From Streblospio benedicti (lineage: Eukaryota; Annelida; Polychaeta; Spionida; Spionidae): a DNA stretch of 64,000 nucleotides. A program made the position numbers and the translations under genes. Shown here one piece after another: positions 1 through 64,000 of this stretch (the first letter of the stretch is position 1; each line of letters begins with the position of its first letter). The notes beneath the pieces were generated by a model. The model made no database searches, had not been told where the DNA came from, and worked only from the letters and a program-made list of their open reading frames with translations. The stretch lies in NCBI GenBank assembly GCA_019095985.1, contig CM032660.1, forward strand, positions 33,597,556 to 33,661,555, in the 5' to 3' direction.

Positions 1-49
1 TGGAGGTGGTCTCAATAGAGGTAGTCTTATTTAGAGGTTTCACTGTATT
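1..49. mobile_element. Right end of a pogo-like MITE
   Basis: The window opens inside a short repeat that reads gaggtttcactgta at its right edge, preceded by 'ggtggtctcaatagag'. The same end (GAGGTTCTACTGTA or its complement TACAGTAGAACCTC) recurs many times in this window, see 14083-14254. The element is cut by the window edge. The family call rests on TA-flanked CAGTRGAACCTC ends, which are typical of pogo/Tigger-type DNA transposons. Confidence 0.5.
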
Positions 50-1633
50 AAAGCTGCTCAAACCACATACAGTACAGATGACCCACATGTGGGTGACTGA
101 CGTGTTGGACCAGGCCCATATTGCTCACAATGATGCTAATCATGCCGCCTCTGGAGTGGTCACTTCAGCCTCTTGATGACCTCACGATGACCACTAAGAA
201 GGTCAGGAATATGCCTACAGTCAATATAGTCCGCTGCCAATCTACTCGTGAAAGTTATATGCATACGGTAGTTCTTAAATATGAATTGGTGAATGGGATC
301 AACCATGGATATACTGAAAAGGGCAGTTCAAATTAAAACTAAAGTTCAAATTAGTACTCAAAATGTAAGAGGTTTATCTATTGATATTGAATAGACTGTA
401 TTAAAGGTCTTGCATAATATTATTAAAAATAATGTGCAGTTTAGTATTTTGACAATCACTGGACACAGAAAGGAACTACAATAATTTACAACAGAATTTG
501 TGGGTAGTACATTGGATTACTTTTATTTAGAATCACCAAAGCACCAGGTAGGATACTAGATATTTGTGGTTACAATACGGCTGTGGCCAGTGATTTTCAA
601 AATACTTGTAGAAAAACAAAAACTTAAAAACTTGCATTCTGCAAGATATTAGAATCTATTTTCTTTTATTTCAATTAAGAGCTTAAAAACCCATCTTCTC
701 ATCTACCTGTGATAGTACAGACCTGGTTAAATGACAAGCATGTTTTAAAACCGGACATTTATTAAGGATGCTACGTAAATGTTCAACACAAAATGCCCAG
801 TTTGAAGATGTAAACACTGCAGAAACAATTTATTAGTCACATGTACTGCAGCCGCACATATTATATTGGCTAAATCCATAGACAGAGGATGATAAGCTTT
901 GTTATGTGCACCTACAAGGTCCACATAATCCCGTGCAGAACCAAACCACAGTATTCAGTCCACAACTGGCCCCACTAAAATAGGTCAAATCAATGGCAAT
1001 TGTATCATTACATTAACAACAATAACTTCAACCTGTTCAAGTGTTTTAAGCTAACAATCCATTCAGTCTGATGTTGTAACAATACATACAATGTAAATGA
1101 CAACATACACAACAGGCATGATTGCTGGCATTGTAGTTTGATTTTACATTCTCATGATAAAATAATCTTAACCATAAATAAGTAAAAACCGTTCAACTTC
1201 ATATTATTCTCAGGCACACACTCAAATCTAAGTATCATCGAGATGAACTAATATTCGGTCATAACTCTCTCTTTTCTCTATACCAAGCAAGCTCCTACCA
1301 CTGCATTCGCATAGTTGAAAACAGGTTTTACAATCCTAAACCTTCTGGCCGTAGGGCCACTTGATGAAGTTAAATGGAGACTTAGTGTTGTATGACCTGT
1401 CTTCAGCTATGCCAATCCAGTAGTAGTAACTTCCTTGCTAAAGAGAAGAATAGAATCAAACACACTTGCAAACTTGATAAAACATACACAAGAACATCTT
1501 CTAATTAGTTATCATTGTTGTTGGTCCTTGAGATGCACTCGCCAGCACCTCGACATACGTTAGCAGCTCGTCACATGTACATTTTAGTGACGTGACAATC
1601 TGTTGACCTATGTCGATGTGGGTGTGTGTGCAT
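50..1633. other. 3' flank of the PAH-domain gene
   Basis: AT-rich sequence downstream of the minus-strand PAH gene. The TTTATT at about 665 would read AATAAA on the minus strand and could be a poly(A) signal, but there are several such hexamers and none stands out. No further coding exon, RNA gene or clear repeat was seen here. Confidence 0.4.
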
Positions 1634-4600
1634 CTACTGACTCTCGGGCATTGATAGTGTGAGTATAATCTCCATTTTATGCATAAACTCATTAATAAGG
1701 TCTTCATGACCAGCCAGTAGTTCAAGTATAAAAGTTGTTGTGCCGATCGCAACGTCCGCGAACGTGCGATCGCCATTCCGGATCTGTCGCTGCACATCGC
1801 CTAGCGTGGCGTTGAACGTGCTGAAGGCGCCGGGTTTATCCACGAGTTTCTTGTACACCTTCTTCAGGAACTCGTCAGTGATTAGCTGTGCGCGGCCATC
1901 CGGGTCACGGAAAGATTGAGGGCTGGTCATTGGCGCTGCATTAATAGCGATAATAACCTTTGTTTAGATAAGAGTTCAGTTTAACCTACATTACTAGTCA
2001 ATTAGGATATTCTAAATTCTCTATAGAAAGTTTGTTCTTACCACTGTATTAATATAGCTTAATGTAGTAGAACCTGCCTTCGGCAATATAGTCTTATAGT
2101 GGTAGGAACATGTTTGCAGTTGAGAACAGAGAGAAAGGATTCAAATGACTGAATAATATCTGTAAGGAAGCATGCTTGCATAGTATGAAAACACTGCATC
2201 AATAGCTTCCCAGTGTTAACAAAAATGATTTACAGTACACCATTTTAATTCATGTTTGCTAGCTTTAATATTTAAGCTGCAGCAGGTCCTCTCATACTTA
2301 TTTAATATATATCAAAACAATGACAATTCTTTCTATTTGGTTTATGTCCAAAGTGTCCTAAATGTTTTTCAAAATTTTGAAAACAACATTTAGGACACTT
2401 TGGATATAAAGCAGGTACAAAGAATTGTCATTGTTTTGAGCTATGTTAAATAAGCATCTGAATTCAAAGATACAAAGAGAAGACTACATTTAAGGACTTT
2501 TGACATTACCTTGGACACCGCCCACAGCACCTTCCTCCTCCCAGCCCACTGCACCTCCACCCTCGGCTCCCATCGATGCTCTGCTGGGCTCTTTGGGTCT
2601 AGCTCCTCCACCCAGCCAATTTGTGGCATCCTCAAGCTCTAGGGGTTCCGTCACCGTATTCGTGGACATTGATAGGATAGCCGGGTCATCTGGCCAGTCC
2701 ACATGTGGGTCTGCAATCGTAAATGTTGTGGTTTATAGGGCTGGTTAAGTCTTGTCTTATCGCGCCTTTGTTTTGTTTTTGGACTGGCACAATGGTCATT
2801 GGCACACAATATTCCAACCCAATGACCTGTGCTTAATAAATTGTAGTGACAGTAATTGTAGTGACAGTTATACTTGTAGTGACAGTAATTGTAGTAACAG
2901 TAATAATTGTAGTGACAGTAATTGTAGTGACAGTAATACTTGTATTGACAATAATTGTAGTGACAGTAATAATTGTAGTGACAGTAATTGTAGTGACAGT
3001 AATACTTGTAGTGACAATAATTGTAGTGACGGTAAGTAGCATGAAGTAGTTTGCTCAACAACCATCACCAGACTTGACCAGAAATCGAATTCAAACCGTT
3101 CTGGTCTTGAATCAAATTTGGTGACAAGAGCCACATACCTGCTGTGTTTGGCGCTGTGAGGCCCCAGTCAACTGCAGAGTCAACCTCCACTTCCAGTGGC
3201 TGCGAGATTCGATGCAACCTCAGGCTTGGGAGAGGGTCGTCCTCCAGGGGTGGTGGGGGCTCTCTGCGCCACGGATCGCCTTTGGGAGAATACAGAGGAG
3301 TAAGACATCAGAATAGAATAGAATACAATAGAATAAAACAGAAACATCTACTCTCGATTAAATCCAGAGAAATATGATTAAAATGAAATATACAAAAATC
3401 ATAACATCACCACATGCATTCTTTCTACCTTCATTGTATATCACAGAGTGTACAGTATAATCGGTTTTTCCATTCTGAGTATAACATGAAACTTGGATAC
3501 TAAAATTTTATCGCACATTTCAATTCTACTCCTAATATTAAATATGTACCACCTAATGATCACATCGAAAGTATTGATAATGTTAAGTACCGTATCGTGT
3601 AAAACAGCTCTTCCATCTAAAAATTTGCTTAAAAGATCCTCTCTAGTTTTCTTTAATAGGAAATTTATTCATGCATAGATGGGCACAATGCATATTTCAA
3701 CAATAGTCTTAAAGAGTAAACTTTTTACCTCATTATTGTATTGTCTAAAATATTTTATAACAATAAGTTTTTACCTATATAATGGATAAAATGCTGGTAG
3801 ACATACTTGTCTCGCTCTAAGTATTAAAAGTACTGGGATGGTATTGAGTTGAACTAAAAGCTTAGGAATGATCACTTAAGAATATGGCAGGAGACGCTTG
3901 CATAAATATTGAGATTGTATACTATTGTATTACTGAAATTTTGTTTAAACGTATAACTGAAATTATATATATACAATTGTTTCCCAAAATGATACAGTGA
4001 TACAGCCAGGATTAAAAAAGATTGGAAGCAAAATATGTTGGGGGTAAGGGTGCAGGCAAACACCATTGGAGACTACTTTTCTAGGCATGCCCATCCCCAC
4101 CCACCACCGCAAATCGTGGAATTTAGCCATTTTGCATAGCTTCATAACGTGTCTGATGGTGTTTCAGAGAGTAAAGTAACATGAATGACAAAATGTGTTA
4201 AAAGTCAGTTTCAATCCAGGTTTGACAACAAAATCATCCATCCCATACACAAAAGAAAAAAAACAAAAAAAAAACAAGCAAGCATAGGAGGCAGTTGCCT
4301 TCAGTTTCATTCAGGTTTTGACAACAAAAAATCCCTCCCACACAAAAAAAAAACAAAACCAAAACAAAAAAAACATAGCAGGCCGTTGCCATGTGCTCCC
4401 ACCTTGTGTTACATGCAGTGATATCTCATCTGTGGAGATCTGCAATTCTTTGGGTACGATGCGGTTGAAACGCTCTGCCAGACCTACGTTGCCATTGAAT
4501 AAGATAACAATAGACCTTTTGAATTCTCTATCAGTATAGATATTGTCTGTGTAAAGACTAATAAAGTACTCATATTGCTCTACTTCCTCAGGTAACAAAT

Positions 4601-6740
4601 CCCCGAGGAGTCTCTCTTGAAAAGAGTCATAGTCCTGTTGACTGGAGTAGGACCAGAAAGATTCCGCGCGGGAGATGATAGCATCAGATTCTTCACGGGA
4701 AAGGATTTCATTGTACGCATTCATCTGAAGTGAAATATAAAACGAAATGGTCACCATCAGTATTGAGTACGTAAAGTCACACTTATGCAAAATAAACACC
4801 CACCCATTTCAAGAGATATGCATGCATACATTTGCACATGCAAGATTTCATCTTTTACTACAAAGATTACAAACAAACAATTAAAATTATATATAGTTAC
4901 CAACACTACGTGCTTAAACGTGCAAAGTTTTTAAACAACATAAGTCAAAACTTAAATAATAACAAGATTGGAAATATATGTTTACCAAGTCAAACTTCAT
5001 TGTTTGAAAAATGATAAACTCCCTAAGAGGCTTACATCCAGGATGGAGCCAGGAGCGCTGGCTGTTGCCCCTCCTGAGGGGAGGTCGAGGCTGAGGGAGT
5101 CTCGAGAAGACGACTTGCTCAAGAAGGACGTGGTCATCTCTCCAACCGGAGACCCACGCGCCGTGGGGTTGGGTGAGATGGGGGGCCCGCCACCCAGGGC
5201 AGGCGAGCCACTACCCAGGAGAGAGGACACACCTGCAAGAGATTTCATTTACAGCACTCAAATCTTCTGAAGAATAGCTGACATCAAAGTTTACTTTGAG
5301 TTTAGAGCGTTTCTTAGTAAGGAAAAAGGAATGAGCAAGAAGTTGCAATGTTAAAACATTGCCTTTCACATTTTCATGTTATCTAATTTTGAAATTTTAT
5401 GCTAGGCAGTCAAGTGCCGTTTTAAAATGTCATATATTCATAGTGCAAGTAACGTCTCCCTGATAAAATCCTTTACCTTTATCACCATGCACACACTGTC
5501 TACCTATTGGGTCATATTTTACACATTTTTCTATGTTCATTTTAGAAGGAGTACTTTAACTTGTTCTTGTATTATAAAAAGGGTACTACCCACCTTCAAA
5601 AGAGGACACAGCCCTCATAGGGGACGAGCGGCAAGGCGATTCCTTCGGCGAGACATCGCGGGATGACGTCAGTACCGGCGACACGCTGGGAGAGCCACTC
5701 CCAGGGGAGGCTGGTGGCGTGTACCCTGGGAGCATGGGAGGGCCCTTCAAACACTTTTTTACAGAGTTCCTTAATTCCTCCTCATCAGTCAATGTGTACG
5801 TTAGTGATCTTTCTCGTACTGGTTCTTTATCTGACCACGCCACTGGGCTTGGTGACCTTTCTTCCTGACTAAGTGACCCTTGACCCGGTGATTTTTGACT
5901 TGGTGATCTATGAAGAACTATGGGGGATTTTTGCCTTGGTGTCTTGCGCCGTTTCGATCTTTGAAGAACTATTGATGTTTTTGGCCTTACTGACCTGAAA
6001 CCTTGTGATTCTTGATTTTGGCTGGGTGACATGCTCCTTTGTGAATCTTTATGTGACTCTTGCATCGGATAATGTTCGCTCTCTGGCAGCTGATCCAGTG
6101 ACTTTTGCTCTGGTGACCTTTGTTCTAATAACTTTTGCTCTGATGACCCTGCACTTAGCAAGGCAAAGGTTGGTGATCTTTTCGTTTGTGAACTTTGGCT
6201 TATAGTTTGCAATTCTTTACCTGGTGAACCATGATGTTGAGACGCACGCTTTGGTGACCCATGACTTTCCAGTTCATGTTCATCGTTTGTTAAGTCTTTG
6301 GCAACAGACTCCTCACTTGACGATGCTGTCAATTCAGACACTTGCACAGAACTATCGCCACTCTGTAGAGCTTCTAAGCTCTCTGTCTCTTTATTCTGCT
6401 CCTCTTCCTCATCCTGAACACTCAATGTCTCCATCGAAGAGATCATGGGTTCCGCCTCCTCATCTGATGAAACCTCATGCGCATCCTCTCCATTTTTGCC
6501 ATTTAGATGCCCATTGGGTGAAGCACCATGTCCATTTGGAGACAGCTGTCCTTCTGAGGATGATACTGATGAGGCGTCCTTGTTTGAAGTTGCAGCTTCT
6601 GGGGACTGCTTTCCTTCCGTGCTGCCAGCAGACATGGTGCGCTGTGCCCTCTCCATCTTTAGAGCTTCTGGAGATCTCGTTAGGGGAGAAGTGGTACCCG
6701 GGTCGTTTCCAGATTGCTCAGAAAGGGACTCCTTTTCCAT
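1634..6740 (-). CDS. Ser/Pro-rich nuclear-type protein with two PAH (Sin3-like) domains, six exons
   Basis: Six minus-strand exons join in frame: 6740-5594, 5232-5036, 4724-4403, 3279-3139, 2710-2510 and 1935-1634 (2310 nt, 769 aa plus stop), every junction GT-AG with matching phase. Residues 1-450 are low complexity: a Ser/Glu-rich acidic stretch, many SP pairs, and a basic patch RSKRRKTPRQK. Exon 3 (residues about 449-545) carries a PAH-like helix bundle ending YEYFISLYTDN, EFKRSIVILFNGN, LAERFNRIVP; exon 6 carries a second, FSTFNATLGDV followed by ILELLAGHEDLINEFMHKM. The LF.GN/LL.GH plus L...FN pattern is the hallmark of PAH domains, which in Sin3 and GON4L bind short amphipathic helices of transcription factors. 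No Sin3 HDAC-interaction domain or SANT domain is present. A nuclear co-regulator role is inferred. A 5'UTR acceptor (aaacag) lies just upstream of the ATG. Confidence 0.8.
2297..2455. repeat. Near-perfect 75-bp palindrome in the last intron of the PAH gene
   Basis: The left arm (2297-2370) and right arm (2383-2455) are inverted copies: caaaacaatgacaattct pairs with agaattgtcattgttttg, and gtccaaagtgtcctaaatgt pairs with acatttaggacactttgga. The loop is about a dozen bases. The outer edges TTATTTAA and TTAAATAA also pair. It looks like a foldback MITE; if transcribed with the host intron it would form a long hairpin. Confidence 0.75.
2755..3125 (-). mobile_element. tRNA-derived SINE interrupted by a minisatellite
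   Basis: On the minus strand, 3125-3045 contains a B-box-like ggtttgaattcgat followed by tctggtgatggttgttgagc, matching the body of the SINEs at 9842 and 8730-9010. After the minisatellite the SINE resumes at about 2838-2790 with caggtcattgggttg and atattgtgtg, again as in the 9842 copy. The element lies in the intron between PAH exons 4 and 5. Confidence 0.65.
2840..3033. repeat. 12/15-bp minisatellite
   Basis: About 14 tandem units of the form ttgtagtgacag(taa), alternating 12- and 15-base versions, with a few substitutions (for example ttgtattgacaa). Because the unit lengths are multiples of three, all six frames stay open, giving spurious Thr/Val- or Cys/Asp/Ser-repeat reading frames. 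It sits inside a SINE copy. Confidence 0.9.
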
Positions 6741-6850
6741 TTTGATCTAGAATACGCCTGTTTGTATTTTTTCTATAGATGCGACAATGACGTTTGTCTC
6801 CCTATAAGAAAAAATGCCACTGTCTTAACTTAACGTAATTAAGGTACTAA

Positions 6851-7137
6851 GGCATCGACCATTTGATCTCAGGGGGGTGGGGGGGGGCAGCTATTTTCAC
6901 CATAGCTTCAATTATTTTTTTCATGAAATTTGACATCTAATTCTTTTTTTCTTAGATTACTGAACCTCAATTATTTTTTAAGCTGTATAAAGCTGTTTAA
7001 AGCCATATTTGACAATTTCTTTTCTAGCCAAATGAAACCTTATCATTTATTACACCAATTTTCAGCCTTGCGTTATTTTTTTTTCAATATTTTTGCTGCC
7101 CCCCCCCCCCGTCCCCTGAGACGAAATGGTGGATGCC
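6851..7137. mobile_element. 287-bp MITE with Harbinger-like TAA target duplication
   Basis: Left end ggcatcgaccatttgatctc is mirrored at the right end, whose complement starts ggcatccaccatttcgtctc. Both inverted repeats run on through a G-run into ggcagc, about 40 bp in all. The element is flanked by TAA on both sides (6848-6850 and 7138-7140), the 3-bp TWA duplication typical of PIF/Harbinger elements. The interior is AT-rich and non-coding. It lies just upstream of the PAH gene start. Confidence 0.7.
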
Positions 7138-8729
7138 TAAAGCAAACATCATTGATTGCACAATTAATGTAATTTCTTTCTATTACGAGCGCAGACGCAC
7201 AGTATTATTAGGGAATATTCATGAAATATGTTAAGTGAAATATTTCACATAGAAGAATGAAAAGATGTCTATGATAATCGAATGTTTATTGTTTATTATG
7301 CAATAAGCGGCGATCCGGGTATGTCTACACCTAGTGCTTTTATACTTTTATATCGAGTGAAACGAGATCTATAGACATTATGCATGACACTAGCAAGTTC
7401 AAATTGTACGTTTTCATGGTCAAGTGTACCCACATTTTTCATTGGAAACGAACCCTATTATTAATTACATAAACAACACTAAACGGGGAAAAAACTAACC
7501 TGACTTGGAATTTGCGTTTTCATCAACGTTAACGGTTGTTTTCAAGACTATCAAACGCCGTTTCTCTACCTTTGATCGCATTAAGAAACAGAATGTGTTA
7601 AAATCAGATTAATGCTATGAATAGACATGCAAAAGCAGTACCTTGAAATTACCGCATAGTATGCGGGAATGCCATTTTTTGCAAAGGTCTATGTATACTC
7701 TGCGAATATCTGCGCTGCACGTACAAATGTGGCTCTGTATCTGTGTACGACCAATGTGGAATAAGTGGTCTTATACATTTAGCTGTTGGCTACGGTTTGG
7801 TTGAGCTAGGTTTTCTGTGAGTGGGCTGTTTGTTTGGAAGAACAATCCAAAGTCAGAAGAAGGGATGTACATGCAGCTGCAGTAAGACACACAGCGGGTG
7901 AAGCTTAGAACACTACTCACGCTCCAAGCTTTCATAAAGTGAGGCTATCATAAAAAGACCACCTCTCTATTTAGACCATTTGAGACCAGTCCAATCAGTG
8001 GCCGTAATACAGTGGTTCTACTGTAGTGCTGGCATGCACACAGACACTTCGATGGCGTAATTGCTATAAATGGTCATATTCAGAAATGAAACTAGGACTA
8101 ACCGTATACAGTTGTATATAACCCTATTACCAGGGCGATCCTTTCAAGCAGTAGAGCCAGTAAATAGGCGTCCACTAATCTAATGACCGCTGCCGGTCTG
8201 CCGGGCCGGCCGTGCCCGAGGCTGTGCTGATGCATGGCCACTGCAAGCTGTGGTGAGTTAGTGGACGCATGATCAATTGGTCATGACAGATAGCAGATGT
8301 AGACTCTGCACTGTTCATGTATATTTGTATATAGGTGAGGTGAGCATCCGTGAAGATAACCCCTCTCTTCTAACCTGACCACTTGAGACCAGTCCATCAG
8401 GTGGTCTTACTAGGGAAGTTGTGGATGAGTTTTTTTTGTAAATGGTTCAATAACAATGCATGTGTCTACAATACAGCATTAAATGAGTCATGGGGTGTTA
8501 CCAACGTAATTTTAGCTCTCGATCAACGAGTCAACCGCGTGTATAACACAGCAGCCACCAAGCGGCGGCGTAAAAGAATCAAGACTTCTTCACAAACAGA
8601 TCAACATGAACCCCCATACATAGATCAACTATGTATTCACCAAGGCCAACCAATGTTTGGCCTTAATAGATGTAAATGTAAATGTACAAGTTATATAGTC
8701 TAATATCCATACGCTCAATCGACTAAACA

Positions 8730-9010
8730 TTATTTGCACCAGGCCATTAAAAATTTTGCCAACCTATATTTTTCTCAACTCCCTGAGGAGCGTGTACAGC
8801 ACATCGCTACCGTAACGCAGACGTGCTTATCACTCACATTAGCGTCCACTCGCCTGACCTGTACCTATTTAACGTGTAGGGACCACGGAGCAGTGTGCAA
8901 ACTGTTTGAGTTAGGTTTGCTCAACACCCACCACCAGACCCGACTGGGAATCGAACCCACGACTTTCTGATCACCAGTCCAACTCCCTACACATTCGGCC
9001 ACGGAAGCAC
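8730..9010 (-). mobile_element. tRNA-derived SINE, nearly full length
   Basis: Read on the minus strand from 9010 it starts gtgcttccgtggccgaatg (A-box region), then has a clear B box (gggttcgattcc) and the shared body tctggtggtgggtgttgagc. It ends near 8735 with ggcctggtgcaaataatg, matching the tail of the plus-strand copy at 9842-10160. Nearby 'gtaaatgtaaatgta' at about 8665-8690 may be a detached simple-repeat tail. Confidence 0.75.
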
Positions 9011-9841
9011 AAGTAATAGAGATGTTCAACTGTACCTATCCATATGCATGGGACTATGCAGTCACGAGCATAATTGCATCACCCCCAATCACTCAAACAC
9101 AATAATCCCTGATCCAGCACATGAGATTTGGACAGATTAACGATCCATACTGGATCTGGGAATCCGAGACATGGTTATTGCTGGCTGATCTTGCCGCCAT
9201 GGGACAACCAATGGAGCAGTGTGTGCAATATGCGGATGTAAACGTGTTTGTGGACAGTCGCAATTCATTTTGTATCTTGCTCTTGTGACATTACGTTCAC
9301 ACCCATGTTGCCCGAGCAAGGTATCATCTACCAAGTGTTAATTGATAGATGTAGTCGGTGACTACCTTCTCAGCGGAAGATGATTCACACCACGCCATTC
9401 AGGCATCCTCATCATGCTGTATTGGCTGTCTTAACTCCCTGGGGAGTGTGCAGTACTTGGTGTTTGTTCCTCCCATTGTAAGATGGAATAACGCATTGTC
9501 ACCAGTCGGTGACATATGCATTGAACTTTACGAAAGTCGTTGTTTTCGTACTACATTCAATTCACCACATATACAGTGTTAGACATGAAGCAGACAGCAT
9601 GCACGCAAACATTAGATAATAAGCCGATTATGTTTGGCTTTACAATACCAAATATTACAGTTTTGTGGGTGTTTTTGTTTTTTGTTTGTTTGTTTTTGTT
9701 TGATGTTATTTTATTTTTTTTTTTTTTTGGGGGGATGCGATTGTGATAGGGGTTTACATATAACATTGCAGCAGATTTGAAATACCTTGTATGTGAAATA
9801 CTTATAATTGTTGACCGCATGGTGTCACTGTTCATAGTTGT

Positions 9842-10160
9842 GTGCTTCTGTGGCCAAGTGATTAGCGGGTTGGACTTGTCATCAGAAGGTCGTGTGTTTG
9901 ATTCCTGGTCGTGTCTGGTGGTGGGTGTTGAGCAAACTCACCCTTAAATCGTTGCACACTGCTCCATGAGACCTCCACATTAATCAGATACAGGTCATTG
10001 AGTTGTAAGAGTGAGTAAGATATTGTGTGAGTGATTAGCATTGTGCGCTGGATGTGCTGCCTGTGCAAGTATGAGAGAAATGATCAATTGACAGAATTGA
10101 TCAATAAGTGCTGCCAATTGCCTGGTGTAAAATGTAGTCACGAGAACAAGACTTGGATCA
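9842..10160 (+). mobile_element. tRNA-derived SINE
   Basis: The head has an A-box-like tggccaagtgattagcgggt and a B-box-like gtgtttgattcc about 40 bases later, as expected for a pol III promoter of tRNA origin. The unrelated body (tctggtggtgggtgttgagc, then caggtcattgagttg) is shared with the copies at 2755-3125, 8730-9010 and 15655-15860. The copies have diverged, so the family is not recent. Confidence 0.75.
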
Positions 10161-12007
10161 CGAATATAACCCACCATCATATGACATTATGGCCCATATT
10201 GATGTCCATGTAGAACAAGAAAGGGTCTAGTCTATTAAATAGACCTCTGGAGCTCGTCTGGGCTAGTCTATTGAACGGTCAGTTGGTCAGTTGCAGTGAC
10301 CAGGGGGTGGATTACAGGGGGATTAACTACTGGATTAACGCTAATTGGCCTGCTGGGGTTTAATGATGGAGTTTATAATGTTGTTAATTCAAAGTTGAGC
10401 TGGGATATGGGGATGATAGATTATATTGGATTAAAATGGTTTCAACAACATATATGCATTGGATACACACTTTCATAGCCATGGCCAGTTTACGGAAATC
10501 TCCTTCATAGTGCATGCAACACTAGCAGATACAGGTTTTTAGAAAAGTGAGAGGGGGACCCAAACGAGATTTTGTATGGCGGCCATGCCAAAAAACATAT
10601 AATTTGGTAGGGGAAAAAGACACACACATGTACCCTCTGAATCTGCTCATGGACGTCCGCATACGTATAACATTGGTTTTTCAATGACTTGTGGATTTAA
10701 TAATGTGTTCAAAATATATGTAGCTGGTTCCTATTTGGCAAAATTGCACTTTCAAACTTCTCTATATATCATATGGTATGTTTTCGGATAATTTCGAGGA
10801 TGAGGCACTGTTGTAATATTGCAACATGTTTTGGAAAAGCAATAAGAGTGATTATTCATCTGCACATCCGCAAACTCCCGACTGCTACCAAACAGCATAG
10901 ATCACCCGGATTAACGGATAATCCCATAAGATTAACGGCGGTAATCCAATAAGTTAATGTGAGCGTATCTGTATAATGGCGCCATCGGGATATCTCTATT
11001 GGTGGAATAAGGGTATTAGCTGAGCGGGGGTTTATTAGACTGATTATTATGTGATTGGAGGCAGGATTAAAAGATAGACATGATTTATGGTGATATAGAC
11101 ATCTACATGTATAGGCAATAAAGATGTTATGCTTGCATTTCTGCGTAATGTGTGGCCCCCATAAGATATTTTGTGAACACTTCATAGCGCAGTATTTGTC
11201 TGTTTATCAAAGTGGAAGCAGTCTTATGTAGACCTGTTCAGATGTGAAAGGAGAAGCATGTGCATTGTGTCTCATTAAACGCAGGTGTCCCTGCATTGTG
11301 CATTCCCATGCTCATGTAAAAAAAACAAGTCTGTCTAACAGGGGCTTGACATCAAAATAATATCTTTTTATATAAATAATCGTGAATTTCAGATAGGGGC
11401 AGGCATCAATATGAACCTGCTCGACGAGCTAATTTAGAACATGCAGTGAGACAGGATAAAACTATTGCACTGGTGAAAAGACAGGCTCATGCAGTCTGAG
11501 ATGATAGAAACATGTATCCAGCGGGTCTCATAGCATCAAAGGACCACGTGACGATGGGTCACATGACCAGACATCACGTGATACAGCTGTTCATAGTTTC
11601 CTTTATGCTTAATTAGCTATTGTGCGTGTGTTGTGATGTATTTCTATGAGAGACTCCAGCATCCACAACGGACCCGGGTAGCGGTGCAGTGTGTGTTACG
11701 TTGGAGCGCCCAGCTGGTTTCATTCTTACCCTGCGAGTGGCATGGATGTAGTAAAACCTATAATAAAACTACCTGGAAATGGCATCAAGTGGTCCTAGTT
11801 GAGAGGTGGTCCCTGACGTTTGGCAGTGGTTTCTTAATTAAACTTTATGAAGGTTTGGCACTACGAGAAGTGGTCATATTACGGAGGCGGTCTCTTGATA
11901 GAAGTGGTCTTGACTGGAACTGTACAGAATATACACGTGTTCACCTGATGGTTAGAATCCAATGCACGCAAATACACAAAAAGGTGCACGTGGGGCGTGT
12001 TTGGGTA

Positions 12008-12027
12008 TGACGTCACGGATGACGTCA
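12008..12027. promoter_or_regulatory. Pair of perfect CRE palindromes
   Basis: TGACGTCA at 12008-12015 and again at 12020-12027, on the same face of the helix with 12-bp start spacing. TGACGTCA is the full CREB/ATF site. No nearby gene start was identified, so a function is unproven. Confidence 0.4.
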
Positions 12028-12694
12028 AGGGCTGGTGAGGTCAAACAAAATGAAGAAATAAAACAAAAACTCCGAGAAGCAACAGCGGAAAACAGTATTA
12101 CCAATAGCCACTAGCGGATGAAATGGGTGGTCGCAGGCTCACCAATATTTGATAACTTGTGTTCTATTGTCATAATATCAGCTAGCAAAGTGTAATACCG
12201 GGGGAAAACCGGCCTTGGAAACATTCTATCCGCACGTGTTTGTTTTTTTCAGGTCTGCGGTGTCTACAGCGTTTCCCGCATGCTCTGACAACTGCATGAA
12301 CACTCATTTATCTTTAGGATCCCCAAAGGTTTTTTTGCCGTTGACTGGCAGTAGAGTAGACTCGCGGTCTGTTGTGCCCTGGGCATTAGACAATACGCTT
12401 ACACGAGAAAGTGTCATATGATGGTAACACGCGTATTACAGAGGTGGTCCCCTTATGAAGGTGGTCTTCATTTGGGGTATCCACTTACTCTCACATACGG
12501 CTGAGCCCAGACACGAGCAGTGATCATTCACCTGTATTTGCTTAATGCATCTTTTATTGGTTCGCAATAAGCGAAATCAATATCACTTATTGATCTGCTG
12601 CAGCCTGTATCACCCGGCACAGTGGGAGAGCGCAACCACTGAAACGTTATGATCGAGGCTACGTAATGGATTATCTTGTATTGATCGGATTAAT

Positions 12695-12724
12695 GGCGGC
12701 GCCGACGGCGGCGGCGGCGGCGGC
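12695..12724. repeat. CGG trinucleotide run
   Basis: An interrupted (GGC)n array of about nine units. Similar runs occur at 33904-33926 and 40285-40310. Confidence 0.8.
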
Positions 12725-13662
12725 CGGGGGATTATGAAGTTATTCCGGACAATGTCTGTATAACTGGCTGGAGGATTATTGTAGTGGATTTAAAGTGATT
12801 GAACAATGTAACATTTCTTGGATTTAACTGTGAGTATCAATACGGATATTCATCTCTACTATTAATGAACCAGTTTAACATTTCTTTCTCTGGATAGTTT
12901 ATTTGAACAATCAATGGAGCTTTCACCCAATGGGCTTTATCATGCAGAAAATAATGAAGTGCTAAACTTGGATATTCATGTGGATATCTTTTTATCTACT
13001 AGAAGAGCTGGTCTGTGTTTTACATAATGTAGAAATGCTGTAAAAAGAGCGTCTAAAGATAGGCATTTATCACTTCGCAACTTGCCTGCTCTTTATGTTA
13101 GTTTAATGTAATGAAGGCCGCCCTAGGTCAGAACAACTGCACAGATTTCAAGGATGTATGGAGACAGTAAGAACATTATAATTATCAGAAGGGGTAGTAT
13201 ATGCAGTCTGGTAAAAAAGTTTTCACCACTATAACAGTGCCATAATTGTTAGCAGGACTGGAAAAACGTTCTCATGTCTTGTTTAAATGATCCTTATGAT
13301 GTACTCAAGACATTGCAGGGCTCAACCCAGTAAACTCTAAAATACAAAAAATGTACATTGCTGACTTTTGCCCATTAGCTTATGCGTAGTATTGTGTAGG
13401 TGGGCGTAATTGCGGTCTGCGGGAATATATTTCACACTGCACATACATTCAATATATACTCTTTTAATAGCTGTGAGATATAATGATGATTGCAGTGAAC
13501 AGGCTATTGTATGCGATTATGCAGCACTGATCGAACATGGGGAAGGTTCTCACGTACAGAATGGGGCTGTCTCAATGGCAGCCAGAGGTTATCAGGGACA
13601 GAATAAACATTGGGGACATGGATCATGCAATTATAATAAGCACACTATGGATTAGTGTAAAC

Positions 13663-13853
13663 TACAGCAGAACGTCTTACCAAGACCACCTCTATGCCGA
13701 GACCACGTCTCTAGTACTAGCCAGAAAAGATAGTGAGACGAAAATTTGCATGGTCACAAACATTCGTAAAGGACGTCCATAAAGAGACCTCGTCTCTATT
13801 GAGATCTCTTAATCCAGAGTTCATGTCTGTCTGAATATAGAGGGTCTACTGTA
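13663..13853. mobile_element. pogo-like MITE
   Basis: Starts tacagcagaacgtctt and ends agagggtctactgta; the inside repeats the 'gaccacctct' and 'gagacc' words of this MITE family. The ends match the element at 14083-14254, with more mismatches. Confidence 0.55.
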
Positions 13854-14082
13854 ATTATGATGTGTAGAGCAAAATGTATTGTAACTATAGGGTTATTATG
13901 GCATTATTAGTTCTAATAGTTTCTAATGCATCGTTAGTGTGGTGTTATACTTCAAAGGAGGCAAGTTTGAATAGTGCACGCCTGTGTATATGTATGTATT
14001 GTACGCAGCCTTATTATTGCTTTAATGGACAAGCACTTATTGTTTCAATATGCTCATTAGTGGCTGTTTTGTAATTAGTGAA

Positions 14083-14254
14083 TGCAGTGGAACCTCCCAT
14101 TGAGACCGCCTCTCTATTGAGACCATTGTCCTAAATCTTCTATTGATTGTACAAAACATCATATAGTGACCTACATATCATGAGACTATCTCTCTATTGA
14201 GACCACGTGAGGAGATTCCTTGCTGGGTGGTCCTAATAGAGAGGTTCTACTGCA
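14083..14254. mobile_element. Complete pogo-like MITE, 172 bp
   Basis: Best-preserved member of the dominant small repeat family here. Ends are tgcagtggaacctc and gaggttctactgca, inverted with one mismatch. Internal inverted words 'gaccgcctctctattgagacc' type repeats mirror 'ggtcctaatagagag'. TA (here TG/CA-decayed) flanking the CAGTRGAACCTC ends fits pogo/Tigger-type non-autonomous elements. Confidence 0.7.
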
Positions 14255-15654
14255 TTCACATTCTGAAGTATTCACAACTGTGAACTACAGGTTATTGCGA
14301 TTTCAATGGTATTGCGCATTTATGTGCATTGCGGTCTAATGTCTCTTGGAGAGCTGGCAATACTATTTTGTAGACACAGATATTGAATGGTCAATGGTCA
14401 ATAAACTTGCAAACCATGCACCTTCTCATATAGATGAGTCACACGCATCTTTGACATGTTATGTAGTCGATTTAGTCACGTGGCGGGGAATATACATGTT
14501 TAGGGTTGTGAACTAGGTCTGTCGTGGTATACATATATACATATATGCTTGCGAAAGAGAAATAAAAATCCTATATGTTGCCAGGACGCACCCCCACAAA
14601 TTTCCCACCAAACTACATTCTTTTAATCGGCTTTTCGAAAGGCAAAAGGTCCGCTATTGAGGTACAAACGCATAAGATCCCTCAAGTGCACCCCCCCCCC
14701 CCCCACATATACACACAAGAAAGCTAGATCTGACAGTGAGAGAGAGAAGGTTATAAATGAAATCCAAGTACTGGGAATTTACATAAAACTAATGACAAAG
14801 TTTTCACACAATGTGGAGGAATGTTGTTGTCAGAGCGAAGAGGCTCGCTCATGTGAAATACAAACAGCAGTGTGTACTTTAGATCCGATGTGGGCAAACT
14901 TCTAAATACAAGTTAGCGTGTGACATTCCTTGAGTGTGTAAAGGCTCTAAATCAGTGGCACAGTCGTAAAGATCACCTCTTAACACTACATTACGGGAAA
15001 TTCAGTTTGTTTTTCATCTAAATGGTACTTTTGTGAAGTTGTGAGATTGTAGTTGAATGAGTAGAGCTTGGTTTCACTAAATATCCTTGTAATGGTGGGA
15101 AACTAGAACTGAATTAGGATGAAACGATGGTTCTGCCTTTTCACGTTGTAGAGAGACAATTTGACAATGAAAACTATCGTAAAACCACGACTGACACGAT
15201 TAATACACAAGTTACATAGCACCTCCAAGGTCTGCGACTGTGGCTCAATAGTGGTCTCAATAGAAAGAGGGTCTATTTACAGAGGTTCATGACTGTGAAA
15301 GTTGTTCTTATTATAGCAAACGTGTACTGTGCTGTTTATCCTGTATGGATCTTAAAGTTTCACTTCTGTACTGTATGTTATTAATAAAGACCCGTTTTGA
15401 TCATCCAAAATAAAAAAATAAACTGTCTATAAAAGCAGCTTTAATTCTACTATAATATAAATGTATTTGTATATTGTAGTACTATCATGGCTGTACTTAT
15501 TACATATACTATTTTATTTTCATTTAATATACTGAGGATGTGTCCCTGACACGAATTATACCCAATAAATCTTTGAGTTAAGATAATGTCTATGTAAACT
15601 GTCTTAATTTCTTAAATCTAAATTTCGGAATAACATAAATGTAAATGTGAATGT

Positions 15655-15860
15655 AAATGTGTTGGTTTATACTCCTGATCCCAGTCTGCCTCTCACGACT
15701 TTACAATTTACACCAGGGCATTGGTCCACTTATTGATCATCACGTGATCATTTCTCATATACTTGCATCGGCAGCACATTCAGCGCACAATGCAAATCAC
15801 TCACAAATCACTCACCCACTCTTTCAACCCAATGACTTGTACCTAATTAACGCGTGGGCG
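15655..15860 (-). mobile_element. 5'-truncated SINE with (acattt)n tail
   Basis: Minus-strand reading: attaggtacaagtcattggg, then gcattgtgcgctgaatgtgc and ccctggtgtaaattgtaaag, matching the second half of the SINE at 9842-10160. It ends in acatttacattcacattt, a simple-repeat tail. The tRNA-like head is missing. Confidence 0.7.
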
Positions 15861-16293
15861 CCAAGGCCCCTTTTTCAAAATTGCTCCTATTTTGGAGGTG
15901 GTTTCTAGATTTATGGGCATGGTGTCTGTATTGATTGATGCAGGCGTGAATTAGCTTTTGCACTGTGTCGGGAGTGAGATTCGTGCCCGTGTGACTGCAG
16001 CACCCGATCACTACATAATTGATACAGCTCCGCACAGATCAATGGCAAAGTGGCTCACTCAGGCCTGACAGTTATGTACAATACACTAAACAGGGCCTGT
16101 CTCTGGTGCTAATGTAACGTTACATGGGATGAACTATACGGGCTATTGGCATAGAGGGTTCGTTCTCTAAGTATATTATGTGTAACCAATTGTGTCAACA
16201 TGCGTGTGTGATACACTTCAGTGAACACTGCTACAAGTACTGTGAGATAGGATCATTAACACCCTCAGTTGGAATGACACAGTTTTTAGCTGT

Positions 16294-16385
16294 GCCAGGA
16301 TGGCTGAGTGCTCTAATGCGCATGCTGCCTTAACTGCTTTGTGAATTCAGTGGGAGTGGTATAGGGTTCGACTACCGGCAGAGGT
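16294..16385 (+). repeat. tRNA-Leu/Ser-like block, probably a SINE head or tRNA relic
   Basis: gccaggatggctgagtgctc resembles the acceptor and D arm (A box) of class II tRNAs, and agggttcgactaccggc contains a B box about 55 bases later, the spacing of a tRNA with a long variable arm. The acceptor and T stems do not pair well and no clean anticodon arm is visible, so a functional tRNA is unlikely. Confidence 0.4.
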
Positions 16386-17222
16386 TATGGGATGTATAGG
16401 CATATAGACCTGCAAAAGAATCTTCCATACATCTCTATAAAAATACAATGGTCTGTTGGATCTGGACTAACTGTCTGTTCACTTTGGTTTCAGGTGATGA
16501 TCCCAGCTGCAAGTCATATCCACGAGAGTAGGGTCTGCCAACCACAGGCACTTACGTTAAAAAGCACGTACGACTTGGAGTGGTCCGTATGTTAAAGAGT
16601 GACGATTCTTCAGCCACAGTGTTGGATTTAGGGCTGTGTGTAAGATAAAGACGTTAGATGTGTAAGTTTGGATAAGCTAAACTGTACAGAGTTTTCTCCA
16701 TATTGGAGTCACAGACACAAAAGGTGATCTCAGAAGCACGGGATATACAATCAGTAGTAAAGGTAATACTTGATATACTTAAGCATGCTATACAACTGAT
16801 TGGTTTAAGACACACGATATGTGACTAGGAAATATGGGATATTTATTGCAACTCTTATCTTCAAGATATTGATGAATTACTTGGATATATTACAAAACAA
16901 TTGGATGTGTCTTTGAGTGTGAGTTTGAATTTGCTTTTATATCAACAAAATATCACAAAATCCGATTTAGGATATATACGGTAAGGTCTATAAGTCTGAA
17001 GCCTAGCATACAGATACACTCATAAATTCATATAAATAAACGTTTATCACAGCCTCAAGGATACAGAAAAACAACGCAAACTAGTGCACTTTAAAGTGTT
17101 AATTTGCATATGCTACTTGGAAACACAGGATAAATCTTTATAATCACCCATAAATCTCTACCAAACAAGTGTGCTCAGGATACCAGCTACTAGGATAACA
17201 CCCCCTCCACCACCTACCCATC

Positions 17223-17545
17223 ATGCCCTCTCTCCGTCTCCTGCCCTCCCCGCGAGGTGCAGCCCTGCCCGGGGTGGGACCGCTCCGCCAGCAGGTCGCC
17301 TGCCTACTGACCACGCTGGTCACTGTGTGGGTGACTGCGGTGCTGACCGGCGGTCAAACACTGACCGTCTCAGCGCAGACGGTCAGCGGTCACTCCGCGG
17401 AGGCAGCGGGGAACACCACGATGGCAGGAGGCGGGAGCGGGGGAGGGTCACTGCTAGACCGGATGATCAAGGAGAAGGGCGGAGGCGGCCGGGCCGGGGA
17501 GGCAGTGGAAGTGCCGTACTTCATCGCTGGAACAGCTTTCCCATG
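17223..17545 (+). CDS. First coding exon of an unrecognised membrane or secreted protein (partial)
   Basis: ATG at 17223 opens 107 codons plus two bases, closed by a strong donor (atg|gtgagt, phase 2). The exon is GC-rich, unlike its AT-rich surroundings. Residues 1-22 are basic and proline-rich, residues about 24-43 (VACLLTTLVTVWVTAVLTGG) form a hydrophobic segment that could be a late signal peptide or a signal anchor, followed by a Ser/Gly-rich linker and a possible N-glycosylation site (NTT). It ends VEVPYFIAGTAFPW. No family was recognised. A matching phase-2 continuation exon was not found in the next kilobases; it may lie far downstream, with the TLR array inside the intron, or outside the window. 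Confidence 0.5.
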
Positions 17546-18698
17546 GTGAGTGCACTCTTGTAGCTTTTCCATGATATTTAATTTTAGTTATTCATATTTA
17601 GTTTCCTCCATATAAAAACACCTATACAGAATGCAACTCCTTTCCCTGCGTATCTTGGACTGACTCTAATAAACTGTGGTTTAAATACTAAGAATATCAT
17701 GCGCTAAGCTAAAGCATTTAAACTGTTGGCTGTTTCTGAGTGCAATGATGACAAATTTCAATAATAATCTTTTTAAATTATATTCTTGGGCATTGACAAA
17801 GGCTAGATTGGTTGTAATGTTGCATTGCTGAGTATTTGGAAAACTTGGCATCACCATTTATTTCATGTTTATCATGCTTATTATTCGATGCACAGCTTTT
17901 TCATGGTGAGTCGATTTAGCATTGTTTTTTATGTTGCATTTCTGATTGTTTGGTACCTTGGCATCCTAATTTATTTCAGACATCATTAATCAATACATAT
18001 GTTATTGAAATATATATTTTAACACTGATTATTCAATATATGTCCCGTTTGAAAGGGATTGCCGTAGTTAGACGATAGCACCTAGGAAGCATTGTCGTTT
18101 TTCCTGAATGTAAAGCTCTACAAGTGTACCATCTTTGTTAATACGGTCATTATAGTTGAAAATGGAAGCTGTCAAAAACATATTTAATTTATAAAAATAT
18201 ATGTCTTGTGACTTTGCATTGATTTTAGTAGAAATAAGCGTATGTAAACAAAACTAAACCACCAATCTTGGAGTTCCCCAGCACACAAACGCAATCACAC
18301 CCCCCACAAATGCGGCCTCAGGCTTTTTATTGCCTGTCACGTCACAAATGAAACTGTGATGATCCATCGGTTGCTGTCTCGTGATGAGGGATGGATGGGG
18401 GGCGGGGGTTGGGCGGGGGGTTCCCATGTTGTCTCTTCCGTGTGCCTGAGCAGGCGAGCGATGGCGCGTTCGGTATAATGGGTTCTCTGTCGCATTGATT
18501 GAATATTTTTGCAGTGTGTATCTGATTTGTTTAGGACTGTCAGAACCAGGACTTTTAAGGAAGAGACTGTCCCCACTCTTTACAAAACTGTCGTCTTCAA
18601 AGGCAGATCCAGACTCCCTTTTTTACCAGTAAAATGTAATTTTTGCGTTTCCGCGAGCTTTTGCGCAAAGGAGACCCATGAAATCCCATGCTCCTTTA

Positions 18699-18735
<37 letters not shown>

Positions 18736-20258
18736 ATCTTCCAGTGGTCTTTGATCGTATACACACCAGTTAAGATGTATCCATGAGCTTCGATCGTCTT
18801 CTTGGCACCTTTAATAGTAAACAGATCCACATACAGAAAACCCCGTCAATCCGAGCACGTGACGTGATCACGTGACCGCGCATCACAACACGTGTTCGTG
18901 TCACGTGACTGACGTCAACATTCACACGGCGGCGTACTGCAGGCTCGTCAAGCCCAGCTGTTATTATGCATGATTATTTGTTTGTCAGAATCGTCATGAT
19001 ATAAGCTAACAGGGACGTTGAGGATGCAATGCTATATACCCGTGATACATATGTATGAATATCTACGTGTATATAGGCCTATAGGTGTGGATTGAGCAAA
19101 AAGCTGTTTGATGATTAGTGTGTAATCAAACTAGTTTAAGTAATAAAAATGGCGTTTATCATACAGACCCCCGCACCACCTACACCCAGCCTGACACCAC
19201 CCAGCCTCATCCCCCGTCGCCCCCACATACTGCATGTCATCATGTACGTATTGGTGGTAGAAGAGCTCAAACACGTTTGACGGATTGGAAATAAAAACAA
19301 ATTACCCCCCCCCCCCCCCCCCCAGGTATATTTATGAACGCTCCCAATATTCATCCTGCGCTCATGAAGCAGAAGTGCACAGAGCCCATGACGTGCAGAC
19401 GTATAATAAGTCAACATCATGCTACAACAAGCAGAAGTTAGCAGACCTAGGTGAAACATGAATGTGCAGTATACAAACCACAGGCGGGAATGGCCTTGAA
19501 TGGCTTCAGGACAGCAGGTGGTGCAAGTTTAAAGTGGTCTGTTCAAGTGTGCTTTTGAGCACAGATATTTCACTATCAGGTAGACGTTAGGACTATATTA
19601 AGATTTTTTTTCATCAAATTATCAATTGTAATACAAATAACCCTACTGTTCAGTTTCTTAATAATTCTTTGACGTTATGTAATGCCATTCGTTATCTAAC
19701 AGAAATACTTAACAAACATGTATAAAATATGATTTAATGAAATGATCAAATATAATGTAGACTACTTATATTTAGCAATAATAGGACCATTTGAATCATT
19801 GGGAATGTAGCGACAAAAAATCACATTTCCTGAATAGACAATGCCATTTGTCTATTGAAGGAGTTGGTATACGGTTGCATTTGGGCCTGGGGATTTCCTA
19901 CCGTTCTTTGTTAAGCAAAAAGTCCACTTCCTTGGGAATTCTACCATAGCCTTATTTGGCATACATACATGAGAGCTGCAAACATAAATGGGATTAATAT
20001 TGGTATTTAAAGCACAGTCTACTGTAGTTCTTAAATAAAATGCTCGCACTTATATATGCACAATAAAATTACTCCAAAATTAAGTCTTTTTATCTAGAAT
20101 AAAACTCACTTGATATAGACCATTGTTAGATATATTTTCATTGCCAAGCCAGGATAAAATCTGTGATATTTGGATTGGATATTTCGATTTGAGAATTAAT
20201 CACATCTAAAACAGGTGAAACAATAAGTGCATTTTTTATTTATTTATCTCAGATCAAA
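17546..20258. other. Intron or intergenic region before the TLR array
   Basis: No supported exon. It holds a poly-A tract (18700-18731), a poly-C run (about 19305-19323) and an E-box/CRE cluster (18856-18917). The last 130 bases before 20259 resemble the upstream flank of TLR-D (shared ttggattgga and gaattaat words), marking the old promoter side of TLR-A. Confidence 0.45.
18856..18917. promoter_or_regulatory. Cluster of four CACGTG E-boxes and one CRE
   Basis: CACGTG occurs at 18856, 18869, 18889 and 18902, two of them in the extended form TCACGTGAC, and a perfect TGACGTCA follows at 18910-18917. CACGTG is bound by bHLH-Zip factors (USF, MITF/TFE, Myc/Max) and TCACGTGA is the core of lysosomal CLEAR elements. 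It lies 1.4 kb upstream of the TLR-A relic and 1.3 kb downstream of the 17.2-kb exon. Any role is inference. Confidence 0.45.
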
Positions 20259-22494
20259 ATGGCATTATGACGGGTTGGTGTATGCTTGCTTGGTCGTCAA
20301 TGGTGAAAATGGCAATTTTGACATGTAACATGATGGATAATCTGGATTTTCTATCTTAAGGAACTATATTTTTACCAAGAGAATGCATAAGTCCCCAGTC
20401 TGCATTTCCTAAACAATATCTGGATTTACTGGAAACATTAAGCTGGTGAAGAATCACAGCATGAAAATATCACAAACTCAGAAATAAGATTTTGCATTAT
20501 ATTCGGCTTTTCAAATCTGGGTTCAGACAATAAAGGCATTTCCCCATAGGTTGGAACTCAAAAGAACTGACTATGGCAAAACTGCATAGCTTGGAAACAT
20601 TTTCCTTCACGAATCCTGACATCAATTTGAGAAATTGAAAAAATAATGGATTTTCCGAATATCTGACATATAATAAGGCAAGAGCTTATCATATATTGGC
20701 CTTCATTGGGAAACAAATAATATTTTTTCAAGATATCATATATTTTATTTCCAAATGTCCAACATTTGTATCTATCATTTAATGATCTTACAGAATTGAA
20801 TGCAGACATATGGTTCACCAGCAATAAAACTTTTCAATTCTTACAATTAAAACATTTAGACTTTTCACGTAATAGGATTTCGCACATCAGCACGGGCTTC
20901 TTTGCTGCTGTTCCTAATCTTCAGGAGCTTCATATTGACGACAATCATCTCACCAAATTAACAGCAGATATGTTCTTGTTCAATGGAAAATTGGTCGCAT
21001 TAGACAAATTAACTATTGCATTCATTCAAAACAATAATATTTCTTTCATTGACCAAGCTGTGTTTACAACACTGTTACCGTCGGTTACATACCTTAATCT
21101 GGCGTTCAATCATCTGTCAACTGTAGCATTGAAAATCAACACACGCTCAGAAATAGAACTTCATAATAACCACTTGGAACATATCAAAATTGAATTTGGT
21201 CTCAAGGAAAATAAAAAACGACTGGAGTACTTGGGTCAAGATTATTTAATAAAACACATGGATTTCAGCAACAATCTGCTTAAAAGACTTCCAGGAGAAA
21301 TGCAAGAAATCAAGATATATAAGAAATTTTTCCCTGCAAAAGCATATCTCCATGGCAATCCTTGGTACTGTGATTGTGGTATTCGCTGGATGAAAACTTG
21401 GATTCATCAAAACACAGATTCAGAGGAAAGGGATTTAATTACGTGCGATGGACCATTCTTCAACAAAGGTGAACTAATGGCTACCCTCGATAACTCCCGA
21501 TTTATATGTGATAGCACAATAATCGGACCAACATCAGCAGTGCTTTCAATTGTATTCTTGGTATTTCTGGGGGTTCTAACATATAAATGGCGCTATCGCT
21601 GGAAGTTCTGGCTCTACAACAAGTATGGGTTCCATCCATTTGACAAGGATGAATGTGAGAACGAAGACAAGAGATTCGACGTGTTCCTGTCCTACAGTAA
21701 CGAGGAGAGTGAGTTTGCACGAGAGCTGATGGCCGACCTGGGCCGGGCCGGCTTCTGTGTCTGCTGCCACGAACTCGACTTCCAGGTGAGAACAGCTTCG
21801 GTTTATAGTGTGCAATGTGAGAAAGTTGTATACCTTTCAATGACCTAAACGTCAGTTAATTATTGTATTTATTATTCAGTTGTCCACCATAGAACTCCCA
21901 CAAAGAATGTACCCAAATCTTAGATGACATTTGACACATGAAATGTATCTAAGGATTGGTGACTTTGACTCGAAGTTTTTAGAATTGCTGTAAGAATATA
22001 TCAATTCATGTTGATTTAAATTCTATAGATGTATTAGAAGCCAATTTACACCAAAATATTGTTAGGAAAACAAAGTACAGTTCTTCTGTCCTCTGCTTTC
22101 AGGCTGGAACCTGCATCGGTGAGAACTTGGAGCGAGCGGTGCACTACAGCAAGAGGACGTTATGCATCGTGTCACGAGCGTTCATGCAGAGCACGTTCTG
22201 CATGCAGGAGTTTCCTGACGGCGCGATCCTTTGACTTCTCAACTCCGCAGGAACCGGCTGATCGTGGTGGTGCTGTACGAAGATGTGCCTGAGCATGAGC
22301 TCCACGAGGAGATCCGCCTGTACATCAGCAGCTTCACCTACCTGAGGGAGGACGCCGCCTTCTTCATGGCACGTCTCATGTACGCGTGCTGCCCCAGGTC
22401 AGGATCGGCGACCTGGATGACGACACACAGGCCGCTACTCAGTGACCAGCGGCTTGAACGCTATGGGGCAAACAGACAGATTCAAAGAGTGTAG
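20259..22494 (+). pseudogene. TLR-A: decayed class I Toll-like receptor
   Basis: An old start (ATG GCA TTA TGA at 20259) aligns with the signal peptides of TLR-C and TLR-D but stops at codon 4, and 20300-20750 is decayed LRR sequence. From 20766 to 21785 the frame is open for 340 codons: about six class I LRRs (for example LYLSFNDLTEL), an LRRCT (NPWYCDCGIRWMKTWI), a membrane helix (about TSAVLSIVFLVFLGVLTYKW) and the first half of the TIR (FDVFLSYSNEESEF to CCHELDFQ), then a GTGAGA donor. Exon 2 begins at 22103 after ctttcag and encodes AGTCIGENLERAVHYSKR, but several small insertions relative to TLR-B (around 22211, 22245, 22270 and 22386) destroy the frame. Its intron and exon 2 are close to TLR-B, although its ectodomain is class I. 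It cannot make a full receptor. Confidence 0.8.
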
Positions 22495-23920
22495 GTGGCA
22501 ACATTTTATGTTGTAAATTAGATTTTGTCCAGCTGTTATTTCATCAAAATGGAACAAGTTCTTGAGGCTTTCATTTCAGTAGATATAAGATATCTGTGGT
22601 AGATGTACATTACTTTTACTCGACTATGGAGAACTATTTTTGTTTGGATATTTAGTTCATAAAACAGCTATATAAACATATTGGCAGAACTATATTACTA
22701 ATTGTAAATGTTGCTTTTCTGCAAGTTTATGTTTTTGTGCACATTTTGTCCTAATAGATGAGGGCAATGTGCATATGTATTTAACTAATTTGCACATGTG
22801 CACACAATTTATTCAGTGAATGTACTAGATGTTTTCAAAGAAAAGGTCAGAGTAAAGTCCATTGTGATGCTTCTACAGACAAAATTATTACATCATAGTT
22901 TACAATTTATACTTAAGTAGTTTATAAAAATGTGTATATGTTTCATTAAGTACATATAGTTGAATTGAATGAATATCTGTACAAAAATGAACTTTCCTCT
23001 AATCGTGTACGTGCGAACAGGCATGTTCAGTGTGGTGTGATAGCTTTTAAATTTGTTCAAATGTAAATATATTGCTTAATTCATTGGGATGCTATATTTA
23101 AAAAGTTTGAAAAATTACAAATCTCCATTATGGAAAATGATGGAAACTATCATTCATTGCATTATATATTTTATGTGTTGATGTTGTCTTATTCAATNNN
23201 NNNNNNNNNNNNNNNNNNNNNNNNNNNNNNNNNNNNNNNNNNNNNNNNNNNNNNNNNNNNNNNNNNNNNNNNNNNNNNNNNNNNNNNNNNNNNNNNNCAT
23301 ATGTATAAAATATAATTCAATGACATGTTAAAATATAATTGAGACTACTTATGAATATTAATATTACTTATAATATAATAGACAAAAAATACAAAGAGAA
23401 AACAAAACTAACTTTCTGAATCATCCCACACATACAATTTCTGTGCTTTTCATATGCCCATGCTATCCAAAAGTAAACAGCTGACACCCCGTAACAATTG
23501 ACTGTCACCTTCGCCAAACAGTCTCGGCTGGGTGAGTCATGCGGTTGCCTATAACATTGGCCTTCCCTAAAGAAAGTATGGTGCATTTTCGCTTTTAATT
23601 TGAAATGCTGTGCTCTGTCTAGTGTGTCAATATACAATTGGATACGTACTGCACTTCTTGTTATAAAAGTATTGGATGATCACGTGACCATATATTGTCT
23701 TTGTTGGAATAATTACTTAATCCAAAGGAAAATAACTTGTTATCGTCACATGCCAGGGTAATGTAACCTAGAAGAATACTAACTCTCTCCTATGAATCAT
23801 TTATAGATCATTGTGTACAGTACATTATTTATCAGTTTAATGGATTCATTTCATGCTTCTGCTTGGATTGGTCAATAATATGTGAGAAATTCGGCACAAC
23901 GTAACTTCATGTAGTAAATG
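22495..23920. other. 3' flank of TLR-A, an assembly gap and spacer
   Basis: 22495 to about 23004 follows the TLR-B 3' flank closely. At about 23004-23030 the sequence switches to TLR-C-type sequence beginning in its last codons (tggtgtgatagctttt), which continues to the gap. 23198-23297 is exactly 100 N, a placeholder of unknown true size. No gene was seen in the remainder. Confidence 0.7.
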
Positions 23921-24019
23921 TGATGGACAGCAATCTAGTGGATTAAGTGCATGATTCAAGTGGATCATTTTCTGTCGATGTTCATACATTATTGAAATTT
24001 TAAAAAATCCCTATCCAAC
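23921..24019 (+). promoter_or_regulatory. Upstream block of TLR-B conserved with TLR-E
   Basis: tggacagcaatctagtgg and gattaagt, about 90 bases before the ATG, are matched on the other strand at 51822-51849 upstream of TLR-E, and wider similarity (attcggcac, taacttcatg, ttcatttcatgct) runs back to about 23830. The conserved block ends in ccaacATGGCGGATG at both genes. Either a retained promoter/5'UTR or simply recent duplication. Confidence 0.4.
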
Positions 24020-26373
24020 ATGGCGGATGTGTGTTTAAGCTTTGGCATAATGATTAACTGCACTTGCAATATTATCGAACAATATGGCTCTTATGAATTT
24101 CAAACTTTTGGTTGTACCAAGATGCAAAATGACATGCTACTTGAAAGACTGGCAAGCACGTTTGCGGCGAATGCTACCCAAGAGAATTGGGACATATTTA
24201 TGGAAGGCTCAAATATGACAACACTTCCTACTCTACCAAGTATTTTACCCATCAATGTTATGGGTATGAGATATAACCATATAAAAGAATTAACAGAACC
24301 TACCCATGAGTTTCTGAAACTGGAGGCATTATTAATGAACGGCAATCAGATCGCTTCCATTGACCGATCATTCTTGTGTGCATTTCCAAATATTGAAACT
24401 TTGGACCTGTCAAACAACAGTCTGAGACACTTAGCTAAAATGTCTATTTGCACAGACGGGCGGCATATAATGCTCAACGACATGGAGTCTATGGGCTTGG
24501 ATGACAACCAAATTTCATTTATTGAGGACGGCTTCTTTTCAGCAATTCCAAACATTGTACAGATTTCTATGGCTGGTAATCATCTTACGATTTTGAAACA
24601 CAATATTTTCCTTTCTTCCTGTAACTTTCTGAGCTTTAAACAAAATAGGATATCTTACATTGATGCAGGATTCCTCTCTGTCTTTCCCAATCTTCAAGAG
24701 TTGAATCTTAACCACAATCGATTACGTCGACTTGATACTAGTTATCACAAGAATCAAACTATTACCCTCTCACATTTTTACTCATTAGATGTTGGCTGGA
24801 ATCGTATTTCGTATATTAGTCATGGATTCTTCTCCTTATTTCCAAAACTCACACGGCTGTATATTTCTCACAATTATATCCAATACATTAAAGCTGATAT
24901 GTTTTCCACGCTTGGTGAAACGGTCCATTTGGATGTTGTGAACCTAGCACACAACGAGATAGCTCACATTGATGATGAGGTTTTCACTTCAATCATGCCT
25001 CATCTAAGGCAACTTGATTTGTCATTCAACCGTCTATCTCATCTAGCCATTAAGATTAACATGGCCTCAGTTATATCTCTTCAAAATAACAGTCTCCACA
25101 CTATTGATATTGAACATCAGGAATCCGAAACCCATCCATTAATGGACCATTTCAATATAAGTAACAATCGGCTAAGGAGCCTTCCACAGCAATGGCAAAT
25201 GATTAGAGTCGACACAGATTCCTTATATTTGCATGGAAACCCGTGGTATTGTGATTGTGATCTTCGATGGATGAAATACTGGATTCTTGAGAGTGCTGAT
25301 TCCAATGAAATTAAGTCCACGATATGTGATGGTCCTATATATAACAGAGGTTCTATGTTGGTTGCATTAGGAGATTCTAGTTTCATATGTGATAGGACAA
25401 TAGTCGGACCAACCTCAGCAGTACTTGTCATTGCAATCTTGGTATTCCTCGGAGTTCTCACATATAAGTGGCGCTATCAGTGGAAGTTCTGGCTCTACAA
25501 CAAGTACGGGTTCCATCCATTTGACAAGGACGAATGTGAGAACGAAGACAAGAGATTCGACGTGTTCCTGTCCTACAGTAACAAGGAGAGTGAGTTTGCA
25601 CGAGAGCTGATGGCCGACCTGGGCCGGGCCGGCTTCTGTGTCTGCTGCCACGAACTCGACTTCCAGGTCAGAACAGCTTTGGTTTATAGTGTGCAATGTG
25701 AGAAAGTTATATACCTTTCATGAGCTAAACAGCAGTTAATTATTGTATTTATTATTCAGTTGCCCACCATAAAATTCCCACAAAGAATGTACCCAAATCT
25801 TTGATGAAATTTGACATGTGAAATGTATGTAAGGATTGGTGACTTCGACTCGAAGTTTTTAGAATTGGTGTAAGAATATCTCAATTCATGTTGATTTAAA
25901 TTCTATAGATGTATTAGAAGAAAATTCACACCAAAATATTGTTAGGAAGACCAAAAAGTACAGTTTTTCTGTCCTCTCCTTTCATGCAGGCTGGAACCTG
26001 CATTGGTGAGAACGTGGAGCGAGCGGTGCACTACAGCAAGAGGACGTTATGCATCGTGTCACGAGCGTTCATGCAGAGCACGTTCTGCATGCAGGAGTTT
26101 GTGACGGCGCGATCCTTTGACTTCTCAACTCGCAGGAACCGGCTGATCGTGGTGCTGTACGAAGATGTGCCTGAGCATGAGCTCCACGAGGAGATCCGCC
26201 TGTACATCCGCAGCTTCACCTACTTGAGGAGGGACGCCGCCTTCTTCATGGCACGTCTCATGTACGTGCTGCCCCAGGTCAGGATCGGAGACCTGGACGA
26301 CGAGCACAGGCCGCTACTCAATGACCAGCGGCTTGAACGCTACGGGGCAAACAGACAGATTCAAAGAGTATAG
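24020..26373 (+). CDS. TLR-B: intact class II Toll-like receptor, 676 aa, two exons
   Basis: Exon 1 is 24020-25666 (549 codons), exon 2 is 25990-26373 (127 codons plus stop), joined in phase 0 across GTCAGA...TGCAG. The N-terminus MADVCLSFGIMINCTC is a short hydrophobic leader; an N-cap (CNII, GCTKMQND) follows, then about a dozen LRRs (residues about 60-400), an LRRCT (NPWYCDCDLRWMKYWI to SFICDR, about 405-460), a membrane helix (about 462-481) and the TIR from residue 512: box 1 FDVFLSYS, box 2 CCHELDFQAGTCIG, and FFMARLMYVLP near box 3. Family members sense microbial or endogenous ligands and recruit MyD88-type adaptors. The BB-loop proline of classical TLRs is Ala here (DFQAG). Single LRRCT makes it a vertebrate-like (single cysteine cluster) architecture. 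It is the only locus in the array that reads through cleanly. Confidence 0.92.
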
Positions 26374-27769
26374 GTGGCAACATTTTATGTTGTAAATTAA
26401 ATTGTGTTGCAGCTGTTGTTTCATCAAAAATGGAACAGTTCTTGAGTATTTTATTTCAATAGATATCTGTGGTAGATGTACATTAATTTTACTAGATATG
26501 GAGGACTATTTCGTTTGGACATTTCGTTCATAAAACAGCTATGTTAACATATTGACAGAACTATATTACCGATTGGAAACGTTGCTTTCTGTACATAAAT
26601 GTCTATGTTTTTGTGCACTTTTTGTTCTATTGAGGAGCGCTTGGTGATCAATGTGCATATATATTTAGATAATTTTTACATGTTCACACAATTTATACGG
26701 TGAATGTACTAGATATTTTCAGGTCAGTGTAAAGTCCATTGTGATGCTTCTACAGATTTTAATTATTACATCATAATTTACAATTTATACTTAAGTAGGT
26801 GCATATAGTTGAATTGAATGAATATATGTACAAAATGAACTTTCCTCTAATCTTTCTACTGTATATGTGTCATGTATCGCTTCCTAGCATTTTTACTAAA
26901 CAAATATCACTCAATCACAAATATATTCTACTGTGCAATTTGGAATCTGTGTTAGTATCAGCACGTTTATTGTTTTCTGGAAGTTGAGAATTGTCCTTGA
27001 CTATCAATTTATAAATTGTGAACTAAGAATGATTTATAAATATACATAAATATACATAAATATACATAATATACATTGAAATTTTATTTTTTTATTTTTA
27101 TATTATATTATTAATGTTGAATGCTACTTTAATTAATCTTCTATATATTCTTTTTTCTATTTATTCTTTTTTAATCAGTTATCATTGATATCATACGGCG
27201 ATCAAAAATGAAGGGCGTTTAGAGAGACCCAATATTTTAGACCACTTTGCGCAGTTCCCCGGTAGTCTTATTACGGAGGTTGTGCTGTATACTTTTCAAA
27301 TAAACAAATGCATCTCAATACAACTAATAATGGATTATGCACCCGTGAACTGACTTAGTCAGCGTTTCATTGTAATTCTAATTGACAATTGGTCTGTAAT
27401 TGTAATTGCCATTGAAATAAAAATCAAAATATATTGGTAAAGTAAATTGACACTGCAAACGATCATATAATAATAATGTTGTACTTGAATTTGAACTTAA
27501 CTTACATTACGCAAGCTCCAATGAATGAATAAAACCACTTGATCTTTAAAAAGGTTTTGATATACATGTGTATTCAATGGGATTTATGTCTGCTTTTGGT
27601 GTTATGACGGTTCACTTACTGTGAATCGTTTCGAAAGAGGAAGCTAGGATAATCTACATTTACCTGATATAAACTGAATTTTATTTTGCCGCTTGGGAAT
27701 TAATCTAGTTTGCATTCCAACGCATACACGTGAAATAAGATATTTGTTACTTGTTTTTCTCATATTATA
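26374..27769. other. 3' flank of TLR-B and spacer to TLR-C
   Basis: The first 600 bases are shared, with divergence, by the 3' flanks of TLR-A and TLR-D (for example atggaacagttcttgag and ggtagatgtacatta). Around 27205-27285 is a pogo-like MITE relic (gagacccaatattttagacc). (ataaatatac)n short repeat at about 27035-27065. No coding exon. Confidence 0.5.
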
Positions 27770-30223
27770 ATGGCATTTCTTGGAATATGCTTTGGCTTGG
27801 TCTTCAATTGCACATGCAATTTTGGTATTTTATATTGGATTACTTATATTCTGAATATCAGTGACTGCTCCCAGTCTGAGAATACTGCCATACTGGAAGC
27901 ATTATCGGATAGATACCCTGAGAACATGACAGATATAGGATATTCATGAGTGGTTCAGCAATAGAGGCATTCCCGGAAGAATTAAGACATCTGCCTATTG
28001 AGCATTTGACTTTTACAAATACAAGCATAACACAGTTGGATAGTCTGGATTTTCGGCTAGAAAAACTAAAAAATTTGGAGTTTGCATCTAACCGCATTCA
28101 TCGCATATCTCCTGAATTTCTTTATGCACTTCCAAATCTCTTATATCTGGGATTAAAGAATAATAATTTGCATGGCTTGGAAATATTTTCTAACAAAAAT
28201 CACAGCCTCAAATTATCACATTTAGAAACACTTAATCTAGAATACAATGAGATAGGACACATTGATTACGGATTATTCTCTGTATTTCCCAATCTTACTC
28301 GTCTTTCTCTACCAAACAACAATCTTACCTGCCTTGGAACTAACATGTCGTTTTACAGAGATGCAGTACCAAAATTTGAAATATTGCAATATTTAAGTTT
28401 ACAAAGGAATAAAATATCACGCATTGGACGAGGTTTTCTCACTATGTTTCCAAATCTCAGAAGTTTGAATCTATCATCTAACGATCTTACAGAATTGAAT
28501 GCAGACATTTGGTCCACCAGCAATACAACTATTGAATTTTTACAATTAAAACATTTAGATTTTGGAAATAATCAGATTTCGCACATAAGCAAAGGGTTCT
28601 TTGCTGGTTTTCCTAATCTTCTGAACATTTATATTAAAAACAATCATCTAAGTAAATTAACAGCAGATATCTTCTTGTCCAATGGAAGATTTGTTCCATT
28701 AGAACAATTATGGTATGCAGACCTTTCTTACAATAATATTTCTTACATTGAGCCAGTTGTTTTTATAACACTGTTACCGGCAGTTACATATCTTGATCTG
28801 TCGCTCAATGATCTTTCCACTGTGGTATTGAAAATCAATAAAGGATCAGACATACGCCTCCGAAATAACCATTTGGAACATATCAAAATTGAATTTGGTC
28901 TCAAGAAAAATATCTATCCAATAGAAGAAATAGATTTGGGTCACAACTTATTAAAACGACTTCCTGAGGAAATGAAACAAATCAAAGTAACTTCTGAAAG
29001 AGCGTATCTCGATGGCAATCCCTGGTACTGTGATTGTGACAGTCTCTGGATGAAAACTTGGGTTCAACAAAATTCAAATTTGAAGGAAATAATCAAATGT
29101 GATGGTCCATTCTTCAACAAAGGTGAAGTAATGGCTACACTCGATAACTCCAGATTCATATGTGATCGAACAATAATTTGGTCCACTGCTGGAGCACTTT
29201 CTATGGTATTTTTCATTTTCCTTGGAATACTGACATACAAGTGGCGCTATCGCTGGAAGTTCTGGCTCTACAACAAGTACGGGTTCCACCCATTTGACAA
29301 GGATGAATGTGAGAACGAAGACAAGAGATTCGACGTGTTCCTGTCCTACAGTAACGAGGAGAGTGAGTTTGCACGAGAGCTGATGGCCGACCTGGGCCGG
29401 GCCGGCTTCTGTGTCTGCTGCCACGAACTCGACTTCCGGGTGAGAACAGCTTTGGTTTATAGTATATCAAAATGAGATAGTTATATTCTTTTATGTTTTA
29501 TCTCTATGTTGTAAGGGATTGATTTCCCCAAAGTAACTACTAGAAAGCTAATCAGTTATGCAATATCTAAGAGCTAATGAGCTATGTATAGCGTCAAAGT
29601 AAATCTTTTGAATCATATGTAAATTATCTAGAAGTTAGAGATTTCAGTGAAGTACTACATAACAGTTCAATATATTTGACATGTTTAAATTATAGATTTG
29701 CTTGAAGCATATATATGTATCATTTCATGCCCAATAATGAATTATCATCAGAGATGTTTTTGAAGAACCTTTACATTCAAACCATTTACATTTGAGTTTT
29801 ATCCAGACTGAATACTATAGTGCGATCCTTTCCTTTCAGGCTGGAACCTCCATCGGTGAGAACGTGGAGCGAGCGGTGCACTACAGCAAGAGGACATTGT
29901 GCATCGTGTCGCGAGCGTTCATGCAGAGCAGGTGCTGCATGCAGGAGTTTGTGACAGCTCGCTCCTTCGACTTCACCCACCGGAAGAACCGGCTGATCAT
30001 GGTGCTGTACGAGGACGTACCTCAGCAAGAGCTCCACGAGGAGATCCGCCTCTACATGAGCAGCTTCACCTACCTGAGGAGGGACGCCGCCTTCTTCATG
30101 GCACGTCTCATGTACGTGCTGCCCCAGGTCAGGATCGGAGACCTGGATGACGAGCACAGGCCGCTGCTCAGTGACCAGCGGCGGGAGGGATACGGGGCAG
30201 ATAGGCACGCCCAGGTGGTGTGA
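27770..30223 (+). CDS. TLR-C: class I Toll-like receptor with one frame break near the N-terminus
   Basis: ATG at 27770 begins MAFLGICFGLVFNCTCNF, a leader matching TLR-D, and continues 59 codons to TGA at 27947. Relative to TLR-D there is a net 7-base loss just before, so the rest of the receptor continues in the next frame from 27946. Exon 1 then runs to 29439 (498 codons): about 13 LRRs, LRRCT NPWYCDCDSLWMKTWV, membrane helix (AGALSMVFFIFLGILTYKW) and FDVFLSYSNEESEF to CCHELDFR. Exon 2 is 29840-30223 after ttcag, encoding AGTSIGENVERAVHYSKR to RHAQVV. The residue before the junction is Arg, where the other loci have Gln. Without the leader the open part would not be secreted, so this allele is probably non-functional unless the break is an assembly error. 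Confidence 0.8.
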
Positions 30224-31534
30224 TAGCTTTTAAACTTGTCTAAATGTAACATATTGCTGAATTCATTGGGATGGTATATTTAATGGCTTGAAAATTACAA
30301 TATACAAATCTCCATTATGGAAAATGATGGAAACCATTCCATATATTATGTATTTTATGTGTTGAGGTTGTCTTATTCAATTTTTATTGTACACAGTGAA
30401 GTGTTGGTGATCAACATGCATACAATGTACATGTAGCAATTCAGAAATATTGTGCACCTATCTTATTAGGTAATGGCAGTTGATTGTTGAAATATCTCTA
30501 AAATCCTTTATACATTCATGTCATTCATCACTTCCTAGTACACCATCTACAAAATATTTACTCAATTATAATTATATACTACCTTACAATTTGGAACGCA
30601 TGTTAATACCAGAGATACATATTAGTTCATTTAGGCTGAGAATTGGTTTGTAAATGTACAGTACATGTACATGTACATACATGAAGCTTCAATATCATAT
30701 TAAATATTCTGCAAGGTTAATTACATATATCCTATGTGTAAGTTCTTACAGGTTGTCTTGGATATCAAACCAAGAAGGGATTACCTTTTACATTTATGGT
30801 ATGTTTTTATCTTTTCATTGTAGTGATATGTGTACAATCATTACTCAAGATATAGAATAGATAATTTAGAAAAACAGATAGCGTATTTAGAACAATTAGA
30901 TATACCCTTATCCAAGCAATGATTGCACTTTTGCTTGATGGAAAAGAATTTGAACATCGATTTTATAATTGTATATGTGAAACACGTTTGGGTGTTTTTG
31001 ATTTGTCATGTTAGTAGAAACATCCAAATGAATATAGGTTTAGCCTTTAATCTCAGATGTTATGTTAGGAGTCCCGGGATTCAAGAAGCGTCTAGACATG
31101 CTATATATAATAAACTGCTTAATTTTGTATGGAAACTATTTTATCTCTGAATGTAAACCTATGTATAAGATAGCAAATACTAGTTCTACAGACATTCATA
31201 GTTATGTAGCATATCATATACTTTTTTGGAAAAAAGTGTTCGATGTGTTTACACATTGTACGAAAATGAACTTTATTTGTCCATCAATGTATTATCTATA
31301 TGTTTTACTTTTCCCCCATGCCGTTCATTTTTATTTAGTAAGTGTAGGGTATGGTATTTTACATATTCTTTATTATTGTGTATAGTGATTCAATTATTTT
31401 AATGTATTTATCTGCGTTCTGAGACCCACTGCTTCATACCACACAACAGAAATCAACTGGACATATTGTGTATAGATTTAGTTTCCAACCAAATAAAAGA
31501 AAAATTATAATAGTTTTGCGCTAGAGCAATAAAC

Positions 31535-31760
31535 AAATATGTATTTTATTCCATAAAACAGGTGCATGTTGAACATATAAGCCCAACTGCAATCGGTACT
31601 TCAAAGCAAAGTAATTAAACTATGATTTACCTGTACTAAATTATGTACAATGTAATAAATTTATAGACAAATATTTATTTTCCACCTTCATAAAAGCAAC
31701 TGCATGTTCAATCTATAAAGACCAACTGCCAACATTACTTCATTATAAATTGATTTACAT
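31535..31760. repeat. Diverged tandem duplication
   Basis: acaaatatgtattttattcc ... gcatgttgaacatataagcccaactgc (from 31535) is repeated at 31672-31745 as acaaatatttattttccacc ... gcatgttcaatctataaagaccaactgc. Two copies about 137 bp apart; function unknown. Confidence 0.55.
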
Positions 31761-31894
31761 TTAATAAATAACTTCAGCATTTTTCTTCATACATTTCTCA
31801 TGTAATGTAATGCTCTTCACATGTGTGTCACGGTTTGATCATGTCTCGATTTGGTGACGGGCTCTTTAGCATGTACTGTACAAGTCAAACGAAA

Positions 31895-32145
31895 AAAAAC
31901 AACCCCCAGCTTCCAAGCAATGTTCCTTCCCATTTAGAAGAAACTAGCCACTGAAAGAGGACATTATCAGTCTTGATTGTAGGTTGAACAAACCCTGGAT
32001 ACAATTCACAAGACCTATGCACCAATTGCCTTGCAGTGTCTCAATCTGCAAACAACCCGGAAATTGGCCAAATCGCTCTTCAAAAGCGCATATCCCACAA
32101 TGCAAATCTGCTTCTCTTCATTTCCGTACGGTGACCTTGAGAGTC
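31895..32145. repeat. Inverted repeat, left copy (partner 35549-35800)
   Basis: The complement of this block matches 35549-35800 with roughly 75-80% identity by eye; best shared words are gcgcttttgaagagcgattt and ggccaatttccgggt. The two copies flank the centre of the array, each 1.2-1.7 kb beyond the stop codon of the nearest convergent TLR (C and D). Confidence 0.7.
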
Positions 32146-32604
32146 CGGCACAATAAGAAACAGTTTAGTAGTGAGAAAGAAGGCAAGCACGTTATCATAG
32201 GTTCCTTTATGTGCTGTACTAGGGTATTTTTGGTTCAATACAGTTCACAGCAGAAATGCATTCTCATCCTCGAGTTGTGTGTCGGTGAGATGACTTTGAC
32301 ACTGACTGTTGCAAGCAATGCTAAATCTCACAGGCACAATTAAGAGACAGTTTGATAGTGAGCCACTTCTGGTTACGGGCCACTCTCAGCCTTATGCTAG
32401 TGTCACAAAATCCCAACTATTGCAGCCGAATCAGTCCTGGCTTTGTAGCCTTTGAAAATGAGCACATTGACTCGTGAGAGATGCGCTTTAACAAAGAAGA
32501 ATAGTCCACCCAAACGCAATCCCTCCATGGATTGTCATCCTTCATAACTTTACATTTTACAAGTCAACAAGATTTGTGACATATGGTATGCAGCATGTGA
32601 TCGC

Positions 32605-33010
32605 ATTTTCCTTGTTTCCTGTTCTATTGCTGCTGCTTTATAATCAAAAATAAAATCTAATTCATGTTGGTCCAAATTTATTTATACATGTTTCAACACC
32701 TCCAGTGCATGTCCTTTTAAATTTAAATTAAAAAATTTCAAATACCAGTTCCAAAACATAGAATATTACAAAACCGAACAACGATGCCAATCAAATTTTA
32801 AACGCTATACCAAAATATCATATCATACCAAATTATACCAATAGACGCCCACTACTCCTTGCTCTGAGAGACACATCTTCATCACACATACACCCATTTC
32901 CTACTCAAATCAATCATCCCTGCTTCCATTCCACAAAATTTGGACCAACATGAATTAGATTTTATTTTTGATTATAAAGCAGCAGAAATAGAACAGAAAA
33001 CAAGGAAAAT
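32605..33010. repeat. Foldback element with 75-bp inverted arms
   Basis: Arms 32605-32679 and 32936-33010 are near-identical inverted copies (gctgctttataatcaaaaat; aattcatgttggtccaaatt), about 260 bp apart. The very low divergence of the arms compared with other repeats here suggests a recent insertion or arm homogenisation. No coding capacity; probably a non-autonomous DNA transposon. Confidence 0.75.
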
Positions 33011-33903
33011 TTTACAAGTCATTCCAATTTAAACCAAATATGATAAACATTTGGAAGGAAGTGCATACCATTTTAATTTAAAAAAAAATAAAACACAAAA
33101 AAGTAGTCCACCTTGCACGTGGCCGGTGCGTGTATACAGTAAACACCACCACGTGTAGCGGGACAAAGGCCAGGCCACGTGATCGAGAGCCACTTATGGG
33201 CCAATTGCGGCACCGGAACAAGATGTATGGGGGCTGCTGCAGCTCGGGTCAGACTGTCCCGATTATTGAAGAAGTATCAGTGAGGGCGTTGAAAGATTTT
33301 GTTAATTGGGTTCTAGTGTCTTGACACAGATGTGTTTTGAAAGATAGGACCTTGTAGCCTGCTGTGCATGCATTCTCATCTTCTACCGCACACGCATGTC
33401 AAGCATTTGGGGATGGAAATTCGTGACTGTCAGACTGGGGCTTTAAAAACTTTGATTTTTTAGGTATTATTACACTACAATAAGTATAATCTACGGAGTG
33501 TTGGAGCATATAATCGGATTTACGCGTGTTATTGTAAATGATCGATCACTCTCATAAGTCAACATTTTGGAGAGTCCAAATGCGTACGTAACCTCTTCAA
33601 AATTGAAATTCAAATTCGGCTTAAGGACACATTGGCAGATCCAGGTGTTTGGAAAAGGAGGGCACGTAAGGTAAAGGGGGCGCACTTACGGGATTTCATG
33701 AAAAACCCTATGAAAATCGTAAGGTCACACAACAAACCCTATGAAAATAAAGTATTTTGGTGGGAAAAAGGGGTGGGGCCGCGGTCCCTATGGGACATTT
33801 GCCCCAATTGACTAATTGACCAACACCCTTGGCCGCGGCCACCAATTGACATTGACCAGGAAACATTGAACAGGGCCCTGCAATCGGCGTAAATCAATTT
33901 GTG

Positions 33904-33926
33904 CGGCGGCGGCGGCGGCGGCGGCG
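33904..33926. repeat. CGG trinucleotide run
   Basis: (CGG)n of about eight uninterrupted units in otherwise AT-rich spacer. Confidence 0.85.
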
Positions 33927-35548
33927 ATCTTTTGTCCAGGTTCGTGTTAAAGGGACAAGGAAGTTTACTGTAAGTCTAATGAAATGAAATGGGTTTTTTC
34001 TAGTGCTTTAAAAACGAAACATTATGAAATAATTATAATGTTTGCATTATGACTCCACACTCTTGCGAAAGAAAAGAAGTTGTTGCTATCGAAATATTGA
34101 GAATGTGTTAAATAGTAAAAGTGTGATAGCTGTTGATATGAATAAATAAACGTGTCATAAACATTATCATTTTTGAACACTATGGAACTCGTGAGTTCTA
34201 TTTAACAATAGCTAGCTAATTCATGGTTTGTACCACCTTACTGGAGGGGGCACTGATCCAACACGCGAAATAATGATTGATTGCCACGAACATTATTAAT
34301 TGGTGTTCAATTTTCAATTAAGCCCACCTCGAAAGCTTTCCGTCCTTTGTCCGTGTTGGTCCGTCTGCTGCCGTGACGGTGGTGTGACATCAGTGGTGGC
34401 CAGGATGTTGTTGTAGATGGTGGGAAGGTCTAGGAGACAAACGTTTTGGTTGAGGTGATAGCTGACCAAGTATGTAAGCTGGGCTTTACAAAGATAACGG
34501 GTTCAGCCGTGTAACCTTTTTAACAGCTCATTGCTTGGATGATGGTATAATTAAAGTCTAGCAATCTTGCAGTCGTAAGATCGAGTTCTACGAAAGCTTG
34601 ATGTAGTAAATGGGGAACTTAGGGTTTTAAGATCTGTCTTCCGTTATGTATATAGTTGTAGTAATATGCTGGGTAGAAAGGTGTGTGTATGTGAGTGAAA
34701 AGACAGACACATAATTTCACAAGCATTTGTAAACACATTGTTGCATGGGTACTGACATCAACTTATTACGTTTACATAACTTCAGGTTAATGAAAAAAAA
34801 AAACATGTTAAAACAATTTCCGGTAGATAGAGCCTGACGAATTTAGGATAAGCTTTCAAAACAAGTGGCACTAAATTGTGTATTCATGGTGACAATAGCA
34901 TCATACATGACGTCTAAGTCAAAATGGCTTGTGTTCTAAAAACATCCTGCAGGCACGTGTGCTATCAATGTTGACATTGTTGGCTATTTATGAGTTCAAA
35001 CCATTAACAGTGGAACAAAACAGTTGTAATAGCCACCAATTACAATGAGTATGTTCACATTGGCTAGTTTGAGAGTAGAGCAGATAATTATAATGGAACA
35101 GTCGTACAAATGATAACAGTATGACACTTGGCGCATATATATTTGTTCATCGCTCTTTATTCTTTTGTTCGAGTCGATTTTTTTTCAAATGGGCACCTAT
35201 ATCCAAGATGGCTGCCTATGTTGCACAACACCCTTGATATATCTTTACTTGTATATATATATATATATATTGGTACAGTTTTCCTACTTCAAGTATGCAT
35301 TGCAATAATTTAGGTGGAACAAGTTCCCTAAACGCGCTAGTCTAAAACAATGATGCGACCGCCTGTTGAAGTTTATGGTGGTCATTTTTATGTTATGTAA
35401 ATGTGGTTGCTTCATCACATTCTGTGTGGTATATATTATATATAGCTCTACGGTTAAATAATCAGGACCTTATGACACTAACATGAGACTGAGAATGTAA
35501 GATGGGATCACTATTAAACTTCCACCTAATTTTGCCTTGGGTTTCAAT

Positions 35549-35800
35549 GCTTCAAGGTCACTCCATGGAAATGGGGGGAAACAGATTTACATTGAGAGAT
35601 CTGCGCTTTTGAAGAGCGATTTGGCCAATTTCCGGGTCGTTTGCAAATTGAGACATGGCCATGCGATTGGTGCGCACGGTCATGTGGATTGTATCAAGGG
35701 TTTGCTCAAACTATACACGCATGAATCTCAATATGCTTTTTCGGTAACTAGTGCATGTACCATTTGGATGGGAAAGTACGTTGCTTGGAGGTTGGGGTTG
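35549..35800. repeat. Inverted repeat, right copy (partner 31895-32145)
   Basis: See the left copy. A plus-strand reading frame (35537-35851) crosses this block, but the partner copy does not keep the frame open, so coding is doubtful. Confidence 0.7.
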
Positions 35801-36971
35801 TGCCGTATATTACTAAGTAGGCCTACATATGACCAATGTGTGAACAAGTAATTGTCATTAGAAATGTGTATAAAAATTCATGAATGAATATACTAAATTT
35901 GTCGTTTTTATATTAGGTAAACAACCTTGCATATTGTGTTTTACAGATTGAACTTATACTTGTTTTTAAGAAGATCGAAAATAAACTCTTTTCTATGTAT
36001 TTATTGCAACAATATCCACATTGTTTTACTTTGACCTAGCAAAAGATTATATTTACACACTGCATGTGTGGTTAGTAAATAACTTAAATAACATATTGTG
36101 GCATTTATGGAAAAAAATGCTATACTACACTCAATATATTTACATTTTTACACATTTATATACAAACCTGAAGTCCTTTCTCAGTATGATATGAAGATCA
36201 ACCATTTAGAAATTACAAGTTCAATAAATGATGGTAGCATTTAATATTACTAATTCATATGATATAAAAACTAAAATGTTAATATATATACAAAGAATTG
36301 TCTTCTGGTTGTTGATTATAAATTAGCTGCCAAAATCAATTTTCAGCCTCTGGAAAATAATATATGTCCGCTATTAACAAAAGCTCCAAATTGTGAAGTA
36401 AAAGATATTTGCGATTGAGATGTATTTTGTAAATAAAAACACTAGTGCTACATAGTATGTAGGACCATTAAATACTGTTCATTTTCCATAGACATTCGAT
36501 CGAATCACCACATTTACCCGATGAAATACAAGGTTACTACTGCATAGGTCATAATAATTGATATATGTAGAAGCATCAAAATGTCTTGTACACAAAACTT
36601 GTATTGTAATAAATTGTGTCAAAAGGTTTCTGTTTGCTAAATATATGTATATGCATTCTGATCACCATCACTTCGTCTATCAGCATGAAAACTGTAGAAC
36701 ATAAACAACCGTCTAGAATGGAACACTTTGAAGCCGTCCCAGAAAAGGAGTTCTGTAAATATGTTCATGTTGCTGTTTTTAAAAGGAAACTATTAAATAT
36801 CCAAATGGAAAAGTCCTCCATTGTAGAGTAAATTTACATGTACATTACATGCATATTAATTGAAATTAAAGTCTCAAGAACTGTTCCAAAATGAAATATT
36901 AACCACTAGTATATAGTATTGAGATACTGTAGTCCTGTCCCCTACACCACCTGGATGTGCCTATTCGCCCC

Positions 36972-39425
36972 CTATCCTTCCCGTCGCTGGTCACTGAGCA
37001 GCGGCCTGAGCTCGTCATCCAGGTCTCCGATCCTGACCTGGGGCAGCACGTACATGAGACGTGCCATGAAGAAGGCGGCGTCCCTCCTCAGGTAGGTGAA
37101 GCTGCGGATGTACAGGCGGATCTCCTCGTGGAGCTCATGCTCAGGCACATCTTCATATAGCACCACGATCAGCCGGTTCCTGCGAGTCGAGAAGTCGAAG
37201 GAGCGTGCCGTCACAAACTCCTGCATGCAGAACGTGCTCTGCATGAACGCTCGCGACACGATGCACAATGTCCTCTTGCTGTAGTGCACCGCTCGCTCCA
37301 CGTTCTCACCAATGCAGGTTCCTGCCTGAAAAGAAAGGACAACAGTACTGTTCTGGCTGAAGAACATTCACACCTTCGGATAGATGTATTCTTTTTAAAC
37401 ATGCCTATTTCTTAAATCAACATGAATTGATGTAATCTTTCAGCAATTTCAAGTGGCATACAATGTATACAAGCAGGTCCATGAACCCTATAACTTTTAC
37501 AAGACAAATGTCATCTAAGATTGAAATTATTTTGAATCCATCTGTAAACGTTAATAATTTACACAAATTGATATATGATTCTGATAACAAACATTATTAA
37601 CAGAGACATAATATGATAAACAAAACTATGTTTTTGTCTTATCGATACACTATAAACCAAAGCTGTTCTAACCTGGAAGTCGAGTTCGTGGCAGCAGACA
37701 CAGAAGCCGGCCCTGCCCAGGTCGGCCATCAGCTCTTGTGCAAACTCACTCTCCTCGTTACTGTAGGACAGGAACACGTCGAATCTCTTGTCTTCATTCT
37801 CACATTCGTCTTTGTCAAATGGATGGAACCCGTACTTGTTGTAGAGCCAGAACTTCCAGAGATAGCGCCATTTGTATGTGAGAACCCCCAGAAATACCAA
37901 GAATGCAATTGAAAGCACTGCTGATGTTGGTCCGATTATTGTGCTATCACATATAAATCTGGAGTTATCGAGGGTAGCCATTAGTTCACCTTTGTTGAAA
38001 GAACGGACCATCGCACGTAATTAAATCCCTTTCTTCTGAATCTGTGTTTTGATGAATCCAAGTTTTCATCCAGCGAATACCACAATCACAGTACCAAGGA
38101 TTGCCATGGAGATATGCTTTTGCAGGGAAATATTTCATATATATCTTGATTTCTTGCAATTCCTCAGGAAGTCTTTGTAACAGATTGTTGCTGATATCCA
38201 TGTGTTTTATTAAATAATCTTGGCCAAAGTACTCCAGTCGTTTTTTATTTTCCATTAGACCAAATTCAATTTTGAAATGTTCTAAGTGGTTATTTTGAAG
38301 GTATATTTCTGAGCGTGTGTTGATTTTCAATGTTACAGTTGACAGATGATTGAACGCCAGAGTAAGGGATGTAACTGACGGTAACAGGACGGTAAATACA
38401 GCTGGGTCAATAAAGGAAATATTATTGTCTGAAATATATACAGTAGTTAGTTTTCTTAAAGTGACTAAATTTCCATTTGATAAGAACATATTCGTTGTTA
38501 ATTTGGTCAGATGATTGTCATGAATGAAAAGCTTCTGAAGATTTGGAAACGCAGCAAAGAACCCCCTTCCTATGTGCGAAATGTGATTACCTCCAAGAAA
38601 TAAACATTCTAATTGTAAGAATTCAACAGTTGTATTGCTGGTGAACCATATATCTGCATTCAATTCAGTAAGATCGTTATATGATAGATCCAAATATCTG
38701 AGACTTGGAAACATAGTGAAAAAGCCTCGTCCAATGTGTGATATATTGTTATTTGCGAAACGTATATCTCTCAATATGTCATGTCGGGGTAATTCATGTC
38801 TGTAACGGGACATATTGGTGCCCAGAAATGTAAGATCATTGCCTTCCATGTACAGATTTTGAAGATTGGGAAAAGCAGAAAAGAATCTGTAATCAATGTG
38901 CGCAATGCCATTATGGTTGAAATTGAGTGTTTCTAAATTTAATAATTTAAGGCCATGAGTATTGCGAGAAATTGTTTCCAAGCTATGCAAGTTATTTTCT
39001 GATAGATCCAAATATTTCAGATTTGGAAATGCAGAAAGAAATCCTGGATATATCTGATGAATACTATTTGAACGTAACGTCATTTCAGTGAGTCTTTCTA
39101 GCTGAAAATCTAGACCATCCAACTGTGTTATCCCTGTCTTTTTAAAAGACAAGTAACTAATAGGCAAATTTCTTAACTCGGAGGGGAATGTCGCTATTCC
39201 GGAACCACTCATAACTAACCAGATGTATGTGTCTGTCATGTTCATAGCGTATCTATCCGACAATGCTTCCAATATGGCGGTATTCTCAGTCTCAGCGCAG
39301 CCTCCGGTTGTTAGAAAGTAAACAGGATCATTATATTCACCAAACTCGCACGTGCAGTTGAAGAACAAGCCAAAGCATACACTTAAAAGTGCCATTCTAA
39401 TTAATTCACAAATGGAAAAGTCCAA
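36972..39425 (-). CDS. TLR-D: class I Toll-like receptor with one frame break before the membrane segment
   Basis: Exon 1 runs 39425-37673 and exon 2 37325-36972, joined in phase 0 (GTTAGA donor, ttttcag acceptor). Without its single break it would be about 701 residues. The leader (MDFSICELIRMALLSVCFGLFFNCTC) may really start at the inner Met, matching TLR-C. About 13 LRRs follow, then LRRCT NPWYCDCGIRWMKTWI. In the LRRCT, at about 37998-38000, one extra base (ttctttc where TLR-A has ttcttc) shifts the frame, giving a stop after FFQQR; the next frame resumes with FNKGELMATLDNSRFIC, membrane helix and TIR. Exon 2 ends DQRREG with TAG where TLR-C has Tyr, while the old tail (GANRHIQVV-like) is still readable after it. 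As drawn it would be a soluble LRR ectodomain. Confidence 0.82.
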
Positions 39426-40227
39426 TCCAAATATAATGGAAATGGTAGTTATCCTGACTTGACTGTAATATTATGGACAAAACAACCAAAATGCTGCATT
39501 TTAAATGATTCACATCATGTGAACGGGTGCACCAGGATGCAAAATCCGATGCCAGTTTTATCGAGATGAATATGTGTACTTGAAAAGTACTCCGATATAC
39601 AGTAGAACCTTTGTATTAAGACCACCGGAAGGACTGGCCAACGTGGTCCAAAATATGGGGTCTCTCTATAGAGGTTCAACAGTGGCATCGTCATGAAGGC
39701 TTAGAACACGGACAAATTGTCTCAGTATGCATTTGGTCTCTATCAAGATTGGATTTTGTACTTCATAAAGGTTTGAGACTGTGACAAATTGTTCTAACGT
39801 AGAGCTGGTCTCTTTATAGAATTGTCTTAATTGGTGGTTCAAATGTGCGAAAATAGACATAAATAGAGCGGCTCCGCAACACTTGGCAAACCGTCTTGAT
39901 CATTGCTGCCCCCACCCCACCTCCTCCACTCCCACATCGCTTCACATAGCAGCAACGCCCCCCCCCCCACCATTCTCCTACACCCTCACAACACACCAGC
40001 GCTCTCCAACCCACTCCACTCTCACACCAAACCCATTCAATCAGTCCCCCCCACCCCCACCACCACCACTACACTCACCCACCCACCATTCACCTACACT
40101 CCCACGCCATACCCAGTGACTCATTCGCCCGACCTTCTACACAACACCAACACTCCCCCACCCTAACCTCCCTTCTCCCCCACCCATCACCCCTACCCTA
40201 TCTGTGGACTGCGCAGGGCTCTATTTC
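39426..40227. other. Upstream flank of TLR-D with a MITE relic and a C-rich tract
   Basis: 39598-39845 starts tacagtagaacctttg and contains several 'ggtctc'-type words of the pogo-like MITE family. 39900-40200 is a strongly strand-biased C/A/T tract dominated by CCACC and CACTCC words, which leaves proline/threonine-rich open frames that are probably not genes. Confidence 0.5.
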
Positions 40228-41324
40228 CCCTTTGCGTGTCTCGCTGTGGTTTGGCTGAAATTGGCCGGCTAAATATAGCAGCATGGCGGCGGCGGCGGCG
40301 GCGGCGGCGGTTTGATGGATTAGGAATGGCGCCCCAGAAACCGAGGCATTGGAAGAAGGCATTTTAGTGCAGCAGATCATGCCACAGTTGTGAGGTGGAC
40401 AATTAATGGTATTTGTAAGCTATATAAACATGAGGTTGATGGGAACTTTGTTGTACAGTGGAACCTGTCTTATTCGGACATATTTGCAAGAAGCGAAAAG
40501 GCAGATGGCCTTAAAAGAGAGGTACACTTTGTATATGCCATATAGGAAAGGTGTAAGGTGTCCGCATAAGACAGTTGTCCATCAATGTAGGCCATCAGCA
40601 TGAACATAGCAGGCAAAGCTATGATTTTAAGATGTCAAAATACATGGAGTGCTTCACTGAAATCTTCCAGATGATTTATAGGATGTTCAAAACATTTGCT
40701 TGTCTACCCTTTGATTTTTTAGAAACTGCTGGGTACTTTGAGGAAATCTATTATATAGATTACAGCCTGAGATGTAATACATACAATACTATAATTTTGT
40801 CACATTGCCTGTCCTGATGCTAGTCCAGATTACTGGCAGATCCAGGGAGTCAGGCGGCACCCCTCATACCCCCAGCAACTAAAAAAGAGTTATTTTCCTC
40901 ATGTATGATTTTCATGGGCTATGTTGAGCGTCTATTAGGGTTCCAAAGTCATGTGTTGCACTGGTTGTGCCCACATCACTTCTGCCAGTGTAGACACCAA
41001 AGTTGAAGAGACACTAGCACCAGGGCTGGGATTCTCTAACTAATTCTACGTCGGAATCTTACATTTAGTCAGGACGCACAACAATCTCACCCCTGCTCAA
41101 ACTTTATGTATAAATCATAAAGGAGAAATGGTTGCATTTGTTATGTGCATTTTTACAATTTTCCCCGTGCCTTAAGTTATAGTGTCAGACAATCTATATC
41201 ATTGTTACTATTGATCTACACTTTGTCTCCTCATCACGGAAGCAGGTAATGCGTAACACTGAACAGTGAAAGAATAATAGGAGATAACATTTGGAAATTA
41301 AATGGGAATTTCTAAACATGCAGC

Positions 41325-41440
41325 CTACCGGTGCGTGCGGAGAGGATCCGCAAACAATTGACCACATCGTACATGAATGGGAACTGCGTACGTTCTGTTC
41401 AGACTTTGACCTCAGGGAGTCAGTCTAACACTGGTTGAAG
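41325..41440 (+). mobile_element. Fragment of a non-LTR retrotransposon (LINE) C-terminus
   Basis: The plus strand encodes ACGEDPQTIDHIVHEW followed by ELRTFC. A C-G-x-x-x-Q/E-T-x-x-H motif followed by a hydrophobic helix is the usual zinc-knuckle end of LINE ORF2 proteins. Only about 35 codons are visible; the final Cys of the motif reads Trp. Absent from the duplicate block, so inserted after, or deleted from copy 2. Confidence 0.4.
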
Positions 41441-41752
41441 ATATGATGATGTGCCAGCACAGACGTGATTTTATAAGGTGCCATTCACTTCGAATATCCT
41501 CGAGTATTTCTCATCTGACGCACCGGTTAACAATTGAGAATAAACATTCGTCCCTGTGAGACTGTGGCATCATGTCCCGTCTGCAAAAAAAATCGTAATG
41601 AGCAAATAGACTCTTGTAAATCCGCCATAGCATTAGTCTGGCAGCAAGAGGATTGTCAGATCATGGTTGGAAGTTGTGATGGGATCAGTGGAAGCTTGTT
41701 ACAGCGTGATCCGTCAATTGACATAGAAAATGTATAAAAAAAAGTCACAAAC

Positions 41753-41895
41753 TACAGGGGAACCTCCAATTAAGATTACCTCTCTACGAACACCATGTCT
41801 ATAATAAGACCATTTCTTACGACCACAATCCTTCATGAAGGCACCAACACGAACCTCCATAAAGAGACCGCCATGTTAATGAGACCTCCTGATCC
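41753..41895. mobile_element. pogo-like MITE relic
   Basis: Starts tacaggggaacctccaatta and repeats 'aagaccatttcttacgacc' type words. Its counterpart in the second duplication copy is 54168-54312, so it was present before the duplication. Confidence 0.5.
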
Positions 41896-42737
41896 GTACT
41901 CTGGCTAGTTTCGATAGTTTTTCACCCCAAAAGTGTAAATTTCATGAGGTTGTTTTACATTTCCGCCTGCGTTTGCAAACACATAACCCATGATCGCAAC
42001 GCCTTCCTCCCTTTCCCGAAACTTTGGATCTGCTAGCTGTGGCGAGCTGTATAGTGCAGTGTGTCAGGTAGTGCGTATGTGCTGTGCCAGGTACAAGCAT
42101 AGGACCGTGAAGCTTATAGCCTTGTGATGGTATAACACTACAATTTGAGCATTCCATGTGACCACTCCATCCCCTATTCAATGCAATGTTTATCTATTCA
42201 TTGCTATGATGCAATCTATTTTGACCGCATCACCTAGTATCAAACAATGAATATCAAAAACTCACTATATTGCTAAAAAATGCTTTGGCCATTACTTGTT
42301 TCATGACCTGTATTTTATAGGCCTACAGTGCTTGCATTTGGCGTATATGTGAAATTGCCATAAAATAAATAACCATTACATAAATCCCCAATACAATGAC
42401 ATGTCTGGACAAATAGCCCCCCTAGAAAATTAAGCATCTGTCCATTTTCCATTTGCATTTCTGTCTGTTCCATTAATGCACTCAGATGATGGTGTTTTTT
42501 CTTCCCTAAATCCCCGATGTGTTCAGCCAGCCATGTCACGTGATGAACCGCCATCTTGTTGTTCACTATTCACCTCTGTCTGTGTTTTTAGGAGCTGCCT
42601 CAGGTCGTATTTATTGATCCGCAGAACGAGTATCGATCGTGTTCAGTAGCACTTTATTGGGCCATAAAAGCGGGGCTGGTTTCTAACAACAGGATGATGA
42701 ACCTGTCTGTTTCTGGAAGAATGTTGGGGCATGATAA

Positions 42738-42921
42738 TACAGTAGAACCTCCAATTAAGACAACTTCGTTAAAGAGGCAATCTTTATCATAGGAAGATTT
42801 CTTGTGCGGTGCGGTCACAAACAAAATACAAAGACATTTAAGAGACCGCTATGAACATCCGTACATCGACCACCTTTAGCGTCATTTACGAGGGTGGTCT
42901 TAATAGAGAGAGTTTACTGTA
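42738..42921. mobile_element. pogo-like MITE
   Basis: tacagtagaacctccaatta at the left and the complement-like gagagagtttactgta at the right, TA at both edges, 184 bp. There is no counterpart in the second duplication copy. Confidence 0.6.
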
Positions 42922-43479
42922 GGCATGCGATTGTCTGGAGGAGTTCATTGGGAGAGCGTTGGGGGCTTCCCTCTACAAATAACCAAACGCTGCATTTTGT
43001 AATTGAGCATCAAACCATTTTTTTGTGTTGATGATTAAAGGTTATGTTTGGAGAAAAGAACACTTTGGTTTTAAGCAACAATGGAATATGTCCACGAAGA
43101 CACCTGCCATGTAAGGACACCTGTCTTATGTGGACACTTGTGCTATTTCGTCTTTTCCCATGGGATGAATTCCTGTATATCATATAAAAAGTGACCCCTT
43201 CTTTTAAGGCCACCTGTCGCATGGCTCTATTCTCACTTCTCCCAAAGGTGTCATGAGAGAGGGCGTTAATAGCATTTTTAGCTCTTGACCAATCTCTTTG
43301 TTGTACTTGTATAACTAATAAATATGATTAAACCAAATGTGTTCACGTACGACAGGTTCCACTGTACTTTGAAAACATTTAATTACTCGACCATCTTTTT
43401 TGAGAAGCAAACACAATAAAAACAGTTGTGCAAAAATAGTAAGCTGTTTACATTGCTATTCTATGAACCAGTCATCATA

Positions 43480-43515
43480 ATTGCTTTTTTTCTTCTTTCA
43501 GGTAAGTCCATGCTC
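43480..43515 (+). other. Candidate recursive splice site, copy 1
   Basis: A polypyrimidine run (gctttttttcttctttcag) is followed directly by gtaagt, so an acceptor AG (43500-43501) abuts a donor GT (43502-43503). This is the form of zero-length-exon ratchet points known from long insect and vertebrate introns. The same junction is kept in the duplicate block at 55118-55150. Confidence 0.35.
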
Positions 43516-44130
43516 TATCCTCTCCTACAGGTCGTAAGTTCCCTGGATATACTATAACGTACTTTGTAAAATGACCACTTTTGATCCAACTATGCTGTTT
43601 TTAGACTCTTTCATACACTTTAATTTAAACCTATCTACAAAGAATACTAGCCCCCATTTTCTTACATCCTCTCGTGTCTGCATGGACTAAAACACAGCTT
43701 GAGGGTGAAACACATTTATCAAATGATGTTTATAAATATTTTTAGTAGAACGTCTTTCATGACTAATAGTAGTCCACCTTTGCATCGATGGGCATGGACA
43801 TTGGTGGCTATTGGCGGCTTTTTAGACATTAACTTTCCACTCCTGGTCATCTACACAAATGATTAGACGGGTGCAAAGTGGAAACTATGGATAGTGGAAG
43901 ATTTTGTCGTCCGCTTCTTTTGTCGATTTATGAAATAGTGTTTATAAGCATTTTCAGTAGAATATCTTTCATAGAAAATAATAATCCTTTTTAAAGTACA
44001 TACTCGTACTAAATTCTGTGCATTAAATTCATAATCATAAAACTGGTTTCCAATGTGCAAGTTTTGGAGGGATCTGGACAGTCAGATACATATAATTGCG
44101 CTTGATCACCAACGCTGTTTGCGTTATGGA

Positions 44131-44826
44131 CATGTTTACCAAGATGGTGGTCAAATTTGTGCATTTATCTTATTCAAATTGTAATTTAATGGCTGAAATA
44201 AATACAAATACAAATTAAAATCCTCGTTTTTGAAGCTGTGATTTAATACAATGTAATGAGCACGCTTACTGCTTAGTATAAGAATTTTACATTGAGAAAG
44301 CAATGGTGAAAGCCAGAAGCTCTAAAGCAAACTTGACACAGTGTAAATACTTCCTGCATATATTGTAAGAAAGTAATCTTATACAAAGTTAATATCAGAT
44401 ATATGAAAATAATATGCAATCCTACAAAATATCTATACATGTATATTTTACTGTTACACATTATATTATAGAAACGTAAGAATCGTTCTCCTCTCCTACT
44501 GTGACATCAAGAACAACCTGTGAGAAAATTCAAATAGGATATACAGAGCTAACGTTTCATATTACTTGATTTACTATTGAAACTAACATTTGATTGTAAA
44601 CTTACAAAGCATTGTTCCATTTTTAATTTACAAACTAATTGTTGAAAGAAATTAGTAAACAATATATGCCCTGGTATTAATATAGATTCCAATTTGTAGG
44701 GTAGAATATAATTGTACTGAACGGAAACTGTATACCAGAAAGTGACAAATATATCATAAAAGCATTAAAGGAAACTCAATTTTACATACATTTCAACAGT
44801 ACACTAACTTTTCCTAACCCACCGAC
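44131..44826. other. Distal 3' flank of TLR-E
   Basis: On the minus strand 44740-44590 (acaattatattctaccctac, aaattggaatctatattaat) matches the 3' flanks of TLR-B (about 26920-26960) and TLR-C (about 30570-30610). It therefore belongs to the TLR-E downstream region, displaced by the transposon at 44827-46521. No gene seen. Confidence 0.5.
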
Positions 44827-46521
44827 ACCCCCAATTTCATATAGCCGATGCTAGCTCCAGATGCTCCAAAACACCTCAGATATGTCATTTTGTGTGGATC
44901 GTGTGTGATCTGGCCTCAAATGTGGAGTGATTGGGCTGATTTGGCAGACAATGGGCACTATTGGCCGGGTCTGAGCTGGTTTGTGTTTGTTAGCTTATGT
45001 CCTCCGGTGATGATTTATTGATTTGGTAATTGGCACTAAGTCATACCATCTGCGTGCTTTGGGGGCTGTCTGAGGGCTTTCTTTAGCATTTGAAACATCT
45101 TGGTGTCTTTCTGCTTAACTGTAGCCTCGTCTGGTGCTTTGGGAAGATGTATCGTCAACAGATGACACCGTAAGATCAGCCACTACATTTATATTCTGAA
45201 GCAATTGACGCATGAAATAAAAGCATCAGTTCTAACAGTTCAGTTGTTCACGATGATCCATGATTAATGCTCTCTTCCTGGATGATACAATTCTACCTGG
45301 TTCTGGCCCAAACATGTAGAAGTGATATTAACCTTTTTCGGCCTGTGGGATCCCGTTTTGGATTATTGAGTTGTTGATCGGGATCAACGTTTTAGCTTTT
45401 CTGGGTGGTCTGGAAGGCTAACCTGTTCATTGTAAGGTCTTTCCAATGAACAGTCAGCTTGCTGACTATTTTCATACAGACGTCCCCGTCTTATGGTGTG
45501 CTGTTTCCGAATTGTCACACGAGCCTGCTTTCTCATGAGCCTACCTACACAATATGCACATGCGGCACTACAAAAAGGCTGAAAAATTTTTTTTTCATTG
45601 CTGTTTGCCTCTCTGAAGGGGTAACCTCAAACACGTTTTCACGATGATTAGGCAATGAGTAGTAGGTTTAACAATAGCAGCCGTTGCACTTCTCCTTGCT
45701 TCAGAAAAGAAGGGAGATTGAAACAGAATGCTGAAGAAGATGAAGATGGTGATGCTTCAGAGGGCTCTGAAGCTCCTCAAATGGATGCTGGTCACCAGCA
45801 ACTTCCATATAGTCAGACGAGACTGTGGATGTGGCTTTGAATCAGTCATGAATTTCGTCTGTTGTAAAGTCATTTCACCAACCTCAAACTGAGAATAGAC
45901 GACGCAGATGGTTCCTGTAATTTGATGAGTATGACGCCTGTCCTGTTTGAATAGATTTTGCACAGAATAGAGCCACGGACACCAAAGCGAAACACCGGGT
46001 GGCGGAAACGTATTACTCGGGGGCGCTAGCTGATCGTCACCCTGTCATGCGGCAGCAGGTGATAAATACCCCACGTTGCCCTATGATGCCAGGTTAGTCG
46101 TAATCACGGCGTTCGTAGTCCAATTTTTCAGAGCGATCCGTAAAGGGGTTGGTGCCGAACTGATGCACCTACCCCAGGGTGTAAATGGTTGGCGAGAAGT
46201 GGCTGCAGAATTCCAAAGAAGACTACGGCTCTAGATGGCGAACGGATTCGTATTAGGAAGCCACGCAACTCAGGAAACATTTACTACAACTACCATTTTC
46301 TCATTGGTGTTATTGGCCCTCGTTGAAATTCATGTATGCTGGTGTGGGCGGTGATGGCCACCACCCCGAATTTCAGGTAGTCAATAGTAGTGAGTTTACT
46401 CTTCGTCTTCATCTTGCTACGTAATAAATATTGATCCATTTAATCCAATCGACCCTGACATGACAAATATGACGTCTTTTGGAGCATCTGGAGCTAGCAT
46501 TGACTATGTAAAATTGGGGGT
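44827..46521 (+). mobile_element. PIF/Harbinger-like DNA transposon, decayed, 1.7 kb
   Basis: Inverted ends of about 45 bp: the left end acccccaatttcatatagcc (44827) is matched by the complement of 46476-46521, both containing the word gctagctccagatgctccaa. Inside, on the plus strand, 46180-46214 reads VNGWREVAAEF and 46234-46320 reads DGERIRIRKPRNSG followed by YYNY. These match the Harbinger DDE nuclease region (W..IA.EF, then DG...I..P..SGS.YYNYK). Stops and shifted frames break it, for example between those two segments and after LIGVIGPR. A second open frame (45655-45840), Glu/Asp-rich, could be the remains of the accessory DNA-binding protein. The 3-bp target duplication is not obvious. 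Confidence 0.65.
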
Positions 46522-47341
46522 TAACAGAAGATGTGCACAATATTCATATGAACATATCTATTGGCTACACATGCATGTATGTTGATCACAAACACGTGTG
46601 TTCAATAAATACTACGTAAAATAAAGACTGGATATCTAGAATACATACAGAATTATTTCATTCATTCCGCATATTAGTGCTTTGCATATTAATATTCAAG
46701 GCTTAACAATATACAAGCTGATGAAATACGCCTGATCAGTGCTTCAACCAAACGACCCTAATAGAGTAAAATACATGTAGGTGTCCATTTTGAACCCAAC
46801 CATTTTATGTAGTTCACTTTTCAATTTATGATCTTACACGTTGTTATTCTTAACCTAACAAAATAATCTTCACTCCTAATAATGGCAAGATATGAGCTTG
46901 ACAACTTAGTAAAAGGACTCCAATGAAAGAAAAATGTCACTGCACCCTGCATGTTCTATTCTCAATAGGTGTCAAATAGTTTATATACGTCCTAATATTC
47001 AACCAAATCAAATAATTTACAGTCTTGATAATGGCGAGATTATAAGGTGACAAATAGTTTAAAGGTAAAGAAGAAATACCAAGCAGAAAAAAATCACAAG
47101 TATACCCTTGGTGTCCGAATGGACCCCTTGTGTACTGATTAGGGAAAACCAATATAATATTTTTCAAAGAAAAGTTTGAAAACGGTTATATCCCATGTGT
47201 CTGGACTTGCCTAATCACCCCATCAACTCCTTCCCTTCATCTACCCACCTACATGTACACCCCTAGACTTCCCTATCTGCCCCGTAGAATTCCCGGCTAA
47301 CATGTCCCTGCCTACACCTGTAAAGCCTGCGTCCCCATCTC
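46522..47341. other. Proximal 3' flank of TLR-E
   Basis: Between the Harbinger element and the TLR-E stop codon. 47215-47340 is a C/T-rich stretch. No gene seen. Confidence 0.4.
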
Positions 47342-50300
47342 TTATCCCTCCCTGCGTGGGTCACTGAGCCGCGGTCTGTGCTCGTCATCCAGGTCGCCGA
47401 TCCTGACCTGGGGCAGCACGTACATGAGACGTGCCATGAAGAAGGCGGCGTCCCTCCTCAGGTAGGTGAAGCTGCTCATGTAGAAGCGGATCTCCTCATT
47501 CAGCTCGTGCCAAAGCACGTCCTCGTACAGCACCATGATCAGCCGGTTCTTCCGGTGGGTGAAGTCGAAGGAGCGAGCTGTCACAAACTCCTGCATGCAG
47601 AACGTGCTCTGCATGAACGCTCGCGACACAATGCACAATGTCCTCTTGCTGTAGTGCACCGCTCGCTCCACGTTCTCACCAATGCAGGTTCCTGCCTGAA
47701 AAGAAAGGACACCAATACAGTAATTTGTCTTGAAAACATTCATACCTCGGATATATGAATTCTTCTAAACATCTTTACAATTTAAATCACCATGAATCAA
47801 TATATACTTCCAGCATACTTACAACTGTAAGTCATTTATTGACAGAGTAGTTCAATTAACACTATAGCTTCCACATGTCAAATGTCATCAAATGTTTAGA
47901 TGAACTTTAAAGTTTGTACAAACTGAATGCTGCTTGTGATTACGAACATGATTAACTGAGCTTTAACAAATAAAACACTGTAACATCTTGCATTTTAAAC
48001 CAAAGCTGTTCTCACCTGGAAGTCGAGTTCGTGGCAGCAGACACAGAAGCCGGCCCGGCCCAGGTCGGCCATCAGCTCTTGTGCAAACTCACTCTCCTCG
48101 TTACTGTAGGACAGGAACACGTCGAATCTCTTGTCTTCGTTCTCACATTCGTCTTTGTCAAAAGGGTGGAAGCCGTACTTGTTGTAAAGCCAGAACTTCC
48201 ACCGATACCGCCATTTATATGTCAGAACTCCAAGGAATACCAACATAGCAATGGAGAGCACTGCCGATGTTGGTCCGATTATTGTCCTATCACATATGAA
48301 ACTGGAATCTCCTAGTGCGACTACCATAGAACCTCTGTTATATATAGGACCATCACATATCGTGGACTTAATTTCATTGGAGTCTGCACTCTCAAGAATC
48401 CAAAATTTCATCCATCGAAGATCGCAATCACAATACCACGGGTTTCCATGCAAATATAAGGAGTCTGTGTTGACTCTAATCATTTGCCATTGCTCTGAAA
48501 GACTCCTTAGCTTGTTATTGCTTACATCGAAAATGTTCATTGTTGGATACTTAATGGTTTTATGATTTTCAAGGGGCTCACCTTGTTTGAAAGATGTAGC
48601 AATATCAATAGTGTGGATGCTGTTGTTTTGAAGAGAAAGAACTGAGACCATATTAGTCTTAATGGCTAGATGAGATAGACGGTTGAATGACAAATCAAGT
48701 TGCTTTAGATGAGGCATGATTGAAGTGAAAACCTCATCATCGATGTGAGTTATCTCGTTGTGTGTAAGATTTACAACATCCAAAGGGTATACGACGATTT
48801 CACCAAACGTGTGAAACATATCAGCTCTGATGTATTGAATATTATTGTGAGACATATACAGTCGTGTTAGTTTTGGAAATGAGGAAAAGAATCCATCCTC
48901 AATAGATGAAATTTGGTTGTCATCCAAGTTCATAAAGGTCAAGTTGTTGAGCATTATATGCCGGCCGTCTCTGCAAATAGACACTTTACCTAAGTGTCTC
49001 AGACTGTTGTTTGACAGGTCCAAAGTTTCAATGTTTGGAAATGCGCACAAGAATGATCGGTCAATGGAAGCGATCTGATTGTCTTGCATACGTAAAGCCT
49101 GTATTTTTAGAAACTCATGGGTAGGTTCCGATAATTCTTGTATATTGGTATATCTCATATGTATTGCAGTAAAGGGTAAAATACTTGGTAGAGTAGGAAG
49201 TGCTGTCATATGGGATTCTTCCATGAGCAGTACACAATCCTCTTGGTTAACATTCGTCGCAAATATGTTTGTCAGTCTTTCAAGTAGCCATTCATTCTGC
49301 ATCATGGTACAACCAACAGTCTCAAGTTTATAACCTGTAAATTGTTCGATGACATTACTATTTTGTTCGATAATATCATTAGTGCAATCAATACTAATAG
49401 TGTGGAGACTGTTTTGAAGAGAAATAACTGAGACCATATTAATCTTAATGGATAGATAGGACAGATTGTTGTGTGATAAATCCAGTTGCTTTAGATGAGG
49501 CATGATTGAAGTGAAAACCACATCATCGATGTGAACTATCTCGTTGTGTGTAAGATTCACAACATCCAAATTGACCATTTCACCAAACGTGGAAAACATA
49601 TCAGCGCTGATGTAATCAATATCATTGTGCGACATATTCAGCCATTTGAGGTTTGGAAATGAGGAAAAGAAGCCATGACCAATGTACGAAATACGATTAA
49701 AGGCAACATCTAATGAGTAAAGATGTGAGAGGGTAATAGTTTGGTTGTAATTTGTGTGAGCTGTGGTGTTGTTACTGGAAGACAGGAAAATACTGTTATT
49801 CAAACTCATCAGGTGATTATGAGCCATTGAAATCTTTTCAATGTTGGGAGTTGCTGCAAAAAGGCCGTCCTCAATAAATGAAATTTTAAACCCAAGTTTT
49901 TTTAANNNNNNNNNNNNNNNNNNNNNNNNNNNNNNNNNNNNNNNNNNNNNNNNNNNNNNNNNNNNNNNNNNNNNNNNNNNNNNNNNNNNNNNNNNNNNNN
50001 NNNNNTTTAAAAAAAAGGGACCTTTTAAAAGGGGAAAACCACCTTTTTTTTTTCTTTTAAAAATTTTTTTGGTGAAAAGTTTTTTAATTTTTCTTCCGTT
50101 TGGGTGGGGGTAAAGGGGATTTAAAAAACAACTTTTTTTTTTTTCCAAAGGGAAAAAAAAACCGAAAATTTTTTTTAAAACCAAACGTAAACAAAATAGT
50201 TTTTTTAAAAAAAATTTTTTAAAATTGTGAAAAAAAAAAATCTTTAATTTGGGGATTGGAAAAAAAGCCTCCTCAATAAAATGAAATTTTGGTTGTCATC

Positions 50301-51749
50301 CGTTCATGGGGTCAAGTTGTTGAGCATATATGCCGGGCTGCTCCTGCAACAGAATACTTTACCTAAATGTCTCAGACTGTTGTTTGACAGGTCCAAAGTT
50401 TCAATGTTTGGAAATGCGCACAAGAATGATCGGTCAATAGAAGTGATCTGATTGTCTTGCATAGACAATACCTGCAGTTTCAGAAACTCATGTGTAGGTT
50501 CCGATAATTCTTGTATATGGTTATATCTCATACTTATTGCAGTAAAGGGTAAAGTATTTGGTAAAGTAGGAAGTGTTGTCATATTGGAGTCTTCCATAAA
50601 GAGTACACAATTCTCCTGGGTACAGCCATCAGCAGCAAACTTGTCTCCTAGTCTTTTAAGTAGCATGTCATTCTGCATTTTGGTACACCCGACAGTCTCA
50701 AGTTTATAACCTGTAATTTGTTCAATAATGTTATTAGTATATTCGATAATATCACAAGTGTGATCAATACGAAGAGTGTGGATACTGTTGTTTTGAAGAG
50801 AAATAACTGAGACCAAATTAATCGAAACAGCTAGATAAGACAGACGGTTGTATGACAAATCCAGTTTCTTTAGATGAGGCATGATTGAAGTGAAAACCAC
50901 ATCATCAATGTGAGTTATCTCGTTGTGTGCTAGGTTCACAACATCCAAATTGACCATTTCACCAAACGTGGAAAACATATCAGCGCTGATGTAATCAATA
51001 TCATTGTGCGACATATTCAGCCATTTGAGGTTTGGAAATGAGGAAAAGAAGCCATGACCAATGTACGAAATACGATTAAAGGCAACATCTAATGAGTTAA
51101 GATGTGAGAGGGTAATAGTTTGGTTGTAATTTGTGTAAGCTGTGGTGATGTAACTGGAAGAAAGGAAAATACGCTTATCCAAAGTTGTAAGATAATTACA
51201 AGCCATAGAAATCTTTTCAATGTTGGGACTTGCTGAAAAGAAGCCGTCCTCAATAGATGAAATTTGGTTGGCATCCAAGTTCATAAAGGTCAAGTTGTTG
51301 AGCATTATATGCCGGTATTCTGTGCAAATAGACATTTTATCTAAATGTTTCAGATTGTTGAATGACAAGTCCAGAATTTCAATATTTGGAAATGCGCACA
51401 AGAATGATCGGTCAATAGAAGTGATCTGATTACCGTACAGATGTAATGTCTCTAGTTTCAGAAACTCATGGGTAGGTTCTGTTAATTCTTGTAAATGGTT
51501 AAACCTCATAGTTATTGCAGTAAGGGGTAAAATACTTGGTAAAGTATGAAGTGTTACCACGTTGGATGCATACATTGCCAGTTCACAATTCTGTTGGGAA
51601 GCATTTGCCGTAAACGTGTCTGCCCATCTTTCAAGTAGCATCACATTCTGCATCTTTGTACAACCGTCAGTATAAAGTGCACAATAGGTAAGTGGATTTT
51701 CACAATGGCAACTCAACAGTATGCTAAGGCTTAAGCACACATCCGCCAT
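47342..51749 (-). CDS. TLR-E: giant class II Toll-like receptor with at least three tandem ectodomain modules (interrupted by an assembly gap)
   Basis: Exon 1 runs 51749-48016 and exon 2 47695-47342 (117 codons plus stop), joined in phase 0 (GTGAGA donor, ttttcag acceptor). The start MADVCLSLSILLSCHC matches TLR-B. Module 1 (51749 to about 50766) has the N-cap GCTKMQNVMLLERW and eight or so LRRs. Then the cap returns without any LRRCT: module 2 begins at about 50765 (GYKLETVGCTKMQND), is broken by corrupt sequence and 100 N at 49906-50005, and resumes; module 3 begins at about 49392 (GYKLETVGCTMMQNE) and ends in the only LRRCT (NPWYCDCDLRWMKFWI), the membrane helix and the TIR (FDVFLSYSNEESEF, CCHELDFQ). 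Exon 2 ends DPRREG with a stop where TLR-C has Tyr. Apart from the gap zone each side reads through openly, so the gene may be functional. The frame across the gap cannot be judged. Confidence 0.75.
49890..50300. other. Assembly gap with corrupted flanks
   Basis: 49906-50005 is exactly 100 N. On both sides, mainly 50006-50300, the sequence is full of expanded homopolymers (ttttaaaaaaaaggg, aaaaaaaaaa), yet still tracks the LRR module: complement words resemble gatgacaaccaaatttc and 'cctcaatagatgaaattt' found elsewhere. It is best read as a low-quality read end, not biology. The open frame through it should not be used. Confidence 0.85.
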
Positions 51750-51950
51750 GTTGCATAGGCAAGTTTTTCTATTTCAATATAATGTATGAACAGACACAGT
51801 GAATGATCCTGTTGAACCGTAAACTTAATCCACTAGATTGCTGTCCATCACATTTCATGAAGTTAGTGGTGCCGAATTTCTCACAACAGACCAATCCGAG
51901 CATAATAATGTATCAAACGAAAGCATGAAATGAATCCATTATCCTGATAA
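51750..51950 (-). promoter_or_regulatory. Upstream block of TLR-E conserved with TLR-B
   Basis: Minus-strand sequence before the ATG shares several blocks with 23830-24019 (tggacagcaatctagtgg, attcggcacc, aatggattcatttcatgct). This marks B and E as sister genes at their 5' ends even though they lie in opposite orientation 25 kb apart. Confidence 0.4.
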
Positions 51951-52409
51951 ATAGTCTAATGTACACAATGATCTAAAAGTGATACATAAAATACGAGTTA
52001 AACTCCAAGTTATTCCAATGAGTACAATATATGGGTAAGTGCTTATCCAACAATTTCATAACAAGATGTGCACTCAGTATCCAAATGCATATTGGCACAG
52101 TAAACATAGCGCAGCTTTTCAAAGTAAATTCGAAAATGCAAAATGCATATTTAGATGCGGAAGTACAACTGGGGTTATAATTAATGGGGTTTTAAAGTGA
52201 TATAGGCGTATGAATCAACTATATAAGACTGTTCGACTAACATGTCAGTCATTAGTTAAGGGGTGTCAGGTATTTAGATCTGAATATTTTATGCATTTGA
52301 AGTTAAAATACGTATGGTTTGCGCAAGGGGTGCGGGTGTAGAAAGCGTGAATTACAAAAGAATTAGGATGTTGCAGCCCCCCTTAAAATATGCCCCCTCA
52401 CCTTTTTTA
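51951..52409. other. Spacer upstream of TLR-E
   Basis: AT-rich, no gene, RNA or clear repeat recognised. Confidence 0.4.
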
Positions 52410-52543
52410 TTGTCACGTAGCATGTCTAGTTGCGGTTTGGCTGGCTAAATATAGCAGCGTGCCGGCGCGGGTCTGATGGGTTTGCGAAGCTGAGGCATTG
52501 GATCACGGCTTTTCAGTGATGTAGGTCATGCAGAACGTGTGAT

Positions 52544-54652
52544 GTACAGTGAAACATGTCTTTCGTGGATACCTTCACAAGAACAGACATGGCAGACGTT
52601 ATTGAGAGAGGTTCACTTGGTGTATGCTATATAAGGAAGGTGAAAAGTGTCCGCATGAGACATGTGTCCGTAACTGTAGGCCATCAGCATGAACAAGTTC
52701 AACTGAACTTTAAAACCAAAGTTCTTTTGACCAAATCTAACACTCAAGCGCACATTTATAACAGTCTCCACTTCCGCAACCAGCTGGATCAGCACAACCC
52801 CAGAGATTGTATTCATCCCATGCCATAAATCATGTTTATATGGGTTTGAATGCAGAATACTTACTGTCAACTAGATCAAAAATGTTCAAAGAACACGGCG
52901 TCGCTAGAATAACGTTGACTTACGGGCAATTAAGATATATATATCGATACTTTGTATACTTTACAATTGAGAACTTTATGAATTTGAGGAGAAAACCTCA
53001 GAATGAATTTACAGCAGTGATCAGTACATTGCAATATCCACAAGTGTCATTGTCTATACCACATACTAAATATTGATTTGCTCAACAGCAAATAGCAAAC
53101 AGCACCAACTACATCGATACTTTTTTGCTGCTAATGAATTATTGATCCATGATTGTGCATTCAATACTAGTTAGAATGTTGAAATTCGATCATACATTAT
53201 TAAATAGCCATGTAGAAACTACACTTTAATTGGCAATGTGCCCAGAATCAAATCACTTCGGTGTCGCCTCATATCTCATAGTTGTGTAAAGTTTGAACAA
53301 AATCCGTTCATCGGTGAATGCTCTAGCTTGTCCAGAGACATATGTACACACATAGATTACATACAGACATACAAACGAACAAAACACAAAGCTTTCGAAT
53401 CAGCTACTGAAGTGACGCAAATTACATAATATTAACCTTGGCCTACTCTTAGTTTAACGATCCTGCAAGTCGACGCTCCAACCTGATCATAAAATCTGAT
53501 ATGATTGTTAATATGCAAACTCTACTCGTAATTCATCATTTAAAATGGCTTGATATATATGCTTCAAGGATTTCGATAATTTTAAGACGTCAAACATAAT
53601 GAATCTTTCTGATGATTTACAACAGATGTAAAAAGAAATTACTTGTATGCACTACCATGTTTTTAGAAACCGGTGCGTACTTTGAGAAAACCTATAACAG
53701 ACCTAACATACTACTTATAGCTTACAAGTGGAGATGTAATACATTTAAAAATAACTATATGTTTTCATATTGCCTTCCTAATGCTAGTCCATATCACTCT
53801 CATATTCAGGGGCGCAGTGGCACAACTTCGTTGCACAACATCCCCCTCCCTCAAACAGAAAAATGGAAGAAAAAAAAATGGAAAAAAATCATTTTCGTGA
53901 CTTGCATGGAGTATATACAGAGCTTCTTCTAAGAGGATTCCAAACCCATGAGTTTCACTGGTTGCGCCCACATCACTTTTCAAAAAAAAAATCGTGGATC
54001 TGCCAGAGTGGACACCAAAGGTGAAGTGTTAGTTACACCAGCTCGAATGTGCATTTCAATCTCTGGAATTCTGTCACCTAATTCGGTCAAACAGTACCGA
54101 ACGTTAAGGCTGAATCAGTCTTAGCTTTTTAACGTTACATAGAGAATGCATCGTAAAGGAGCAAACTACTGTGGAACCTCCAATTAAGACCACCTCTCTA
54201 TTACGACCACCTGTATAGCAAGACCATTCACGGTCCCAATCCTTCATAAAAACACCAATATTAGCCTCCGTAAAGAGGTGGCCAGTTCCGAGGGTGGTCT
54301 ACCCAGACAGCTTGTTCTGTAGCTGTCCTCGCGACATAACCACGTTTTAAGCATTGAAACATTGTTGTGAACGTGCATGTGATGTTTGTTGTTGTTGTTG
54401 AAAGGTGTGATTCAGGGTTATTTTGATTATGGTGAAAAGAACGCTTTGGTTTGAAAGGTAGAGTGGAAATTGTCTATGAGAATACCTCCCATGCAAGGAC
54501 ACCTGTCTTATACGGACGCGTGTGTTACTTCTTCTTTTCCCCGTGGCATATACCCCTGATATATAAAGGAGAAATAAAAATAATGACATATGATTCACTG
54601 GGACATGTTTCACCGTCTCGAAGCGTCCACATAAAACAGGTTCTACTCTACT
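52544..54652. mobile_element. Counterpart of the 40454-43366 element, more decayed
   Basis: Left end tacagtgaaacatgtc at 52544; right end complement of acaggttctactcta at about 54637-54652. The inverted ends are those of the copy at 40454-43366 with several mismatches. A pogo-like MITE relic lies inside at 54168-54312. Confidence 0.45.
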
Positions 54653-55114
54653 TAAAAAATAAACATAATTAGTTGCCAGTATTTTGCTGCAAGGCTGTCA
54701 ATAGAACAGGTGTACACAAATGGTTGGGAGTCGTTCGCAAATGACGTCATGGGGAGGGGGAGGGGATGACCTGGGGGGGGGTCAAGAAAAAAATGCCATC
54801 ATCGCATGGGGTGGGGTATGCAGACGTCATGGGTGATCTTTTGCATAAAATATTACATACGAAATGTCAATTTGGTCTGAATACTGATTTGTTGTCTGTG
54901 AGATTTCTCCCTTCGCCATTTTGATATCAGTAGTGGTAATTACGGACCGGGGAGGATGCACGAATAAGTAAAAATGCCATGTCACAGTGGGGACCCAGGG
55001 GGGGGGTGAAAAATAATGACTATAAAATGCCTGAAAATGCGATGACGCCATTTGTGAACGATCCGGATGGTTACATTGCTAGTCATTGAACCAGTCTTCA
55101 TACCCCAGCTTCAT

Positions 55115-55150
55115 ACTCGCTTTGTTTTTGTTTTTTCAGGTAAGTCCATG
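55115..55150 (+). other. Candidate recursive splice site, copy 2
   Basis: ctttgtttttgttttttcag followed directly by gtaagt: acceptor AG 55138-55139, donor GT 55140-55141. The pyrimidine tract differs in sequence from copy 1 (43480-43501) but keeps its character and the exact CAG/GTAAGT junction. Confidence 0.35.
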
Positions 55151-56409
55151 CTCTGTCAGGTGGTAAGTTCAGCATATTTCTGTCCTCTGGATAAACTAAA
55201 ACGTAGTTTGTAATATGACCAGTTTTCATCCAAATATGCTGCAATAAGACTCTTGTTTACACTGCAACGTTATCTACAAAGCATCATCTCGTGACTATGA
55301 CTAGTCACAAATATATATATTATGATATGACCTGGTATATCTTTGATTTGTGTCAACACTGTAATGTTAAATAACCTTAATACTATAAAAAAAAACTTTT
55401 GATTCTGTAATTTGATTGAGGTCATTATTATATCAAGTTCTGTAATTTGACGTTGGTCATAATATCAACCATAAAATGGACCATAAACTGATTTCTAGTT
55501 GTAATTATACCAATTATTGATAATATTGTTAATCAATGGAAATAATAATCTAAATCTATGTTTACAATAAAAATATAGAATATATATCATAATCATGATA
55601 TGAATGATAAAAATGAGTCTGAGATATTAGCTAAAATATAATATTAGCTAAAAACTACTAAATTTAAACCGTATTACTTGTTTTTTTTTTGAAAGACTAA
55701 GCAAAGAAAAGATAACTGTGGCATGCATGTTTCATGCTACAGTTTTGAGTTTTTCATATATTTTTTTTTAATTAAAAAAGAGGAAGAAAAAAATCTCGTG
55801 TCTATACGTGGACTAATCCACTGATTATTATTAAAATATTTATCAAAAAATGTTTATAAATATCTTCAGTAGGATATCTTTTACAGAAAATATTAGTCTT
55901 TTGTTTGTTTTTTTTGTTTTTTTTTGTATATATGTACGCGTTCTCGCTATTAAATTCGAGCTAATTCGTAAAACTGTAGGTCACGTTTTAGATTAATCTG
56001 GACAGTCAGATAAATTGTTCATGATCATCAACGCTGTTTGCGTTATGAATACGTTCACTACAGCGATGGTACCTTTCAATCAACTTGTATTTAGTTAAAT
56101 TGCGGATTTCCAACTCTCTCTTTTCACGCTGTCATGATTATATTACAAATGTGATCATGCCCCATTCAACTCCACCACTCCCACCCCCTCCTGATAAAAA
56201 CAAAACAACAACACAAAAACAAGTTGAGCTTCTCAACCCACCCATGGGTCACCCAAAGTTGTGTCCATACCGCCTTGGGCCGTGATAAATAGTAAATCCC
56301 TGATCATTAAATTCATTCATTAAACCTTTCTATCATGAACATAGGTATGGGTAAGAAAGCGTGTCCCGAGTAGTCCCTGTTTGTCAAGCATGTTTACTAA
56401 CAAAGGCAG

Positions 56410-56494
56410 CACGTGGTAATGTTGACGTGGAGTGACGCCTGCGCCCGTTGTGGGGAAGCACGTGTCTGGCCACGTGGTGCGTGATAAGCACGTG
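56410..56494. promoter_or_regulatory. Cluster of four CACGTG E-boxes
   Basis: CACGTG at 56410, 56459, 56471 and 56489 in an 85-bp GC-rich island within AT-rich DNA, 1.8 kb upstream of the promoter at 58.23 kb. Candidate distal element bound by bHLH-Zip factors; unproven. Confidence 0.4.
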
Positions 56495-58225
56495 GGTGGC
56501 GGCCCGGACTCCCAGTCTCTGGTGCCTGTACGCACGCTGCAGCCAATCAAAATGACTACATTTTCAGTACATTACAATGCAACAAATTGATGTGAGGACC
56601 TTACCCTTTGGTTGATGGTCTTTTACGTTGTAATATTTGTCTTCAATAAGTTGCCAAAATGGTGCAAAAAATAACAAAAGATGGCAGAACTGGTTGAAAC
56701 GTGTGTCCATGTGTCATTATGAAAGTAAATGTTGGTTAATCAGTGTTACACTTCTCATGTCTAGACACAGTATAGTGATAAATGTCTTATAAATAACTTA
56801 TATCATTATGTCAAGCTTAAGGTAAATCCATGAACTCCACTCCACTATTAATTATGTAATTATCCGTAAATTAATGCAAGTGTACATCATGTGCAGATCT
56901 AGATGGACAGGGCAGGCAGGGGCCGTGCCCCTCTTAAAATATTTCTCCAAAAATGTAATTTTATGAGATTCTTAAATTACTAGTGTCCGCAGGAATTTAA
57001 TGCGCCTATGAAAGCCAATGGTTGTCTACATGTACTCCCTTAGTGTACATATATGTTGATGTTTGTAATGATAAAAATACACTTACAAAAACAAAACAAA
57101 AGCTGTAAGAATTTCAGACAAAATCTTATCACGTATGATAGTGAAATTGAATATATCAATCTCATGAAAAACATTGTTTGTTTGAATTTATCACATAAAA
57201 CATGCTACTGGACCACTAATGGTTAGAACAGCGAAAGCGTTGCATAAAAAATGCCCTACTTCTGTACATGCAAAGTCGAGGAGGGTTGCATACAGTGTAT
57301 CGGGAACGAAATGGAATTGTCACTGATGCAGCAAACCACAGTCACCAGCATCAGTGTTTGTGGACCTACCACACCGAATGCTCCCCAGGGAGTTGAGCAA
57401 AACAATATAGAGTGTGACAAGGACGCTGCAAATGACCTGGTTTCATTGTAAAGGTACTCGATCGAGTACAATACGAGTGAATTGCGACTGTATATATAGA
57501 GCATTTACATATTATATTCAACAGTGCAATGTGGATTAGGGGGGAATGGGGGAAATTTAAAGGAAAGAGAGTCTCATTCAAACGTTGAATATCTCTCCGT
57601 ATGCAAAGGACATGTTCAAAAGTGTACTTGGCAACAGACCGCTGAATGGTCACAACTGACCTCATCAGCCGGCGCCCCAGTGATTGGTGGCATATTCCGT
57701 ATTGGTCACTACTCTATGAACAAACCACAGCATTTTTTTTTGTGGGGTTTGGGGGGGGGGGTATTTCCCTTCCTTTCTTTTTCTTTATTCGTTCTTTTAA
57801 AACAGTTTTTTATACTATTTTTACATTTTTCAAATAGTGATCTAATAACTTGTTAGATGTGACGAAACTATGAGTAACGAACTTTCAAGTTATATACCAG
57901 TAGCTTGAATCTGCATTGTAATATTTGTTCGCCACTATTTTACAACCCATAATCCCATGATATCTAAAAATAGACCGACAATTATGCAAATGAGTTGCCG
58001 GCTACACGTGTTCCGCGGTCCACTTATTGCGTCATTTGTTTACATCCGTCACGTGCTTCAGACAACAGAGGTCGCTGCTCTCCATCCATTCAATGCATTT
58101 GACAGACGATACACTCATGGTCAAAACACTCTATATCCAGTATATCGCGGATTAATTATATATCAAGTATATGTTAAACGGATATTAATAGTGCTCGAGG
58201 ATTTAGTGATATTGTTTTGAGTGGT
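56495..58225. other. Intergenic region upstream of the 58-61 kb gene
   Basis: Holds a 'gcagatctagatgg ... ggggccgtgcccc' repeat relic (about 56890-57010) of the 61299 MITE type and a T/G-rich tract (57730-57840). The open frame at 57251-57451 (66 codons, Cys-containing) has no splice or family support. Confidence 0.4.
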
Positions 58226-58228
58226 TGT

Positions 58229-58327
58229 GATATAAAAGTAGTATATAAGAGCAGTATTACGGTTCTGTTTCCTTTCTCAGTGGCAGCAGTCTGCATATTC
58301 GGAGTAGATTCTCATTTTCATAAAAAG
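58229..58327 (+). promoter_or_regulatory. TATA-type promoter and 5'UTR exon of the 59-61 kb gene
   Basis: gatataaaagta (58229-58240) and gtatataaga (58241-58250) are TATA-like. Transcription would start around 58260-58275. The sequence to 58327 ends aaaaag|gtgagt, a strong donor, and the next acceptor (tattacag, 59175) lies five bases before the first ATG. No ATG with a long frame occurs in this exon, so it is a non-coding leader. Confidence 0.5.
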
Positions 58328-58723
58328 GTGAGTAAGTTTTGTTTTTATCCCCGCACTTTTCCAAGTATGGATATGAGCACTATTGTATTTTGACTATGAA
58401 ATTACGCTTTAAAGAAGACTTGTTGATTTTCTTACATTATTTTGGGGCTCATTATCAATTGCAAGCTGTTGTCTTTGTTTATGAAAAGAGTAAAATTAAT
58501 TTAAATATGGATACAATCCAAATTTACTACAATTATCATTTCATTGATTATTGAAATTGAAAGCACGTTATTGCCAGACAGTCATGAAATTTTCCACACA
58601 TTTCTAGTATTTTCTCTGTCGTTCAAGTGAGTCAGAGTCATGTGCGCAATTCATCCATTTTGTCGTCTGCTAAACTTTATTGTCGTCTGCTTTGTGAATC
58701 TATATTTAGACTGCCATTGTGTG

Positions 58724-58915
58724 TACAGTGGAACCTCCCTACAACGACCTGTCTTTTGAGCGGTTTCAAAACTACTTTTACTTTAGTATGCATTTTATGC
58801 AAAATAAACTGATGCAATACAATAGAGAGGTTGTCTCCTTAAGGAGTTATACGGTTAGTGGTCTTAAACTGGGAAGAGTGATATTATTATGGAGTTGCTC
58901 TCTTTAGAGAGTTAA
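58724..58915. mobile_element. pogo-like MITE relic in intron 1
   Basis: Starts tacagtggaacctccctaca; the right part has gagaggttgtctcc and ctctctttagagagtt words but no clean right end. Confidence 0.45.
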
Positions 58916-59180
58916 ACCATCACTGAACTGAAACATCATTCATATTTCAAGCAATATTTGTATTAGTATATAGGCAAATAGGCAATCAATTTTAAGATAA
59001 GCCATCTATTGATGATTCCATAAATCTGTAAGTTATTTTGTAAGCAGACTGTTTTCAAATAACTTGCTTTCAAATTCTTAAAGACGCCAATAATTCAAGC
59101 TTTATATGTAGAGGTAATGTAATGTAAGAAACTTTTCTTTGACTTGATGATATGTTTCTCATATTTATATTACAGCCACA

Positions 59181-61684
59181 ATGGCTGCTCAAGAGGGTAA
59201 AGCTCAGTTGGAAGTCACAGAGTCAGAGGTGAGATCCAAAAATCTTATTATTCTATTACTCTATCTTATTACATGTTTTTGTTCCAAAAATAACTCCCAA
59301 ACTTCAAATTTTAAACATAATTTTTTATCAATTCCGAACACTTCATGTTCCTTTTCAAAATTAACCAAACACATGACAAAATAATAAAACAACAATAAAA
59401 TTACTATTGTATACCAAATTGGTTACTATCTATCTAAACAATTGTCATTATAAAGATGAATTTTTTTATCTCAGTGAAATATTATAATTGGGAACATAAA
59501 GGGTTACATGAACTCGCTGGCAAACCAACACAATTTTCAAACCGACACCTACGTAATTTAGTGTCATGATCTCGATTTGCCCGCGTATATCGTTTGCCGG
59601 CACGCATATTTACCCATTATTATAGACTAGCTAATGATATGAAAAAATGAAACCATTATAATTTTTTTTCCAGCCGACAGCTTGATACCCAGAGAGTGTT
59701 TGACAATTTTTTCCCTGTTTTGCAGGTGGCCAAGAAGGAAGCTGTCTTCTGGCCGATTGCCATGGTCACCACATTCCTGACGTTTGTGCGAGCCACAGTT
59801 TTGGCCCAGCTCGTCAAGTATCTCGGTGAGGGCCGGTCTGAGCTTTCAGTTTATTTTTCTGCGACTCACTGGCAGATCCAGGTTTTTGGTATGGGGGATG
59901 GCATGGCTTATGTAGGTGTGAACACTGACAATGATACGTGATCACATGTAAAATCACGTGACTGCATTTTTTGGTGGAAAAGGCGGGTTTGTTGATTGTG
60001 CATGTAGGGTGGGTGGAACATGGATCCTGAACTCACAACCGATCTGTCAATGACAAATTAGCAATCCCATATTTTGATATGGATATGCTAACCAGAACTG
60101 TCTTTGTGATAGTAGGTTAGGGTTAGCTTTTTAAGATTAATCAAATCACTAGCATTTGTTTTCTAACATGATTAAGATTATTAACTATACAATTATAATG
60201 TATATAAAAAGAGTTGAATCTTACATTGAGTGAGGAATGATTCCAAATTATTAGTTAAAGTCGTCCATTAATGTGTAAGTCATGCACAAAATAGAAAAAG
60301 TGAACAGTTGTGGTGAAGCATTCTTTGGTGTGGAAACTTTGCTTAACTTTTCAATTTTCAGGTATGAAGGACAATATCAACCCGACTACGGTGAAAGAGA
60401 GGCTGCTAGAGGTCATGTGGGGGGTCGTGACCTCTGCCAAGGCAAAGGTCATGAGCTGGATCACCATGCTCCTAGATATGGTTAAGGCCCAGGTGAGTAT
60501 GTGGGTGGGATCTGTGAAAAAACAAAATACCAAAATGTTATGCTAAAATATAAAGTATGATGCAATATTATGAAAAATAATTTGGAGGATTGGTCATTGC
60601 CATGCAAATGAGATGTGAAAACACATTAAAGACTGTCAGGATCTGGAATTGTAAAGAACTCTGTATCCTATAACGTTAACTATTTCACCATCTAGTAATC
60701 CCACATATACTTTATTAGTCATTAGAAGGTTAAACTCCAAGATGACCGAATGGCACAAGATATTATATTGTGTTTACATTAGATAGAAGTTAAATGTAAA
60801 AAAAGACTCATGTTTTGTTGCTTTGATTTAAAAAAATCACTTCTGGAGATAAAGATTTTACTGATAGGATTTTTTATCCCACAATTTTAGATTTGCGCTC
60901 TGAACCCTGACAAACTTTGTATTGCAAGCATGAATAAGGACATTTTTTCATACTGATAATGTAGACAAAATTATTTTTTTTCTTGTAGTTTGACCGCTGG
61001 TTTGGGAAGTACATCACTTTCGCCAAAGAGAACGTGACTCCGACTGCGATCAAAGAAACTGTGAGAGAAAAGGTGACTTATCAGCAAGATAATCCATAGT
61101 GATTCAGGATAATTTCAAGCCTCTCGCAATCCTCAAATTCATTACAAATTTTTAACAACATCTAGCTAAAAAGATCAAGTTTTTAAGCCCCAACTATTTA
61201 GTTTTTTCATGCCTTCTCTTATATGCAGATGTCTGTCAATATACATATTTATGAGTATAGAGCACAATAGTAAATGCTTTAAGAATATCTAGCACAATGG
61301 CAGATCCATGTTTTTGGAAAAGAGGGGGCACACCTAAGAGATTTCATGGGTTTCGTACGCGCGATAGATGGCGGACGTGTAAAAAACCCTACGACAATGA
61401 AGTATTTTGATATGGGAAAAGGAGAGGCGTCCCCCCCCCCCCCGGATCTGCCTATGTAGTATACATTGTTGGTTGCAAAACAGGCATGTTTAAGGCCCAG
61501 TATGCGTGAGAGCATAATATAACATTTCAAATTTGTCTCTAAATCCAATGAATCTATCCATCCAATCAGCATCGTGCGTTACTGCAGGTGTCGTCGGCAG
61601 GTGCCCAGGTGCAGGCTGCACGTGAGGACCCGGCCGCAGCGCGCGGGAAACTCACAGCCTACGCCACGGAGCTGCTCACTACAG
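59181..61684 (+). CDS. Small amphipathic-helix protein, first five coding exons (3' incomplete)
   Basis: Coding exons 59181-59228, 59726-59825, 60362-60492, 60989-61072 and 61588-61684 join in phase with GT-AG junctions, giving 153 residues and a phase-1 donor (acag|gtgagt), so the gene continues beyond what could be found. The start MAAQEGKAQLEVTESE is hydrophilic; VFWPIAMVTTFLTFVRATVL is hydrophobic; then come amphipathic helices (NPTTVKERLLEVMWGVV, SWITMLLDMVKAQFDRWFGK, NVTPTAIKETVREKV) and AREDPAAARGKL. The helix pattern with TVK/AIK repeats and the 'A.EDPAAAR' end recalls plant REF/SRPP/LDAP lipid-droplet coat proteins, and more loosely perilipins. That is a weak resemblance only. No signal peptide or catalytic motif is visible. 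Exon structure is well supported; function is not. Confidence 0.75.
61299..61452. mobile_element. MITE with GGCAGATCC ends in the last visible intron
   Basis: Starts ggcagatccatgtttttgg and ends ggatctgcc, with G-rich left and C-rich right interior and 'aaccctacgacaatgaagta' inside. Relatives: 33634 to about 33790, about 40836-40900, about 59872-59990, 61697-61760, and about 62352-62400. Several copies sit in introns of this one gene. Confidence 0.6.
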
Positions 61685-64000
61685 GTGAGTCACTCAGGGG
61701 CAGATCCAGGTTTTCAAGGGGGCGGTGCACGACCGAAGAATTTTGTGGGTTTTGTATCATGAAAGGTTGCAGCATCATTGATTACATGGCTTCATTATTC
61801 ACAAGTTCATGTTCATATTAGACGGTGGGTTAGGCCTATCTAATCCAGTGGAACTTGCCAGGGGTGCCAAATATTCAAAATCACATTGTATTAATCCCAA
61901 GGGGAAAAGAACGTTTTAAGAATTGCAGTGTTAGCTTCATAGAAAAGGTCCTGCATGTTGATTACATGGTTGGATTTTGGCCTATTGAATCCAGTGGAAC
62001 TTTCCCAAGATTCTAAAAATTTGTATTAATTTTGCTTAACGTTTTGTTTTCTTGATACGTTGGATTTTGTATACATATACTGTGTATATATAGTCGTGAC
62101 TCGTGAGATATAATGATGGGTTGCTGTGGAGATGTCAAAAGCTCCATGGAAATAAAACTTTTCGGTGTATAGGGTGCCATTGTCATTGTCAGCAGTGCCT
62201 TGAATGTCGGGTCACCAGACTGAATGGCCCTGATGTCAACTGTCTTATCAATACTCATGTCATCCGCTGGTATTTGGGTGATATAAGTTGCCATTCTAAA
62301 TGACAATAGCCAAACCGCTCATTGTTCATAGAAAGACTACATACCAAGTCAAAGGCAGATACAGAAGGGGCGCAAGGGGTGTGGCCCCCCCTCTTTTTTT
62401 CATAGCAAAACTTTATTTTTTCATGTTTTTTTTTTTGCATCTCCACAAGCCTTTGTGTGTTTTAAACCCATGAAATCCTGTGGATATGCCCCACAGCCCT
62501 CTTTTTGAAATCTATTGAATCATTCTGTGGTATGTCAGAATGGTCATTTCATATGCCATTGAATCATCCATACAGTTGTATTTATAAGAGAAATTTCAGT
62601 TGTGTTTGTGTAGTTGCTACCAATGTCAATGTAGTGTGATATCAAACATCATTTTGATACATATAGGAAATAGAAGGCCTAGGAATATTAAATCTGCCTC
62701 CAACTAGTGATTGCGACCATCACGTTGGTTCAGCATGTTGTAAGATTAATGTGCAACCTCAGCCTCTCCAAGGTTAATCAGCCTGTACAGGGTGGTACAA
62801 AGCCATTATGGTCACTTCTGATATCTGGGTCCATTCATAGGCCCTTGCATAGGTGATATTTCCACATCGCAATTTTCTTTAAAACTTTCATTAACAGGTT
62901 TATAGACTCAGTTAAAAATCCTCTTATAATACTTGAAAATCACTTTCTTTTGAAGCAAGGACACAAATTCATCTATAGGCACTTGTTTAGGTGATTTTGC
63001 CATATCATCTTTCTCTAAAACTTTTATTGACCGGATAAGTATACTCCTTTGAAAATCTTCACTTTATGCATAAACATATCTTTCTATGGAAGCAAGAGTC
63101 ACGAATTGCATTAATTTCTCATACAAATGTACTAGTTGAGGTGAAGCTGTGTTAAAGAGACATTGGCATATCATTTCACCCCACTTAAGGTCGGCGGTCA
63201 TAGTTTTGGACAGTGTCGATCAGTGACCTGAATGTGATAGCATCATGCATGGTCACATGCTCTGTAAATGCGATAGTTTGTGTCAAGGACATAATACCTA
63301 CATCTGATCACTTAACTGCTAAAATACTATAACTTGAATTGTATTTAAACAAATAAACCAACTTCTTTAGTCTCTTGTTTCATTTCAACTTTTAAAATTG
63401 CATAATTAATACAACTACGCAATATTGTTCTGTGGTGGTTGGGTGTTTAGACAAGTAGAAATAAAAAAAGGGAATTTATAATTATTTGAACAAGTTCAAT
63501 TTTTGATGCCTAGTAACATTTTTGACAGGAAAATGCACATACAATATATCATAAATGTGCTTGCCTTGAACTTATTGTGACCTCTCATTTCCTTTCAATA
63601 CAACCGCATTATTAACAGCATTATTAGGTTATCTTCAACATTGGCTATCAAGCATTTTACTTGTACATACAGATTTATTATAATGAATTTCGAATATATC
63701 TCATCAGATTATAAGATTACAAACATCAGATGTAAGGTAATAAGAGCACAATAACAGTGAATTGCAACTGTAAATTTTACTGTTTTCATTCTAGTTGAGT
63801 TTCTATATATTCATTAGATAATGAGATGATGAAATTAAAGACATCAGATGTGTCATATGGTATTATAAGATTCTAACTTTTAACATGAGGTCAAGAGACA
63901 GACTGACCCATGGATGTTAGATAGGAGTCTAATTAGCTGGGGGTTGGGGGGGGGGGGGATCATATTGAGTGATAAATGTGGTATGCATGTATTCTAGTTA
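61685..64000. other. Downstream intron or flank, no further exon identified
   Basis: Opens with a partial GGCAGATCC-type repeat (61697-61760) and another at about 62350. No exon matching the phase-1 donor at 61684 could be supported. A G-run lies at about 63942-63958. Otherwise AT-rich with nothing recognised. Confidence 0.4.

Follow-up and report, generated by a model that had tools for sequence, protein, structure and literature searches.

The TLR gene and its neighbours

The window, that is, the whole stretch of DNA analysed here, comprises 64,000 nucleotides of the annelid Streblospio benedicti (GenBank assembly GCA_019095985.1, contig CM032660.1, positions 33,597,556 to 33,661,555 of the forward strand), and all positions given below are positions within it. 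On its minus strand, from an ATG at 51749 to a stop codon at 47342, is found a Toll-like receptor (TLR) gene, referred to here as the 51749 gene. In order, this gene consists of a signal peptide, modules 1 to 3, an LRRCT-like segment, a membrane helix, and a TIR which is split by one intron (Table 1). Here the term 'module' is used to describe an N-terminal cap along with those LRRs which follow it. Two open reading frames cover most of the gene. The first (50304-51773) includes the start codon as well as all of module 1 and the opening portion of module 2. The second (47995-50295) begins with unreadable sequence and an assembly gap, and goes on to include what remains of module 2, then module 3, the LRRCT-like cluster, the helix, and the TIR's first half. 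The predicted product would be about 1,230 amino acids in length if the gap hides nothing, with its ectodomain displaying a total of approximately 29 LRRs across the three modules.

Table 1. Features of the 51749 gene and other TLR genes of the cluster, in window positions
Feature	Positions	Strand	Basis or remark
Start codon and putative signal peptide (MADVCLSLSILLSCH)	51705..51749	-	hydrophobic stretch
Module 1: N-cap, 10 LRRs, and linker, 975 nt	50691..51665	-	gap-free ORF, LRR Pfam, AlphaFold
Linker, module 1 to 2 (HTCDIIEYTNNIIEQITGYKLETV), without LRRCT	50691..50762	-	gap-free, alignment
Module 2: cap and LRRs, broken by assembly gap and low-quality contig ends	49315..50690	-	
100-N gap and unreadable contig ends (not biology)	49885..50305	-	
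Linker, module 2 to 3 (DCTNDIIEQNSNVIEQFTGYKLETV), without LRRCT	49315..49389	-	gap-free, alignment
Module 3: cap and about 9 LRRs	48445..49314	-	
LRRCT-like C-terminal cysteine cluster, NPWYCDC...C...C	48277..48444	-	sequence pattern
Transmembrane helix	48217..48276	-	hydrophobic stretch GPTSAVLSIAMLVFLGVLTY, then KWRYRWK
Juxtamembrane region and first TIR part, end of exon 1	48016..48216	-	
Intron, phase 0, GT...AG, 320 nt	47696..48015	-	
Exon 2: rest of TIR and C-terminus, stop 47344-47342	47342..47695	-	
Gene D	20721-22383	+	cluster TLR
Gene B	24020-26277	+	cluster TLR, single module
Gene E	27770-30127	+	cluster TLR
Gene C	39395-37038	-	cluster TLR

The domains expected of a TLR are present. 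Its extracellular LRRs match Pfam LRR_8 (E 2.7e-40 and 1.9e-49), with TLR3 and TLR8 among their PDB matches. A single membrane helix, called by reading the sequence without a dedicated predictor, lies between the ectodomain and the TIR. The cytoplasmic TIR, once its exons are joined, matches Pfam TIR_2 (2.5e-16) and TIR (2.7e-15), and matches as well the solved TIRs of TLR1/2/6 and MyD88 in the PDB. The LRRCT-like cluster matches Pfam LRRCT_2 weakly (E 0.024, below the cut-off), although its NPWYCDC...C...C pattern is the usual one, and the cap gives no Pfam LRRNT match. When contigs of prokaryote genomes were scanned using the TIR no relatives were returned, as expected of an animal gene.

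Five TLR genes in all make up the cluster, and in every one of them the TIR intron is phase 0 and found at the same position. First TIR exons elsewhere in the cluster display 87-98% protein identity to that of the 51749 gene. LRR regions of its distant members, by contrast, are only about 30% identical, and TIR dN is far below dS. The start of the signal peptide matches that of gene B, both in protein and in 5' flank, the flanks being 79% identical over 278 nt, and the 51749 gene and gene B thus are probable sister paralogues. Apparent frameshifts or truncation are seen in gene C (near 37990), gene D (at its 5' end, 20721, and in exon 2, 22206-22246), and gene E (near 27930), which may represent either pseudogenes or sequencing errors. 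The TIR introns of genes B (25667-25989) and D (21786-22102) are 93% identical versus 68-75% for all other pairs, a likeness which is read here as a probable sign that the 3' part was recently converted or duplicated.

Repeated modules and the assembly gap

An earlier note on this DNA, made from the sequence alone, proposed that the whole cap-plus-LRR module is tandemly repeated at least three times. That such a repeat exists is confirmed. The cap motif recurs at 51665 (GCTKMQNV), 50690 (GCTKMQND), and 49314 (GCTMMQNE), each time followed by the same LRRs in the same order, and it is only after the last module that an LRRCT, membrane helix, and TIR are found. Direct repeats of 120-300 nt, with 74-94% nucleotide identity, recur among the modules. 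A tblastn search of the whole window using modules 1 and 3 finds three copies here and one at 24110, i.e., in gene B, along with sequence elsewhere that is only about 30% identical. Gene B indeed possesses one cap and one LRR block, as had also been claimed.

The modules are joined cap to LRR, with modules 1 and 2, and likewise 2 and 3, each fused within one open frame, just as previously described. In these readable junction frames there is neither an LRRCT, a stop codon, a TIR, nor an obvious signal peptide. As both junctions sit in gap-free open frames, this cap-to-LRR fusion is independent of the gap. The module length of about 980 nt which had been put forward holds for module 1 (975 nt), but the starts of modules 2 and 3 are 1376 nt apart. 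That spacing is inflated because of a gap, plus approximately 300 nt of low-quality sequence, inside of module 2. The number of modules similarly is three, or more, i.e., three caps are found, and the exact count depends on this gap, which splits module 2.

The gap itself, which the earlier note did not mention, is a run of 100 Ns at 49906-50005. It is flanked by homopolymer-rich, low-quality sequence to its left (about 50305-50006) and by about 20 nt of the same to its right. These homopolymer-rich, unreadable flanks resemble draft contig ends, and a second 100-N gap is found in the window at 23198-23297. The parts of module 2 which can be read are 50690-50307 and 49884-49315, and given the position of the gap the continuity between them can only be presumed. 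The left readable part ends with LNNLT and the right begins with ISFIEDG, module 1 having 8 residues between the equivalent points. Furthermore, about 45 nt in the tail of the left contig can be aligned with the beginning of the right one (raw score 63, with 0 of 500 run-preserving shuffles doing as well), beyond which the tail is unreadable. Given homopolymer compression this match to the right contig becomes marginal (30 versus a shuffle maximum of 29). The match fits what would be expected of contig ends overlapping inside of one module, though it is not proof of that. The overlap also singles out no particular copy, since module 1 (63) and gene B (61) score nearly the same against the tail as the right contig does (63). 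A further module at this point, or the joining of two unrelated loci, may thus be conceivable.

What, then, does the locus represent? It is probable, in our estimation, that this is one functional TLR gene of the single-cysteine-cluster (scc) type, within exon 1 of which a cap-plus-LRR block was copied in frame, and which would be expressed as a single transcript that passes through the gap. A different and rather unlikely perspective is that two multi-module genes meet at the gap, with the 3' end of one and the 5' end of the other having been lost there. The gap, after all, is of unknown true size, the unreadable contig ends are found exactly there, and tandem paralogues can be misordered in draft scaffolds. 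The two halves, however, share a strand, their readable ends come together at one and the same point within the module, and the left tail carries about 45 nt of the stretch which comes next. Module 2 also would come to about 325 amino acids, like module 1, if no sequence is missing. Even were two genes to be involved, each contig would still have a cap that is fused directly behind an LRR module.

Divergence, selection, and origin of the modules

Between modules, dS ranges from 0.14 to 0.39 and dN/dS from 0.45 to 0.77, and every indel has a length divisible by three. Were the modules to drift neutrally at these divergences, 6.6-13.2 stop codons would be expected within their 2.8 kb of coding sequence, versus none which are seen, though this is a rough estimate in which full neutrality is assumed and conversion is left out of account. 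The last LRR together with the LRRCT is 87.5% identical to that of gene B, and the membrane helix along with the juxtamembrane region and the first part of the TIR is 94-98% identical to those of three paralogues and 87% to that of the fourth. Purifying selection on the TIR is strong, with exon 1 of the TIR displaying a dN of 0.015 and a dS of 0.43 relative to gene C.

These observations bear on the idea of a decaying pseudogene within a fast-turnover cluster. Genes C, D, and E, three of the five in the cluster, do look frameshifted or truncated, but outside of the gap region both exons of the 51749 gene are free of stops and frameshifts, its splice sites are intact, and its TIR dN/dS is low, such that decay is very unlikely. 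Least credible of all is an assembly artefact, i.e., haplotypes or paralogues that were collapsed and misjoined, with one module per real gene, for although the region is of draft quality and a stretch of about 150 nt is identical in modules 1 and 2, the junctions lie in contiguous sequence, their linkers are homologous yet about 20% diverged and one in-frame codon deletion apart, and at synonymous sites the modules differ by considerably more than alleles ordinarily do.

That identity of modules 1 and 2 indicates recent conversion or duplication. The cap half of module 2, on the other hand, is closer to module 3 and gene B than it is to module 1, and module 3 is without about two central LRRs that are present in module 1. 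The array, to judge from the alignments, is a mosaic.

With a single gene carrying an in-frame duplication as the preferred reading, an origin may be suggested. The internal linkers (HTCDIIEYTNNIIEQITGYKLETVGC and DCTNDIIEQNSNVIEQFTGYKLETVGC) look much like the N-terminus of the mature gene B product (CTCNIIEQYGSYEFQTFGC), which suggests duplication in frame and also that the copied unit probably starts just after the signal peptide and stops before the last LRR. The linkers are less hydrophobic than the cluster's three signal peptides, with best 10-residue means of 0.44 and 1.11 versus 1.95-2.53. The ancestor probably was a short, single-module TLR resembling the neighbour at 24020, in which tandem copying took in a stretch that runs from just past the signal-peptide region up to the second-last LRR. 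The inner copies would be without an LRRCT because that stretch ended at the second-last LRR. Unequal crossing-over, and later conversion between modules, would then have shaped the copies.

The predicted ectodomain and known TLRs

The resulting architecture would be cap-LRR-cap-LRR-cap-LRR-LRRCT-TM-TIR. The product would be a type-I receptor with its approximately 29 LRRs found in three capped segments, these joined by linkers of about 25 residues, and it would signal via its one TIR, probably upon ligand-induced dimerisation as in other TLRs. AlphaFold models (mean pLDDT 74.5 and 69.9; six sequences per alignment) give module 1 ten LRR strands, and place a strand-helix-strand (beta-alpha-beta) cap both at the N-terminus and at each of the two internal joins, with short linker stretches below a pLDDT of 50. 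The double horseshoe that had been suggested for this ectodomain is one possibility only, as a cap fold is predicted at each junction but with linkers of such low confidence. The 'very long' ectodomain also suggested is long only in a relative sense, as a large vertebrate TLR has an LRR count that is close to 29. Foldseek matches many LRR proteins, including one module's length on LRRTM2 (284 columns, 3.6 A). Superpositions of whole models are poor (rmsd >10 A), and these matches do not settle module geometry.

TLR ectodomains are sorted by the position of their cysteine caps. Within its readable sequence, i.e., with the gap in module 2 unread, the 51749 gene holds one NPWYCDC cluster, whose Pfam score is below the cut-off and which is found beside the membrane, the place where scc/V-type TLRs have exactly one LRRCT. 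Mcc/P-type (multiple-cysteine-cluster) TLRs, by contrast, possess two or more LRRCTs (PMC8609888). Like the 51749 gene, they have more than one LRR segment in their ectodomains, but these are split by an LRRCT or LRRCT-LRRNT, whereas a search for LRRCTs here finds one copy, with none at either of the two fully read internal junctions. Repeated caps without an internal LRRCT would fall between two accepted classes.

Among particular receptors, an amphioxus BlTLR (PMC6224433) shares with the 51749 gene an LRR ectodomain, one membrane-adjacent LRRCT, one TM, and one TIR, but has one LRRNT, 21 LRRs, and one LRRCT rather than a cap and LRR block three times over. Oyster TLR classes include forms both with and without an internal LRRCT-LRRNT, and no repeated-cap form lacking an internal LRRCT is among those described in the available portion of that account (PMC4346834). 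Mollusc Tolls with tandem TIR domains (PMC4929906) are likewise Toll-family receptors altered by tandem duplication of a domain, though with the TIR being duplicated instead of the ectodomain. Within the window itself, gene B has the same cap, LRR order, LRRCT, TM, TIR, and intron position, but one module rather than three. A search of the open-licence literature found no paper describing the same architecture. If the single-gene reading holds, duplication of entire capped LRR modules within one exon would be a way for TLRs to diversify, and it raises the question of whether an N-terminal cap in mid-ectodomain serves as a hinge or instead as part of a separate head. A more speculative, indeed doubtful extension is that of a multi-headed TLR, in which the capped modules would fold and bind independently as heads in their own right, rendering the receptor bi- or trivalent, with the number of modules variable via unequal crossing-over. 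Were that so, then the ectodomain would be an expandable array feeding one TIR, and would vary between individuals or species.

Two features outside of the TLR genes may also be mentioned. At 5589-6746 on the minus strand is a 386-codon open frame that is rich in Ser, Pro, and Glu and has no Pfam match. Lastly, an inverted repeat (44827-44888 and 46460-46521), with arms of 62 nt that are 87% complementary and 1571 nt between them, is possibly a mobile element.
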